Assembly (NCBI GenBank): GCA_018817915.1
Contig: JAHISX010000023.1
Span: 1 to 64,000, forward strand
Source: Bacillota bacterium
GTDB lineage: Bacteria > Bacillota_I > Bacilli_A > Acholeplasmatales > Acholeplasmataceae
Direction of reading: 5' to 3'
DNA: 64,000 nt
Shown: positions 1 to 64,000 of the stretch, one piece after another
How positions within the stretch are numbered: the stretch's first letter is position 1
Layout of the letters: every line of letters begins with the position of its first letter
Notes under the pieces: model-generated
The model's database searches: none
What the model was told of the DNA's origin: nothing
What the model saw: only the letters and a program-made list of their open reading frames with translations
Made by a program: the position numbers and the translations under genes

Positions 1-345
1 GGGACTCCCTTTGCTAGCTGACCCTTTTTGAAAGGTACCAAGCATTTCACCTATCGTATTCGTCAGATTTTCAAGCTCGCTTTGATTACTTAAAATAGAA
101 AAATCCAACGACATCAAAAAGTCATTATAGGATTGTTTGCTGAAAGGTCTATGCAAAACATAGATAATCCTGAAGATTGTATCAATTACAGTTGATAGAT
201 CTTCTTCTTTTTTCAAACTTGCTTTATCTAATTTTTTAATATCACTGAATAATTCAGTAGAAAATACATTACGGTAATCAATGATCGTAAATAGAGACGA
301 ATGAAGGCGATAATCAATATCGCCTAGTTTAAGTGTTTTTTCCAT
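1..345 (-). CDS. phage tail protein (tail assembly chaperone-like), C-terminus cut by window edge
   Basis: Open minus frame from ATG at 345 to window edge (MEKTLKLGDIDYRLHSSLFTIIDYRNVFSTELF...), directly downstream of the major tail gene; position-based call. Confidence 0.55.
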   Translation of the reverse strand, partial: MEKTLKLGDIDYRLHSSLFTIIDYRNVFSTELFSDIKKLDKASLKKEEDLSTVIDTIFRIIYVLHRPFSKQSYNDFLMSLDFSILSNQSELENLTNTIGEMLGTFQKGSASKGSP

Positions 346-355
346 TAGTCATCTC

Positions 356-922
356 CTAAATAAATGTTGGTAATTCTGGTGCACTTGTTAAAAATGCAGT
401 ATAGTTAATATCTCCAACTCCAGCAATAATTCTTAAAATAAGATTGTTTCCAGATTCAATTGGTCTTGCTGTGATGTTTAATGTGATTGAGTTTGCTTCT
501 ATTGAATCTGCTTTTGATTTACTTGCATCTCCCGATGGAGTCGCTGTACATAAGAAGTACCATATTCGTCTTGCTTTGATGTCTCCTTGAATTTCATAAC
601 CTAATGCAAATGTCTTTGTTTCGCTGTTTACAACCTCTACTAAGTTTCCATTTGTATCTTCTAAGAATCCAAATATATCCTTTTTGAAGACTTCATCAAT
701 CTCTGTAAATTTCAATGTTACATTTGTTCCTGAATTTGATACAAGTGTTGCGATTACTTTATCATCAGCATAAACTTGTGTGCTTCCACCGATTGCTTCA
801 GTCGTAATCTCTTGTGCGCCTTCTAATCTTTTTGGTAATCCAAATGTCCAACTACCATCTTCTACTTGTGTGGCCAATGCATAATGTACATTTTTTAAGC
901 CAAAAGTAACTTTATTACTCAT
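356..922 (-). CDS. phage major tail protein
   Basis: ORF MSNKVTFGLKNVHYALATQ..., phi13-type major tail protein N-terminus; position in head-tail module. Confidence 0.8.
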   Translation of the reverse strand: MSNKVTFGLKNVHYALATQVEDGSWTFGLPKRLEGAQEITTEAIGGSTQVYADDKVIATLVSNSGTNVTLKFTEIDEVFKKDIFGFLEDTNGNLVEVVNSETKTFALGYEIQGDIKARRIWYFLCTATPSGDASKSKADSIEANSITLNITARPIESGNNLILRIIAGVGDINYTAFLTSAPELPTFI

Positions 923-924
923 AA

Positions 925-1260
925 TTAAATAACCTCCAATTTGATTTCATAAACTCTATTTATAGATCCATCTTCATTTGTATATTCAGATAGCATTTGA
1001 AACTCATAATCACTTAAATATAAATACAACTCGAGTCGTTCTTCCAACTCGAGATTCTTTTTCTGTGTAATCAAATTCACTTGAATTGTTGCGACTCTCA
1101 TTTGAACTTTATCATCAGCATAAACTGTTCCACGATTGCTTATTTCTTGATAAACAATATAATCATTTGCTTCTTTGATATTTTCTCTTGTTCCATATGA
1201 CACTTGGCCTGGTAAAGCTGATTCTAATACTTGATATAGATTTTCTAATATGATTTGCAT
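925..1260 (-). CDS. phage tail terminator / minor tail-like protein
   Basis: 111 aa ORF between major tail and HK97 gp10-like genes; order-based. Confidence 0.55.
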   Translation of the reverse strand: MQIILENLYQVLESALPGQVSYGTRENIKEANDYIVYQEISNRGTVYADDKVQMRVATIQVNLITQKKNLELEERLELYLYLSDYEFQMLSEYTNEDGSINRVYEIKLEVI

Positions 1261-1652
1261 TATAGTCCACCTTTTTCAATCAGTTGTCTGATATCCTCAA
1301 GCATCTTTGGAGTGAGCAAATCAAAGGCTGGTCTCAAGAATGGTCTTGGCCCTACATACTTACCACTTTTGTGAGTGAATCCAAACTCAAGCAAATGTGT
1401 GAGCTTTCCTTTTGTGTTTGAGTATATTGATATTGTTTTGTTAATGCCTTCACCTTGAGGTGTCGCAACAAACGAATCAGCAAAAGGTTTTGATCCACCA
1501 CTTCTTGGTGCGTGATTTGAAATATACTTCACAATTTCTTCTGCAGTTTCAGCTAGTCTTTTTTCTAATTTAGGAATAAGCTCCTCAACATAATCTTCAA
1601 CCATGTTTTCAATAGCTGATCCCAATTCATCAAGCGTAGCCAATGATGTCAC
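1260..1652 (-). CDS. HK97 gp10 family phage protein
   Basis: 130 aa, contains NHAPRSGGSKPFADSF and GPRPFLRPAFD motifs typical of gp10 family. Confidence 0.8.
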   Translation of the reverse strand: MTSLATLDELGSAIENMVEDYVEELIPKLEKRLAETAEEIVKYISNHAPRSGGSKPFADSFVATPQGEGINKTISIYSNTKGKLTHLLEFGFTHKSGKYVGPRPFLRPAFDLLTPKMLEDIRQLIEKGGL

Positions 1653-1971
1653 TCTTTCTGATCTTTGATCTGCTTAAATATAGTTCAGCAAATTGTCCTA
1701 CAGTATATGTTCGCTCTATCTTATAGATCACATTACCAATGTCAACATACTTGCTATTGTCATAAAGGAAACTTTGAATTTTCACTGCAATATCAATGTG
1801 GATGTCTGATCTTTTACTTTCATAATATTCTCTAGAAGTAATACTGAAATTAATACCAATGACTTCTTTTGAATGAAGGAATAGGTAGCTTGAGCCACCT
1901 ATAGAATTTTGAGCCAAATCAATGGTTAGTAACTGCATTCTTATATTGGGGGAATTAGGATACATTTTCAA
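1630..1971 (-). CDS. phage head closure / head-tail adaptor protein
   Basis: 113 aa; size and order between gp6-like connector and gp10. Confidence 0.6.
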   Translation of the reverse strand: MKMYPNSPNIRMQLLTIDLAQNSIGGSSYLFLHSKEVIGINFSITSREYYESKRSDIHIDIAVKIQSFLYDNSKYVDIGNVIYKIERTYTVGQFAELYLSRSKIRKSDIIGYA

Positions 1972-2251
1972 TAGTCCCTTTCGTTAGTGCGATTTGTCCG
2001 ACTAACATGTCGAATGTTTTAGGTAGTTCTTTTGCACTACCATCATTCTTGAAACCAAAGAATGTTTTCACATAAATAATAATGATTGTACTAACCATTG
2101 GATTCGACTCATCATTTATATAAGAAGGATCAATCCCACAACTCTCTAAATATAGTTTGCAACTGTCTATGTGAGTCTTAAGCTCATCATCAGCAAATGT
2201 TTCTGATAGGGGGATTAGAAGTGCTTTTTTTACAATATCAATAATTGCCAT
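1955..2251 (-). CDS. phage head-tail connector (gp6-like)
   Basis: 98 aa; order directly after major capsid. Confidence 0.65.
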   Translation of the reverse strand: MAIIDIVKKALLIPLSETFADDELKTHIDSCKLYLESCGIDPSYINDESNPMVSTIIIIYVKTFFGFKNDGSAKELPKTFDMLVGQIALTKGTIENVS

Positions 2252-2286
2252 AGAATCGATCCTTTCTTATCTTTAATTAGCGGTTA

Positions 2287-3420
2287 TTAAGCGGCTGCTT
2301 TCTTCTTGATACGCAAGAAGCCGTTATAACCCACAACGTTACCACCTGTGAATACAGATGCCTTATAACTGATAATTCCGTCTTTGAATTTGTAATCAGT
2401 AGATTTACCAATTTCAACTGATGAGAATACAGGAACTTCATAGTTTTTAAGAGCTCCATAAGCAATACCATATTCTCCAGCTGCCGTATTTGAATCTGCG
2501 ATTGCTTTACAATGTGAATTGATGATGTAAGGAATACCATCGATTGTCTTATTCACATAATCAATCGAATGAACTTTACGACCTTCTTGAGTTTTAAGTC
2601 CAGCAAATGCACGTAAGTCATTCTTGTTCAAGATAAGAACTGCTCCGCCTTCGACTTCTTCATCTCCACCATAAGCGAAGACAATGTCATCTAAACTTGT
2701 ATCTGTAATAGCAACAATTTCAAGAGGTGCTTTATCAGCAAGTGCTACAGCTGCATCACTGAAGATTCCAGTGAATGTGTTTGAAGTTCCTGCACCACGT
2801 AAGATTTGTTCACTAATTTTCTTTTTAAGTGAAATGTTGATGTTACGAAGTACTTCTGCTTGATAAGGAATACTTGGAAGCTTTTCTAATTCTTCGGTGA
2901 TTTCTGTGTAAGCAGTAATTTTAACCTTGGTAATTGTTAAATATCCAAATGCTGGTTCAGTTTCACTGTAAGGTTGTCCTTCAAGTGTAGTGCCAGCGAT
3001 ACCGTTTGCTTTCACAAATGATTTTTTATATGTCTCTCCACCATTGAGGTTGATGACATTTACGCGGTCTACTAAACTTGATACTTGAGCAAATGGAACT
3101 GGTGCTAAGCCTGATGCTGTGTGTTCTGGAAGTAGAATTTCTTCACTCGATACTTGGATCACACGTTTTTCTCTTAATTGTTGACCTCGCAACTCTAATT
3201 TTTCTTTGTCAATTTGAGTGCGATTATCAATGATAATTGGTTTGATTTCAGTTTTTGTAGCAATTGACATTTTTTTGTCAATCACACTTCTTTCTTCTTG
3301 AAGGGTTGTTGTTTCTGATTCTAGTGCTTCCAGTTTGACTAGATCTGCTTCATTATCAACAAGACCTCTAATTTCTGTTAATCGACCTTCTATTTCTTTT
3401 CTTCTTAGTTCTAAATTCAT
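2287..3420 (-). CDS. HK97-family major capsid protein
   Basis: 377 aa; coiled N-terminal delta-domain followed by capsid domain (ISEQILRGAGTSNTFTGIF...); next to protease and portal. Confidence 0.95.
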   Translation of the reverse strand: MNLELRRKEIEGRLTEIRGLVDNEADLVKLEALESETTTLQEERSVIDKKMSIATKTEIKPIIIDNRTQIDKEKLELRGQQLREKRVIQVSSEEILLPEHTASGLAPVPFAQVSSLVDRVNVINLNGGETYKKSFVKANGIAGTTLEGQPYSETEPAFGYLTITKVKITAYTEITEELEKLPSIPYQAEVLRNINISLKKKISEQILRGAGTSNTFTGIFSDAAVALADKAPLEIVAITDTSLDDIVFAYGGDEEVEGGAVLILNKNDLRAFAGLKTQEGRKVHSIDYVNKTIDGIPYIINSHCKAIADSNTAAGEYGIAYGALKNYEVPVFSSVEIGKSTDYKFKDGIISYKASVFTGGNVVGYNGFLRIKKKAAA

Positions 3421-3432
3421 GCTTTCTTCTCC

Positions 3433-4023
3433 TTAGATTTGTGATTTGATTTTGATTCTTTTTTTGATAATTGTTGATTGTTGTTCCTGCTCTGCTAAAT
3501 CCATAGTCTTTAGTTCTAATTCCATAGACTCTAAAGAACGAGCATATATACTAGTTGAATCATATGCCGGAGTATCCACAACCGACACATCATACAAACG
3601 TTCAATTTTCGTGATTGTTCTTTTCGGAATTGCACCTTCACGATTCCAAACTTGCTCATCAACTGTAAAGGCAAAACTCATTTTATCAAGAAGGCCACTT
3701 CTAACCATTTTGTAAATGTCCTGGTTAGTTAGAGTATCTAGTAACTCAGCTCTAACTTTTAATCCAATACTATCTATAGTTAATTGAAGTGATTGATTCT
3801 TGGTTCTAGCGATAATTAAAAAGGAGTCCATATGATTGTATTTCATAGGAACATCCTTCATTTTCGTTTCTGATAAAGCTCTTGAGTCTATTTCTTCTAT
3901 AAATCCATAGCTTTCATCACCGATAAGTGTTTCGTTATTAAAGACAATCGCATATCCTTCAAGGATCATCTTTCCTTCTGACTCTTCTAATGTAACATCA
4001 GCTAATCTAGTCTCTCTTAGCAT
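3433..4023 (-). CDS. HK97-family prohead protease
   Basis: 196 aa; LEGYAIVFNNETL, MKYNHMDSFLIIARTKNQSLQL, MSFAFTV motifs. Confidence 0.93.
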   Translation of the reverse strand: MLRETRLADVTLEESEGKMILEGYAIVFNNETLIGDESYGFIEEIDSRALSETKMKDVPMKYNHMDSFLIIARTKNQSLQLTIDSIGLKVRAELLDTLTNQDIYKMVRSGLLDKMSFAFTVDEQVWNREGAIPKRTITKIERLYDVSVVDTPAYDSTSIYARSLESMELELKTMDLAEQEQQSTIIKKRIKIKSQI

Positions 4024-4282
4024 CTGCTCTTACCTCCACTTGTTTTGGCTTAGGTTTTTCTTGTTTTATTTCTTTGGTATATTCATACTCAAGTTCAGAA
4101 TCCTTATATGAGAGTCCTTCAAGTTTTTCTTGTTTACAAAACTCATCAATGACCTTTACTTTTTCTTTTTGTGATTGCAATATAACTTTAATTGCATCTT
4201 CTGAAATTTTCCCATTAACCGTTATCTTCATTTGTTTTTTCCTCCTGGTTTCCCACTTGATATAAATTCGCTTTATCTGCAT
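4007..4282 (-). CDS. hypothetical phage protein
   Basis: 91 aa ORF between protease and portal genes, overlapping both ends. Confidence 0.45.
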   Translation of the reverse strand: MQIKRIYIKWETRRKKQMKITVNGKISEDAIKVILQSQKEKVKVIDEFCKQEKLEGLSYKDSELEYEYTKEIKQEKPKPKQVEVRADAKRD

Positions 4283-5447
4283 CTACAAAGTTAAGTGATT
4301 GTAGTCGCTTGTTTCCGCCTTCAATAGGTTCTAATCCTAGTAATGCTCTTGATTCGTTGAGTGACATGATTCCTAAGCTCATCAGCTTCTCAATAGCAGT
4401 TACCTTCGTATTCCAGGATGCATATTGAAGTCTTTCACTAAAGAAGATGATTTCTTCTCCACGTTCTATTTGATTATCTGTAAGTAATCCTAAAGAAAAA
4501 GCCTCGCTTAATTGAATAGCAAGAGGCTCAATGGTTGATTCATAAAATGAGTTGAATTCTTCTTCAGTATATTTGCTTGTAAATATTGGAACAGATACTC
4601 CAAAGTAATCTAGAATCTTAGACTGTAAAAATTCAAGTGTGTCCTTTTCGATAAGTTTTGGATCAACGTTCAAGGGAATATATTCCGATTTAAGATCTAT
4701 TGGAATAATAGAACTCCCTTTTACATTCATTGATTCAGATAATGCAGCATCAAAAAGGTCTCGTTGTTTTTTCTTATCTACTTCTGATAACATTCCATTC
4801 ATCTTAATGATTCCACGGATCTGCATCGATGATTTAATGGCATTGTCTATTCCCTGGAGTAAGCTATCATTAATTGAGATTGTTTTCAGGATTGCTTCAT
4901 GATCACCAGATGATCCTGTTCCACCGAAGATATCATTTTGTCCGTAATGTCTTCGCAAGTGGATTATATTATCATATGGCAAGATGTATGACTCTCCATT
5001 ATCAAACAGAAACTTAATATAATATACATCAGATGTGTCAACAATCATCTCAACTGTTACTGGTCTTAATGGATAGACACCTTTAAGCTCTCCAGTTTGT
5101 TTATCAAACTTAGGATAGATAAATGCATTATCATTTAGCAGTAACAATGTAATTGTTTTATAGATAAAATCATAAGGTGTCATGATATCATTCGGTTTAT
5201 ATTTCAAAAGAAAAGACAGTCGACCTTTCTTCTCGGTTACTGTCTTATCGTTTTCAGTTTTTATAAATCTTGGTTTTAACTTTGCACATTGACTTGCCAC
5301 TCGATCAATACATATCTTAACCACATCACTATTGGATATATTATTTCCAAATGGTGTATAAAATGTATTAAGATTGCTGATTAACTGGAGTGCATCAAAT
5401 GACCCAGTCTTACTTTTTCGTTTAAATATTGCCATTGAACCGCCCAC
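4215..5447 (-). CDS. HK97-family phage portal protein
   Basis: 410 aa; VPIFTSKYTEEEFNSFYESTIEPLAIQLSEAF typical portal motif. Confidence 0.95.
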   Translation of the reverse strand: MGGSMAIFKRKSKTGSFDALQLISNLNTFYTPFGNNISNSDVVKICIDRVASQCAKLKPRFIKTENDKTVTEKKGRLSFLLKYKPNDIMTPYDFIYKTITLLLLNDNAFIYPKFDKQTGELKGVYPLRPVTVEMIVDTSDVYYIKFLFDNGESYILPYDNIIHLRRHYGQNDIFGGTGSSGDHEAILKTISINDSLLQGIDNAIKSSMQIRGIIKMNGMLSEVDKKKQRDLFDAALSESMNVKGSSIIPIDLKSEYIPLNVDPKLIEKDTLEFLQSKILDYFGVSVPIFTSKYTEEEFNSFYESTIEPLAIQLSEAFSLGLLTDNQIERGEEIIFFSERLQYASWNTKVTAIEKLMSLGIMSLNESRALLGLEPIEGGNKRLQSLNFVDADKANLYQVGNQEEKTNEDNG

Positions 5448-5510
5448 TTTCTTCCAAAGATATTGATTATTTAATAAATATATGTTATTTTATATTTGGC
5501 TGTTATCGTA

Positions 5511-5666
5511 ATGAGTATCTTACCTATTATGTTTCCAAATGCACCGCTAACGGTTACCATTTTATTCAATATATTCTTGAAATCTAAAGGAGTGAGCATA
5601 AAAATGGAACTTAAGGTATGGTGGAAGACTTTTGTGATGGTGCCCAAAGGTGCATTAAATTCATAG
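5511..5666 (+). CDS. possible 51 aa small protein on antisense strand (MSILPIMFPNAPLTVTILFNIFLKSKGVSIKMELKVWWKTFVMVPKGALNS)
   Basis: Open frame read by hand in the portal-terL intergenic region; internal ATG at 5602 preceded by aaaggag; may be chance. Confidence 0.2.
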   Translation: MSILPIMFPNAPLTVTILFNIFLKSKGVSIKMELKVWWKTFVMVPKGALNS

Positions 5667-5730
5667 GGTATTTGAAAGTTACATAACGGGCACAATCGTC
5701 TTGAAGGTTCAACTCCTTCCGCCATCACCA
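5636..5730 (+). ncRNA. tRNA-like RNA (T-arm + acceptor + encoded CCA; non-canonical middle)
   Basis: GATGGTG (5636-5642) pairs with CGCCATC (5720-5726, one G-U); T-stem GAAGG/CCTTC with loop TTCAACT (5703-5719); A + CCA at 5727-5730; followed by rho-independent terminator. Confidence 0.5.
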
Positions 5731-5741
5731 TTTTATAAATT

Positions 5742-5765
5742 AAAGGTTCTTTGAACCTTTTTTTT
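5742..5765 (+). terminator. rho-independent terminator
   Basis: AAAGGTTC-TTT-GAACCTTT perfect 8-bp hairpin followed by TTTTT. Confidence 0.8.
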
Positions 5766-7407
5766 ATAGCATATTCTCGTAATCAAGCTTATACCTATTT
5801 AAAACTGCATAAGCAATTATCAAAGCTACAGTACCATCTATCCGTTTATATTTGGAGTTTAACTTTGATGGTTGAATGTTTCCATTTAAGTCTACTTTGG
5901 CTTGAGTATTAGCTAAACACCATTTTAAGATTGGATTATTGTTATAATTTACAAGGCTGTTTTTGAGATCTGCTTCAAGCTGCTTCATTGGTTCAGATAG
6001 AGAATAAATTCCCTGTCTTACTTTCTCCATATTGAAACCCAGGTCTTCCATTTCTTTTATCCAGTACTGTGAGTTCCAAGGATCAAATCCAACCCATAAA
6101 GGTCTGATACCGTAAGTTTGTATCATCTTCATGAACCATTGAGTAACAAGACTAAAATCATTTTGGTTTCCCTCTGTCAAAGTTACCAGTCCCCTTTTTA
6201 CCCAAATATCATAAGGAACATTATCTTCAGTAATTCTTTTTTGTAAAACTTCACTTGGCATAAAGAAGTGAGCTAGAATATACTTCTTGTTACTTTCTTT
6301 TTTCTGAATAACTAGAATAGCTGCAGTTAGATCCGTTGTTGAAGATAAATCTACACCACCTATTGCATAACTATCTCTTAGATCATCTATATTATATGTT
6401 TCATCGTTATTTAAATCATCAAAATTAAGCCAAGAACCAGAGTCCGCTTGTTTGATATTAAAGTCTTTGCAAAGCATTGTTACTCTTGTTGATAAGTCAT
6501 GCTTTGATTTATTCATTACATCTTCTAGATAGCTATTTAACTTTACTACTCCTATACTGGGATTAGATTTCTGCCATGTCTTTTTATCCTCGTATATCTC
6601 GTTCACTGAGTCTTGCGTATAAAGCCAGGGAAGAACTCTTTCATCTTGTATCTCACCTTTAAGCATCTTACGACTATAATCAAGCTTACTATCTAAAAAA
6701 CCACCGACTGTTGTCCCTTCGGTGGTTATGATAAATATTAGAGGTTCTTTCTTTGTAGATTGTGATTGTTTGATTGCATCATATACTTTTGAATCAGTCA
6801 TCTCATGAACTTCATCGATACAACCTACTTCGATGTTATATCCATCTTTGTTTCTAGATTGAGCAGATAATTTCTTGATCTTATTTTTAGTTTTTGGAGA
6901 ATAGATGTAAAAGATGTTTTTCTTGCTTCTTGTTTCCTTTGATAATGATGGAGATTGCTCTCGCATATTATTAATTTCTTCGAAAAGAATATTTGCTTGT
7001 TCTGTTGTATTCGAAGCACAGATTATGTCTACTCCACCTCTTGATAGAAAGAACTCTGCAATATCTAATCCAGCTACGAAAGTTGTCTTTCCATTCTTTC
7101 TTGCAATCAACAATATAACTTCATTAAATCTTCTAAGGTCTGTATCAACAATTTTGAATCCATAAGCCGTTTGAATGATCGCTTTTTCCCATAACTCAAG
7201 TATAAATGGCATCCCGTTAAATGGTGATTTAGTATGCTTACAAAAAGTCTCTATAAAATTAATTCTTAAATTACCTGGTTTCTCATCAAATATGTATCTA
7301 GGATTTTCAAGATCAAGAATCAATGTATCAAGTTGTTTCTTGAGTTCTTCTCCTACAAGAATATTTCCTTTTTCTATTTCATGATAATACTCTACTAGAT
7401 AGTTCAT
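5764..7407 (-). CDS. terL: phage terminase large subunit
   Basis: 547 aa; ARKNGKTTFVAGL ATPase motif, IICASNTTEQANILFEEI, IDEVHEM Walker B. Confidence 0.95.
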   Translation of the reverse strand: MNYLVEYYHEIEKGNILVGEELKKQLDTLILDLENPRYIFDEKPGNLRINFIETFCKHTKSPFNGMPFILELWEKAIIQTAYGFKIVDTDLRRFNEVILLIARKNGKTTFVAGLDIAEFFLSRGGVDIICASNTTEQANILFEEINNMREQSPSLSKETRSKKNIFYIYSPKTKNKIKKLSAQSRNKDGYNIEVGCIDEVHEMTDSKVYDAIKQSQSTKKEPLIFIITTEGTTVGGFLDSKLDYSRKMLKGEIQDERVLPWLYTQDSVNEIYEDKKTWQKSNPSIGVVKLNSYLEDVMNKSKHDLSTRVTMLCKDFNIKQADSGSWLNFDDLNNDETYNIDDLRDSYAIGGVDLSSTTDLTAAILVIQKKESNKKYILAHFFMPSEVLQKRITEDNVPYDIWVKRGLVTLTEGNQNDFSLVTQWFMKMIQTYGIRPLWVGFDPWNSQYWIKEMEDLGFNMEKVRQGIYSLSEPMKQLEADLKNSLVNYNNNPILKWCLANTQAKVDLNGNIQPSKLNSKYKRIDGTVALIIAYAVLNRYKLDYENML

Positions 7408-7727
7408 TCACTTGCTCTCTTAAGAAATTCATCAAATGCGTCTTCTCCATCGTCTACTTGTGTCCCTAGGATAGTATTTAGAGTTTTAATCACTGTTCCA
7501 TAAGAATTCACAAGTTTTGTATAATACTTGGCAGCTTCAGTTTGTCGTTGAGAACCTTTAGTTGATATTTGAACTGCACCATATTTTCTTATCTGTCCTT
7601 GAAGTTTGTCAAGTTCAACTTTCATGAATGCAGCTTGATGAATCATATTGTCAACCAGTTCTTTCTTTGATTCATCAGCCATAGAAAAAAGCGACTTGAG
7701 TCGCTTATATTCCTGTATAACCATCAT
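7404..7727 (-). CDS. terS: phage terminase small subunit (P27 family)
   Basis: 107 aa, adjacent to terL; AKYYTKLVNSYGTVIKTLNTILG typical of P27 family. Confidence 0.8.
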   Translation of the reverse strand: MMVIQEYKRLKSLFSMADESKKELVDNMIHQAAFMKVELDKLQGQIRKYGAVQISTKGSQRQTEAAKYYTKLVNSYGTVIKTLNTILGTQVDDGEDAFDEFLKRASE

Positions 7728-7730
7728 TTT

Positions 7731-9422
7731 CTATTTCCTAAGGTTAAAGGATGCAATTGAGCTATATATACGTTCTTGATGTTCAATATAATCAGGTGAA
7801 TTAAGTAATTGGTATTTCTGGTTATCAAGAACTATCAAATTTAAATCAGGGTATTCATCCAAATCTATGTACTGATCTGCATTAACAGAGGACACAAGCA
7901 TTTGATAATCATTTATATCAGAATTTAAAATGAATTCAAGTATATCTTGACTATTTTCATTATCTTGTTCTCCTTCTCTAGGTGAATCAATCACAAGGGG
8001 AAACTTAAACGACTGAACATTCATATGAGTTTTTATTTCTAAAAAAGCAAAGAAATATGCTAATGTACTTCTTACATACTGACTTCCACCAATTCGTAGT
8101 TTTTGAAAAGGTTTAATATTATCAGACTTAAAGTTTGTAACATTAAGATTTCTAAGAAATCTAGTGTATTCTGCAACAAACAATTCATGAGCTTCTCTCT
8201 TTAAAGTTTGGTGTTTTTCGATATTTTCGCTAACATTCTTTATTTCGTTTTCTAAAGATTGAATTTCAATATTTAATTTTGTCATTCTCTCAACAAGTTC
8301 AGAAATAATATTATCATAAGCTTTACGATTAATATAACTTTGATAAGCACTTTCCTTAACCTTAACTTGTTCTTCCAAAGCATTAATCTCACTTAACTGA
8401 TCAGCAAGGGAAGATTTAACTATAGCTAACTTATCACTGGATTCTTTTATTTCAAAATCAATTGATTTTGCTCTATTTCTCAAAAAACTTAAATTGTATA
8501 ATTCTTCTATTTCCTCTTCAAATGAAATTTCAAAGATATTTTCGCAATTAGGACATTTAATTTCTTTGCTTGTTTTTATGTCCTTCCCAGATGCTAATTG
8601 AGTTATAATTCTATCAATATCTTTTCTTTCGATCTCTAAATCAAATCTAGACGAATCCAAATATAAGAATTGTTCTTTTAACTCAGCAATTATGCTGAGA
8701 TTATGGTTTATTTTGTTTTTCATTTGATTTAAAACAATTTCCATTTCGTTTTCATTAATAAATGTATTATCAGATTTTATTGTTTCAGAAATTGTCTTAT
8801 ATATTTCTTCAGAATTAGCTTGTTCATCTTTCTTATTAGTCAGCACTTTTTGTTTTTCCTGAATCAACTGTCTATAAGAAATATAATCCTTATTCAATAT
8901 GTTAAGGTGGTAATAAAACAAATCGTTTCTACTAAGTTTTTCAAATTGTCCAAGATTTTCAAATGGTTCTACTTCTTTTTTCCAACTTTTATCTTGGTCC
9001 AAATAATATGGTAAAAAAGACATAGCAGGTGGAGCTAAGACGATACTCGCAGTTCTGCTTTTTAAATAAACACTAAATCCAAATTCTTCTTCATAAAATC
9101 TAGACAAACCCTCAATATTACCACGACTAAATTTCTTAATGAGTTTTTCTTCTTTGAATATAGTATATTCATCTTGGTAACGACAAATTCGATATTTTTG
9201 ATTATTCACATTAAATTCAATATCAAACATTTTTGAATGAACTTCAAATTCATCATCAAATAAACTATTTGCACCCAGGGTATGGTATAAAGATTTCATA
9301 ATCGTTGATTTACCTTTAGAATTTGAATCACTCGTAATCAAGTTTCTGTTATTTCCAAAAGACACATATTTTGCTTCTTTACGAATATAATCTACAATAA
9401 GCAAGTTATTAAAAATCAGCAC
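7731..9422 (-). CDS. SMC-like ATPase, Lamassu LmuB-like
   Basis: 563 aa; Walker A-like SNSKGKST, long coiled coils around a CPNC zinc-hook-like motif, C-terminal GGSQYVRSTLAYFFAFLE signature and FPLVIDSP Walker B. Confidence 0.7.
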   Translation of the reverse strand: MLIFNNLLIVDYIRKEAKYVSFGNNRNLITSDSNSKGKSTIMKSLYHTLGANSLFDDEFEVHSKMFDIEFNVNNQKYRICRYQDEYTIFKEEKLIKKFSRGNIEGLSRFYEEEFGFSVYLKSRTASIVLAPPAMSFLPYYLDQDKSWKKEVEPFENLGQFEKLSRNDLFYYHLNILNKDYISYRQLIQEKQKVLTNKKDEQANSEEIYKTISETIKSDNTFINENEMEIVLNQMKNKINHNLSIIAELKEQFLYLDSSRFDLEIERKDIDRIITQLASGKDIKTSKEIKCPNCENIFEISFEEEIEELYNLSFLRNRAKSIDFEIKESSDKLAIVKSSLADQLSEINALEEQVKVKESAYQSYINRKAYDNIISELVERMTKLNIEIQSLENEIKNVSENIEKHQTLKREAHELFVAEYTRFLRNLNVTNFKSDNIKPFQKLRIGGSQYVRSTLAYFFAFLEIKTHMNVQSFKFPLVIDSPREGEQDNENSQDILEFILNSDINDYQMLVSSVNADQYIDLDEYPDLNLIVLDNQKYQLLNSPDYIEHQERIYSSIASFNLRK

Positions 9423-9435
9423 TTTGACACCTCCC

Positions 9436-10509
9436 CTAATTCATCTTGTATAAATATATTGTGACAATAAATTCACCATATTCTTTGTAAAACTCTGATG
9501 TTTTCAATATATCATCATCGTTCAAATAGTTAATTATGCTCTGAACAATATCTTTTTCATCTATATCTTGATTGATATCTACGTATTCAGCTATTTTTTC
9601 GTTTGCATATGATACCAGCTTCGATCCTGATTTTATCTTTTCAATTTGGAATTTCTTATATTTTTTGAGACAATTATAATTATTACCATAAGTGAAGCAT
9701 GAACCTAAGACATTACATTTAAAATCATTTAGATTTTGAAATTCGGGTAATTCTACTAACCATGTTTTTTCTATTATTAGAGATATATCCTTATCAGTAA
9801 TACTTTTCGATTGCTTCAAATGCTCCACTTCAATATTTACTGGATTAAATACATTCTTTTGTCTTTTTTGGAGTTCTAAAATCAGTTTTGAATAAATAGT
9901 ATCAAGTGATGAAAGTGTTAATTTATTATTAATAGATTGACAATATAGAGAAAGTTTACCTCTAATTTGATCATCATATCCTTTTAAGCTTAAATCAGAA
10001 GACAGAACATAATAATTATCTAGTTTAATGTCCTCTTTTTCAAGTTGATATTCAATTGATAACTGCTCCACAACTTGATCATGAAATTTAATATTGTCGG
10101 GAAGATTTAATAAATCAGAAAGTTTTTCAACATTCACTTGATCATAAATTTTATCGTTTAGCTTGATTCCATTATTTGTAACTAAAATACCTTTTGAATC
10201 AAATTCGCTGAAGTTAGAAATATTATAATGCATTTTAGAAATCCAATTATTTGTAATTATAACCCTCATACTTATTGGTCCATTATTTTTCGTTTTAACC
10301 TGATAAAATGTAATCATTTTATTATCATCATTGCCACTTACTACAACAACATCGTCTAGATAGTCTAAAAATGTCAAAAAACTTGTTTCTTCAGACATCA
10401 TTTTTATTATTAGTCCCGCAGCAAAAAAAACCTGGTATTGGTATCTATTATAGACATCACTGCCAGAGAACTCTCTTGGGATTACTACTCGAAGCTTCTC
10501 ATCTATCAC
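9436..10509 (-). CDS. DUF4297 (Cap4-type dsDNA nuclease) protein, Lamassu LmuA-like
   Basis: 357 aa; YQYQVFFAAGLIIKMM...FLDYLDDVVVV...ITFYQVKTKNN pattern of DUF4297 nuclease N-domain; 13 bp from LmuB-like gene. Confidence 0.7.
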   Translation of the reverse strand: MIDEKLRVVIPREFSGSDVYNRYQYQVFFAAGLIIKMMSEETSFLTFLDYLDDVVVVSGNDDNKMITFYQVKTKNNGPISMRVIITNNWISKMHYNISNFSEFDSKGILVTNNGIKLNDKIYDQVNVEKLSDLLNLPDNIKFHDQVVEQLSIEYQLEKEDIKLDNYYVLSSDLSLKGYDDQIRGKLSLYCQSINNKLTLSSLDTIYSKLILELQKRQKNVFNPVNIEVEHLKQSKSITDKDISLIIEKTWLVELPEFQNLNDFKCNVLGSCFTYGNNYNCLKKYKKFQIEKIKSGSKLVSYANEKIAEYVDINQDIDEKDIVQSIINYLNDDDILKTSEFYKEYGEFIVTIYLYKMN

Positions 10510-10671
10510 TATATCTACCCCCGAAGGAAACTGATAAATTGATTATAGCATAATAATAAAGTTTTTTGAATGCAAATCATATTATTGATTTTCAAAAATA
10601 ATGCCTTGTGTTTTTTAATTGTCCCCTAGCGCGGTACCCATACTATTTTTTTTTGATATGAATGGGGGGGA

Positions 10672-11367
10672 TTAGAGCAAGTTTTTTAACACGATTATAT
10701 TTAATTCAAGATTAATAACACAATTGTTAATGTTTGTTACAGTTTCATCTCTATATGAATTAATTTGATTCAGTGCAAATCCTGATGTTTTTGATAATAG
10801 ATTGACATACTGATTTTTGATTGTCAATGTATCATTAATCACTAATTTTAATGTCTCTACGAAATTTAAATCTTTAATTATCAATGAAGAGTCTGACAAT
10901 TGTTGAATTAAGTTTTCGATATGATTTACGAAAGATTTTTGGTTTACAATTATATCCCTTTGAGTTGTAAGAGGAACAAAAAAGCCTGTCTTTCTTACTT
11001 CATCAAGACTTAATATAGAGGCAAGTTTTTTACCATCAGTTATTATTTTATTTGTTATTTTTAATGAACTGTTTTTTTCTTGTTCTTCAGAAGATTTTGA
11101 AGCATCACCTTCATGCTTATGTAAATCGCCTTCAACAAAAATCTGTTCTGTCGCATTGAAATTATTAACACTTATATTTATCGTGATTGCTAAAGATAAT
11201 GACAATGCAACGGATACACCACCTAAAATGTCTTTAATGATCTCTAGTGTATTGATATCATTAATTTTAGTTAACACTATAAGAAATATATATATTATAC
11301 TTATAAATATTGTTAATGCGATAATTATACCAATTCTCTTTTTTATCCAATCTGAAATATGCTTCAT
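10672..11367 (-). CDS. membrane protein, two N-terminal TM segments plus helical soluble domain
   Basis: 231 aa ORF with hydrophobic segments at residues ~13-32 and ~45-65. Confidence 0.6.
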   Translation of the reverse strand: MKHISDWIKKRIGIIIALTIFISIIYIFLIVLTKINDINTLEIIKDILGGVSVALSLSLAITINISVNNFNATEQIFVEGDLHKHEGDASKSSEEQEKNSSLKITNKIITDGKKLASILSLDEVRKTGFFVPLTTQRDIIVNQKSFVNHIENLIQQLSDSSLIIKDLNFVETLKLVINDTLTIKNQYVNLLSKTSGFALNQINSYRDETVTNINNCVINLELNIIVLKNLL

Positions 11368-11420
11368 GGTTTCATCCCCTTTTGTATAATTATATCAAAT
11401 ATAATCAACAAAAACGAGGC

Positions 11421-11705
11421 TTATTTACGAATCATATCACCATTTGAATCGAATTCTATCGTTGGACTAAATCGCTTATGTTCTTTATTGTGACAATCTT
11501 TACATAAAAGTTCTAAGTTTTCTTGATTGATGCTCACAGAACTGTCTTTTATATTATCAATTGTTAATCGTTTCTTATGATGAACTTCTTCACCTAATTT
11601 ACCACAACGTTCACATAGTCCGTTGACTTCGCGTATCTTGATTTCTCTTGCTACTGCCCATACACTAGACTTGTAAAAATTGTGTATCACCTTAGGTTTT
11701 CGCAT
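11421..11705 (-). CDS. phage HNH endonuclease
   Basis: 94 aa; CERCGKLGEEVHHKKRL...LLCKDCHNKEH HNH motif. Confidence 0.92.
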   Translation of the reverse strand: MRKPKVIHNFYKSSVWAVAREIKIREVNGLCERCGKLGEEVHHKKRLTIDNIKDSSVSINQENLELLCKDCHNKEHKRFSPTIEFDSNGDMIRK

Positions 11706-12822
11706 AAAGTTCTCTCAATTGATTAATCTTATCATCTACATGTTCCCAGCGAACAGGAAGTTCTTCTCTACCAAAGTGTCCATAAGCAGCTAAGTCTTTG
11801 AACTTGACCTTATCCAATTCAAGTTCTTTTCTTATATTCTCAGGTTTAAAGTTAAAGATATAATTAACCAATGATGTGATTTCATCATCATCAGTAACAC
11901 CAGTATCAAACGTATTAACAAGTACGCTTACTGGCTTTGCTACACCTATTACATATCCAAGACTAACCTCGCAATGTGTGGCCAAACCTGCCCCTACAAC
12001 GGCTTTTGCAACGTATCTGGCATAATAAGCCGCACTGCGATCAACCTTGCTTACGTCTTTACCTGAGAAAGCTCCTCCGCCATGTCTTGCATAACCACCA
12101 TACGTATCAACAATGATTTTTCTACCCGTTAATCCAGAGTCTGCATATGGTCCGCCTATTACAAACTCTCCAGTAGGATTTATAAGTATTTCTGCTTCAA
12201 CTAATGTATCAAAGTCAAAGACCTTTGTTAATACTTCATTGATTATGATATCTTCAATAAACTCTCTATCAAGACCTGGTTTTGTTTGTGCTGAGACAAC
12301 AATGGTTTGTACTTTGATTGGTTTCCCATTTTCATAACCTACAGATACCTGGCACTTTCCATCAGGTCCAAAGATGTGAGAGTATTTTTCTTTTCGAATC
12401 TTATCTACTTCTTTTGATATTTGATGTGCAAGCATAATCGGAAGTGGCATGAATTCTTGTGTTTCATTACAAGCATATCCAAACATAATCCCTTGATCGC
12501 CTGCACCTTGTTCTTTACTTTCGCTTGAATCAACACCAAGTGCGATATTAGGTGACTGCTTACTTATCTTTTCTATTACAACAAACTTCTCATCATAACC
12601 AATTTCCTTGATGGTTTGTTTTGCTATTTGAGAATAATTGACAATTGCAGTAGTTGTTACTTCACCGAATACAAAAATCAAATCATCTTTGATTGCTGTC
12701 TCAACTGCTACTCTTGCATTCTTATCTTGTTCTAGTATTGCATCTAAAATTGCATCACTGATTTGATCACATACTTTATCAGGATGTCCACTAAATACAG
12801 ATTCACTTGTTACTATTTGCAT
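11692..12822 (-). CDS. metK: S-adenosylmethionine synthetase, prophage-encoded
   Basis: 376 aa; [45 protein letters not shown] motifs. Confidence 0.95.
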   Translation of the reverse strand: MQIVTSESVFSGHPDKVCDQISDAILDAILEQDKNARVAVETAIKDDLIFVFGEVTTTAIVNYSQIAKQTIKEIGYDEKFVVIEKISKQSPNIALGVDSSESKEQGAGDQGIMFGYACNETQEFMPLPIMLAHQISKEVDKIRKEKYSHIFGPDGKCQVSVGYENGKPIKVQTIVVSAQTKPGLDREFIEDIIINEVLTKVFDFDTLVEAEILINPTGEFVIGGPYADSGLTGRKIIVDTYGGYARHGGGAFSGKDVSKVDRSAAYYARYVAKAVVGAGLATHCEVSLGYVIGVAKPVSVLVNTFDTGVTDDDEITSLVNYIFNFKPENIRKELELDKVKFKDLAAYGHFGREELPVRWEHVDDKINQLRELYAKT

Positions 12823-12860
12823 ATCTTCACTCTCCTCCTAATATAACGAAAAAAGGAGCC

Positions 12861-13160
12861 TTAGCTCCTGAATGATGTTTTTGGTAAATATGCTGTGTAC
12901 CTTGCGTAATGATATCCTTCGCTTTCAACAAGGATTCCAAAGTCATGCTGTTCTGATGTTACCAAGATGCAATGGAACGTTCCTTCATTATCGCAATGCA
13001 TTAGTTCAATATTTTCTTTAATGAAATCATAATCGTCTAATGGATTCTTGATGAAGGTTTCAAATAAGTTCGGTTCAATCAATACTTCTTTTTCAATCAC
13101 AAACTCATCTTGTGGAATGAGTTCGTAGTTCACTGCTTTTCTGATAAAGTTTGCTTTCAT
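12861..13160 (-). CDS. hypothetical phage protein
   Basis: ~100 aa ORF (MKANFIRKAVNYELIPQDEF...); start chosen at 13160 after overlap with upstream gene. Confidence 0.55.
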   Translation of the reverse strand: MKANFIRKAVNYELIPQDEFVIEKEVLIEPNLFETFIKNPLDDYDFIKENIELMHCDNEGTFHCILVTSEQHDFGILVESEGYHYARYTAYLPKTSFRS

Positions 13161-13534
13161 TGTGTAATCTCCCATGCTGTATAAACTGATCTGTAAGTAC
13201 AATCCCATGTATCAAGGATCACTCCATCTATGCAAGCTGTAATGTGTCCTGCCATTTTTAAGATGTAAGTTCCCTTTGGATGTAGTTCTGTAAAATCAGA
13301 TCCTTTAATTCTTGGTTCACCTTTTACTGCTTTGAATATCAGTCTTGGATTCTTTTCTAAATACTTATACAAAAACAATGTGTCTTTGTATCCAGAAAAT
13401 CCTAACTCGCGTTTCTTTTGATTTAATTCTCTTCGACATTCTAAGTAATCTTTGTTGGTTGCCGTTGCGATTGCTCTAACAACACAATCTCCTGTTTTGA
13501 TTCCTTTTGGATGTGCATTAAACTCTTTGAACAT
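13157..13534 (-). CDS. phage protein resembling a papain-fold cysteine peptidase
   Basis: 125 aa; GDCVVRAIA (Cys), GHITACIDG (His), DTWD (Asp) arrangement. Confidence 0.5.
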   Translation of the reverse strand: MFKEFNAHPKGIKTGDCVVRAIATATNKDYLECRRELNQKKRELGFSGYKDTLFLYKYLEKNPRLIFKAVKGEPRIKGSDFTELHPKGTYILKMAGHITACIDGVILDTWDCTYRSVYTAWEITQ

Positions 13535-13561
13535 TCTTTTAGTCTCCTTTAGTATAATTTT

Positions 13562-13601
13562 GTTACTCTATATATCACTCTAAAGGCACTAAATAGCAAG
13601 T
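13562..13601 (-). promoter_or_regulatory. promoter-like 40-bp element, copy 1
   Basis: acttgctatttagtgcctttagagtgatatatagagtaac on minus strand, 35/40 identical to 26494-26533; TTGCTA-17-GATATA spacing upstream of 13534 start. Confidence 0.55.
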
Positions 13602-13611
13602 TATATTTTCA

Positions 13612-14811
13612 CTATAGTAACAAATTCTCAAACAATTCATAATGGCTCAATGGAGACCTTTTTCCGTTTCTGATTAAATAGCAATCTTCTATCGATTCAC
13701 TATGTCTGATATATCTTTTTACGATGACATCAACAAATCTTTCATCAAGCTCCATCAAGCAACTTTTACGATCAAGTTGATCTGCTGCGATTAATGTTGA
13801 ACCAGAACCACCAAATAGATCTAGAATGGTTTCATGTCTTCTGCTAGAATTTGAGATTGCTTTTCCAACTAGCTCTAAAGGTTTCATCGTTGGATGTTCT
13901 TCACTCTTCCTAGGTTTGTTATAGTTCCAAATTGTGTCTTGAGTTCTATCATCAACAAAGAAATGAGCTGCGCCTTCTCTCCATCCATAAAGAATAGGTT
14001 CATGTCTCCAATGATAGTCTTGTCTTCCTAGTACTAATGCATTCTTTTCCCATATTATTTGTTGTGCGTACTTAAAACCCGCTTCAAGATACGATAATAA
14101 AAAATTCTTGAGTTCTGTTGCCGCATGACAAACATAGATTGCTCCACCTGGTTTCGTATGCTCAAACATATTCTTGAAAGCATCATATAAAAAAAGATAG
14201 AAGCTATTGTCTCCCATCTTATCGTTTTTGATTTTACCTGCAGTTCCTTCATAATCCACATTATAAGGTGGATCAGTAAAGATCATATCTATTGTTTGGG
14301 AATCTACTAATTTATTTACATCTTCGCTTTTTGTAGAATCTCCACACATAACTCGATGATTACCAAGGACATAAACATCTCCTGGCTCACTAAATGGCAC
14401 TTCTGGAATCTCGTCTTCAATATCAAAATCATCATCAGAAGCATTATCCGGAAGCAATTCTTCTAGTTCTTCAAATCCGAATTGAAGCATATCCATATTA
14501 ATAAAGGAAAGCTCTTCTTCCAGTTTTGAGAAATCCCAAGTCGCAAGTTCTGCTGTTTTATTATCCGCTAAGCGAAATGCTTTGATTTGTGCCTCATTTA
14601 AGTCATCTGCAATAATACATGGGACCTCTTTCAAATCAAGCGACACAGCGGCTTTTAAGCGTGTGTGTCCGGCAATAATGACATTGTCTTTCGTTATTAC
14701 AATAGGAACCTTAAATCCAAACTCTTTTATTGAGTTGGCCACCGCATGAACTGCTTCATCATTATTCCTTGGATTATTCTCATAAACAATCAACTCTTTA
14801 ATCTTCTTCAT
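13612..14811 (-). CDS. phage DNA modification methylase (ParB-N domain + N4/N6 methyltransferase)
   Basis: NPRNNDEAV..AGHTRLKAA ParB-like domain; DMIFTDPPYNVDYEG and DLFGGSGSTLIAA methylase motifs. Confidence 0.9.
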   Translation of the reverse strand: MKKIKELIVYENNPRNNDEAVHAVANSIKEFGFKVPIVITKDNVIIAGHTRLKAAVSLDLKEVPCIIADDLNEAQIKAFRLADNKTAELATWDFSKLEEELSFINMDMLQFGFEELEELLPDNASDDDFDIEDEIPEVPFSEPGDVYVLGNHRVMCGDSTKSEDVNKLVDSQTIDMIFTDPPYNVDYEGTAGKIKNDKMGDNSFYLFLYDAFKNMFEHTKPGGAIYVCHAATELKNFLLSYLEAGFKYAQQIIWEKNALVLGRQDYHWRHEPILYGWREGAAHFFVDDRTQDTIWNYNKPRKSEEHPTMKPLELVGKAISNSSRRHETILDLFGGSGSTLIAADQLDRKSCLMELDERFVDVIVKRYIRHSESIEDCYLIRNGKRSPLSHYELFENLLL

Positions 14812-15283
14812 CATCACTAGCATTTGTCCAATCATCCTCTTTTGCATTCAGTCTTTTTTCCATCAAATCTAATTCACGTTTCTTTTCGTTATATTCTCGG
14901 CCAAAGTTAGTAATTAGAAGATATCTTATTGCTTTGTAGTCTGGTCTCTCTTTTTTGGTATGCTTTTCAATTCTCTCTTTTCTTTTACCATTTCCATCTT
15001 TTTCAATATTGGTTTTGGTATCTTCAGAGTATGCACCTATAGCAAGCTGATACATCGAATCTAACAAATTCTTCTTCAGACTTTCTTTTCCTTTATAAAT
15101 CGCATCCTTGATTTTTGGATGTTTTCTTTTTAATGCTATAAAAGTTTTCTCGCTTATTCCTAAAGATTCAGAAAGATCACGTTGATTTATTCTTTGGGAA
15201 GCTAGTTTTTCTATTTCTTTTAATTTATTCTTTAGAACTCCATCTTTTTCCCATTGCTGGTAGGAATCTAGTAGTTTTGGCAT
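14798..15283 (-). CDS. phage HTH protein
   Basis: 161 aa; NQRDLSESLGISEKTFIALKRKHP HTH segment. Confidence 0.6.
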   Translation of the reverse strand: MPKLLDSYQQWEKDGVLKNKLKEIEKLASQRINQRDLSESLGISEKTFIALKRKHPKIKDAIYKGKESLKKNLLDSMYQLAIGAYSEDTKTNIEKDGNGKRKERIEKHTKKERPDYKAIRYLLITNFGREYNEKKRELDLMEKRLNAKEDDWTNASDDEED

Positions 15284-15363
15284 TGGCTAATCACCTCATT
15301 GTTTCTCGCGCTAAACAGTCAAAACTGAAGTTATTCAATATTCGAGCCCTACAAATCTTTCTG

Positions 15364-15396
15364 CAAAAGAAAAAGGAACTCGATCAACGAATTCCT
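15364..15396 (-). terminator. rho-independent terminator
   Basis: minus strand AGGAATTCG-TTGAT-CGAGTTCCT then TTTTCTTTT. Confidence 0.6.
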
Positions 15397-15562
15397 GTTA
15401 CTTCTAGGCTTCTTTTTAGCCAGTACTCCACGATACTTTGAGTCTATCAAAATCTGCAAGTTTTGTCTACAAGCTTTTAGCACAATTTTCTTGTAATAGT
15501 GCCTTTTAGGGTATATCACTTATCGACATAATTAAGTATAGTTCTAATACTGTTATTGATTA

Positions 15563-15607
15563 CTTGTGTGTATGTTGGTGTTACCGTTCACAAGTATTAC
15601 TGGTAAC
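15563..15607. repeat. 29-bp repeat with interleaved inverted repeats, copy A
   Basis: gtgttaccgttcacaagtattactggtaa (15578-15606) matches 23151-23179 with one mismatch; ACTTGTG/CACAAGT and GTTACC/GGTAAC arms interleave. Confidence 0.75.
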
Positions 15608-15647
15608 GCTTCATAAAGAATATGTGAATAGTATATTTTTAAACATG

Positions 15648-16715
15648 TTATATTTTTACTATTGTGACCTTGCCTTGTTCAATTAATTTATAAAATGAGT
15701 TAGGGTAAATTCTATTTATCATTTTTTGTACTAAAGATGTTACTTCAGATTTCCTATTTCCGCCTTCATAATCCGAATAACAAAAGAATATGGTTTTTTT
15801 ATTATTAAAGAAAGACAATATATTATTGTAATAGTCATTATCAAACTCATTTAATGAGGTTCCGTAAAATACTATTGTATTATCTTCTTCTTCAATTAAT
15901 GTAGAAATAGGTTGAATGTCGTTTTGAATTCTTCTATTTGATTTTGTGAATCCTTCATAATCTGCTTTAGTGTTCGATTCTGCACTAATTCCAAAAATAG
16001 GATGATTTAAAATTGACCCATGAAGGTTTTGGACCTTTATGGCATGACCTTCAATATTTTCAATTAGAGGTGTGTAATTAAAAGTAAATACATATATAGG
16101 TTGTTCCCTAATTGTACTGTTAACTAACTTCTCAAACAACACAGTTTGATTTGTATAGTATGAGTCTTTAACCTCATCAATTTCTTTACTGATATACTGT
16201 GAAAATCTATCTTCAAATTTAGATAACTCAAGGAGTAACTTTTCGATAAATTCACTATTTTGAACAACTTTTGACTTAAAAAATTCTCTTGGAAATCCAA
16301 TCCTTGACAGATAACTCCCATCATCAAAGTATCTTTTATATAACATGTAGGCAAAATACCAATCTGAATCCGGATTACCCCAAGAATCATTATCTAGAAA
16401 ATCATTGATCTTATCAAGAATCATATCCCAAAAACCAGATTGAATAGATTGGTCAATTTCAGCTTCAATATCACACCATAAATCTTGATTCATGTTGGGT
16501 GATTGCATTATGAAATATAAATCCCAAATAGTAAACTCTTGTTGATCTATAGCATTCCTGACATAAGTATCAAATGAAAAATCGTAAGGTTTTGATAATG
16601 TTACGTTCTTATACCATGGATATGTTTTCTTACACCAACTAAAAAAATGTGAATATTTTGTTTTTAGACCGCACTGAAGATCAAATCCATTTCCCAATAT
16701 AAATATAGTTCCCAT
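15648..16715 (-). CDS. abiH: AbiH-family abortive infection protein
   Basis: MGTIFILGNGFDLQCGLKTKYSHFF N-terminus characteristic of AbiH; YVFTFNYTPLIE..LHGSI. Confidence 0.85.
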   Translation of the reverse strand: MGTIFILGNGFDLQCGLKTKYSHFFSWCKKTYPWYKNVTLSKPYDFSFDTYVRNAIDQQEFTIWDLYFIMQSPNMNQDLWCDIEAEIDQSIQSGFWDMILDKINDFLDNDSWGNPDSDWYFAYMLYKRYFDDGSYLSRIGFPREFFKSKVVQNSEFIEKLLLELSKFEDRFSQYISKEIDEVKDSYYTNQTVLFEKLVNSTIREQPIYVFTFNYTPLIENIEGHAIKVQNLHGSILNHPIFGISAESNTKADYEGFTKSNRRIQNDIQPISTLIEEEDNTIVFYGTSLNEFDNDYYNNILSFFNNKKTIFFCYSDYEGGNRKSEVTSLVQKMINRIYPNSFYKLIEQGKVTIVKI

Positions 16716-16754
16716 ATAACCACCCAATCACAAATGCCAGTTCATTATTTTTTT

Positions 16755-17090
16755 TTACACAATAATAGCAATAATTGCAATACCTATGCTTAAAATTGAT
16801 ATTACAAGTGTTATTCTTTCATTCCTTTTAGAACGTTTCGAACTCTGCACAGCTTCTTCTTTTTGTTGAATCGCAATTTCCAACTGAACTTTCATCAATT
16901 TCACAGTCTCATTTATTGATTCCAATGTACTTTTTAATATTTTATTTTGTTCATATAGTGGACTTTCGATAGGTTCAAAATCTATTATAGGTCCTTTATA
17001 TAATTGAAAATTATCAAGCACATTATCAACTTCCATAATTGTCTTTATTAATTTGTCCATCGACGGATTATCACTCATGTCTAAACACAT
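16755..17090 (-). CDS. small coiled-coil protein with C-terminal TM helix
   Basis: 111 aa; coiled coil followed by ITLVISILSIGIAIIAIIV; start overlaps end of GIY-YIG gene. Confidence 0.5.
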   Translation of the reverse strand: MCLDMSDNPSMDKLIKTIMEVDNVLDNFQLYKGPIIDFEPIESPLYEQNKILKSTLESINETVKLMKVQLEIAIQQKEEAVQSSKRSKRNERITLVISILSIGIAIIAIIV

Positions 17091-17919
17091 CCCCTAATGT
17101 TATACCATCTTTAGTTTTCCATTTATCCCAACCATTAGTGCTACTCAATGAAACCATGTCAGAAGCCAAGCTTGGTGAATTAAAAGCATAGTCTTTAGCG
17201 AAAATATGATATCCTTCAGATTCAATTATCACACCCTCGTCCATCAATCTATCTTTAAACTTTAGTTGATTAGAACCTAGTTTTGACCTTACAGGTTGTG
17301 TTCTAGCTATAGACCCTTTCAAAACAACAAACTTCTCATCCACAAACACACCTTGTGCATCCCAAAGTTTATCTTTACTTTGAAAGTAAAATCTAATTTG
17401 CGTTTCTAATTGTTCTTTTTCTATTTCTGGAACAAAAACATAGAAACCTAGAGCTTTAACAAGTGTCTTTATCGTTTCAAAATAGACAAGACACTCATTC
17501 AACTTTGATTCAGGAATAGATGTATATTTTCCCCCATTACTATTCTCGACTTTAAATCTCTCAGTTTCATTTGCTTTTTGGATCATTAATTGTTCTAAAT
17601 ATGTCAGATGTGCTTTATCAAAAGTACCACTTAAATTCTGAATCGTATAAACTCCATCCCAAAAATCCTTCTTCTTTCTATGTTCTTGTAGTCTTGTATA
17701 GATATTTTCCGATTCACCAATGTAAACCATCTTATTCCCAGATGAATCTACACCAACTAGAATATAGCAACCAATGTTATCTAAATCTGTTTTTCGATCA
17801 TTAATCTCAGATTTAGCTACATATACAATTCTAATAGCTTCCGTCGTTATTCTTGCTTGACTGACCTTACTAGCATCACCAGTAGGTAGATATATTTCTA
17901 TTGTTTTAGCTAAAATCAT
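17071..17919 (-). CDS. GIY-YIG nuclease family protein with DUF4357-like C-terminus
   Basis: GCYILVGVDSSGNKMVYIGESENIYTRLQEHRKKKDFW GIY-YIG motif; AQGVFVDEKFVVLKGSIA DUF4357-like. Confidence 0.85.
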   Translation of the reverse strand: MILAKTIEIYLPTGDASKVSQARITTEAIRIVYVAKSEINDRKTDLDNIGCYILVGVDSSGNKMVYIGESENIYTRLQEHRKKKDFWDGVYTIQNLSGTFDKAHLTYLEQLMIQKANETERFKVENSNGGKYTSIPESKLNECLVYFETIKTLVKALGFYVFVPEIEKEQLETQIRFYFQSKDKLWDAQGVFVDEKFVVLKGSIARTQPVRSKLGSNQLKFKDRLMDEGVIIESEGYHIFAKDYAFNSPSLASDMVSLSSTNGWDKWKTKDGITLGDVFRHE

Positions 17920-17932
17920 GATACCCTCCTTA

Positions 17933-18478
17933 TTATTTCCACCACTCAGAACCTAGTAGTTTAAACACCTCTATTTTTTTATATTTCAAGCTTGTTAACA
18001 TGTCTTGAAATAATCCTCCAGTAGGATAATTAGTTTTCTCCTGAGCAATCAAGAGCATAACTAATAAATATAGAAACTCGATTGGATACTCTCCCGCATT
18101 GCTTAATTCTTTATAGCTACTAAGGTTTTCCTTATATATTTCTATAACAAAAGATTTATATGCATTAAAATCTGGAGCTGGTAAAATTTTCACATATTTG
18201 TATTTGCCTTCAATTAAATGTATGAATTTATTTGCTAAATCAGGAAATTGTTCTTTTTTTAGGATTGTGTCAAGAACCCAGTGACTATGTTTAGGTGTTC
18301 TCATTTGTGTATTAGTTTTTTTGTATCTAATTCTAATATCATTAGGATTCTTAGTCCCTGTATAAATATGTAGTGAAAATTCAGAATTAGTAAAATACAC
18401 ATCGCATTCAGATATTTCTTTAGAATTCTTAGTTTTATATATTCGGTCATTCTTAATATTTAACATTAATGTTTCCAT
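17933..18478 (-). CDS. hypothetical protein, operon partner of 18480-19016
   Basis: 181 aa ORF, 1 nt from upstream gene. Confidence 0.5.
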   Translation of the reverse strand: METLMLNIKNDRIYKTKNSKEISECDVYFTNSEFSLHIYTGTKNPNDIRIRYKKTNTQMRTPKHSHWVLDTILKKEQFPDLANKFIHLIEGKYKYVKILPAPDFNAYKSFVIEIYKENLSSYKELSNAGEYPIEFLYLLVMLLIAQEKTNYPTGGLFQDMLTSLKYKKIEVFKLLGSEWWK

Positions 18479-18479
18479 A

Positions 18480-19016
18480 TTATAAACCTAATTCTTCCAA
18501 AGGTATTTCGTTAAAATAGTATTTACATTTTTTACTTACTATGTAGTCTAAAGTATCTTTATATTTTTCATTCTTATACCAATCAGATAGAACATATATG
18601 TATTCTACTTTTCGAGTGATACTCCTAAATAACTTTTTATATGTTTTTAATTTGAAGTCACAGGTTTGTAATTTTTCATCAACAGAACCATTATCTTCTT
18701 GATATTTTTTTTCAATAATAAAAACCTTTTTAGCTTGGCAAAATACTCTCTTTTTATATAGATACAATACATCGTCTGGTAGTATTTTCTTTGAAATTTC
18801 ATCTTCCCACTTCACATGATTAGGTTCCAATATTACCTTGTACATTTGATGCTTTTGTGTGACTAAACCTAATTCATTTTCACCCGAAAATATTTTACCA
18901 TCTTTTAAAGTGTATTTCCCGTGATTTTCAATAGCAGTACTTAAATCAGTTGTTTGCTCAAATTTCAAACCATTTACAGTTGTTTTTGACCCACCGCCAT
19001 GTTTATTCTTAACCAT
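18480..19016 (-). CDS. PD-(D/E)XK-like restriction endonuclease candidate
   Basis: 178 aa; GGGSKTTVNGLKFEQTTDL and VFIIEKKYQEDNGSVDEKLQTCDFKLKTYKKL (ExK-like core). Confidence 0.5.
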   Translation of the reverse strand: MVKNKHGGGSKTTVNGLKFEQTTDLSTAIENHGKYTLKDGKIFSGENELGLVTQKHQMYKVILEPNHVKWEDEISKKILPDDVLYLYKKRVFCQAKKVFIIEKKYQEDNGSVDEKLQTCDFKLKTYKKLFRSITRKVEYIYVLSDWYKNEKYKDTLDYIVSKKCKYYFNEIPLEELGL

Positions 19017-19144
19017 AATTTACATCCTTTCATATTATTATAATAGTAGTGTTCTTTATATAATAATACTATATAAGCTAGAAAAAAGATAGGCGCAGAA
19101 AAAACCAAACAATTTACATTTAATTATAATAACAAAAAAAGGCT

Positions 19145-19942
19145 CTACAAGCCTTTCTCATTATATGCAGCAATAAACCTTTTTTTAGATGTCTCAAGAT
19201 ACAAGAGTTTATTATCGATACCAATATATGATCTATTATTTAAAATAGCAGCTACACCAGTAGTTCCGCTTCCATTAAATGGATCAAGAATTAAATCTCC
19301 AGGTTCTGTTGAGGCAAGAATAATCCTTTCGATAATTTCCACTGGCTTTTGTGTTGGATGCTTTCCATATTTTTTTTCACTAGGTTTTGTTAAACTAGTG
19401 TTCCATACATCTTTCATTTGTTTATCGTTATTTATCGTTTTCATATCTTTATAGTTAAAGTGATGTTTAGCTTTTTTTAAATCTTTCTTAGCCCACAAAA
19501 TAGTCTCAGTAGAATGTGTAAATGCTCTGCAGCTTATATTTGGCGGAGGATTAGATTTTTGCCAAGTGATATTATTTATAATCTTGAACCCTTCTTCTTC
19601 TAATGCCATTCCAATAGAGTAAATGTTATGCATTGTACCTGATATCCAAATACTACCATTTGATTTCAAAACTCTTTTGCATTTTCTTATCCAATTCTTA
19701 TTAAACTTATGTTTCTCTTTCAATGAGATTTTCTCATCCCAATCAGCTTTTTTAACACTTACCATTTTTCCACTGGAAACCGTTATTCCATCTCCTGAAA
19801 GAAAATAGGGTGGATCTGCAAAAATCATATCTACTGATTCAGTTTTCAAATTCTTTAAGACTTCAAAAGAATCTCCATGAATTAAATCAATACAATTGTC
19901 TTTATAATAAAATTCCTGTTTTCCTTTATATACATTCATCAA
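19145..19942 (-). CDS. dpnA: DpnA-type site-specific adenine methyltransferase
   Basis: DMIFADPPYFLSGDG, HPTQKPVEIIERII, ILDPFNGSGTTGVAA; beside DpnM and DpnII REase. Confidence 0.88.
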   Translation of the reverse strand: MMNVYKGKQEFYYKDNCIDLIHGDSFEVLKNLKTESVDMIFADPPYFLSGDGITVSSGKMVSVKKADWDEKISLKEKHKFNKNWIRKCKRVLKSNGSIWISGTMHNIYSIGMALEEEGFKIINNITWQKSNPPPNISCRAFTHSTETILWAKKDLKKAKHHFNYKDMKTINNDKQMKDVWNTSLTKPSEKKYGKHPTQKPVEIIERIILASTEPGDLILDPFNGSGTTGVAAILNNRSYIGIDNKLLYLETSKKRFIAAYNEKGL

Positions 19943-19951
19943 AACACCAAC

Positions 19952-20818
19952 TTACTTAATAATCTGTTTTAAAACTCCATTTTCTAAATCTGTCAAAGTA
20001 TATAGATGTTCAAGGACATCATATGTTTCTCGTAAGTTATTCTTTGCTGTAATCCACCCAACACCATCTGTAATCCATATAAAAGTCAACTCTGTATTAT
20101 TTTTTATATCCAAACCTAAAGACTTAAAGCTCCTTGCAGTTTCGTTAAGTTTAGAACCACCACCTGAATAAAAATTAGTTTCAATAACAAAAACTTGGTT
20201 TTCAGTTTTGATAACAAAATCAAACCTTTTTTCCGCAACTTTTAAGCTTTCTTCTGATTTTAAATAATCATCTAAATCAATATTGTATTTTTCTTTAATT
20301 TCTTTTTTATTTGTTTCTTTCGAGTATTCAATGTGTTTTGTTTTTTGTATAAAGTTTTCAACAATGTTCTCCATTGCAGTACCAGTTCTATTTTTTCTAG
20401 CATTACTGTCTAATCCAACTTCTACACCTGTAACATAGTCAAATAGATTTCTGATTTTAGACAATTCTAATAGATTAAACAAACCGCTTTCTCTCATAAA
20501 CTTGAGATACATTGCATCGCTTAGTGTTCTATTATTAAACTCAAACATAATTGGAACTTCATCAATTATCGGAACTTTATTCCCATTTTTTCTTATTGCT
20601 AACAAAAGAGGAATAACCTTCAATGTTTTAGGATACTCATTTATAATATCTAGAAAATCTTTTTCAATATTTTCAGATCCTACAAGTGAATTTAGAATGT
20701 TCAGTTCTACTTTTATTTTATCTACATGTTTATACACTTTAGGAAAGTCAGTATAGTACTTGTAGTCTGCTACTGTATCTTTCAAATTAGCTAATAAATC
20801 ATCAAATGACTGTTTCAT
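19952..20818 (-). CDS. dpnB: type II restriction endonuclease, DpnII/MboI family (GATC)
   Basis: DTVADYKYYTDFPKVYKHVDKIKVELNILNSLVGSENIEKDFL strongly resembles R.DpnII N-terminus. Confidence 0.9.
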   Translation of the reverse strand: MKQSFDDLLANLKDTVADYKYYTDFPKVYKHVDKIKVELNILNSLVGSENIEKDFLDIINEYPKTLKVIPLLLAIRKNGNKVPIIDEVPIMFEFNNRTLSDAMYLKFMRESGLFNLLELSKIRNLFDYVTGVEVGLDSNARKNRTGTAMENIVENFIQKTKHIEYSKETNKKEIKEKYNIDLDDYLKSEESLKVAEKRFDFVIKTENQVFVIETNFYSGGGSKLNETARSFKSLGLDIKNNTELTFIWITDGVGWITAKNNLRETYDVLEHLYTLTDLENGVLKQIIK

Positions 20819-21666
20819 TATTTATCCCCCAAATCATAATTATAAATTATTGTTTCAATTCCATTTCGTTTACTTGCATCAGAATTTATCATCCGTTTAA
20901 CTGAAACAACATCTATATTAAAATCCGAATATAATTCATTAATTAAAGGTGTATTATGGTTTGTAATCATAACATAACATCCTTTAATATCGAGTTCGTG
21001 AGCTACTTCAGAAAGTCGTTTCTGACCCTCTACTCCAAATCCATCTTTAGTATAGCTATCAAAAGTGTCTTTATTTATCAAGTCATATGGCGGATCAAAG
21101 AAGATAAAATCTCCTTTTTTAGCATTTGCTACAGTTTCTTCAAAATCACAATTTAATATTTTGACAGCTCCTTTTTTCAAGTATTCACTAAGTGAAGTAA
21201 TGTTATCTTCATTATATGTTGAAACTATATTCTTTTTACCAAATGGAACATTATAATATCCTTTTTTATTTACTCTATACATTCCATTAAAACATGCTTT
21301 ATTCAGATATATAAATCTAGCTGTTTTAGATAAAATGCTTGTGTCTTTCCAGTTATCTTTTCTATCAAGTTCCCTAATTGAATAGAAATATTCACTTGGA
21401 GATTTTGCATGTTCTTTTTCATGATTATCTAGTTCCTTCATCAATTCAAAAGGAAAATCTCTTATCGTAATATATGCATCAATTAGCTCTTTTGAATAAT
21501 CGCTAATCGTGGTAATTGAATTTTGAAGGTCAAGAAAAAGCGCACCTCCACCAACAAATGGTTCAAAATACGAGTTAAAAGAGCTTGGCATTCTTTCTTT
21601 AATATCCTCAAGCAATTGTCTTTTACCGCCTACCCACTTAATAAATGGTTGTATTTTATATTTCAT
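20818..21666 (-). CDS. dpnM: Dam-family adenine methyltransferase (DpnM)
   Basis: QPFIKWVGGKRQLL, YFEPFVGGGALFLDL, DFIFFDPPY motifs. Confidence 0.93.
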   Translation of the reverse strand: MKYKIQPFIKWVGGKRQLLEDIKERMPSSFNSYFEPFVGGGALFLDLQNSITTISDYSKELIDAYITIRDFPFELMKELDNHEKEHAKSPSEYFYSIRELDRKDNWKDTSILSKTARFIYLNKACFNGMYRVNKKGYYNVPFGKKNIVSTYNEDNITSLSEYLKKGAVKILNCDFEETVANAKKGDFIFFDPPYDLINKDTFDSYTKDGFGVEGQKRLSEVAHELDIKGCYVMITNHNTPLINELYSDFNIDVVSVKRMINSDASKRNGIETIIYNYDLGDK

Positions 21667-21810
21667 TTGAGACCTCCGGAATTAGTCTATTGAAAAAGGT
21701 TAGTTTCAATAGTGTTTATTATACCATTAAACAAGAATGATATCCAACATACTTGGCATAATTATAACACTTTTTTGTTAGGTTTTAAACGCAAGTTTTA
21801 GAACAGGTAA

Positions 21811-22248
21811 TTATTTTGTAGTTGATAAATCAATATACTTCCTTATTACCATAGACAAGATAGAATATAATCCACTTTTAGTTACACTCAGTTTTAATGC
21901 CAACATGGATTTATCCAGTTCAGTGCCAACCAAGTACTCCAAAAGCAAAATTTCCTTATCTTTTAATCTAACTTTAAATAACTTATACTTATTAATTATC
22001 ATTTCTGATTCTTTCAATTTATGTTCTATTGCATCAATCTTACCAATTATAAATAGCAAGTTGTCCTCCACATTGTTCCTAGATGAGCTTGATCCAATTG
22101 AGTCATATACAACTGCCTGGTATCCCGTTAATCGTGATTGATAATACTCAAGCTTCTCTTCTAACTCCCTTTTATGCCTTATAGCTTTTTTAACATCATC
22201 TATCCACTTGTAAAAAGGTGCGTTCAAACCAGTCTTCAAACTTCTCAT
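21811..22248 (-). CDS. phage transcriptional regulator, ArpU/sigma-like candidate
   Basis: 145 aa helical protein with C-terminal HTH-like LKDKEILLLEYLVGTELDKSMLALKLSVTKSGLYSIL. Confidence 0.45.
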   Translation of the reverse strand: MRSLKTGLNAPFYKWIDDVKKAIRHKRELEEKLEYYQSRLTGYQAVVYDSIGSSSSRNNVEDNLLFIIGKIDAIEHKLKESEMIINKYKLFKVRLKDKEILLLEYLVGTELDKSMLALKLSVTKSGLYSILSMVIRKYIDLSTTK

Positions 22249-23068
22249 CCTTTCTGTTTTCTAAATTCTTAAATCTTTCAAGATTGTTTAACAATGAAGC
22301 CTTCATAAAATTAAAACGATCATCAATCTCCGGATTAGGGTTTCTAGCATATGAAATAATATAGTTAGTTCCACTTAATACATTCTCATATCCATAAGTA
22401 AGTATTGCTGATTCAAAAAGATCATTATATCTCAGAACATCTCCATTAAATTCTTCTATGTATTTTCTTTGAATTAATAATTTAGTTAAAAAGTGCATTT
22501 TGGGGTACCCATAAATGCTTTTATCTTCTTTTATCTTTTTATCTCTTTTACTTTCCTTTTTACTTTGTTTTTTAATGTCAACATTAACCGAGTTATTGTC
22601 GACATTAACTAATGTTTTTATAAAATTATCCTTGTTTTTTTGCATGCTTAAAAGGACCCCTAATTGTTCCATGGTTTCGGAATCTAACAACCAATACTTG
22701 TCGTTCTGAATATTCTTTCGTCTCCTGGTTGAAAGAATAAATTGTTTCTGAATAGATACCGAGGTAATAACACCTTGTAGAAAGAGCGCTCTTTCAAAGA
22801 GTCGAAGCTCAACACAACCGTGAATTATCTCCAAGATCTTGTCCACCTTTATCCAATGTGATCCTATTTGCTGATGCAATAGAATTGCTAGTTCCTGTAA
22901 TGGTATTTCTAAATAATATCCTTCTCCATAGACAAGAGTCAAGATTCGGATATAAATCGTTGTACCATAAGGACCATACTGATAAGAGAGTGACTTCAGT
23001 TTAGAGTCATCAAAAGCACGCACGTCCCAAGGAAAATACTCGAGTCCTTGTTTAAATGGTCGTGCCAT
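22196..23068 (-). CDS. phage replication protein, DUF4373 (Lin1244/Lin1753) N-terminal domain
   Basis: MARPFKQGLEYFPWDVRAFDDSKLKSLSYQYGPYGTTIYIRILTLVYGEGYYL. Confidence 0.85.
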   Translation of the reverse strand: MARPFKQGLEYFPWDVRAFDDSKLKSLSYQYGPYGTTIYIRILTLVYGEGYYLEIPLQELAILLHQQIGSHWIKVDKILEIIHGCVELRLFERALFLQGVITSVSIQKQFILSTRRRKNIQNDKYWLLDSETMEQLGVLLSMQKNKDNFIKTLVNVDNNSVNVDIKKQSKKESKRDKKIKEDKSIYGYPKMHFLTKLLIQRKYIEEFNGDVLRYNDLFESAILTYGYENVLSGTNYIISYARNPNPEIDDRFNFMKASLLNNLERFKNLENRKDEKFEDWFERTFLQVDR

Positions 23069-23093
23069 GTTTTATGCCTTTCTATATATCAAT

Positions 23094-23195
23094 AAACCGA
23101 CATTTCACAGTATACTCAAAGTAAGTTCTTGTGCTATTGTAAGTATATTCGTGTTACCGTTCACAAGCATTACTGGTAAATAGGAAATGTCGGTT
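23094..23195. repeat. 12-bp perfect inverted repeat bracketing element copy B
   Basis: AACCGACATTTC ... GAAATGTCGGTT about 70-80 bp apart, immediately upstream of replication gene. Confidence 0.7.
23128..23179. repeat. 29-bp repeat with interleaved inverted repeats, copy B
   Basis: gtgttaccgttcacaagcattactggtaa (23151-23179) plus upstream CTTGTG (23128-23133). Confidence 0.75.
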
Positions 23196-23203
23196 ATATC
23201 GAT

Positions 23204-23386
23204 TTAGTAGTTTGAATTTTTTTCTTTAAATTTGTTTAGTTCTGCTTCTGTTACTCGCCATTGGTTACCGAGTTTAAATGCCCTTAATTTGCCTTGTTTG
23301 ATGTATTTGAGCAATGTTCTTCTAGCTACTCCTAGGATATCAATTAAATCACTGAGAGTATAATGGTTTTCTGTTTCGTTGTGCAT
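23204..23386 (-). CDS. helix-turn-helix (excisionase/HTH_17-type) protein
   Basis: 60 aa; YTLSDLIDILGVARRTLLKYIKQGKLRAFKLGNQWRVTEAEL. Confidence 0.85.
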   Translation of the reverse strand: MHNETENHYTLSDLIDILGVARRTLLKYIKQGKLRAFKLGNQWRVTEAELNKFKEKNSNY

Positions 23387-24113
23387 TTTTTGTCACCTCA
23401 TATTCGGATAAGATTCTTTCTATAAATGTTATCCCGCTTTTATATACATAAGTCCTAGTGGAGATTAATATAGTTCCACCTGCGACTGATTTTGTTTCTA
23501 CGACTCTAAAGAATTTACGATCACAATACTCTTGTAATGGTTGATTCCTATCATCTAAGATATGTGTAGCTCTAAGTATCTTAAACAACTCCATACTGCC
23601 TATGCCTTTGAATTTCAGGACAGTATGTGCGATATCTAAATCCACACATTCTGAAGAACCTAATAATTTGTTGATGTATTTGAGCTTTGGTTCATTGATT
23701 TTCTTATCTGTCTCCAGGATACTATTTCTTACTTTAATATCCTGGTATTCATCTAAAAACTTAATAACAACATTGGGATCGTGAAAATCATCAACTTGAT
23801 AATCTCCAAACTTCAATAGTTGTGGTAACACAATACGATAAAGCCAATCGTTAATCATTTGAGCTTCAGCTTTTTTTGAAGCAAACATACAAGTGCTGAT
23901 GTGCATAGCTGAAACAAAAAGTCTTTTCTTCTTTCCTTTTTCTTCCGGTATTTCTATTGTTTTGATTTCATTTGCTGGTATTTTAGTTCTACACTCCTGT
24001 ACATTTTTGATATCTAGAAGTCTTGCGATGTCAACCAAGCAAAAATAAGGTTGATCCTCTACAAAAGATGTTCTAATGACACCATACTCTGCATTTGAAA
24101 ATTCCTTAATCAT
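23349..24113 (-). CDS. phage antirepressor (BRO-N-like)
   Basis: 254 aa; FSNAEYGVIRTSFVEDQPYFCLVDIARLLDIKNVQE BRO-N-like start. Confidence 0.75.
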   Translation of the reverse strand: MIKEFSNAEYGVIRTSFVEDQPYFCLVDIARLLDIKNVQECRTKIPANEIKTIEIPEEKGKKKRLFVSAMHISTCMFASKKAEAQMINDWLYRIVLPQLLKFGDYQVDDFHDPNVVIKFLDEYQDIKVRNSILETDKKINEPKLKYINKLLGSSECVDLDIAHTVLKFKGIGSMELFKILRATHILDDRNQPLQEYCDRKFFRVVETKSVAGGTILISTRTYVYKSGITFIERILSEYEVTKNAQRNRKPLYSQ

Positions 24114-24126
24114 AACTTATCCTTTC

Positions 24127-25044
24127 TTATTTGCGAGTTGTTTTCCCGAACAACGTATCACTAATCTTCCCTTCATAATTCTCTTTTCGTCTATTCATCT
24201 TGTGGATATAGATCTGTGTTGTTGCTGGGTCTTTGTGTCTAAGCAACTGTTGTGTGCTTTCAATGCCTGCGCCTTCCAGTAATGACAACGTTGCTGTCGT
24301 GTGTCTTAAGCTATGTGCAGAATATTTTGGACTATCGATGCCTATTTGTCGTAAGTATTCTTTAACTACAGCCCGAATTGATCTTGTTTGCATTCTCTCT
24401 CCGTAATTCGTATGACCATGATTAATGAATAGTGGTTTGAATTCATCGGAACGTTTGATTAAATATTCTTCAATTATTGCATATACTTGTGGTGATAATT
24501 TTACATAGGTATCCTTATCATCATGTCCTTTTCCCATTACGAATAATACCTGGGAATCTTCTATAAAATCGATATCCTCTGTATCAGATCTTTCAACTTC
24601 AATTGTTCTCATGCCAGTCGTAAGTAGTAAACTGATAAGAGCATAATTTCTAAGACCTATTACATCTTTTCTTGCGTAAATCTCAGCTCTATGTAAGAGC
24701 TTCTTTGAATCTACAACCGAGAGTGCTTCACGTTTAAAGTTCGATTCAATCTTCATTCCTTTTATACCCTCTGCGATATTGGGCCCATATCCTTCAATAT
24801 AAAACCATCGGTAGAAATTACGAATGACAACTATGTGTTTCTGTACTGAAGCTGCTTTTAGTCGGTTTTTAATGCGATCACGGTATTTCATGACATCATG
24901 CCTAGTTGGTAAGTTAGGAAGATTATCAATATATGAAACATACTCAAATAGAATCCTTTGGTAGCTTTCTTTCGTAGCTGGTTTAATGTCAATATAATTA
25001 ATATACTGAATGATTCTTTCTTTTAGTGATTCTTGAGTATTCAT
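24127..25044 (-). CDS. tyrosine recombinase/integrase
   Basis: 305 aa; LLLTTGMRTIEVE, SAHSLRHTTATLSLLEGAGIESTQQLLRHKDPATTQIYIH catalytic box. Confidence 0.92.
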   Translation of the reverse strand: MNTQESLKERIIQYINYIDIKPATKESYQRILFEYVSYIDNLPNLPTRHDVMKYRDRIKNRLKAASVQKHIVVIRNFYRWFYIEGYGPNIAEGIKGMKIESNFKREALSVVDSKKLLHRAEIYARKDVIGLRNYALISLLLTTGMRTIEVERSDTEDIDFIEDSQVLFVMGKGHDDKDTYVKLSPQVYAIIEEYLIKRSDEFKPLFINHGHTNYGERMQTRSIRAVVKEYLRQIGIDSPKYSAHSLRHTTATLSLLEGAGIESTQQLLRHKDPATTQIYIHKMNRRKENYEGKISDTLFGKTTRK

Positions 25045-25062
25045 ATCATTACCATGGTCGCT

Positions 25063-25353
25063 TTAACTGCTGCTATTTAGATCATTATATTTATCTATAT
25101 ACTCCGACTCAAATTGCAACAATCTGTCAGCATCCATTTGAAGTGCCTTTGTCAATTTCAGTAGCATTGGTACTGGAAGTTTACTTCCTCTATTCCCATT
25201 TTCAAGTTGATAATAATAGTAATGAGTTACATCCAATTCCCTTGAAACCACTTCGACCGACAAACCAAGTTCTAACCTGCGTTCAAGCAAATAGAATCTA
25301 GGTAATGGTATCTTCTTCTTTTTGGATAATTTATTCATGTTTTCTACAAGCAA
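25063..25353 (-). CDS. XRE-family HTH regulator
   Basis: 96 aa; LERRLELGLSVEVVSRELDVTHYYYYQLENGNRG. Confidence 0.75.
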   Translation of the reverse strand: MLVENMNKLSKKKKIPLPRFYLLERRLELGLSVEVVSRELDVTHYYYYQLENGNRGSKLPVPMLLKLTKALQMDADRLLQFESEYIDKYNDLNSSS

Positions 25354-25524
25354 ATTTGTTTCCTCCCTTAGATGTGTTTTTGATGGTGCTTCTATTGTAT
25401 ATCAATTGTTTATAAGTGAAAATATCTTATACCAAATAATTGTAACGAGAAACAAATAGAGTTTACAAATTGTATTTTAACCCTATATTTTACACATAAT
25501 TTTAAGTTAATGTATACAACAATA

Positions 25525-25554
25525 TTGACAACGCTACATTTGTTGTCATATAAT
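25525..25554 (+). promoter_or_regulatory. promoter with overlapping palindromic operator for XRE repressor gene
   Basis: TTGACA-18-TATAAT; TGACAAC (25526-25532) / GTTGTCA (25542-25548) perfect inverted repeat between the hexamers. Confidence 0.7.
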
Positions 25555-25587
25555 TGTGAGGAATATACAATGATGAAGGAGAATATC

Positions 25588-26184
25588 ATGCAAAGCTTAA
25601 ATACAACGGATGCATTTAACAAACTATTTATAAGCGAGAACTTAAAGAGACTAAGATTATCATATCACCTCTCAACAACTGAAGTCGGTAAGATTATCGG
25701 AAAAACTAGACAAGGTTATCTTAACTATGAAAACGGATCACGTGAGATTGGTATTTTTGATCTGATTACTTTATCTGGATATTATAACGTTTCAATTGAT
25801 GTTATCGTTGGGAACCCATTTACATTAAGAAATGAAAAATTGTTGGCTTTTAGAACATTTGAGTATGTTGAAAGTGAACTAAAAGAGGTTATGCCTATAA
25901 CAATTTCAACTGTTCATGATGATGTTATTTGTGTAAAGTATGATGATTTAAAGCTCGATTTCTTCTGGAAAACCAATACAAATCAAAAAGGTCACGATAT
26001 GATCTTCGAGTATTATAACAAACCTTATATATCGAAAGTTTTCTTTAATACAACTGGTGGTGGGCACTTCTATATTAATAATGAGCCTTTCTATTTTAAT
26101 AAAGCTCAAGCAGAAAGTATAGTATTCAAAGGTGTTTTTATGTCTGAGTTAATAAAGATCACAGACATTCCACACTTCTTTTAA
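25588..26184 (+). CDS. XRE-family repressor-like regulator
   Basis: ORF MQSLNTTDAFNKLFISENLKRLRLSYHLSTTEVGKIIGKTRQGYLNYENGSREIG; RBS gaaggag before 25588. Confidence 0.8.
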   Translation: MQSLNTTDAFNKLFISENLKRLRLSYHLSTTEVGKIIGKTRQGYLNYENGSREIGIFDLITLSGYYNVSIDVIVGNPFTLRNEKLLAFRTFEYVESELKEVMPITISTVHDDVICVKYDDLKLDFFWKTNTNQKGHDMIFEYYNKPYISKVFFNTTGGGHFYINNEPFYFNKAQAESIVFKGVFMSELIKITDIPHFF

Positions 26185-26343
26185 CGATTGTGCTTAAAGC
26201 TTATATATTTATAGATTAAAATTTGATATACTTGATTCCGGTAAGTTAGGAAATATCTATATGAACATTCTTTAATTTTATCCTTTCTAAAGGAGTTGCT
26301 TTCGAGCAACTTCTTTTTATTTTCATAAGAAAGGCATAAAAAT

Positions 26344-26487
26344 ATGGAACAAAATATTGAATTTCAACAAAAGAAAATGATGTTGGACGAATTGTATAAA
26401 GCTAAAAAAATTAGCGGTACTGAATGGTATGAAGCTCTATCAAAACTGATTGCTGAGTTTGACCTAGAGAAAGAAATAAACTCGTAA
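26344..26487 (+). CDS. small 47 aa SHOCT-like protein
   Basis: MEQNIEFQQKKMMLDELYKAKKISGTEWYEALSKLIAEFDLEKEINS, read by hand; directly upstream of serine recombinase. Confidence 0.5.
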   Translation: MEQNIEFQQKKMMLDELYKAKKISGTEWYEALSKLIAEFDLEKEINS

Positions 26488-26493
26488 TAAACT

Positions 26494-26533
26494 ACTTGCT
26501 ATTTATTGCTTTTTGAGTGATGTATATAGTAAC
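26494..26533 (+). promoter_or_regulatory. promoter-like 40-bp element, copy 2
   Basis: acttgctatttattgctttttgagtgatgtatatagtaac, 35/40 identical to minus strand of 13562-13601; just upstream of recombinase RBS. Confidence 0.55.
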
Positions 26534-26549
26534 GAAAAGGAGGTACATT

Positions 26550-28250
26550 ATGTTAGAAAAAAGAGTATTTGTCATGGAACCTGAGCAAGTGATTCATGAA
26601 GATTCTAATGGCATGCCAGTTCTAAAGTCAAAAAAGAGAGTTTGTGCATACGCCAGGGTTTCTACAGATTCAGATGATCAGCTAAATAGTTATCAGGCAC
26701 AGATAGATGAATTCACAAAAAAGATACAAGATAATGACGAATGGGAATTTATCAGGATGTATGCAGACGAAGGAATATCTGGAACTAGTATTAAGAAGCG
26801 TCCTGAATTCTTAAATATGATTGAGGATGCACGTGAAGGTAAAATCGATTTAATTCTTACAAAGTCATTATCCAGGTTTGCAAGAAATACTGTAGATACA
26901 TTAACAATTGTAAGAGAGTTAAGAAGTATTGGTGTTGAAGTATTCTTTGAAAAAGAAAACATTTATTCATCAGATACGAAAGTGGATTTTATGCTTACAA
27001 TCTTTTCTTCAATCGCCCAGGAAGAAGCAAGAAACATCAGCGAGAATGTGAAATGGGGATTTCAAAAGAGATTCAAAGAAGGAAAGGTTCACATTAACAC
27101 TAAACGATTCCTAGGATACGATAAAGATGATGATGGTAAAATAATCATCAATGAGGTTCAAGCTAAAACAGTGAGAATGATTTACGATATGTATATTGCA
27201 GGTTCATCGTTAAAAGAAATTGTTGAGTTTTTGACTGAAAATGAAATCCCAAATGGACGTGATGAGATTTTTTGGACTTCTGCTACTGTTAGCACAATCC
27301 TCACCAATGAAAAGTATTGTGGGGATGCTATTCTTCAAAAACGAGTAACCTTGGATTACCTCACACACAAATCAGTAAAAAACAATGGCCACGCTCCAAA
27401 GTACTACATCATGAACAATCATGAACCAATCATACCAAGAAAGAAATTCGAATTAGTTCAGAGTTTAAAAACCAAAAGAGGTAAAAAGAAAAGCACTTCA
27501 AATTATGGTAACAAATATGCGCTAAGCGGAATGGTTTATTGTGGAGAATGCGGTAAAGTGATGAACCGCCACTACTACAACTATAGAAAGCCAACTCAAA
27601 GGATTGTTTTATCCTGTAAAAACAGATACAAAGATCCTCACGTTTGCAGCAATAAGCCTGTTGATAACGATTTACTAGAAAGTGCGGTAATTGAATCAAT
27701 CCAAAAATTAAATCTACACAACCCTCAAATAGTTAAGGATACACTGAATCTTGTAAAAACAAGTCTAGATTCATCCTATATGGAAATGGAAATCAAGGAT
27801 ACACAAAAACAAATTAGCAATCTAGAAAGTGAAATTAAAGAAATCATTAACATCAATGTTGGTTCCATGGTAGAAAATACCGACTTTTATAAGGCAATTT
27901 ACAATGAAAAGAAAGCTTCCTTGATTCAACTGAAGGCAGATTTACAGAATAAAAAAAGCTTACTTATTGATCAGCATCTTCACGATGAACGGATTCAACA
28001 AATAAGCGAATTTCTAAAAGGTTATACATCTCTTAATAAAAATATCCTACTTGGGGTATACAAAGCGATCATTGCAGTTAGCCAAAATGAAGTAATCTTC
28101 GTAATGAGTGATTCCAAGCTTTCACAAAAAGAAATACAAGACAACATTGAAGTTTATAAATCTTTAAAAAGAATTGATAGTAACACAATCGTTAATTTCG
28201 ATTCAAAGCGATCAATCATTTATCATGTCGTCAAGCATGGAGGAAAGTAA
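26550..28250 (+). CDS. large serine recombinase 1
   Basis: VCAYARVSTDSDDQLNSYQAQI resolvase domain, recombinase domain, zinc ribbon CGECGKVMNRH, coiled coil. Confidence 0.93.
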   Translation: MLEKRVFVMEPEQVIHEDSNGMPVLKSKKRVCAYARVSTDSDDQLNSYQAQIDEFTKKIQDNDEWEFIRMYADEGISGTSIKKRPEFLNMIEDAREGKIDLILTKSLSRFARNTVDTLTIVRELRSIGVEVFFEKENIYSSDTKVDFMLTIFSSIAQEEARNISENVKWGFQKRFKEGKVHINTKRFLGYDKDDDGKIIINEVQAKTVRMIYDMYIAGSSLKEIVEFLTENEIPNGRDEIFWTSATVSTILTNEKYCGDAILQKRVTLDYLTHKSVKNNGHAPKYYIMNNHEPIIPRKKFELVQSLKTKRGKKKSTSNYGNKYALSGMVYCGECGKVMNRHYYNYRKPTQRIVLSCKNRYKDPHVCSNKPVDNDLLESAVIESIQKLNLHNPQIVKDTLNLVKTSLDSSYMEMEIKDTQKQISNLESEIKEIININVGSMVENTDFYKAIYNEKKASLIQLKADLQNKKSLLIDQHLHDERIQQISEFLKGYTSLNKNILLGVYKAIIAVSQNEVIFVMSDSKLSQKEIQDNIEVYKSLKRIDSNTIVNFDSKRSIIYHVVKHGGK

Positions 28251-28251
28251 G

Positions 28252-29904
28252 ATGAATGTTGTTGAACTGTTAAACGTAGATTTATACGAAAAGTCTTTAA
28301 AAAGAAAAAACGTTTGTGCATACGCAAGAGTATCAACTTCAAAAGATCTTCAAGAAACTTCATTTGACTTGCAGGTAGAAACTTATACACAAATGATACA
28401 AAGCAATCCTGAATGGAATTTTTCAGGAGTGTTTGCTGATGAAGGAAAAAGTGGAACTAGCCTGGATTACAGAGGTCAATTCAACTTAATGGTCGAAATT
28501 GCTAAATCAGGTAATATCGATATGATCATTACAAAGTCGGTTTCCAGGTTTGCAAGAAACACCATTGATTGCTTATCCATTATTCAAGAACTTAAAAAAC
28601 ATGGAACTGAAGTATGGTTTGAAAAAGAAAACTTATCTTCATTTGATCCAAAGATAGAGTTTGTCATTGCAGTAATGGCAGGCATGGCTGAAGAGGAATC
28701 TAGAAGCATAAGTGAAAATGTTAAATGGGGAGTACAGAAAAGATTTAGAGATGGAATTGTTCCAATGGTTACTTCTCATCTTCTTGGATATGACAGAGAT
28801 GAAAACAATGATGTGGTTATTAACAAAGAGGAAGCAAAAGTAATTAAGTTAATTTTCAAAATGTATTCAGAAGGGATATCACAAAGACTTATAGCTGAAC
28901 ATTTAAACACGCTCAATCTAAAAACTAAGTTTGGAAACAAACCATACTATGAAGGTGCGATTCGAGGAATCATAAATAACGAGCGATATACAGGAAACGC
29001 AATTCTTCAAAAATCAAAAAGAAAAAAAATAGGAGATCGTTCAGGCGAGAAAAACCAACTAACTCTGCCAAAATATTATGTAGAGAACTCTCACCCAGAA
29101 ATTATTTCTCAAAAACTTTTTGATGAGGTTCACGCTCTGAAGAATCAACGTATCCTAAAGTACAATCTCACTCTAGATAAAAAGCAGCTAAAGAAAATTG
29201 GAACGAATCGGTCGGAGTATGCTGAATTTATAGAATGTGCAATCTGTGGAAAGAATTATCATTACAGAATAAATAACATCAATACCATCTGGGAGAATAA
29301 AATCCTCAAATGTTCTTCAAACAAAATAAATAAAAAATGCGATAATGACGCACTATTTGTATCAACATTTGATAGAGTACTGCTTTCACACATAAACTGG
29401 ATTATTAAGAATAAAGACGACTTCTTAAATCGCCTGCGTGAGGCTTTAATGATTCATCCCGCTATCATTGAACTGAACTCGAGTTTGCAGCAGGCACAGG
29501 AAAAATTAGACGACTATGACACCAAGTTGAGAACACTCATGGTCTCAAATGATGAATTAGATAAACATGTACGAAGTGAAGTGATTTCACTCAAGAATGA
29601 AACTCAAATAGAACTAATAAAGCTAAAGAATAAGTTATTAACAACTCATAACATTCCATCAATCATTAAGAAAATGAAAATGATATTAAGCAAGTACAAA
29701 ACTCAAATTGATAAAATTTCGGATTTTCAATTTCGTGAGATTTTTACAAAAGCAAGAATATACAACCGTGACGATATAGAGTTGGTTATAGATCCTTTCA
29801 ATAGTTCAAATAAAAAATGCGTATACATATATCCAGCAATTTCTACTGAATACACGATACGCAAAAAAAACCACTTAGCAACAAGTTCAATTAAAGTCTT
29901 ATGA
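28252..29904 (+). CDS. large serine recombinase 2
   Basis: VCAYARVSTSKDLQETSFDLQVETY resolvase domain; zinc-ribbon-like CAICGKNYHY; RBS ggagg before 28252. Confidence 0.92.
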   Translation: MNVVELLNVDLYEKSLKRKNVCAYARVSTSKDLQETSFDLQVETYTQMIQSNPEWNFSGVFADEGKSGTSLDYRGQFNLMVEIAKSGNIDMIITKSVSRFARNTIDCLSIIQELKKHGTEVWFEKENLSSFDPKIEFVIAVMAGMAEEESRSISENVKWGVQKRFRDGIVPMVTSHLLGYDRDENNDVVINKEEAKVIKLIFKMYSEGISQRLIAEHLNTLNLKTKFGNKPYYEGAIRGIINNERYTGNAILQKSKRKKIGDRSGEKNQLTLPKYYVENSHPEIISQKLFDEVHALKNQRILKYNLTLDKKQLKKIGTNRSEYAEFIECAICGKNYHYRINNINTIWENKILKCSSNKINKKCDNDALFVSTFDRVLLSHINWIIKNKDDFLNRLREALMIHPAIIELNSSLQQAQEKLDDYDTKLRTLMVSNDELDKHVRSEVISLKNETQIELIKLKNKLLTTHNIPSIIKKMKMILSKYKTQIDKISDFQFREIFTKARIYNRDDIELVIDPFNSSNKKCVYIYPAISTEYTIRKKNHLATSSIKVL

Positions 29905-30010
29905 GTTTGAAATTTTTTGTTGTATTAATAATTTTGTTTTTGATTCGAAGTGTAATATTTATTTGACACATTGTATGAAATATGTTACACTTTTATTGAG
30001 GTGATTTAAT

Positions 30011-30445
30011 ATGAGTTATAGAGCAAAATTAGCACTAATTAATAGTGGAATATGGATTGTGATGTTTGTGTTCTTTTCTATTAGTTTTTTTTCAAGTACC
30101 TATCCTGAGGTTTTACCTTTATCTAATTACAGAACTACAACTGTAATATTATTTGCGATTCCAAGTATTACCAATATGATTATTTTGTTTTTTCAACTTA
30201 AACACGAAAAAACAGATGAGCGAAATAAAAAGATTGAATCTATTAGTTCTAGTGTTGCTGCGATTACTCTAATGTCGATTGTATTTATAGCAAGTATGAC
30301 TTTGCACATTGTTTATAATGGTACTGGGTTCGTACCAAGTTCATGGCTTTGGTATGTTGGGTTTGGAGCTGTCTTCATTACATTTATAGTTTTAAACCTT
30401 AGTTATGTTATTGTATCTTTAAAAGGGACTGGTTATGAAAGTTAA
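30011..30445 (+). CDS. multi-pass membrane protein
   Basis: 144 aa, four hydrophobic segments; promoter TTGACA-17-TACACT upstream; overlaps XRE gene. Confidence 0.7.
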   Translation: MSYRAKLALINSGIWIVMFVFFSISFFSSTYPEVLPLSNYRTTTVILFAIPSITNMIILFFQLKHEKTDERNKKIESISSSVAAITLMSIVFIASMTLHIVYNGTGFVPSSWLWYVGFGAVFITFIVLNLSYVIVSLKGTGYES

Positions 30446-30653
30446 AGAGGTAACTAACAATATTAGAGATCTACGTTACAACGCAGATAATATGTCACAG
30501 CAACAACTATCAGAACTCGTAGGTTGCTCTAGGCAAACAATCAATGCGCTTGAAAAGAATCGATATTCACCTTCATTTGTACTGGTAAAGAAAATAGCCA
30601 TGGTATTTAATGTTTCCATTAACGAAGTGATTGAAATAGAATTTGATAAATAG
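30435..30653 (+). CDS. small XRE/YozG-like transcriptional regulator
   Basis: 72 aa; MSQQQLSELVGCSRQTINALEKNRYSPSFVLVKKIAMVFN. Confidence 0.88.
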   Translation: MKVKEVTNNIRDLRYNADNMSQQQLSELVGCSRQTINALEKNRYSPSFVLVKKIAMVFNVSINEVIEIEFDK

Positions 30654-30710
30654 AATCGATCCTTTCAGCGATTTTCGATTAAATATTTAGAGGTAAAACA
30701 TTAAATGATT

Positions 30711-30738
30711 AAGATCATCGAAAGATGGTCTTTTTTTC
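30711..30738 (+). terminator. rho-independent terminator
   Basis: AAGATCATC-gaaa-GATGGTCTT then TTTTT. Confidence 0.65.
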
Positions 30739-30784
30739 CGCTATATAGTAGGGTTTTAGGACACCTATTTTTTTAGAAAACTTC

Positions 30785-30843
30785 AAGTTCAAATCCCCTC
30801 GGGTTCACGAAAAACTCGAAAAAGCGAAAAGTTCAAATCCCCT
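30785..30843 (+). repeat. two direct copies of a tRNA T-arm-like 15-mer
   Basis: aagttcaaatcccct at 30785-30799 and 30829-30843. Confidence 0.6.
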
Positions 30844-31021
30844 AAGACACTAAGTATAAATCAAAGTGTTTTCAACACCAAAAAAGTCCCAGAAATGATA
30901 GAAATATATTAAGTTTACAACTGAAATACCCATAAAAAGAAAAAAGTTTATCTCCACTTATTCGCTAAGTGGCGCGGTTAAGCCACTTTTTGAAACAGAA
31001 ATAAACTTGGTATAATCAGGG

Positions 31022-31110
31022 TGGCGGAGGAAAGGGGATTTGAACCCCTGCGCCTTTTACAGCCTACAAGCTTTCCAAGCGTGCCTCTTCAGCCCCTTGA
31101 GTATTCCTCC
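31022..31110 (-). tRNA. tRNA-Ser(GGA)
   Basis: GGAGGAA...TTCCTCC acceptor, long variable arm, anticodon loop CTTGGAAAG, T-arm GGGGTTCAAATCCCC, CCA encoded. Confidence 0.93.
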
Positions 31111-31116
31111 ATTTTA

Positions 31117-31194
31117 TGGTGCACCCGACATGAATCGAACATGCGGCCTCAACCTTCGGAGGGTTACGCTCTAATCCAACTGAGCTACGGGTGC
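31117..31194 (-). tRNA. tRNA-Arg(CCG)
   Basis: GCACCCG/CGGGTGC acceptor, D-arm GCTCAGTTGGATTAGAGC, anticodon loop CTCCGAA, T-arm, CCA. Confidence 0.93.
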
Positions 31195-31423
31195 ACATCT
31201 TGTCGCGATAATTATTTTACCATGATAATTAACAAATGTCTAATCCTAAAAATGACATTATAATGACAGAAATCACATGTTTTGCGTGATTAGATAAAAG
31301 AATACAACTTCTTTCACATAATCGCCATCTATTTCTACATAATATCCCAACTTTATTGCTATTATGCTGATTATAGAATTAAATATAAGTAATCTAAACA
31401 AAACCACATGGAGGAGGACTCAC

Positions 31424-33148
31424 ATGAAAAAAATATTCTACTTTTTCAGTATCATCTCATTACTGCTCATTATGGTGTCTTGTCAAACAACACCAGAAAT
31501 CATCAGTGAATTACCGAGTGATTCAAATACGATAGAAAGACCTGTATATGATGATGAAGATACCTTAAATCAAATCATGTCAATCGATGAAACATTTACA
31601 TTTACTACTGATTTAATTACAAGTTCATTGATAACAGCAAATATTGATAAAAATACAGTAACTATTACTGAGCAAGGCATATATGCATTAACTGGATCGA
31701 GTTCAGATGCACAAGTTATTATCAATGCTGATGATACAGATTTAATCATCTTAGTCTTAGATAATCTCAACTTAACAAGCTTAAATGGACCAGTTATTGA
31801 TATAGAGAATGCAAACAAGGTGATTATGAATGTTAAAGATAATACAACAAATCAATTAACTGATTCTTCAACTTCTTCGATTGATCATCAATCAGTCATC
31901 TATAGTAAAGATGATTTAACAATCAACGGATTGGGTACGCTGGAAATCAATGCAAATTACAATAATGGTATCAATGTCAATGATGAGTTGATTATTTTCT
32001 GTTCAACACTCATCATCAATGCATCAAACACAGCTATTAAGGCGAATAACAGTCTTTCAATAACAGATGCTAATCTAACACTCACATCTGGAAATGATGG
32101 CATACACGTTGAAAATGATACAGACCTCACAAAAGGAAGCATTACAATAGAAAGTGGAACATTTACAATCAATTCAACAGGCGATGCCATATCTTCTTCT
32201 CTTGATTTGAATATTATGGATGGAACATTTGATATCACTTCAGGCTCTTTATCTTCTGTTGATGGTAAGGGACTTAAAGCAACTCACAACATTATTATTG
32301 CAAATGGAACTTTCAATATTGAATCAATTGATGATTCAATCCACAGCAATTCAGGTATTTTAATTGATGGTGGCGAGTTTAACCTTTCAACAATTGATGA
32401 TGCAGTTCATTCAGATGATGAACTCGTTATTAATGATGGTATAATATATATTGTTAAATGTTTTGAAGGATTAGAATCTTATATCTTAAGACTTAATGGT
32501 GGATATATTGACATTACATCAACTGATGATGGAATCAATGGTTCTGGTGGAGTCAATCAAAGTGAAGTATCTTTAACAAATCCAGACCCCATTGGTACAG
32601 CTTCATTATTTATAACTGGTGGAACCATCATCATTAACACAATGAGTGATGGTATTGATACAAATGGTCGTGTTGAAATGTCTGGTGGTTTAGTGATTAT
32701 CTCAGGCCCTCTAGATGGTATGCAAGGCGCGATTGACTATGATACAACATTCAATATTTCAGGTGGTACATTAGTTGCTGCTGGTGCATCAGGTAGAGAA
32801 CAAAAGAATCCAAGTTCTACTTCTACACAAAATTGTGTGACAATCTATTTAGATGCAGCATCTACTCAAATGATTCACGTAGAAACAAGCACTGGGGAGA
32901 CGATATTGTCTTATACTCCTGAAAAAACGTATCAGACGTTAGTTTTCAGTTCACCCGATATGATAGATGATGATTCATATGTGGTTTATATAGGTGGAAC
33001 TGTTGTTGGTGCAATCTCTAATACACATGGTTATATAATGAGTGGGTCTTATTCAAATGGTAATTTATTGGGTTCATTTTCGACTACTTCGATATTAAGC
33101 ACCGTTGGAACGCCAACAGTAACAGATATCAGACCACCAAGACCTTGA
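31424..33148 (+). CDS. lipoprotein with Cthe_2159-type carbohydrate-binding beta-helix domain
   Basis: Signal MKKIFYFFSIISLLLIMVSC; repeated I-G-T/D-D-G-I-N strands; operon with VTC and DUF4956. Confidence 0.8.
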   Translation: MKKIFYFFSIISLLLIMVSCQTTPEIISELPSDSNTIERPVYDDEDTLNQIMSIDETFTFTTDLITSSLITANIDKNTVTITEQGIYALTGSSSDAQVIINADDTDLIILVLDNLNLTSLNGPVIDIENANKVIMNVKDNTTNQLTDSSTSSIDHQSVIYSKDDLTINGLGTLEINANYNNGINVNDELIIFCSTLIINASNTAIKANNSLSITDANLTLTSGNDGIHVENDTDLTKGSITIESGTFTINSTGDAISSSLDLNIMDGTFDITSGSLSSVDGKGLKATHNIIIANGTFNIESIDDSIHSNSGILIDGGEFNLSTIDDAVHSDDELVINDGIIYIVKCFEGLESYILRLNGGYIDITSTDDGINGSGGVNQSEVSLTNPDPIGTASLFITGGTIIINTMSDGIDTNGRVEMSGGLVIISGPLDGMQGAIDYDTTFNISGGTLVAAGASGREQKNPSSTSTQNCVTIYLDAASTQMIHVETSTGETILSYTPEKTYQTLVFSSPDMIDDDSYVVYIGGTVVGAISNTHGYIMSGSYSNGNLLGSFSTTSILSTVGTPTVTDIRPPRP

Positions 33149-33158
33149 TAGGAGACTT

Positions 33159-33902
33159 ATGATAAAACCAATCTTTAATCGCTATGAACGAAAATATATT
33201 CTTTCAAATGATCAAAAAAATGAATTACAGCTTTTTCTAAAAAAATATATGATTGATGATGAATATTCTAAGGAAGGAAAAGCTTATACAATTTATAATA
33301 TTTACTTTGATACTTCAGATTATAATATCATTAGAAACTCAATATCAAAACCTAAATATAAGGACAAATTGCGACTTAGATCCTATAAATGTCCTTTAGA
33401 ACCAACAGATATGGTATTTTTAGAAATTAAAAAGAAATACGATGGTAGAGTCAATAAAAGACGTATTAATATAACATATCAAGTTGCTATTGATTATTTA
33501 GAAAAAGGAATTATTCCTCACTTTAATCTTTATATGGATGAACAAGTTTTTCTTGAAATTGATTATTTCATCAAGATTCATAAGGCAAAGCCCGGTGCAT
33601 TTATTAGTTATGAAAGAACTGCTCTCATCTCAACGAGTGAAGAACTTCGCATTACATTTGATCATGAAATTTTATTTAGGAAACAAGATGTCACTTTGAA
33701 TCAATCTGGTGGATTACCAATTATGGATAATGAGGATACTTGGCTCATGGAAGTCAAGAGTAATGACAATTTTCCTTTATGGCTCGCTCAAAAATTATCT
33801 TCATTTGCATTATATAGTCAAGGCTTTTCCAAATATGGCACTGCATACAAACAACTTTTATTAGGAGGCACTACAGATGATTACATCCTTTATGATTATT
33901 AA
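33159..33902 (+). CDS. VTC-domain (polyphosphate polymerase-like) protein
   Basis: FNRYERKYILSNDQ...YTIYNIYFDTSDYNIIR...KLRLRSYK VTC motifs. Confidence 0.85.
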   Translation: MIKPIFNRYERKYILSNDQKNELQLFLKKYMIDDEYSKEGKAYTIYNIYFDTSDYNIIRNSISKPKYKDKLRLRSYKCPLEPTDMVFLEIKKKYDGRVNKRRINITYQVAIDYLEKGIIPHFNLYMDEQVFLEIDYFIKIHKAKPGAFISYERTALISTSEELRITFDHEILFRKQDVTLNQSGGLPIMDNEDTWLMEVKSNDNFPLWLAQKLSSFALYSQGFSKYGTAYKQLLLGGTTDDYILYDY

Positions 33903-34563
33903 CATGGACACATTATCCTTAACAAACATTATTTATGTGCTATTGACATCCACATTTTTAGGTATCATTTTGTCATTAGTATTTGTTTATACAAGAAAGA
34001 AAACAGTCTATGATCATGCTTTTAGCTTCACTTTACTACTACTTCCTTTAGTGATATCTATTATCATTATGCTTGTATCAAACAACCTTGCTAGAGCATT
34101 CAGCTTAGCTGGTGTGTTTGCCTTAGTTCGCTTTAGAACTGCGATTGCAGATTCAAGAGATATCACTTATATTTTAAGTGCAGTAGGTATTGGACTAGCT
34201 TCTGCAATGGGTTATCTACTTTATGCTTTAGTCATTACTGCATTTATTAGTATATTACTTATTGTCTTAAGTTATTTCCAACTCGATAAGGATCATACCA
34301 ATCATGCAAAGCTTAAGATCATTATCCCCGAGAACCTAAATTATTCAAGTGTATTTGAAGATGTGTTCAAGGAACACTTATTAAGTTCACAACTTCAAAA
34401 AGTTAAAACGACGGATTTTGGTACGATGTTTGAACTCACCTATATTATTAAGATGAAAGATACCATGGATCAAAAGAAATTCTTAGATGCAATTCGTGTT
34501 AGAAATGGAAACCTAAGTATTACGCTCACAACTGATTATGTATCATTAACTTCAGAAATATAA
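33877..34563 (+). CDS. DUF4956 membrane protein
   Basis: FSLAGVFALVRFRTAIADSRDITYILSAVGIGLASAMG motif. Confidence 0.88.
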   Translation: MITSFMIINMDTLSLTNIIYVLLTSTFLGIILSLVFVYTRKKTVYDHAFSFTLLLLPLVISIIIMLVSNNLARAFSLAGVFALVRFRTAIADSRDITYILSAVGIGLASAMGYLLYALVITAFISILLIVLSYFQLDKDHTNHAKLKIIIPENLNYSSVFEDVFKEHLLSSQLQKVKTTDFGTMFELTYIIKMKDTMDQKKFLDAIRVRNGNLSITLTTDYVSLTSEI

Positions 34564-34567
34564 AATA

Positions 34568-34596
34568 AAAAAGCGAGCAATCGCTTTTTGTTTTTT
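34568..34596 (+). terminator. rho-independent terminator
   Basis: AAAAGCGA-gcaa-TCGCTTTT followed by T-rich tract. Confidence 0.7.
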
Positions 34597-34598
34597 AA

Positions 34599-34675
34599 TG
34601 GTCGGGACGACAAGATTTGAACTTGCGACCCCTTGCACCCCATGCAAGTGCGCTACCAAGCTGCGCCACGTCCCG
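34599..34675 (-). tRNA. tRNA-Pro(GGG)
   Basis: CGGGACG/CGTCCCG acceptor, anticodon arm CTTGC-ATGGGGT-GCAAG, T-arm CAAGTTCAAATCTTG, CCA. Confidence 0.92.
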
Positions 34676-34732
34676 GCTAAACTATTATATCAAAAAGGAT
34701 GCATAAAAAAAAGAGCCGAAGCTCTTAATTTA

Positions 34733-36058
34733 TTATTTTGCTAATGCGCCCATTGGATCCCATGGTTTTAAGATCTTTGGTGCTTCTTTCCATGCTTTCA
34801 TCTGTGCATGTGATAAATATTTTTCATGGATGACAGCTTGGTAAACATATTGATCAAACCATGTATCAGAAGATAAGAAATAGCCTTTAAGTCCGTTGGT
34901 ATCACCCCAACTGTTTTGAATCTTCCAACGATTTGGTTTACCTTCATCTAAATTAACTGCTGTAAGAAGCATCGCATGATTCATCGCACTTTGACTGTAA
35001 TCAAGTTGATCTTCTTTTGAGATGAATAAACTCATTTCAAGCATATTATCATAATCAAAGGATTGATCATCCCAAACACCGATCGTACGATCGCCGTATC
35101 TTGCAACATCAGAACCGAACCAAACAACTTCGTTATCTAATATTTGTTTTAATACAAGTTCTTTAAGATCTTTCATTTCTAAGTTTAAGTATTTGATTTC
35201 TCTACCACCAATAACATTACCTAAATAGGCAACTGTATAGGTCTTCATGAAAGGTTTGTCTTTGGTAGGGGAATTGATGATGCTTACATAATCTTTAAGA
35301 ATATCGCCAACATGATCCAAATAAAAACTTTGAGGTGTTAGACCTTTAATGATATGATATTGATCCTTAGATACATATTCAAAATCAAATTTTTCTGGTG
35401 GTGTTCCAAAATTAGTTGCTAAGAAAGTATAGAGTTCATCAAGAGTTTTAGCTTTGAGATTAGGAATTTCATTTTTCTTTCCTTCAGCAAATAAATGTCT
35501 TGCATTTGCTGCATATTGACGAAGTTTAATATTAATAATTTGATTCTTAAATCTTGTGCCACTACTCGATGTTGTTTCTGACATCGCTTCTTTCGGTGCA
35601 ATACCATATTTTTCGATCAGACTCACAAACATGTCCCATTGCCCACCATCTTGAATGCCTGTCTTTAATAAATGCTGTAAGGTTCTGTCATCGTGGTCAA
35701 CTTCTAAGAAATCATCCATTGCTTCGATGAAATAATTGATCTTCTCAAACTTATCCCAAAAAGCTGTATAATTTTGAGAAAGTTCAAAATCCTTAAGATC
35801 ATATTTTTTCGCAATCACTTCCCTGATCATATTCAGGCCAGCAAAAATCCAACATCTACCACTTTGTTTTTGATTAGCTACAGGTAAGGTTTTAATCTCG
35901 TTTGAAAAACGGAATTGTGTCAAAGGTTTTTGTTCTTGTTTGTCAAAAAGATTTGCTAATTCATTTTTCACTAATACTCTTCTTAATGCCTGTTGTACCG
36001 GTTTTTTTTCATAACTACTTTTTAATTTTTGTAAATCACTATCTTCAATTTTCTTCAT
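34733..36058 (-). CDS. pepC: aminopeptidase C (C1B, bleomycin hydrolase family)
   Basis: NQKQSGRCWIFAGLNMIRE catalytic Cys; AMNHAMLLTAV His; WKIQNSWGDTNG Asn. Confidence 0.95.
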   Translation of the reverse strand: MKKIEDSDLQKLKSSYEKKPVQQALRRVLVKNELANLFDKQEQKPLTQFRFSNEIKTLPVANQKQSGRCWIFAGLNMIREVIAKKYDLKDFELSQNYTAFWDKFEKINYFIEAMDDFLEVDHDDRTLQHLLKTGIQDGGQWDMFVSLIEKYGIAPKEAMSETTSSSGTRFKNQIINIKLRQYAANARHLFAEGKKNEIPNLKAKTLDELYTFLATNFGTPPEKFDFEYVSKDQYHIIKGLTPQSFYLDHVGDILKDYVSIINSPTKDKPFMKTYTVAYLGNVIGGREIKYLNLEMKDLKELVLKQILDNEVVWFGSDVARYGDRTIGVWDDQSFDYDNMLEMSLFISKEDQLDYSQSAMNHAMLLTAVNLDEGKPNRWKIQNSWGDTNGLKGYFLSSDTWFDQYVYQAVIHEKYLSHAQMKAWKEAPKILKPWDPMGALAK

Positions 36059-36080
36059 TTTTTCACTCTTTCTTTATTGT

Positions 36081-36110
36081 AAAAGACGGCCCAATAGAGC
36101 CATCTTTTTA
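36081..36110. terminator. terminator after jetC-like gene
   Basis: AAAGACGGC...GCCATCTTT interrupted hairpin with T/A tracts on both sides. Confidence 0.5.
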
Positions 36111-39100
36111 TTATACTCTAATCATTCTATCATCTTTAAATGTTTCAACAATAGCATAGTCGTTTTCTTTAACAATGACTAAACTTGTATTGACATAGTT
36201 GATGATATTTGAAACACGTTGTGGTGGAACAGCAATCAGTAATTGAATACTTAAACTATTGTAGAATTTCATCATCGCATCAATTCTTGATTCATCCATG
36301 TTATTGAATGCTTCATCAAATAAAACGATACATCCTGAATCAATTCTTCTATTTTTCGTTAGAAGTTGTTGGAATGATGCAGCAATAACGATATAGAATG
36401 GAACTTGTGTTTCCCCACCACTCTTTTCCTTAGAAACCTTGGAGAAAAGTGATTTATTACCATTCTTATTGGTTACTTCAATATCATAGGCCATATAGTT
36501 TCTATAGTCTAGATATTTATAAGTAAGCATATCATATTCTGGATCATTAGATGCAATCTTTTCAAATAATTCCATCAATATAGTTTCGTTCTTCTTTGTT
36601 AAACCTTCTGTAAACAATGTATGTTTACTTATGGCTTCATTACCCATAATGATATGGTAATAAAGCTTATAATCAGGGTCATCACTTGCTTTATAGATTA
36701 ACTGATAGCTATCTGAACCGAATGTCTTACCCATTAAAGCGATATTAAGCTCAGCAATTTGTTGTTGTGCATTTTCTATGCTTGCCCGCAATTTACCAAC
36801 AAACTCTTCTTTAAACCCAATTTCTGAGTTTCTGCGAAGTTCTGTTGCTTCTTGTTCATAACGAACCAAGTTATTATTTCTAATTTTATGAGCTTCTTGG
36901 TCAAAATAGACTAAATCATCCATGGTTGGTGAAGCACCAAAGTGGAACAGATCAATATAACTCTTCATTTGGTTAATCAAATCCGCACCAGCTTTAATAA
37001 TTTGTGAGTTTAGGCTGACATTAGATTGAGCAAGATAAGTTGTGATGGCGTCATGGTCTTGATGATGTTTCATCTTGAGTGCATAAAATTGTGTATTAGC
37101 CAAACTCAACTTTTCAGGATGCTTGTGGCTAAGTTCTTTTTGTGCAATCGAGAATTCATCTAGCTTTTCTTTGATATCATCAATTAAATCTATGATTCGT
37201 TGTCTTTCATCACGATTGGTCGCAATCTCGCCAACAAAGCTTTCTGATTCAATACGCAATTGTTTACGATTATCTCTTGCTTTTTGAATTTGTTCTTCAA
37301 GCTTAGCAATATTTTTATCTTTACCAAGGCTATTGATTTGCTCTTCTAGTTGTGTATATTCTCTTCTTGTTTGCTTGATTAAGTCAAAATATCTAATCTG
37401 TCCTTGATGTACAAGTTGATTGGATTTACTTTGAGATAGCAAACGTATGATCTTATCGTTTTTATCCGTAATATCATAGAGTTTATCCATCTTAGCTTCT
37501 AAGCTACTTAAATGCTTAGATTCCATCTCTGTTTGCATGGTTGTCGCTTCAGAACCAATGAAAGGAACTTCATAGACTCTAGGGTTGATTTGACGCGCAG
37601 TATGATTACTATAAGTCATACATGTTGGCGTAATCGAGCGATTGTAGTTTTTTAAATCATGATGATCATCAACACAGTATGTATTGTTGAGTAGCATATT
37701 GATGTAATATCTTGCATATGTATGATCAGATGTAACTTTATCTGCTAGAGTACCTGGAACAAGTTGTTCATAAGCTGTAAGCTTTTGCGTGTTCACAAGA
37801 CCTACACCATAAATTTTTTGCTCGTATTTAACCTTGTCATAAATGTCTAGAGCATCATTAAAATAACTAGGATCTACGATGATATCAAATCTTTGTGTAT
37901 TCAAATAGCCTTCAACTGCATTTCGCCATTTTTCATCATTGACTTCAATCAATTCACATAATGGTCTAACACGTATTTCTTTTTGATAGTGACTAGATAA
38001 TCCATCATTGATTGCATGAATTAGGTTTTCAACATAATTAGGGTATGTTTTAACATTACGTTTTAATTGATTAAGACGTTGTTGAGAATCACGAATCTCT
38101 TCTGATAATTCACGTTTTTCAGCTTCAAGTTTGTCTTTTTCAGTATGATATGCTTGTAAGTAAGCTTGAACTTCAGTATTAAGAGTTGAAAGTTGCTGAG
38201 AAAGTTCGGATGCAGATAGTTGATCTTCGTTTGTTTGATAGTAACTAACAAATTGCTTCATTGTTGTATTAGGCAATAGATTAATCAATTCTTTAATCGT
38301 CGAAAATTCTTTTTGCAAAGTGTCTCTTAATGATGATAAAACATCTCTTTGGCTTTCGTATTCTGAAGCTTTCTTTTGTAAAGCTTCTTGATATGAACTT
38401 AATGTTCTAGATAAATCACTATCGTTTTTAGCACGTTCTAAATTCAAGATGGCACGATCGTTTTCTTCGATTTGATCATCGATTTGAGCTTTAGCTTCTC
38501 TTAAATAATCTAAGCGTTTTTCAATTTGACTTAACTTATCTTCATTTTGCTTAATGAAAGATTCTCTTTTTTCAACCCAATTGAGTTGATCAATCAATTT
38601 ATTGATATCTTGTTGCTCTTTGTTTAAAGTGATATCTTCGCCAGTTTGTTGAATGAGATCAAGTTTTTCAAGTTTTTCTCTATCCTTTTTAATTTGCATT
38701 TCAATCTTTTTAAGTTGTGCAACATTATTTTTAAGTGATTGGATATCAATTGGATCGTCATCTAGCAAGAACTCAAAGACAAAGGCTTGTAAATCGATTG
38801 AGCGAAATGCAAGTGCTTTAGGCAATATGCGCGCATATTTCGTAGCATCCATACCAAAGAATCTAGCCAGTGCATCACGATATTTCTTTTGTGTCTCAAA
38901 TGGTGTAAATTCAATATCTAATGATTTAAGATATGCTTTCATGCTCTTATAATCTCTAGGATATTTCTTTTCAAGAAATAGGCTGTCATGAATGGAAACA
39001 TTATCTAAAAGATAAAATCTTTCCTTGAGCGCTGAAGTCTTTGGGAGATCAAGAATACAACCGATGACTGAAAACTTCTTGCTTTGCTCATCAAAAAATT

Positions 39101-39386
39101 CTAAGGCAAGATGTGTGACCACATCACCATTTCTTAAAAACTCTTTATTTTCTGCCCCGATGCGTCCTCGAATATAACCTTCAAGCGTACGTTTAGCATC
39201 ATCTGTTGCTGCAATATTAAATTTAGAACCACTTCTACCACCAACAAATAAATATTGCATAGCATCTAGAAGCGTAGATTTCCCGGATCCGTTTTCACCT
39301 GATATTAAAGCATTGTCTTTAATCTCAATGGTTTGATTGGAGAATAAATGCCAATTGACTAACTTAATCTTCGTCAGTTTCTTCAT
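36111..39386 (-). CDS. jetC: SMC-like ATPase, JetC/MksB family
   Basis: 1091 aa; LISGENGSGKSTLLDAMQYLFVG Walker A, long coiled coils, KSGGETQVPFYIVIAASF signature, CIVLFDEAFNNMDE Walker B. Confidence 0.9.
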   Translation of the reverse strand: MKKLTKIKLVNWHLFSNQTIEIKDNALISGENGSGKSTLLDAMQYLFVGGRSGSKFNIAATDDAKRTLEGYIRGRIGAENKEFLRNGDVVTHLALEFFDEQSKKFSVIGCILDLPKTSALKERFYLLDNVSIHDSLFLEKKYPRDYKSMKAYLKSLDIEFTPFETQKKYRDALARFFGMDATKYARILPKALAFRSIDLQAFVFEFLLDDDPIDIQSLKNNVAQLKKIEMQIKKDREKLEKLDLIQQTGEDITLNKEQQDINKLIDQLNWVEKRESFIKQNEDKLSQIEKRLDYLREAKAQIDDQIEENDRAILNLERAKNDSDLSRTLSSYQEALQKKASEYESQRDVLSSLRDTLQKEFSTIKELINLLPNTTMKQFVSYYQTNEDQLSASELSQQLSTLNTEVQAYLQAYHTEKDKLEAEKRELSEEIRDSQQRLNQLKRNVKTYPNYVENLIHAINDGLSSHYQKEIRVRPLCELIEVNDEKWRNAVEGYLNTQRFDIIVDPSYFNDALDIYDKVKYEQKIYGVGLVNTQKLTAYEQLVPGTLADKVTSDHTYARYYINMLLNNTYCVDDHHDLKNYNRSITPTCMTYSNHTARQINPRVYEVPFIGSEATTMQTEMESKHLSSLEAKMDKLYDITDKNDKIIRLLSQSKSNQLVHQGQIRYFDLIKQTRREYTQLEEQINSLGKDKNIAKLEEQIQKARDNRKQLRIESESFVGEIATNRDERQRIIDLIDDIKEKLDEFSIAQKELSHKHPEKLSLANTQFYALKMKHHQDHDAITTYLAQSNVSLNSQIIKAGADLINQMKSYIDLFHFGASPTMDDLVYFDQEAHKIRNNNLVRYEQEATELRRNSEIGFKEEFVGKLRASIENAQQQIAELNIALMGKTFGSDSYQLIYKASDDPDYKLYYHIIMGNEAISKHTLFTEGLTKKNETILMELFEKIASNDPEYDMLTYKYLDYRNYMAYDIEVTNKNGNKSLFSKVSKEKSGGETQVPFYIVIAASFQQLLTKNRRIDSGCIVLFDEAFNNMDESRIDAMMKFYNSLSIQLLIAVPPQRVSNIINYVNTSLVIVKENDYAIVETFKDDRMIRV

Positions 39387-40002
39387 TGTCTTCGGAACCT
39401 CCTTCTACATAACCTTCCAATTTCTGGACAACCTCTTTAATGCTATCAAGATTGGTTACATAAAGGATTGTTGGATAAATTTTGATACGTGCATCATCAT
39501 GCAATCCTTTATCGATAAAATCGATGATATTATAGTTTCTTAAAAAAGATAGTGCTGGTTTAAGTTTATCTTTCGTAATTCGCTTATGATCTAAAAATCC
39601 TATTCTAGTTAATTCTTCATGAATTTCATGTAAGAAGATTTCAACATTTTCATCTAAAGTAACAAAATCTTTTTTTCTTTGATAAATAATACGAATTACT
39701 AAAATCATTAAACTTTCGGTTTTTCTTAGACGCATATGATTGTAAAAACTATCATTTGTAATATGCACAACTTCATCTTCTCTGTAAATGTTTAGTGAAA
39801 AATCACTTAATACAAAGAAAGATTCAAACAATTCCTTATATGCTAGGATGAAACGATAATCATTTGTATCTCCTGGTTTTCTTTTTGTTAAAAAGTTGAC
39901 TTGTAAAAGTTTATTGACAATACGAGAAAAGATGGTTTTTTCACCCTCTTTTAATGTAATGAAAACATCATTAAATTGTTTGGCTGCTGCTGTTTTATTC
40001 AT
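39364..40002 (-). CDS. jetB: JetB/MksE family (DUF4194)
   Basis: 212 aa winged-helix-type kleisin partner between jetA and jetC genes. Confidence 0.85.
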   Translation of the reverse strand: MNKTAAAKQFNDVFITLKEGEKTIFSRIVNKLLQVNFLTKRKPGDTNDYRFILAYKELFESFFVLSDFSLNIYREDEVVHITNDSFYNHMRLRKTESLMILVIRIIYQRKKDFVTLDENVEIFLHEIHEELTRIGFLDHKRITKDKLKPALSFLRNYNIIDFIDKGLHDDARIKIYPTILYVTNLDSIKEVVQKLEGYVEGGSEDNEETDED

Positions 40003-41381
40003 GCTTTTACCTCTTTAATTCTAAAGTTTTGAAAGGTAACAAAATTGTTTTTGCATTCTTTACCAAGTGGTTCAACATCGTAATGCATCCCAACAGATTT
40101 TGAATATAAGAAGATTAAGATAAGTCTTACAAAATCTTCTTGAGTTTCTAAATTGATTTGAGCTGCTTCCATTGAAGCATGTCCATCTAAAAGTTGTCTC
40201 ACATGCTCATCAATTTCTTTTTTACCATAGATGTTATTCTTAAGTAATGCTCTAATTTTTTCTTGACGGTATTCATCACTAATTAAATTATCATCAAAAT
40301 TGATTTCTTCAATGATTGTTTCCATTCTCATTCGTCTTTGATTGTAAAGTGATGCTGTATCAACATTTTTAGCATCAGTTAAGAAGAAGAGTTTAGCATA
40401 GTCAAAATCCTTTTGACCAAGAACAATTCTGAAGAGTCTGTTGAATATACCTTCAATATCATCTGATTGATTGGTGAAAAATAGAATCTTAGATGCTGCA
40501 GCACTGATATATTGTTCATTCTTTCTATCAATTGCTAGGATAAGATGTTCTAATGCTGTAAAACTATCTGTGATAAATCTTAAACGATCTTCGATATAGA
40601 TATATGCTTCATTATAGTCATCAATTCTTTTAATTCTTTGGACATTGGATGCTAAGCCATCCATAATCTCTTCGCTATTTCTAATATTAGAAACTGATTC
40701 TAAGATTGCTCTTTTATATCTTGGTAAACTATCGGTTGTTTTCAAATTATAATAAGCGGAATCGAAGAAGTTTTGTTTGTATTCAATGAGTAGTTTTTCC
40801 AGTAGCATTTGAAGATCTTGTTTTGATTGTTTTTTTGTGATGTCATAATAATATCTATAGATATTAGCTTTGAGTGATTTGAGTTTTCGAATGATGTCAT
40901 TGGTTTTATGATAGGCTTGCTCTAAGACACCAATACCTTCTTCTAGATTAAAAGAAGACAAAAGGGAATACACGGTGAATATCTCACCTGTATACTCGGT
41001 TTGACGATTGTTTTGAATACTTTCTAATATATCGATAATTTGAATTGAATAATCAAATAAATTGAGCGAGGTTTTATAGTTTCCTAATTCTTCTTCACCA
41101 ATCCAACCATTTTTCTTTAAGACATTAATGACGTGAACTGCTTTTTGTCTTGCTGTTCTTGCTGGTTCATCTTCATCCACATCAACAAATTCTTCTGATG
41201 GTTGTTCATCAAAATAGTCTGATAGTCGTGAAACAATAAATTCTCTATCCCCCTGATAAGCATCTTCAATACTATCAATTGCTCGGTATATGATAAAAAT
41301 ACAATCGATGTACATCTTTTTATTAGGGGAGGAAAGCACACTAAAAAAATTACTGTTGATTCTTTCAAAGAGATGTGCCAT
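39999..41381 (-). CDS. jetA: JetA/MksF family kleisin
   Basis: MAHLFERINSNFFSVLSSPNKKMYIDCIFIIYRAI N-terminus typical of Wadjet JetA; operon order A-B-C. Confidence 0.88.
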   Translation of the reverse strand: MAHLFERINSNFFSVLSSPNKKMYIDCIFIIYRAIDSIEDAYQGDREFIVSRLSDYFDEQPSEEFVDVDEDEPARTARQKAVHVINVLKKNGWIGEEELGNYKTSLNLFDYSIQIIDILESIQNNRQTEYTGEIFTVYSLLSSFNLEEGIGVLEQAYHKTNDIIRKLKSLKANIYRYYYDITKKQSKQDLQMLLEKLLIEYKQNFFDSAYYNLKTTDSLPRYKRAILESVSNIRNSEEIMDGLASNVQRIKRIDDYNEAYIYIEDRLRFITDSFTALEHLILAIDRKNEQYISAAASKILFFTNQSDDIEGIFNRLFRIVLGQKDFDYAKLFFLTDAKNVDTASLYNQRRMRMETIIEEINFDDNLISDEYRQEKIRALLKNNIYGKKEIDEHVRQLLDGHASMEAAQINLETQEDFVRLILIFLYSKSVGMHYDVEPLGKECKNNFVTFQNFRIKEVKA

Positions 41382-41471
41382 CGGGTCCTCCTTTATTTTA
41401 ATAAAATAAAAAAAATATGAATTTCATAATAATTGTATCATGAATTAGACATATTTTCTATTATTTTTGTA

Positions 41472-43142
41472 TTATTTGTTTCTTCCCATACTAATCTTGA
41501 TTTTCTTACCGTTATACATCTTTCCATTAAGCTCATCCAAACGCTTGATTGCAGCTGGATGAATTTGGAATTCGGTGTCATTTTGATTGACGATGATGTC
41601 TCCAACATTCTTAGGATACAGGTCAGCATATTTCTTGAAATAGTCGAGCATTTGAACAGGACGAAGTCCATCTTCTTTGCCTAAATTAATAACTACATTC
41701 TTGTAAATACCGCTTGATCTATTACTTCTTGGTTCACCACTGGAATCTCTTCTATCTCTTGAACCACCACGAGAATCATTTCTACCTTTAGATTTAAAGT
41801 CTTCGCCTTTCTTTTTAGCAGGAGATTCGATTTGATCGTAAGTTTTCTTTTCGACTGTTATCTTTGATAACAATGCTTGAATGATTGAATCATCTGTAAA
41901 TCCATCATCATGAAGACGTTCAATAATTTCATCGTAGTTGTTTTCATTTTTGATGATAACATCTTTGATTTTCTTATAGTTTCTTTCTTCACTCTTCTTG
42001 TAAATATCTTCTTCTGTTGGAATGTCTTTAGGCGTAATCTTCATCTTGATAAAGTTTTCAATCATAGCAAGTTTTCCACGTAAGCTTGGATAGACTAAAG
42101 ATACGGACATCCCTGATTTTCCTGCACGGCCTGTGCGTCCAATACGATGCACATAAATTTCATCTTCAAATGGAATTTCATAGTTAATAACCATGTCTAC
42201 ATGAGAGATATCTAAGCCTCTTGCAGCAACATCTGTTGCGATTAAGTACTTCAATCTTTTCGCTCTAAAACGACCCATAACATAGTCTCTTTGACTTTGT
42301 TTTAAATCACCGTGAATTGCATCAGCTTCGTAGTTGTGTTTTTGTAGAAATGCTGATAAACCATCAACATCAACTTTGGTGTTACAAAAGATAATTGCTG
42401 AATTTGGATCATGGTAATCCAAGACTCTAAGTAACAATTGATCACGATCTGATTTTTTAACCATGTAATAAATCTGATCGGTTTTTGTTACTGTTAACGT
42501 TGGCGTTTCAATTTGAATGATTGCAGGATTCTTTTGATACTTTTGTGCAACCTTTCTAATGAATGGTGGGATGGTTGCTGAAAACAATGCAGTCTGTCTA
42601 GTATTAGGTGTATCTTTTAGTAATGTTTCCAAATCATCTTGGAATCCCATTTTTAGCATTTCATCTGCTTCATCCATAACTAAGATCTTTAAATTGCTAA
42701 AATCAACTGTACCACGATTTAAGTGATCAATTGTACGACCTGGAGTAGCTACAACGATGTGTGGATGCTCTGCTAAAGCCTTAAACTGTTTGTTGTAAGA
42801 TTCTCCACCAAATATTGATGTGATTCTTACAGCCTTATTAAACTTGATGAGTTTCAAGAACTCCTTATAAACTTGAAGCGTTAGCTCTCTTGTAGGACAA
42901 ATCACTAATGCTTGAACTGTTTTTTCATTGGCATTGATTTGTTCTAAGATTGGTATCGCAAAAGCAAATGTTTTGCCTGTACCAGTCTGAGCTTGGCCAA
43001 TTAAATCTTGGCCCTCTAGCATTTTGGGAATCGCGTGATGTTGTATCGCTGTCGTTTCCACTAGCCCTAGGCTTTCTATCGCCTGTTTCGTTTCTTCTAA
43101 AATCGGTAAATCGTTAAATAAAATATTCATTTTTTTCCTCAA
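41472..43142 (-). CDS. DEAD-box RNA helicase
   Basis: AQTGTGKTFAF, DEAD, SAT, HRIGRTGRAG motifs. Confidence 0.95.
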   Translation of the reverse strand: MRKKMNILFNDLPILEETKQAIESLGLVETTAIQHHAIPKMLEGQDLIGQAQTGTGKTFAFAIPILEQINANEKTVQALVICPTRELTLQVYKEFLKLIKFNKAVRITSIFGGESYNKQFKALAEHPHIVVATPGRTIDHLNRGTVDFSNLKILVMDEADEMLKMGFQDDLETLLKDTPNTRQTALFSATIPPFIRKVAQKYQKNPAIIQIETPTLTVTKTDQIYYMVKKSDRDQLLLRVLDYHDPNSAIIFCNTKVDVDGLSAFLQKHNYEADAIHGDLKQSQRDYVMGRFRAKRLKYLIATDVAARGLDISHVDMVINYEIPFEDEIYVHRIGRTGRAGKSGMSVSLVYPSLRGKLAMIENFIKMKITPKDIPTEEDIYKKSEERNYKKIKDVIIKNENNYDEIIERLHDDGFTDDSIIQALLSKITVEKKTYDQIESPAKKKGEDFKSKGRNDSRGGSRDRRDSSGEPRSNRSSGIYKNVVINLGKEDGLRPVQMLDYFKKYADLYPKNVGDIIVNQNDTEFQIHPAAIKRLDELNGKMYNGKKIKISMGRNK

Positions 43143-43211
43143 TTCTTTTTAAACCTTACATACTATACCATAAATGCGCAAAAAATACTATCAATCACAT
43201 AAAAAAAAGAC

Positions 43212-43859
43212 TTAATGTGTCTTCTTTCTATGGCAATTCTCACCTTCGCAGTAATCATTCTTAACATATTGTGCACTGGCACGAATCAATTGATCCATAA
43301 GTGCTTGATCATCATGATAACCATTCAATCGATGTTTACCATCAATTCTGATATGTGGCAATTCAAATATACCTTTAACAATCGCATTTTCACGATTGGA
43401 TTGAACTTGAGTTAAATACATATCTGAGGACAAAACCAAACGTGCTTCATCTTCATTTATACCTGATTGAATCGCAATATCAAGTAGTACTTGATGATTA
43501 CTAATATCCTTATGTTCTTCATAAAAAGCTTTAAATACATTTGTGTTATAAGCCAAAGAACAATTTTCTTTTTTTGCTAAATGAGATAGACGATGTGCAT
43601 CAATGACAGATACTGGTTTAAGATTAGGATGAATTTCAGCTGTGAAGCGCTCAGCTTCTTCAAGACTGATCACGTGATGTTTGCTCATGATTGTATGAAA
43701 AGAACAGTCTGCATGAGGAATAAAAAAAGGAATCATCTCATAACTTCGATAGAGTAATTCTAAATCCTTAAATTGATAGAGTTTTAAGAGCTTTTCTACA
43801 CTTTTTTGTTGTTTATAACAAAGAGGGCTCAAGTAGTCTAACCAAATCTCTAATCTCAT
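43212..43859 (-). CDS. DsbA-family (FrnE-like) thioredoxin-fold protein
   Basis: MRLEIWLDYLSPLCYKQQKSVEKLL; C-terminal ELPHIRIDGKHRLNG. Confidence 0.8.
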   Translation of the reverse strand: MRLEIWLDYLSPLCYKQQKSVEKLLKLYQFKDLELLYRSYEMIPFFIPHADCSFHTIMSKHHVISLEEAERFTAEIHPNLKPVSVIDAHRLSHLAKKENCSLAYNTNVFKAFYEEHKDISNHQVLLDIAIQSGINEDEARLVLSSDMYLTQVQSNRENAIVKGIFELPHIRIDGKHRLNGYHDDQALMDQLIRASAQYVKNDYCEGENCHRKKTH

Positions 43860-43973
43860 CTATTCTCCTTAGCAAGTCACTTATAGTGCATTGATTTATT
43901 GCTAGTATAATTATAATTTCTAAACCGTTATATGTCAAAAGACACGACTTATAGATTTAGATATCATGATATT

Positions 43974-45485
43974 CTATGTTCTTTTATACACAATATGTTC
44001 ATTAATGACCGTTTCATACAATAATGTGTTTTTAAGGTTTTCAAGGTTTGTTTTTAATAAATCATCTATAAAAATTGAAAAGTCTGCAATAAACCCCTTT
44101 TTCAAGTATCCTCTAGTGTTATCCATCGTTGAAAAATTGGCTCCTTTAGTATATAACCCAATGGCTTCAAAACGTGTCAACGATTCATGAGTAGAATAGG
44201 TTTGATGGTTGTGGTCAGATTGTCTTTTAATTGCTGAATAGATGCCTAATAAAGGATTGGGTATTTCAACCGGTGCATCACTACTTCCTGCTAAATGAAT
44301 ATGATTGTTTAACAATGTTTTCCAAGGAAAAGCATATTGAGGCTTGATGCTGAAGTAATCTAGTGCCCAAGGTAGATCACTCGATAAAAACTGGGGTTGG
44401 ATGTCTAAAGTTATTGGCATATCTTTCATCATCAAAATCGCTTGATCATCCATCCATGGTGTATGGATTAACCTGTCATATAATCCTGTTTTTGGTGGGT
44501 TTGCTTTTAGTAATTCTAATACTTCTATAAGTCCTTGATCACCTATTACGTGAATGGCTACTGTTAACCCGAGTTTTCTAGCTTTTAGGATGATTTCAAC
44601 AAATTCAGATTTGCTATGAATTCTCATACCATTTGATATGCTATCTCTATATGGTACCTTCATGAGTGCAGTCTTTGAATAAACCGTACCATCATAGAAC
44701 ATCTTAACAGCTCCTAGTTGTAAATAAGGCGTTTGATTAAAGGCCATTCTTCTAGAATGAACAAAATCATCTAAGACCATATGATGCAATAATAAGTGTG
44801 CTCTAAATGGCATTTTCTCTAATACAGTATCAAAGACCTTGAGTGTTTGAGTAAATCCATTAAAGTAGTAAAGATCATCACTATGACCACCAGTTATACC
44901 GTAATGATATAAGCTTTTTATAGACTTTTTCAGTATCTCTTCTAGCCCATGTTCAGTATGTTTTGGGAAAATATTCATAGCCATTTCTGCTAATTCTTCA
45001 GTTAATACACCATTCGAATGTTCTTGATTGATCAATTTGAGTACAGCATCATTTGTCGTAATCGTATGGTAGTCATTATGTCTTAATAAAATGGGGATGT
45101 CTTTGCTTATTTGATTCAGTTCTTTCTTAGTTATTCCACACTCAAAATACCCTTCTGCAAACAAGGGTTGATCATTAAAGTGATGAATCAGTGTTTCGAT
45201 TACTAAAGACTGATCTTTGATCTGTATCAAATTTAGTCTCGATAATTTTTGTCCATAGCCTAATAAATGCAAGTGAGCATCCACAAATCCAGGATAAACA
45301 TGATGACCTTTTAGATCAATAATTTCATCGAAATCAAGATGATTGATTTCTTCATCAAATCCTATAATTTTTCCTTTGTGGGTTGCCATTTGTTGTTTGA
45401 TTTCATTTTCATTAACCATCGTATGAAAAAATCCATTTTTCCAAAGTTTCATTTCATCACCTTTATATAAAAAAGCTCTTAACAT
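43974..45485 (-). CDS. amidohydrolase family (YtcJ-like)
   Basis: HVYPGFVDAHLHLLGYGQ, AGSSDAPVEIPNPLLGI. Confidence 0.88.
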   Translation of the reverse strand: MLRAFLYKGDEMKLWKNGFFHTMVNENEIKQQMATHKGKIIGFDEEINHLDFDEIIDLKGHHVYPGFVDAHLHLLGYGQKLSRLNLIQIKDQSLVIETLIHHFNDQPLFAEGYFECGITKKELNQISKDIPILLRHNDYHTITTNDAVLKLINQEHSNGVLTEELAEMAMNIFPKHTEHGLEEILKKSIKSLYHYGITGGHSDDLYYFNGFTQTLKVFDTVLEKMPFRAHLLLHHMVLDDFVHSRRMAFNQTPYLQLGAVKMFYDGTVYSKTALMKVPYRDSISNGMRIHSKSEFVEIILKARKLGLTVAIHVIGDQGLIEVLELLKANPPKTGLYDRLIHTPWMDDQAILMMKDMPITLDIQPQFLSSDLPWALDYFSIKPQYAFPWKTLLNNHIHLAGSSDAPVEIPNPLLGIYSAIKRQSDHNHQTYSTHESLTRFEAIGLYTKGANFSTMDNTRGYLKKGFIADFSIFIDDLLKTNLENLKNTLLYETVINEHIVYKRT

Positions 45486-45509
45486 GATTTTATCATGTAT
45501 TGAGCTTGT

Positions 45510-46262
45510 CTATGATTGAATTGCTTTCTTGATATCTTCAATTTTAAATCCTTTTGCATAAATTTTTTGGATGATCTTATGTTCGATGTCTGGATCATCT
45601 TTACGCATGTTCTTTTTGATAAGCTTTGCATATTCTTTTTTGATGAGCTCGATTTCATTAACATCATACAGAGATAATGATTTCTTTATTTGTGCTTCTA
45701 CAACCTCTGAAGAATATCCTTTTCTTAAGTAATATCCTTTAATCGTCTGAATCACCTGTCTTTTTGATTTATTTTTTATGGTCTTAAGCTTTTTGGGTAT
45801 TTGTTCGCTTAATATGCCTTGCTCATCAATGCGCTTAGTAAAGCCCTCAATCATTTCATGCGAAATGCCTTTTTCTCTTAGTTGATTATGAATCATTTGT
45901 GGGCTAAGTGAGGCTTGTTTTAATTGCACAAAAAATTTAGCATAAGTGAAATCATCAAGATATTTACGCTCCGTATATTTTGTAACGAGTTGCTTAATGA
46001 TGCCTTCTTTCGCACCTTTTGATCTTAAATAATCACTTAATTCTTTAGTCGTTTGCATCTTTTTAAGATGGATGATCCCTAATTTATCATAATGAACATA
46101 GTCATTTTCTATGATCAAAGATTGAAATGATTTTGTATCAAATGTTTGAAGCAGTTTTAAACGAAACTTTAAAAATATTTCAGGTTCAATAGATACCCAT
46201 TCATCATCAAATAGAACTTGATAAGATTTAGTTTTTTTCTCTATCTCTTTGATCGTTTTCAT
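45510..46262 (-). CDS. recX: RecX-family regulator
   Basis: three RecX helical repeats (RSKGAKEGIIKQLV...LREKGISHEMIEG). Confidence 0.8.
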   Translation of the reverse strand: MKTIKEIEKKTKSYQVLFDDEWVSIEPEIFLKFRLKLLQTFDTKSFQSLIIENDYVHYDKLGIIHLKKMQTTKELSDYLRSKGAKEGIIKQLVTKYTERKYLDDFTYAKFFVQLKQASLSPQMIHNQLREKGISHEMIEGFTKRIDEQGILSEQIPKKLKTIKNKSKRQVIQTIKGYYLRKGYSSEVVEAQIKKSLSLYDVNEIELIKKEYAKLIKKNMRKDDPDIEHKIIQKIYAKGFKIEDIKKAIQS

Positions 46263-47770
46263 AGGGATGAATTGATTAAGTCAATTAAGGTCTGCAACTG
46301 AACATCTTTGTTTAAATCCTGAAGGTCTGCAGAATATATTTCATGGATACGAATCGCTGTTTGGCGATCTAAGATGCTCGTCACAACAAGATTTTGTTCG
46401 AGTTGAAAATCTTCAATTAAATTTTGAGTAGCTGAATCAAAATATCCATCCGTTCTGAGCATACTCAAACCACTTAAGTCATAATAGTAATTTAGGAATG
46501 CTTGATAATCACCTAGCTCTAATGCAACTTGATTAAATAATACTTCTCCATTATAAACCGGCATATTGAATGCTTTAATGCCTTCTTGTTCAATGATATT
46601 GACATCTAGAGCATCTTCAGCAACATTTTTTCCATCATCATAGAACCATTCGCCTTCTGTATAAACCAATGAATATCTTATGTCATTAATATCATATAGA
46701 TTAAGTGTATTTTGGAAAACACCTTTACCATAAGTAAAATTGCCATATAATGGATAACCACCATAAGTATTGAGAACTGCTGCTAAAACTTCAGCTGCAG
46801 ATGCAGAACGTTCGTTGACTAGTACTGCAATATCATAACCTTTGGGTACTGTTAAACTACCATAAAAGCTAGAAGCAACGCCACTTTTAGGAATCATTTG
46901 GAATAGTGGTGTTTCAACATTATTCGTTAATAACTGTTGAGTAATTCCTGGAATGACTGAGGTATTTCCACCATTGTGTAATGCAGAAAGGGATCCTCCT
47001 GGATTATCTCTTAAATCAATAATGAGTGTTTTTGTTCCACTATCAATATCTAAATTATCAACCTCAAGTTCATTTAATATATCACTAAAAGTTTTAGCTG
47101 TGCCTGGTGTAACATCTGGAATATATCCAGAAAAATTGGTAATTTTAATATATTCTATATTAGCTTCACCTAAATCTACTGTATAAGCTGTTGGAGTTGG
47201 TATTTCAATATAAGTAATTGCTACTTCATATTCATCACCATCTGGATTCGTAACAAGGAGTGTTTTTGTATCATCTAGAGCACCAGATAAATATGATAAA
47301 ACTTCAGTGTCTGATCCTAAAGTATCAAAATATAAATTTTGGCTATCAATAACGATGCCAATAATTAAATCATTTGGATAGATTAGACCATCAGCTGCTC
47401 CACCTGCATAAATATAGGATACTCTTAAATTAAGATCTTCCATGAGAAAACCAATACCGATGCCAATAAACATCTCATCACTTGATGGTGTCACAGATAA
47501 AGGTGTAACAACCAATCTTGTATAAGGATCATTATTGGATTCAGCATAAGAATCAATCATTGCTTTCATTGAAGCAATAAATGCATCTTGAACTTCAGCA
47601 TCTTCAATATCATAATAGTAAAAATTTCTAAAACTTGTTGTAATTTCATCAAAAACATCGTTTGTTGAACCAGTTTGAGTTGGTGGAATCACAACAGAAA
47701 TATAGTAACCTGCTATAAAAGCCAGAACAACACTAACTAAGAATAAAATACCTAATTTTTTGTTTGCCAT
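46259..47770 (-). CDS. S41 family C-terminal processing peptidase
   Basis: LIIDLRDNPGGSL, VLVNERSASAAEVLA, GKGVFQ motifs; C-terminal peptidoglycan-binding-like region. Confidence 0.9.
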   Translation of the reverse strand: MANKKLGILFLVSVVLAFIAGYYISVVIPPTQTGSTNDVFDEITTSFRNFYYYDIEDAEVQDAFIASMKAMIDSYAESNNDPYTRLVVTPLSVTPSSDEMFIGIGIGFLMEDLNLRVSYIYAGGAADGLIYPNDLIIGIVIDSQNLYFDTLGSDTEVLSYLSGALDDTKTLLVTNPDGDEYEVAITYIEIPTPTAYTVDLGEANIEYIKITNFSGYIPDVTPGTAKTFSDILNELEVDNLDIDSGTKTLIIDLRDNPGGSLSALHNGGNTSVIPGITQQLLTNNVETPLFQMIPKSGVASSFYGSLTVPKGYDIAVLVNERSASAAEVLAAVLNTYGGYPLYGNFTYGKGVFQNTLNLYDINDIRYSLVYTEGEWFYDDGKNVAEDALDVNIIEQEGIKAFNMPVYNGEVLFNQVALELGDYQAFLNYYYDLSGLSMLRTDGYFDSATQNLIEDFQLEQNLVVTSILDRQTAIRIHEIYSADLQDLNKDVQLQTLIDLINSSL

Positions 47771-48636
47771 ATTGCAGCCTCCCGACTAAAACCTTGTCCC
47801 AACGCTTCTTTTGTTCTTGTCACAAAAGTGAATGCACTTGGATCAACTTCTTTGATTAAATGCTTAAACTGGTAGATTTGCATACGATCAACAGTACAAA
47901 TAATCATGTCTTTGTGCTCATTTGAAAAGCCACCTACAACTTTTAACTTTGTAATACCTCTTTCCAGTTTTTCATAGATCGCCTTTTGAAGATTATCACT
48001 AAAATTTGTAATAACAAAAGCAGTAAACCCCGATTTCCCTTCAATCGCTAATCGATCGATAATCATACCACTGACAATCATTGCTCCAACCGCATAAAGT
48101 CCAAGTTGGAAATTAACCAACATTGCAATAAAAATAATGATGCCATCTGTAATGTACATCGCTAAAGAAAATGGAATATGTAAATATTTTTTCATCATAT
48201 TTTGGATGATATCAATACCACCTGTTGTTGCATTACTTCTTAAGACGATACCTAAGCCTAAACCTAGGAATAATCCACCAAAAAGTGCTCCAATAAGCAA
48301 TGGACTTTCGGTCATGTGCTGCATAAAAAAATTATTATCAATAGTTAATTCAAGAATCCATATAATCGTTGGAGAAAGCAATGTCGCATAAATCGTTTTG
48401 ACAAAAAAGACTTTTCCTAAGAAGATTAGTCCAATAAATAAAAGCACAGTATTGGCAATATACATAAATAGACTAACAGAAATGATGTCTTGTAAAAGTA
48501 CTGAAACACCCATCACTCCACCAATCACAAGATTCAATGGCAATAAGAAAAAATAGAAACCAAGTGACAGCAGGATGACTCCTGCTGTGATTTCTAATAC
48601 TTCACGTACTTTTGCATTATTCAACATGTTCGTCAC
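47752..48636 (-). CDS. YitT family membrane protein
   Basis: LRSNATTGGIDIIQNMM and DUF2179 C-terminus. Confidence 0.9.
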   Translation of the reverse strand: MTNMLNNAKVREVLEITAGVILLSLGFYFFLLPLNLVIGGVMGVSVLLQDIISVSLFMYIANTVLLFIGLIFLGKVFFVKTIYATLLSPTIIWILELTIDNNFFMQHMTESPLLIGALFGGLFLGLGLGIVLRSNATTGGIDIIQNMMKKYLHIPFSLAMYITDGIIIFIAMLVNFQLGLYAVGAMIVSGMIIDRLAIEGKSGFTAFVITNFSDNLQKAIYEKLERGITKLKVVGGFSNEHKDMIICTVDRMQIYQFKHLIKEVDPSAFTFVTRTKEALGQGFSREAAIWQTKN

Positions 48637-49720
48637 CAGCTTTTAAATAAGCATTGATAAACCCATCGAGTTCACCATCCATAACCATATCAACTTGGCC
48701 AACTTCATAATTGGTCCGGTGGTCCTTAACCATTTGATATGGTTGAAATACATAAGATCTAATTTGTGAGCCCCAAGCATTTTCTTTTTGCTCACCTTTA
48801 ATATTTTGAAGCATTTCTTCTTGTCTTTTGATTTCTTCTTGAACAAGTTTAGCTTTAAGTACACTCATCGCTGCTTCTTTATTTTTTAATTGACTACGTT
48901 CATTTTGACATGTGACAACAATACCTGATGCTAAATGTGTAATTCTAACTGCAGAATCGGTTGTATTGACTGATTGTCCACCAGCTCCACCACTACGGTA
49001 AACATCAACTTTAATATCTTCATCTTTGATTTCGATATCAATATCATCATTTATTTCTGGTAAAACATCACAAGAAGCAAATGATGTGTGTCTTCTAGCA
49101 TTTGAATCAAATGGTGAAATACGTACCAAACGATGAACACCACGTTCAGCTTTTAGATAACCATACGCATAAGGTCCTTTAACAAGCATGGTGACGCTTT
49201 TTATGCCAGCCTCATCTCCTGATTGGTAATCAAGAATTTCGACCTTATAACGCTTTTTTTGAGCATACCTTGAATACATTCTATATAGCATATCGCACCA
49301 GTCTTGAGATTCTGTTCCACCAGCACCAGGATGTAATTCAATGATAGCATTATTGGAGTCATAAGGTCCATTGAGTAAGATTTCAATCTCGAATGCTTTG
49401 ACATCTTTTTGCAATGTATCAATATCTTCTTCTAAAATGGTCCATTCTTCAGAACCTTCTTCACTGACTTCAAACCAATCTATTAAATTCTTATATTTTT
49501 TTTCTAATGTGGTTAGATGATCTAACTTTTGTCTAATATCTGTTGCTTCTTTAGTTAATTTTTTTGCCTGTTTTGTATCATTCCAAAAATTTGGTTTTTG
49601 CATTTCTAAATTCAAAGCAAGATATTGCTCTTCTAATTTTGTGGGTTGAAGTGCTTTTGTCAAATCTTCTAAGCTTTGCTTAAATCCTGCAAGGACCTTA
49701 TTAACTTCATATGTTTCCAC
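48617..49720 (-). CDS. prfB: peptide chain release factor 2
   Basis: HPGAGGTESQDWCDMLYRMY, YRSGGAGGQSVNTTDSAVRITH GGQ motif. Confidence 0.96.
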   Translation of the reverse strand: METYEVNKVLAGFKQSLEDLTKALQPTKLEEQYLALNLEMQKPNFWNDTKQAKKLTKEATDIRQKLDHLTTLEKKYKNLIDWFEVSEEGSEEWTILEEDIDTLQKDVKAFEIEILLNGPYDSNNAIIELHPGAGGTESQDWCDMLYRMYSRYAQKKRYKVEILDYQSGDEAGIKSVTMLVKGPYAYGYLKAERGVHRLVRISPFDSNARRHTSFASCDVLPEINDDIDIEIKDEDIKVDVYRSGGAGGQSVNTTDSAVRITHLASGIVVTCQNERSQLKNKEAAMSVLKAKLVQEEIKRQEEMLQNIKGEQKENAWGSQIRSYVFQPYQMVKDHRTNYEVGQVDMVMDGELDGFINAYLKAGDEHVE

Positions 49721-49732
49721 AAAATCACTTCC

Positions 49733-52201
49733 TTATCGCCAAGGCATTTGGCGTTGATTTCTATTTTTTCTTACTTTAGGTTTTTTAGGTTTAGCATCTG
49801 TACGACCTTCATTAGTTGAAGTATTCTTAACAACTGCCTCACGTTCAACATTGTATTGGATTTGTGCACGTAGTGCATATCTTGTTACATCTGATGAAAT
49901 ATTCGTAATCATTTCATTAAACATTCTAAGACCTTCCGATTGATAAATGACAAGTGGATTTTGTTGTCCATAAGATTGTAAAGAAACAGATTGTCTAAGT
50001 TCACTCATCGCATCTATATGACGCATCCAGAAAGTATCTATAACACGTAACATAACCACCTTTAAAAATTCATTAAAGACTTCTGGTGGAAAGTTTTCTT
50101 TTTTGAAATCAATTTCTTTATTTGCAAGTTCTAAAATGTATGCTTTGATTTCAACTTCATCCATTTTTTCAATATCTTCTTTACGGATCGTATCAGGTTT
50201 AAATATATTACCGTTAAATTGGGTAATGATATTATCATCATCAATTTCATATTGATTTTTGCTTACAAGATGGATAAATTGATCCAATTTGCTTGTTAAA
50301 CTATTTTCTATCGTGCGACGCACTTCACCCTCAATGGATTCGAAGAGTAAAACATTGCGTCTTTCTTGATAAATGATTTCTCTTTGTTTTCTTAGAACAT
50401 CATCATATTTAAGGACTTGTTTACGTGAATCATAGTTATTGCCTTCAATACGTTTTTGAGCACTCGTAACAAAGCGTGAAAACATCTTAGATGACAAAGC
50501 TTCGCCTGAAGTATTTAAACGTTCAAGCATTTCAATTCTGTTTTTGAAGTTTTCTCCACCAAATCGCATCATAAGTTCATCTTCAGCAGAAAGGTAGAAT
50601 CTTGAATATCCAGGGTCTCCTTGACGTCCACTACGACCTCTTAACTGATTATCAATACGTCTTGATTCATGTCGTTCACTACCGATAACAGCTAAACCGC
50701 CAAGTGCGACAACACCTTCACCAAGTTTAATATCAGTACCACGACCAGCCATGTTGGTAGCAATCGTAACTGATCCCATTAAACCGGCTTTAGCAACAAT
50801 TTCAGCTTCTCTTTCATGATTTTTAGCATTCAACACTTCATGAGGAATTCTTCTTGCTTTAAGCATTCTTGAAATATCTTCAGAAGTTTCAACAGCAATC
50901 GTACCAATTAGCATCGGTTGTCCAATTTTATATCGCTTTTCGACTTCATCGACAAGTGCTTCAAATTTATCTTTAAGATTGGCATAAATATAATCAGGTT
51001 CATCATTTCTAATCACAGGAGCATTGGTTGGAATTTCAATAACATCCATGTTATAGATTTCTCTAAATTCTTCTTCTTCAGTTTTTGCTGTACCAGTCAT
51101 ACCTGACAATTTTTTATACATTCTAAAGAAATTTTGGTATGTAATCGTAGCAACTGTCACAGTTTCTTTCTTGACTTGAACAGCTTCTTTGGCTTCTAGA
51201 GCTTGATGAAGACCTTCAGAAAATTGACGACCTCTTAAAATACGGCCAGTAAATTGGTCAACAATTAAAACTTCTCCGTTATCGACAACGTATTCTTTAT
51301 CTCTGGACATAATATGATTTGCACGGAGTGCATTATTGATGTGATGAACAAGTGTGACATGTTTTAAATCGTATAGATTATCTAATTGAAAAATTTGTTC
51401 TGCTCTTTGGATACCAGAAGGTGTAAGAGCAATACTCTGAGATTCTATATCGATTTCAAAATCTTCATCTCTTATGGATTTGGCAAAGCGATCTGCTGCT
51501 TGATAAAGGTTATGATTATTTTTGGAACCTCCTGAAATAATCAGTGGTGTTCTAGCTTCATCAATTAAAATGGAATCAACTTCATCGATGATTGCATAGT
51601 TCAATCCACGTTGTGCAACCATGTCTTTTGCATATAAAACCATGTGATCACGCAAATAGTCAAACCCAAGTTCGCTATTCGTAGAATATAAGATGTCGCA
51701 ATCATAAGCTGCTTTCTTTTGTTCTCTTGAAATATCTCTCGTATTGAGTCCAACAGTAAGGCCTAAAAATCTAAATAGATTTCCAATATCTCCTTCGGCT
51801 TCACGTTTCGCCAAGTATTCATTGACTGTAACGATATGAACACCTTCACCATTGAGTGAATTTAAATATGCTGGCATAACTGCTGTCAAAGTTTTACCTT
51901 CACCAGTTCTCATTTCTGCAATGTTGCCATTGAATATTGCTACAGCACCTAAGACCTGTACATAATAGGGAAATAATCCGGTTACACGTCTTGCAGCTTC
52001 TCTTACAACAGCAAAAGCCTCAGGCATAATATCTACCAAAGTTTCTCCATCTTTATATCTTTGTCTAAAAGTTTCTGTTTTAGCAGTGAGTTCAAAATCA
52101 GATAAATTAGCCATGTCACTTTCATAAGAAAAAACAACATCAGCTATTTTTCTTGCATCTTTTAATTCTTTTTTACTAGGATCAAACCACTTTTTAAACA
52201 T
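49733..52201 (-). CDS. secA: preprotein translocase ATPase SecA
   Basis: MRTGEGKTLTAVMPAYLN, IDEVDSILIDEARTPLIISG, TNMAGRGTDIKLG, QLRGRSGRQGDPG. Confidence 0.98.
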   Translation of the reverse strand: MFKKWFDPSKKELKDARKIADVVFSYESDMANLSDFELTAKTETFRQRYKDGETLVDIMPEAFAVVREAARRVTGLFPYYVQVLGAVAIFNGNIAEMRTGEGKTLTAVMPAYLNSLNGEGVHIVTVNEYLAKREAEGDIGNLFRFLGLTVGLNTRDISREQKKAAYDCDILYSTNSELGFDYLRDHMVLYAKDMVAQRGLNYAIIDEVDSILIDEARTPLIISGGSKNNHNLYQAADRFAKSIRDEDFEIDIESQSIALTPSGIQRAEQIFQLDNLYDLKHVTLVHHINNALRANHIMSRDKEYVVDNGEVLIVDQFTGRILRGRQFSEGLHQALEAKEAVQVKKETVTVATITYQNFFRMYKKLSGMTGTAKTEEEEFREIYNMDVIEIPTNAPVIRNDEPDYIYANLKDKFEALVDEVEKRYKIGQPMLIGTIAVETSEDISRMLKARRIPHEVLNAKNHEREAEIVAKAGLMGSVTIATNMAGRGTDIKLGEGVVALGGLAVIGSERHESRRIDNQLRGRSGRQGDPGYSRFYLSAEDELMMRFGGENFKNRIEMLERLNTSGEALSSKMFSRFVTSAQKRIEGNNYDSRKQVLKYDDVLRKQREIIYQERRNVLLFESIEGEVRRTIENSLTSKLDQFIHLVSKNQYEIDDDNIITQFNGNIFKPDTIRKEDIEKMDEVEIKAYILELANKEIDFKKENFPPEVFNEFLKVVMLRVIDTFWMRHIDAMSELRQSVSLQSYGQQNPLVIYQSEGLRMFNEMITNISSDVTRYALRAQIQYNVEREAVVKNTSTNEGRTDAKPKKPKVRKNRNQRQMPWR

Positions 52202-52395
52202 ACACCCACATCCTTTGCGTTCTTTATTATATTACTATAATAAGCGCATTTTTACAAGAGATAACACCGTTTAAGGATTTTTAACATAATTAAAAAAGAC
52301 CAGTCTAATCTCTTTAAAGATTATCGTTCTAGTCTTTTTGATTAAATGGCTTTATCAAAGGATTTGAGCAAAAATAAAACGCCATCGGCGTTCTA

Positions 52396-52950
52396 TTAGA
52401 AATCAAATTGTACATCACTTCTTTTAACTGTTTCAGCTTCGAAAAAGTCACGTTTAGCAAACTTCTTCCAATTCGCAATAATGTTACTAGGAAACACAAC
52501 AACTTTTTGGTTGTAATAAGATACGTTTGAATTATAAACGCGTCTTGAAGCTTGAAGATTTTCTTCAACTTCCATTGTAACATCCTGTAATTTTAAGACA
52601 TTTTGATTAGCCTTTAAATCAGGGTATTGTTCAACGACAATATTAAGTGCTTGCAAACCTTTAGTTACTTCATTAGAAAATTCTTGTTTCTGTTGAATAG
52701 AAGCACCATGACCAGGTTGTCTCATAGCGATAACTTTTGTTAAAGTTTCTTGTTCATGCTTCATATAACCTTTAGTGGCAGAGAACATTTTAGTTAGCAA
52801 ATCGAAACGTTTTGTTAACGCAATATCAATGCTTGATTCTGATTCATCGATCTTGACTAACATGGTTCTAAATGAATTGGTTGTACTGATCACCCATCCA
52901 AAAACAATTAATAAAACGATTACTGCTGCTATTACATAATAAATCCACAT
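52396..52950 (-). CDS. LemA family protein
   Basis: 184 aa; N-terminal TM, YPDLKANQNVLKLQ, VSYYNQKVVVFPSNIIA. Confidence 0.92.
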   Translation of the reverse strand: MWIYYVIAAVIVLLIVFGWVISTTNSFRTMLVKIDESESSIDIALTKRFDLLTKMFSATKGYMKHEQETLTKVIAMRQPGHGASIQQKQEFSNEVTKGLQALNIVVEQYPDLKANQNVLKLQDVTMEVEENLQASRRVYNSNVSYYNQKVVVFPSNIIANWKKFAKRDFFEAETVKRSDVQFDF

Positions 52951-52967
52951 ATTCTTTTCTCTCCTTT

Positions 52968-53861
52968 CTAAAGAGTCTTAAACTTACTACTATCTAACCG
53001 CAATTCATTAATGATTGCAGGTATTAGTTCGATATCAGACATAAATGCTTTGATAGATTCTTCATTGATTGGTTTCTTAAGTGACATTTCCATATAATCT
53101 TTACGATCGTTAACGCCAATATGAAGTTCATTGTTTACAAAGTAATAAAGGATAGATCCACGGTGCATTTTTTCAAGTTCTAAAAGTTTTTCAATCATAC
53201 TTGAAGTAATATGATAGAATCCAAATTCTTGAGTTGTAGCAAATATTGCAAACTTTTTATTGAATGGAATACTTTCGGTATCAATTTTAACAAGGTTCTT
53301 CTTTGAGATTCCCCATCCATGACCTTCGACTATTCTTAGTTCATCATCAAATGTACGATCAAAAGTATAAATATACCAACGTCCTTTAAAGTATGTTTCA
53401 TAAGTAACTGTTACATGCCCCTTGGAGTCTCTATGTTCAACTCTTTCTTTGAAGTCTATATCACAAACCTCAAATCCAACGCCTTTGTATTTACCTTTAA
53501 TATAATCTTCAGCAGTTGATCGATCAGGTCTTTTCACCATACCAGTAGCAACAATTCTTGAAACAGGTATTGATGCATGCTGATCATAGAAAACATCTTC
53601 AAATTGCTCTTTCAACAAAGTTGTCACTAATTCATCTTTTATGATTACTCTAAATCCTTGAAGTTGTTTAAAAGCTACAGAGAAAAAATACATCGCAGGA
53701 ATCACTAATATAACACCAATAAATGCGAATATAGGTTGGACCGTAAATAAAATGAAAAAAAGAATCGCAGGAATTAAAAATATTAATGCTTTTTTTCTGA
53801 TTTTCTTATATGTTTTATATATTTTTAAGCGCTTTTCTTCTATCAATTCTAAGTTATTCAT
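52968..53861 (-). CDS. DUF3137 family membrane protein
   Basis: two TM segments near N-terminus, downstream LemA partner. Confidence 0.75.
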   Translation of the reverse strand: MNNLELIEEKRLKIYKTYKKIRKKALIFLIPAILFFILFTVQPIFAFIGVILVIPAMYFFSVAFKQLQGFRVIIKDELVTTLLKEQFEDVFYDQHASIPVSRIVATGMVKRPDRSTAEDYIKGKYKGVGFEVCDIDFKERVEHRDSKGHVTVTYETYFKGRWYIYTFDRTFDDELRIVEGHGWGISKKNLVKIDTESIPFNKKFAIFATTQEFGFYHITSSMIEKLLELEKMHRGSILYYFVNNELHIGVNDRKDYMEMSLKKPINEESIKAFMSDIELIPAIINELRLDSSKFKTL

Positions 53862-53879
53862 ATCATCACCATAACCATT

Positions 53880-55028
53880 TTATAATAGTTTTCTAAATAT
53901 TGCAATCCTATCGATTTTTTCCCATGAAAATAAATCATTTTCTCTTCCAAAATGGCCATATGCAGATGTTTGTGCATATATAGGACGTTTCAGGTCTAGA
54001 GTCTTAATGATTCCTGCAGGTCTTAAATCAAAATTTTCTTTGACTGCATCGTATATTTTTCTAATCTCAACTTTCTCAGTTCCAAAAGTATCGATATAAA
54101 CACTCACAGGTTCAGCAACACCAATTGCATAAGCAATTTGGATTTCACAAGCATCTGCGATGCCTGAAGCTACAATGTTTTTAGCGATGTATCTTGCCAT
54201 GTAAGCTGCACTTCTATCCACTTTGGATGGATCTTTACCTGAAAAGGCACCGCCACCGTGACGTGCATATCCACCATAGGTATCAACGATAATCTTTCTA
54301 CCTGTAAGTCCAGCATCTCCATCTGGTCCACCAATGACAAATCTTCCCGTAGGGTTGATTTGATAGATTGTGTTTGTTGTGTCATATCCTGAAAGCACTG
54401 GTTCTAATATATGTTGATGTATTTCTTTTTTAAGTGCTTCTTGAGTCCAATGTTCATCATGTTGAGTTGATAAAACAACCGTATGAATGCTGATTGGATA
54501 ATTTTGCTCATTATATTCGACAGTAACTTGTGTTTTTCCATCAGGACGAAGTCCTTCTATGATTCCATTTTTTCTAACATATGCTAAACGTTCAGCAAGT
54601 CTATGTGCCAAATATATAGGTAGTGGCATTAAAGCAATTGTTTCATTGTTGGCATATCCAAACATGAATCCTTGATCTCCAGCTCCTTGTTCTTTATGTT
54701 CTGAATGATCAACGCCCATTTTTATATCAGTTGATTGTTCTTTAAGTCTAACATCAACAATAACATGGTCAGCATTAAATCCAGTACCATCTTGTTCATA
54801 ACCAATTCGACGAATAGCCTGTTTAATGATTTGTTCATAATCAATTTTTGCGTTGGTTGTGATTTCACCAAATAATAAAGCATAATTGGTAGTAACAGCT
54901 GTTTCACAAGCGACTCTTGATTCTGGGTCTTGTTCTAGACATGCATCTAGAATTGAATCTGATATCAGATCAGCTACCTTGTCTGGGTGACCTTCGGTCA
55001 CTGATTCACTACTAAATAATTTTCTCAT
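53880..55028 (-). CDS. metK: S-adenosylmethionine synthetase, chromosomal
   Basis: [40 protein letters not shown]; strong RBS before 55028. Confidence 0.97.
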
Positions 55029-55044
55029 TTCTTTCCTCCTGATT

Positions 55045-55078
55045 TCAAAAAAAATGCGCTTTCCCAAGGAAAAGCGCC
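55045..55078 (-). terminator. riboswitch-controlled intrinsic terminator
   Basis: GCGCTTTTCC-TT-GGGAAAGCGC then TTTTTTTT on minus strand. Confidence 0.85.
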
Positions 55079-55093
55079 GATTTTTGGATTTTC

Positions 55094-55185
55094 CTTATTG
55101 ATGGGTTATACCCCTCGTGATAAGCACCTAATTAAATAGGTTGCTGCTACTTCGTCGGTCACTAGCCTCCATAGCTCTGAATAAG
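55094..55185 (-). promoter_or_regulatory. SAM riboswitch (SAM-I/S-box-like) aptamer
   Basis: CTTATTCAGAGCTATGGAGGCTAGTGACCGACGAAGTAGCAGCAACC...AGGTGCTTATCAC...AATAAG; S-box-like core upstream of metK. Confidence 0.85.
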
Positions 55186-55267
55186 TTAACTTATTATTTT
55201 TAATTGCTCATTTATAATACATTAAATCGTTGTAAAAGTCAATATATTTGTATCCTGAATTTAAAGA

Positions 55268-56578
55268 TTAGAAGTTATTGTACATGTCTCCAAATTCATC
55301 ATGAAATTTAAGGAATCTTTCCTTTAAGTCATAATCAAAGTAGTTTGCAAGTTCAGTTTGAAATAGTTTCATCACGATATTATGTGCCATCGGTCTCTTA
55401 TACGATTTTGGACCACGCATCGTGATGTATAAATCTGCAAGTAAGATGATTTGAGCAACAATGTCTGGCTGAATGATTAGCATTTCTTTTAGAAACTTTT
55501 CATTTGCCGTATCTTCAATATGTGCTCTTGCTATATCTTCACACTTTTGAGCCAACTGCATTCGTTTAGCAATCTTAGATCCAAGCTCTGTTTTTTCTTT
55601 TAAGATATCATAGGACTGTTCATCAAAACTGTTCATATCATTTAAGAGATTTTTAATCTCTTGATATTGCAAGTGAACCATTGAATAGATATTCATTTCA
55701 TCTATTTTAACTTGAGGAAGCCCATAATTATTCGCGAGTTTCTCGCTCATCAATTGAACTTGATATGCATGTCTTTTATCCATCAAGGTATAAGAACTAG
55801 AAAAGACGACTGAGAATAAATCACCAACAATATGAGAGAAATCTCCTTGTACTTGTCTTCTTTTAATCAATTCTTTTTTTCTTTCTTCTTGCATGTACTG
55901 TCCCATAGAGACAATTGCGTAGACTACAAAATAGAACAATATGAATAAGAGAGTCCTTAATAAGATATCTTTAAATTCGTAAGATCTTATAAATGAAGGT
56001 AGAAACTCAACAAATGTTTGTCCGTTTGCCATTGAATGAACATTATATGTCCATATGAGATGAATGGCTGTAATTAGAGCTAATATGGCTTGAAAGCTAC
56101 TGCTCAATAACCTTTTTTCTTGGTACAAAGAAATAACGACGATTGAGTAATAGATCAATATATAAGCACCTGTAGTGAAATAAACATTTTGATATAATCT
56201 TGCATAAATTAAAATAGATGAAAAGAAAATATAAAATGCTGCAACATACATTGCCACACTTTGTTTTGTTTTATCATTTGGATCCATGTTAATGAGCTTT
56301 TTTAGCATTTTATTGATTACATATGTTAGTGGGAATGCGATGAGTGTTATGACCCAGTCTGAGACTTGCGATCCTACACTCAAGGATAAAGCTAATAAAA
56401 TAATTGAATACATTAAGTTTGATAAGAAAATAATATTTTTAATAACAACATTTCTACGATAAAGCACTGCAGTATCATTGGTGATGTCTACGCCTTGTTC
56501 AAAACCAAAAAACTTAGCAAAGATATTTTTGCCAAGTGCTTTTATATTCCAAATACTATGCTTTTCAGGTTTTGCCAC
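55268..56578 (-). CDS. multi-TM protein with HD-GYP-like C-terminus
   Basis: 436 aa; TM segments then ILLADLYITMRGPKSYKRPM resembling HD-GYP ADxYDAL..xRPY. Confidence 0.6.
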   Translation of the reverse strand: MAKPEKHSIWNIKALGKNIFAKFFGFEQGVDITNDTAVLYRRNVVIKNIIFLSNLMYSIILLALSLSVGSQVSDWVITLIAFPLTYVINKMLKKLINMDPNDKTKQSVAMYVAAFYIFFSSILIYARLYQNVYFTTGAYILIYYSIVVISLYQEKRLLSSSFQAILALITAIHLIWTYNVHSMANGQTFVEFLPSFIRSYEFKDILLRTLLFILFYFVVYAIVSMGQYMQEERKKELIKRRQVQGDFSHIVGDLFSVVFSSSYTLMDKRHAYQVQLMSEKLANNYGLPQVKIDEMNIYSMVHLQYQEIKNLLNDMNSFDEQSYDILKEKTELGSKIAKRMQLAQKCEDIARAHIEDTANEKFLKEMLIIQPDIVAQIILLADLYITMRGPKSYKRPMAHNIVMKLFQTELANYFDYDLKERFLKFHDEFGDMYNNF

Positions 56579-56595
56579 GCATCATCATCCTATTC

Positions 56596-57177
56596 TTATA
56601 TATCAAAAATACTAAATCTTTTAACACCAATGTCTTCGTGTGCTAAATCTTCGTTCATGACTTGTGCTACTCTTGTTGAAGCCGCTGCTGCAATTGCACC
56701 AACGATATCATCAAGGAATGTATGGCAAATGCCATCTTCTTTACCAGCATCATTTAATCTTTTTACAATACCGTGTTTATTGACATCAATATCACCAAAA
56801 TTAGTTTGACCAATTGTTCCATATAAACCAGCAACTTCAAGTCCCATCGTTTCATCTATGCCAAATAAACCAAGATCTTCATAGATGATATCTTGTATAG
56901 GGCCTTGAAACAATCCTTCTTCAGCCAATCTATCAATTTCTGAACCTAATTGTACATGGTGGAACACATCTCTTAAAGACAAGATTTTTTCTACTGATTC
57001 TAAACAGATCTCTCTAGAGATGTCATCTGTATATTTAGATTGTTGCTGAAAGGTTATTTCAGCAATTGATTCCAATGTAACACCACGTTTAAGTAAAGTT
57101 TTTTTGTTAAAATCAAACATTTCTTGTCTTGTGAATATAATTTTTTTGTTTTTGTCGTGACCAGCCATTTTATTCAT
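56596..57177 (-). CDS. phosphatidylglycerophosphatase A family
   Basis: GLFGIDETMGLEVAGLYGTIGQTNFGDIDVNKHGIV, FLDDIVGAIAAAAS. Confidence 0.85.
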   Translation of the reverse strand: MNKMAGHDKNKKIIFTRQEMFDFNKKTLLKRGVTLESIAEITFQQQSKYTDDISREICLESVEKILSLRDVFHHVQLGSEIDRLAEEGLFQGPIQDIIYEDLGLFGIDETMGLEVAGLYGTIGQTNFGDIDVNKHGIVKRLNDAGKEDGICHTFLDDIVGAIAAAASTRVAQVMNEDLAHEDIGVKRFSIFDI

Positions 57178-58099
57178 TCCCTTCTATGAAGATATCACCC
57201 ATCTTGATGATACTTTGTCCATTTAGAAAATCTCTTACTGCCATTTGTTTTTTACTTGGTACTTGAATCTCTAAAATCTCTATCGAACCATCTAAAGTTG
57301 ATATAACCAAACGTTTCTTATTTTCAAGTACAGTTCCTGGTATTGCTTCACTGTCTATTATATCACTATTTGTTGCTCTGTAGAACTTGATTAACTGATT
57401 TCTTAAGTAAGCATGAGCACCTGGTTCAGGTGATAATCCTCTGATGCGATCGATGATTGCTTTAGAGGTCTGATTAAAGCTAATCAATTCATCATTTCTT
57501 TTTAAGGTATATGCAAAGGTGACTAAATCTCTATCTTGTGGAGTTCTAGAGATTTTGTTTTTACGATATTGGTCTAAGACGTTGATGATCATCTTACTTC
57601 CTAAAATACTCAATTTATGAGACAAAGATGCATAATCATCATGTGCTTCAATCCTTAATTTTTGTTGCTCAATAATATCTCCACTATCCATTTCATAAGC
57701 CATGAACATAATCGATATTCCCGTTTCTTTTAAACCATCAAATAGAGCATATTGAATGGGGGCTCCACCGCGATATTTAGGAAGCAATGATCCATGAACA
57801 TTGATTGCTTCAATTTGAGTAATCAATGCTTTAGGTAGCATCTGTCCATAAGCAGCTGTAATAATTAAATCAGGTTTCAAATCAAGAATCTTTTGATAAT
57901 CACCTCTCAACTTGTCTGGTTGAAAGACTGGAATTTGATGAGTTGTAGCAATCTTCTTAACTGGAGATTCTGTGATGACTTTCTTTCTACCTACAGGTTT
58001 ATCAGGTTGAGTAACAACCAAAAGTACCTCATGGTGTTGAATTAATGTTTCTAAAATTGGAACTGAAAATAAAGGAGTACCCATAAAAACTAATTTCAT
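57170..58099 (-). CDS. fmt: methionyl-tRNA formyltransferase
   Basis: VFMGTPLFSVPILETL, VHGSLLPKYRGGAPIQYAL. Confidence 0.97.
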   Translation of the reverse strand: MKLVFMGTPLFSVPILETLIQHHEVLLVVTQPDKPVGRKKVITESPVKKIATTHQIPVFQPDKLRGDYQKILDLKPDLIITAAYGQMLPKALITQIEAINVHGSLLPKYRGGAPIQYALFDGLKETGISIMFMAYEMDSGDIIEQQKLRIEAHDDYASLSHKLSILGSKMIINVLDQYRKNKISRTPQDRDLVTFAYTLKRNDELISFNQTSKAIIDRIRGLSPEPGAHAYLRNQLIKFYRATNSDIIDSEAIPGTVLENKKRLVISTLDGSIEILEIQVPSKKQMAVRDFLNGQSIIKMGDIFIEGNE

Positions 58100-58107
58100 A
58101 TTATCAC

Positions 58108-60423
58108 CTACACATGATCCAGAGTCGGATAGTATTTCATTTCTATTTCTTTTGTTCTTAACATCTTAATTTGATCAAATACAAGTTGTTGGTTTAAACC
58201 ATCATATTTCAAAGTGAGTGTAAACCTAAATTGATCTTTAATCACTTTGATCATCGCTGGTGTTGGACCAAGGACATCATATCCAATAGCAACCAATCTC
58301 TTTCTGAGTAAAAATGCTTGTTGATAAGTCTTCAAATATTCATGACCTTCAATTAAGATTTGTGCTGTTTGTTTAAAGGGTAAATAGTTTGATAGCTTAC
58401 GATAGTAAATAGCTTCTCTATAGAAATCTTCATAATGATTTAAAACATTTTTAATCGCATAATGATCTAAGTCATAACCCTGTATGATGGCTTGACCAGG
58501 CAATAGACGGCCAGATCTACCAGAGACTTGAGTAAACAGCATATAGGCTTGTTCACTTGCTTTATAACTAGGTACTTTAAGCGATAAGTCAGCCATCAAA
58601 ATTCCTACTAAAGTAACTTTAGGAAAATCCAAACCCTTGGCGATCATTTGTGTACCAAGTAAGATATCTGCTTTTTCATTCATAAATTCATTCCAAATGA
58701 TTTCATGACTACCTTTATGAGTCGTAACATTCGCATCCATTCTTAAAATACGTGCATGAGGGAGTGCTTTTTGCAAAGCATGTTCAACGTATTCAATACC
58801 GACACCAACTTCTTTAACAGCGTTTTGGCCACAAACTTCACAACTTGATTGAAATGGTTTTTCAAATCCACAGTAATGACATTTTAATGTCCCTTTATCT
58901 TTATAATAAGTTAATGAAATATCACAATGTGGACACTTAGGAACATCACCACATTGTTTACATAAAACAAATGGTGCGTAACCTTTACGATTAAACAATA
59001 ACATTGTTTGCTCGTGTTTGTCTAATCTATTTTTCATCGCTTCTAATAATTGAGTGGAAAATATTGATGTATTTCCTAATTCTAATTCTTTTTTCATATC
59101 GACCAAACTGATCTTAGGCATCGCGATATTCAGTGGTCTTTGTGTCAATTCTAAAAGCTCATATTCATGATTTAAGGCCTTATACATCGAAACGATACTT
59201 GGTGTAGCACTACCCAAAATAAGTGGTATATGATGGTATTTTGTACGCTCTTGTGCGATAAGTTTCGCATCATAAAAGACTCCTTCGGATTGTTCATAAG
59301 ATGCATCATGTTCTTCATCAATAATAATCAACCCTAATGATTCTAAAGGGAGAAAGACTGAACTTCTTGTTCCTAAAACAATAGCAGCTTCTTTTTCTTC
59401 AATCATCTTGTATTGATCGAATCGTTCACCCTTACTTAAGGCACTATGATAGATTGCAACTTGACTAAATCTAGATTTCAATCGTTGTGCCATTGGAGCA
59501 ATTAAAGTAATTTCTGGTACTAGTACTAATACCTGTCTTCCCAGTTTAATCACTTGCTCAATAACATTTAAATAAACCTCGGTCTTGCCAGAACCAGTCA
59601 CACCTTTAAGTAGAAAAGTCTGATTTTGATTAAGAGATGATTTCATTTCATTGACTGCATGAATTTGTTCTTTATTAAGTTCAACCTGTTTATCTTCGAG
59701 CTTAAATTGATGGACAATATCTCTATTTTTATCCATGATTTCTACAAGTAAAACTCGATGTTTTTCCAATGTTGAAATTTGACTTGGAGATACACCAAGA
59801 TCAATCAATTCTTTTCTTGAATACATGGCTTTATTCATATATAAATCCATAATCAATGGATATTTGTCAATCTTTGGATAATCGTGATCTTCATTGAATG
59901 TATAGTTGATTTCAGTCTTTGTCTGACCTTTTTGTTTAATCACTGTTCGGATAGAAATTAATTTCTGTTCTACTAACTTTTTTAATCTTGGATAGAAAAT
60001 TTGATCTTTCTTTTTCAATCTCCAAATACCTTTGGTATTAAAGAAGCTCAATATGTCTTGTGGCATACCATTGGCATCTAATAATGTAACCTCTTTATTG
60101 TAGTCCATTTGTAATGCATTGGAAAGTACAGTAGAAAAAATAGAACTGTAAAGGTTTGGTGCATAAGCCATAATCGAATCAATTAACAAAAATGTTTCTT
60201 CATTGATTGAAGGTACAGCATCCATGACATCAATGATTTCTTTTGTAGCATCATCACTCTTTTCTATGATTTCAACAACATATCCCATTCTTGTTTGTGC
60301 TCCAAAGGGAACAATAACGCGCATCCCACGTTCCAAAAAGACCCGAAAGGCTTCAGGTATGATATAGTCGAAAAAATGATTTACTTCTTCGTGTTTGATA
60401 TCAACAATGACCTTTGCAAACAT
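58108..60423 (-). CDS. priA: primosomal protein N' helicase
   Basis: LKGVTGSGKTEVYLNVIEQ, IIDEEHDASYEQ, zinc-binding CPHCDISLTYYKDKGTLKCHYCG. Confidence 0.97.
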   Translation of the reverse strand: MFAKVIVDIKHEEVNHFFDYIIPEAFRVFLERGMRVIVPFGAQTRMGYVVEIIEKSDDATKEIIDVMDAVPSINEETFLLIDSIMAYAPNLYSSIFSTVLSNALQMDYNKEVTLLDANGMPQDILSFFNTKGIWRLKKKDQIFYPRLKKLVEQKLISIRTVIKQKGQTKTEINYTFNEDHDYPKIDKYPLIMDLYMNKAMYSRKELIDLGVSPSQISTLEKHRVLLVEIMDKNRDIVHQFKLEDKQVELNKEQIHAVNEMKSSLNQNQTFLLKGVTGSGKTEVYLNVIEQVIKLGRQVLVLVPEITLIAPMAQRLKSRFSQVAIYHSALSKGERFDQYKMIEEKEAAIVLGTRSSVFLPLESLGLIIIDEEHDASYEQSEGVFYDAKLIAQERTKYHHIPLILGSATPSIVSMYKALNHEYELLELTQRPLNIAMPKISLVDMKKELELGNTSIFSTQLLEAMKNRLDKHEQTMLLFNRKGYAPFVLCKQCGDVPKCPHCDISLTYYKDKGTLKCHYCGFEKPFQSSCEVCGQNAVKEVGVGIEYVEHALQKALPHARILRMDANVTTHKGSHEIIWNEFMNEKADILLGTQMIAKGLDFPKVTLVGILMADLSLKVPSYKASEQAYMLFTQVSGRSGRLLPGQAIIQGYDLDHYAIKNVLNHYEDFYREAIYYRKLSNYLPFKQTAQILIEGHEYLKTYQQAFLLRKRLVAIGYDVLGPTPAMIKVIKDQFRFTLTLKYDGLNQQLVFDQIKMLRTKEIEMKYYPTLDHV

Positions 60424-60475
60424 AAATTCACCCATTTTTATTATAACATCGATTATAGAAAAAAAGTAACCTAGG

Positions 60476-60817
60476 TTACTTTAATGTTTTGAGTATTTTA
60501 TCAATATTATTACCATAAGCTAACGCCTCATCGTATTTAAATACGAGATCAGGAATTTTTCTTATGTTATTAATCTTCTTTGCAAGTTCCATACGGATCA
60601 AAACTTTGCTTTCATCAATTGCTAAATGTGCTTTTTCAATGATTTTAGGATCATCACTTAAAATGGTGTAATAGATGGTTGCAAAACTGTTATCTTTTGT
60701 AACTTTGACTTCGGTTAAATTGATATAACCAAAGCTTTTATCTCTAACACTTGTATTGACAATAGATGCAAGCTCTCTTTGAATCAAACTCGCTAAACGA
60801 TCGGTTGTAATAGACAT
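60476..60817 (-). CDS. rbfA: ribosome-binding factor A
   Basis: 113 aa; RLASLIQRELASIV; next to infB. Confidence 0.94.
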   Translation of the reverse strand: MSITTDRLASLIQRELASIVNTSVRDKSFGYINLTEVKVTKDNSFATIYYTILSDDPKIIEKAHLAIDESKVLIRMELAKKINNIRKIPDLVFKYDEALAYGNNIDKILKTLK

Positions 60818-60819
60818 AT

Positions 60820-62655
60820 TTAGTCCACCTCTACTTCTTTCATTTGTGAAGCCTCAACCACGTCACCAATCTTAATATCATTGAAGTTTTCAATTGAGAA
60901 TCCACATTCAAATCCTGTTCTGACTTCCTTCACATCATCTTTAAAACGTTTCAATGATTGAAGTTTGCCTTCATAAACGACAATACCATCGCGAAGGACA
61001 CGTACTAGTGCATCTCTTTTGATGACGCCATCAGTAACATAACCACCAGCAATTGTACCAATTTTAGATACTTTAAATGTTTCTCTAATTTCAGCTTGTC
61101 CAGTAACGATTTCTTCAAATGTTGGCTGTAACATGCCTTTGAGAGCAGCTTCGATATCTTCTGCAACACGGTAGATGATACTGTATAGTCTGATTTCAAC
61201 ACCTTGAGCATCAGCAGCTTGTTTAACTGAAGAAGCAGGGCGTACATTGAAACCGATAACAACTGCATTGGAAGCATTTGCTAGTGTAACATCACTTTCA
61301 GTGATGGCACCGACTGTAGATCTAACGACATTGACATGAAAACCATCAATATCAATTTTTTCTAATAAATTCTTTAATGCTTCTATTGAACCTTGAACAT
61401 CACCTTTGATGATGATATTAAGTACTTTTTCAGAACTTTCTAAATCACCAAGCATGTTATCTAAGGATGCTTTCTTAACGGATTTTAATTCTCCATCTCT
61501 TTGTCTAGATTGTCTTTCATCAGCAATTTGTCTCGTTACTTTTTCATCTGTAAAGGCCATGAAAATATCACCAGCTTGAGGCACTTCGTTTAAACCAGTA
61601 ATTTCAATTGGTTGAGAAGGTTTCGCTTCTTGATAACGTCGTTTTAAATCATCTTGCATTGTTCTGATTTTACCATAGGTATTACCTATAACAATATAGT
61701 CACCAACTCTAAGAGTCCCTGTTTCAACAATTAAAGTTGCAACTGCACCTCTACCTTTATCAAGACTTGCTTCAATGACAGTACCTTTAGCCAATCTTTT
61801 TGGATTCGCTTTGAATTCATCAATTTCACTCATCAATTGAATGACATCTAGCAATTCTTCTAGACCTTGTTTTTTAAGTGCTGAAACATTGACAAATGGT
61901 GTTGAACCTCCCCATGCTTCAGGAATCAATCCTTTTTCTGATAATTCATTCATGACGCGTTCTGGATTGGCAGATGCTTTATCCATTTTATTTACGGCAA
62001 CGATAATTGGAACTTTAGCTGCTTTTGCATGATCTAAAGCCTCAATGGTTTGAGGCATGACGCCATCATCAGCTGCGACAACTAGAACGACGATATCTGT
62101 AACTTTAGCTCCACGAGCACGCATTTCTGTAAATGCAGCATGACCTGGAGTATCAATAAACGTAATAGGTTCACCATTTCTGATGACTTGATACGCACCT
62201 ATATGCTGTGTAATTCCACCAGCTTCGCCTTCAACGACTCTTGACTTTCTAATCGCATCAAGTAAAGTTGTTTTACCATGGTCAACGTGACCCATAACGG
62301 TAACGATTGGAGGTCTTTTAACCATATCATTTGGATCATCAACAATTTGCATTTCATCAAACCGAGTCACATCAGTGATGACTTCATCACGAACTTCGTA
62401 TCCTTCGTCAAGTGCAATAACTTCAATCGTATCGCGATCAATGACTTGATTAATACTCGCCATTAAGCCTAATTGCATCAATCTTTTAATCATTGCTGCA
62501 TTTGATATGTTCAATCCTTCTGCTACAGCAGCAACATTCATATCAGGTTTGTAGATAAATATTTTTTCGCCAACAACCTTGACTTCTTTTTTATGAAATG
62601 TCGGCTTTTTGTTCACATTTTTTTTATTCGTATATCTTTTATTATTTGCAGGCAT
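60820..62655 (-). CDS. infB: translation initiation factor IF-2
   Basis: [38 protein letters not shown]. Confidence 0.98.
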
Positions 62656-62659
62656 ACAA

Positions 62660-62950
62660 TCACTTCCTTTTTTCATTCATCAATAATTGACTAAACCCCC
62701 TGTCGGTTATACCAATAACTTTGATGTCTTTTTTTCCTATAGCTTGTGAGATTTCTAAAGATGTTAGAGATTCGATGATTTCGACATTATAAAACTTGCC
62801 TTTATCATGTACCTTCTTTTTAGTTAAATCAGAGGCATCTTGAGCCAGTATCACAAGAAAAACTTTACCATTTCTAAGATCTGTTAGTGTTAACTCTGTA
62901 CCAACAGTTACTTTTCTTGCACGGTATGCAAGACCAACATTATGATTCAT
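62660..62950 (-). CDS. L7Ae-like ribosomal/YlxQ family protein
   Basis: 96 aa between infB and ylx[35 protein letters not shown]. Confidence 0.88.
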
Positions 62951-63209
62951 TTGTCATACTCAATAATTCTTCATAAATTTCTTCGGGAACTGTGGCTTCG
63001 AGTTTTCTATCTAAAGCCTTATTTTTTCTTGCAAGAAGTATAACTTCTTTGCTCAGTTTTAAATATGCACCACGGCCTGGTGCCTTTCCATTCAGATCGA
63101 TTGAAACAAGTCCTTCTTTAGTTGCAGCGATGCGAACCAATGATTTTTTAGGTAAGACTTCTTTTGTTACAACACATGTTCTCATTGGAATCTTTTTAAC
63201 TTTTGTCAT
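62940..63209 (-). CDS. ylxR: YlxR family (DUF448) protein
   Basis: KIPMRTCVVTKEVLPKKSLVRI, GKAPGRGAYL. Confidence 0.93.
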   Translation of the reverse strand: MTKVKKIPMRTCVVTKEVLPKKSLVRIAATKEGLVSIDLNGKAPGRGAYLKLSKEVILLARKNKALDRKLEATVPEEIYEELLSMTNES

Positions 63210-63228
63210 AGAGTCACCTCATTATTAC

Positions 63229-64000
63229 TTAATATAAAATGCCTTCACCTTGTGCCATTGTTTCCGACTTAATGTCGATGCTCCAGCCACAAGCTTGAAC
63301 AGCTAATTTAACATTTTGTCCAAGTTTACCGATTGCAAGTGATAATTGATTGTCTGGAACGATAGCAAGTGCGTTCTTTTCTTTAGGATTAACGCGCGTT
63401 ACAGCAACAACTTCTGCAGGTTGTAGTGCATTTGCAATTAATTCCTTTTCATTGTCACTCCATCTAAACAAATCAATCTTCTCATCGCTGAGTGCTTTAA
63501 CGATTTCGCGAATACGAGACCCACCTTCACCGACGCACGCTCCAATTGGATCAACTTTAGGATCATTTGATTTCACACCAATTTTAGAACGATCTCCTGG
63601 ATCACGTGAAATACCCATGACTTCAATGATTCCATCTTTGATTTCTGGGATAAAACTTTCAAGTAAACGGATGATTAAACTAGGATGTGAACGACTAACA
63701 AACACTTTTGGCCACTTCGTCTTCATTTCAACATCTGAAACATAAACACGAACATAGTCACCAATGTGAAAGTTATCTTTTGGTAAAGCTTCTTTTTTAG
63801 GAAGCAAGGTTGTTAAATCTTTACCAATATCTAAACGGAAGTGATCATCTGCTACATCAATGACGCGTGCTGTAATCATTTCGTGTTCGTAAGCTTTAAA
63901 ATGTTTGTATAAATTTTCTTTTTGCATATTGATTAGAGTTTCATTAAGTCTACTCTTAAAATCACGGACAGCAAAATGACCAAAATCTTTTGGATCAATC
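63229..64000 (-). CDS. nusA: transcription termination/antitermination factor NusA (partial, N-terminus beyond window)
   Basis: KH domain VDPIGACVGEGGSRIREIVKAL; LAIGKLGQNVKLA; frame stays open to window edge (IDPKDFGHFAVRDFKSRLNETLINMQKEN...). Confidence 0.95.
   Translation of the reverse strand, partial: IDPKDFGHFAVRDFKSRLNETLINMQKENLYKHFKAYEHEMITARVIDVADDHFRLDIGKDLTTLLPKKEALPKDNFHIGDYVRVYVSDVEMKTKWPKVFVSRSHPSLIIRLLESFIPEIKDGIIEVMGISRDPGDRSKIGVKSNDPKVDPIGACVGEGGSRIREIVKALSDEKIDLFRWSDNEKELIANALQPAEVVAVTRVNPKEKNALAIVPDNQLSLAIGKLGQNVKLAVQACGWSIDIKSETMAQGEGILY

Follow-up and report, generated by a model that had tools for sequence, protein, structure and literature searches.

Results

Gene content of the locus

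The window, by which we mean the whole 64,000-nucleotide stretch of DNA analysed, starts at one end of a 99-kb contig. In it lies the beginning of the late genes of a temperate phage whose relatives, where their hosts are named, belong to Acholeplasmataceae and other Bacilli/Mollicutes. Relatives with 74-98% identity in TerL share a gene order of orf161, ParB/methyltransferase, orf125, orf115, MetK, HNH, a slot, terS and terL, and the two genes considered here, lmuA and lmuB, lie in that slot (Table 1). The first-pass annotation had described a Cap4-type gene followed 13 bp on by an SMC-like ATPase with a CPNC motif, and both open reading frames were found as described, on the minus strand, with lmuA directly before lmuB across the 13-bp gap and lmuB separated from terS by 3 bp. 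Its placement of the pair between HNH and terS held on the right, where terS and terL directly follow, but on the left lmuA does not adjoin HNH, as a membrane-protein gene and a GC-rich element intervene. This left-hand 231-aa cargo protein had no family match, and in the nearest relatives the left-hand cargo is a different one.

We call the 107-aa gene TerS because of its position and of the corresponding gene in Lactobacillus phage iA2, which occupies the same place before terL. Since orf161 (14798-15283, minus strand) matches phrog_309 'terminase small subunit' (1e-17), there are, as judged by sequence, two small-terminase candidates, orf161 and the phrog_1066 gene before terL.

Elsewhere in the prophage, an AbiH abortive-infection gene (15648-16727, minus strand; Pfam AbiH, E 4.4e-25) has 90% identity in L063, the nearest related prophage, and, being kept there, lies outside the changing slot. 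A phage MetK (S-adenosylmethionine synthetase; 11692-12822, minus strand), conserved throughout the lineage, sits beside HNH; together with a fusion of ParB to an N6/N4 methyltransferase (13612-14847) and additional methyltransferases at 19145-21666, it looks like a module that supplies phage DNA modification. Two genes for large serine recombinases overlap and stand next to each other (26517-28250 and 28174-29904, plus strand), and a tyrosine-type integrase is found at 24127-25044 (minus strand). The terL-portal interval (5471-5731 in the window; L155-L192) constitutes a second variable position, with ORF size and strand varying among relatives. The same late-gene module is borne by a 93-kb plasmid of MO-XQ (L069, CP017949.1), which suggests a phage-plasmid within the lineage.

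Table 1. Features of the HNH-terL region, with positions in the window
Feature	Position	Strand	Remarks
terL, HK97-type terminase large subunit	5764-7407	-	phrog_9
TerS-position gene, right-hand conserved flank	7404-7727	-	107 aa; phrog_1066 (no function)
Putative intrinsic-terminator hairpin	7689-7706	-	AAGCGACTCAAGTCGCTT, then a T run; terS codons 7-13; right-hand slot border
LmuB, Rad50/SMC-like ABC ATPase with CxxC zinc-hook motif	7731-9422	-	563 aa; GTG start
LmuA, Cap4/DUF4297-type nuclease effector	9436-10509	-	357 aa; GTG start
Candidate lmuA promoter	10542-10570	-	TTCAAA-17-TATAAT, TG before -10; ends 33 bp before start codon
GC-rich element inside slot (putative cos)	10586-10670; core 10611-10638	-	CCCCCCC-N24-GGGTACCGC...GGGGAC-AATTAAAAAA...TTTTTGAAAATC
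Left-hand cargo gene	10672-11367	-	231 aa; N-terminal membrane segments
Putative slot-resident promoter, -10 TGATATAAT	11389-11397	-	within the HNH-side conserved flank, ahead of the left-hand cargo
HNH endonuclease, left-hand conserved flank	11421-11705	-	

LmuA and LmuB form a two-gene Lamassu pair

Similarity to Cap4/DUF4297 and SMC proteins, on which the proposed pairing of LmuA with LmuB had been staked, was readily detected and lay far beyond chance: the PADLOC LmuB profile PDLC00254 matched LmuB over its full length (residues 2-554, E 2.3e-116), while LmuA matched both the PADLOC LmuA profile PDLC00238 (E 3.4e-23) and Pfam Cap4_nuclease (E 6.4e-15). The catalytic residues D53, Q70 and K72 of LmuA (the latter two as Q70-x-K72) are invariant in a 15-sequence alignment (A5), as are G37-K38-S39 and D142-Q143 of LmuB in its own alignment. 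The CPNC motif occupies residues 290-293 of LmuB, with C290 and C293 invariant solely within the 7-sequence alignment A2; CxxC is absent from some other phage LmuBs. Walker B of LmuB reads VIDSP, placing Ser where the catalytic Glu is usual. A Glu to Gln change at the Walker B site of LmuB has been reviewed, with slow or no ATP hydrolysis suggested (PMC10586767).

AlphaFold models of LmuA and LmuB had mean pLDDT values of 82 and 86, respectively. The best fold match of the LmuB model was 9ux7_A of an LmuAB-DNA complex (2.0e-23), with weaker matches to LmuACB complexes (~1e-12); 9ux7_A was also matched by sequence (PDB E 5.2e-12), making 9ux7 the nearest solved structure of LmuB by sequence and by fold. 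HMMER found no match of LmuA among PDB sequences but the fold search did, to the LmuA chains 9nxx, 9hr5 and 9ux7_C (7.5e-06 for 9ux7) and then to Cap4; the fold match to DUF4297-HerA chains was weaker than that to LmuA chains, and a HerA partner ATPase is absent, the partner of LmuA being LmuB. LmuC, which the annotation had also reported missing, is indeed absent: the 13-bp gap holds no gene, and the sole ORF upstream before HNH, that of the membrane protein, has no LmuC match.

Sequence and predicted structure place the pair in two-gene (type I) Lamassu as a new member, and this placement is well supported because the profile matches, the conserved residues and the closest folds, those of solved Lamassu proteins, all point to it. 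It resembles type I (LmuAB; PDB 9ux7) in having a Cap4-type LmuA directly upstream of an LmuB of ~560 aa, the CxxC hook, the fold and no LmuC, and differs in that its LmuB is ~21% identical to 9ux7_A and that it is prophage-borne beside terS. With type II/DdmABC (LmuACB; 9uxh, 9hqx) it has the LmuB and LmuA folds in common, and the effector of V. cholerae DdmABC is likewise Cap4; in contrast, the window pair is without LmuC, its LmuB is shorter (563 vs. 630-653 aa) and the fold match is weaker (9e-13).

The suggestion that a divergent Walker A (SNSKGKST) sets this LmuB apart as a distinct subtype was rejected. The first Gly of the motif (DSNSKGKS in LmuB) is missing in all seven aligned LmuBs and in the solved LmuB of 9ux7, whereas other phage LmuBs retain it; as this position varies across the family, Walker A is no mark of subtype. 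In 25 further IMG/VR loci with LmuB, the upstream effector ORF, where whole, immediately adjoins LmuB, the 14 pairs measured being spaced by -26 to +47 bp, so that phage-borne two-gene Lamassu is widespread. LmuC is missing from some Lamassu systems according to a review (PMC10586767); its absence is ordinary, and the Lamassu pair itself is also ordinary and of low surprise. In a mycoplasma Lamassu pair (L145, G277:C1), the LmuA frame is broken into two that overlap, and LmuB is open (code 4).

Cargo turnover between HNH and terS

The pair had been viewed as host-protective cargo interrupting packaging genes that normally adjoin one another. Cargo within a prophage packaging module it is, but in this phage lineage the HNH-terS interval is almost always filled with exchangeable cargo, as in 45 of 46 complete slots; the empty one, L046 (G015), retains only the element and a terminator. 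A lone insertion was rejected by comparison with relatives. These 46 slots, 164-5353 bp long, comprise 40 gene configurations and 69 cargo families, and the interval is a cargo slot with high turnover between fixed flanks. The comparison of related prophages proposed in the first-pass annotation showed that the nearest relatives keep the packaging genes and carry other genes in place of the pair. L063 (TerL 98%, HNH 94%) has the same flanks and different cargo, a 370-aa protein and a trypsin-like protein of 231 aa; its DNA matches the window at 92% up to 11378 and at ~90% from 7736, with only a patch of ~87 bp (10589-10674) matching in between.

In a set of 38 contigs and 30 genomes, some of the latter partial, Lamassu pairs occupy only three slots (window, L048 and L058), the L058 locus being cut by a contig end. 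The LmuBs of L048 and L058 are 22-26% identical to that of the window, and the pairs are mutually divergent and occur at two positions relative to the element. Other known or candidate defence genes with family matches in the slot are SIR2 PDC-S25, an spbK-like TIR protein, KAP NTPase PDC-S49 and DUF2971 PDC-S31, to which the slot of a distant relative, L101, which lies outside the 46 complete slots, adds Ditto (DitA 3.5e-161, DitB 2.4e-70); a trypsin-like protein was matched as well. About half of 30 scanned cargo proteins had no defence match; since many families are without known function, the term "defence slot" is supported for part of the cargo only. We found no description of an HNH-terS hotspot or of Acholeplasma prophage cargo in the open-access literature, and the slot is apparently undescribed.

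A conserved GC-rich element within the slot

Between left and right cargo lies an element of ~85 bp consisting of a C run, ~24 variable bases, GGGTACCGC, a G run, AATTAAAAAA and TTTTTGAAAATC, with runs of C7 and G6 flanking its conserved core. It gave one match in the window vs. zero expected and is present in 38 viral contigs; counted without regard to kinship, it occurs exactly once, in one orientation, in each of the 46 complete slots, the empty one included. We surmise that it is probably a cos site, at which the phage DNA would be cleaved, because it lies between HNH and terS, where the linear genome of phage iA2 (TerL 33% identical) opens: the iA2 record starts 57 bp before the TerS-position gene, ends with HNH and has C6/G7 runs in its two ends, although record ends could reflect convention. 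Alternatively, the element might serve recombination or regulation, for example in the attachment of cargo modules or in late promotion or antitermination. Its location between exchangeable modules would fit this reading, as would the lack of cos-like ends, the ends of the 38 viral contigs showing no pile-up at the element. However, we consider it unlikely given a single copy in one orientation that is kept between HNH and terS even in the empty slot, and given C and G runs both around the core and in the iA2 ends; moreover, HNH beside terS is the arrangement that Kala et al. in 2014 reportedly described for cos phages.

Candidate promoters

A general promoter scan gave no excess (28 promoter-like sites vs. 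30 expected), and being at chance level, it led us to use only a perfect extended -10 at a fixed position, together with control genes. By this measure, TGNTATAAT occurs within 70 nt after the HNH stop in 39 of 50 loci, kinship being ignored, vs. 1 of 190 control tails (MetK, orf125, ParB-MTase, TerL and orf161). A site similar to the extended -10 before lmuA in the window is found before lmuA in L058. Both the HNH-flank site and the lmuA site are candidate promoters, as judged by motif and position.

A terminator-like hairpin in the first codons of terS

A hairpin followed by six T falls within the first codons of 54 of 58 terS genes (kinship ignored), compared with a yield of 0.4-6% per gene in synonymous codon shuffling. 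To form it, terS must use two rare codons, CGA, which makes up 8% of Arg codons, and TCG, with 5% of Ser codons. Compensatory pair changes were seen at two positions (C-G to T-A and C-G to A-T) among 36 distinct sequences, many stems carry the C(UUCG)G loop, which stabilises RNA, and wobble pairs are tolerated. L046, in which terS is without the hairpin, has a separate terminator hairpin just before terS. From these features, we infer that the hairpin may act as a terminator; if so, late transcription of terS/terL needs antitermination or leaky termination, and no antiterminator was identified. Packaging-start sites lie inside terS in P22 and SPP1, and the near-perfect palindrome could instead serve the small terminase as a pac/cosB-like DNA site. 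That reading appears rather improbable, somewhat more so than a non-cos role for the element, since the shape with its six-T run is that of an intrinsic terminator, RNA-type loops and wobble pairs recur, and the substitute hairpin of L046 is itself terminator-like. Among distant relatives (L087, L088, L090, L091, L093-L096 and L108), extra genes of 374-492 aa and 54-76 aa lie between the TerS-position gene and terL; in these same relatives, the terS hairpin is mostly absent.

Discussion

Taken together, we favor, with a probability of roughly 0.78, the reading that a temperate phage of a wall-less host (Acholeplasmataceae) bears a type I Lamassu as exchangeable cargo beside a probable cos, in a slot with a resident promoter and terminator. 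By analogy with solved Lamassu complexes, LmuB would form a Rad50-like dimer, joined by the CxxC hook, that binds abnormal DNA or DNA ends from an incoming phage or plasmid and then releases LmuA, whose Cap4 nuclease domain would assemble into an active form and cut DNA, with the cell dying or stalling ahead of the spread of the rival phage; the pair would thereby act in defence. The promoter fixed behind HNH (with, in the window, another before lmuA) could express any resident cargo, and the terminator fixed in the first terS codons could stop cargo transcripts before the packaging genes. Phages may exchange cargo by recombination, with either the flanks they share or free cos ends as the sites.

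We also weighed whether the pair is the debris of chance domestication, i.e., a decayed and inactive Lamassu copy. This is very improbable, as evidenced by: 1) both frames are open and full length, with catalytic and P-loop residues kept; 2) both folds are well predicted; 3) an identical copy of the pair is found in an independent viral contig (L002); and 4) an extended -10 precedes lmuA. Rad50-like proteins act on DNA ends, and the pair abuts terS within the packaging module, but adoption for the phage's own cycle (DNA-end protection, replication or packaging) is the most implausible of the alternatives, given that the nearest relatives keep all packaging genes with other genes in its place, that the slots of the genomes and contigs compared hold only three pairs, which are divergent and differently placed, and that the effector residues of LmuA are intact.

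The exchangeable-cargo reading finds a precedent in the enterobacterial defence hotspots of P2 and P4, which adjoin cos and for which cohesive ends have been proposed to promote exchange (Rousset et al., PMC9122126). As in those hotspots (PMC9122126), variable defence genes in the present lineage are found by what is probably the packaging site, between fixed core genes. In contrast to them, the window lineage is unrelated (HK97-type TerL, HNH, Mollicutes hosts), the element lies within the slot with cargo on both sides, and the putative promoter is fixed, as is the putative terminator inside terS. The slot looks like an independent cos-adjacent case in another lineage of phages, to which a putative promoter and terminator of its own are added. 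Phage morons, as reportedly described by Hendrix and co-workers, are cargo genes with a promoter and terminator in the late-gene region, a feature found here as well; the difference is that the putative promoter and terminator of the window lineage are part of the conserved flanks and persist through changes of cargo.

Extending this, we speculate, at even odds, that the Acholeplasmataceae phage lineage keeps a dedicated defence "cassette bay" around cos, with a left-flank promoter, a terminator concealed in the terS coding sequence and a packaging site in the center. Any genes swapped in would then be transcribed in the lysogen and kept apart from packaging, and the cos ends would drive their exchange. 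The exchange hypothesis can be tested directly by means of the fixed promoter, element and terminator, which also constitute three sequence handles for mining the slot, where the many cargo families (of 69) without known function leave scope for new defence genes. If true, the recurrence of this placement among Mollicutes relatives, whose phages have a terminase of another lineage, would make cos-side cargo a general rule.
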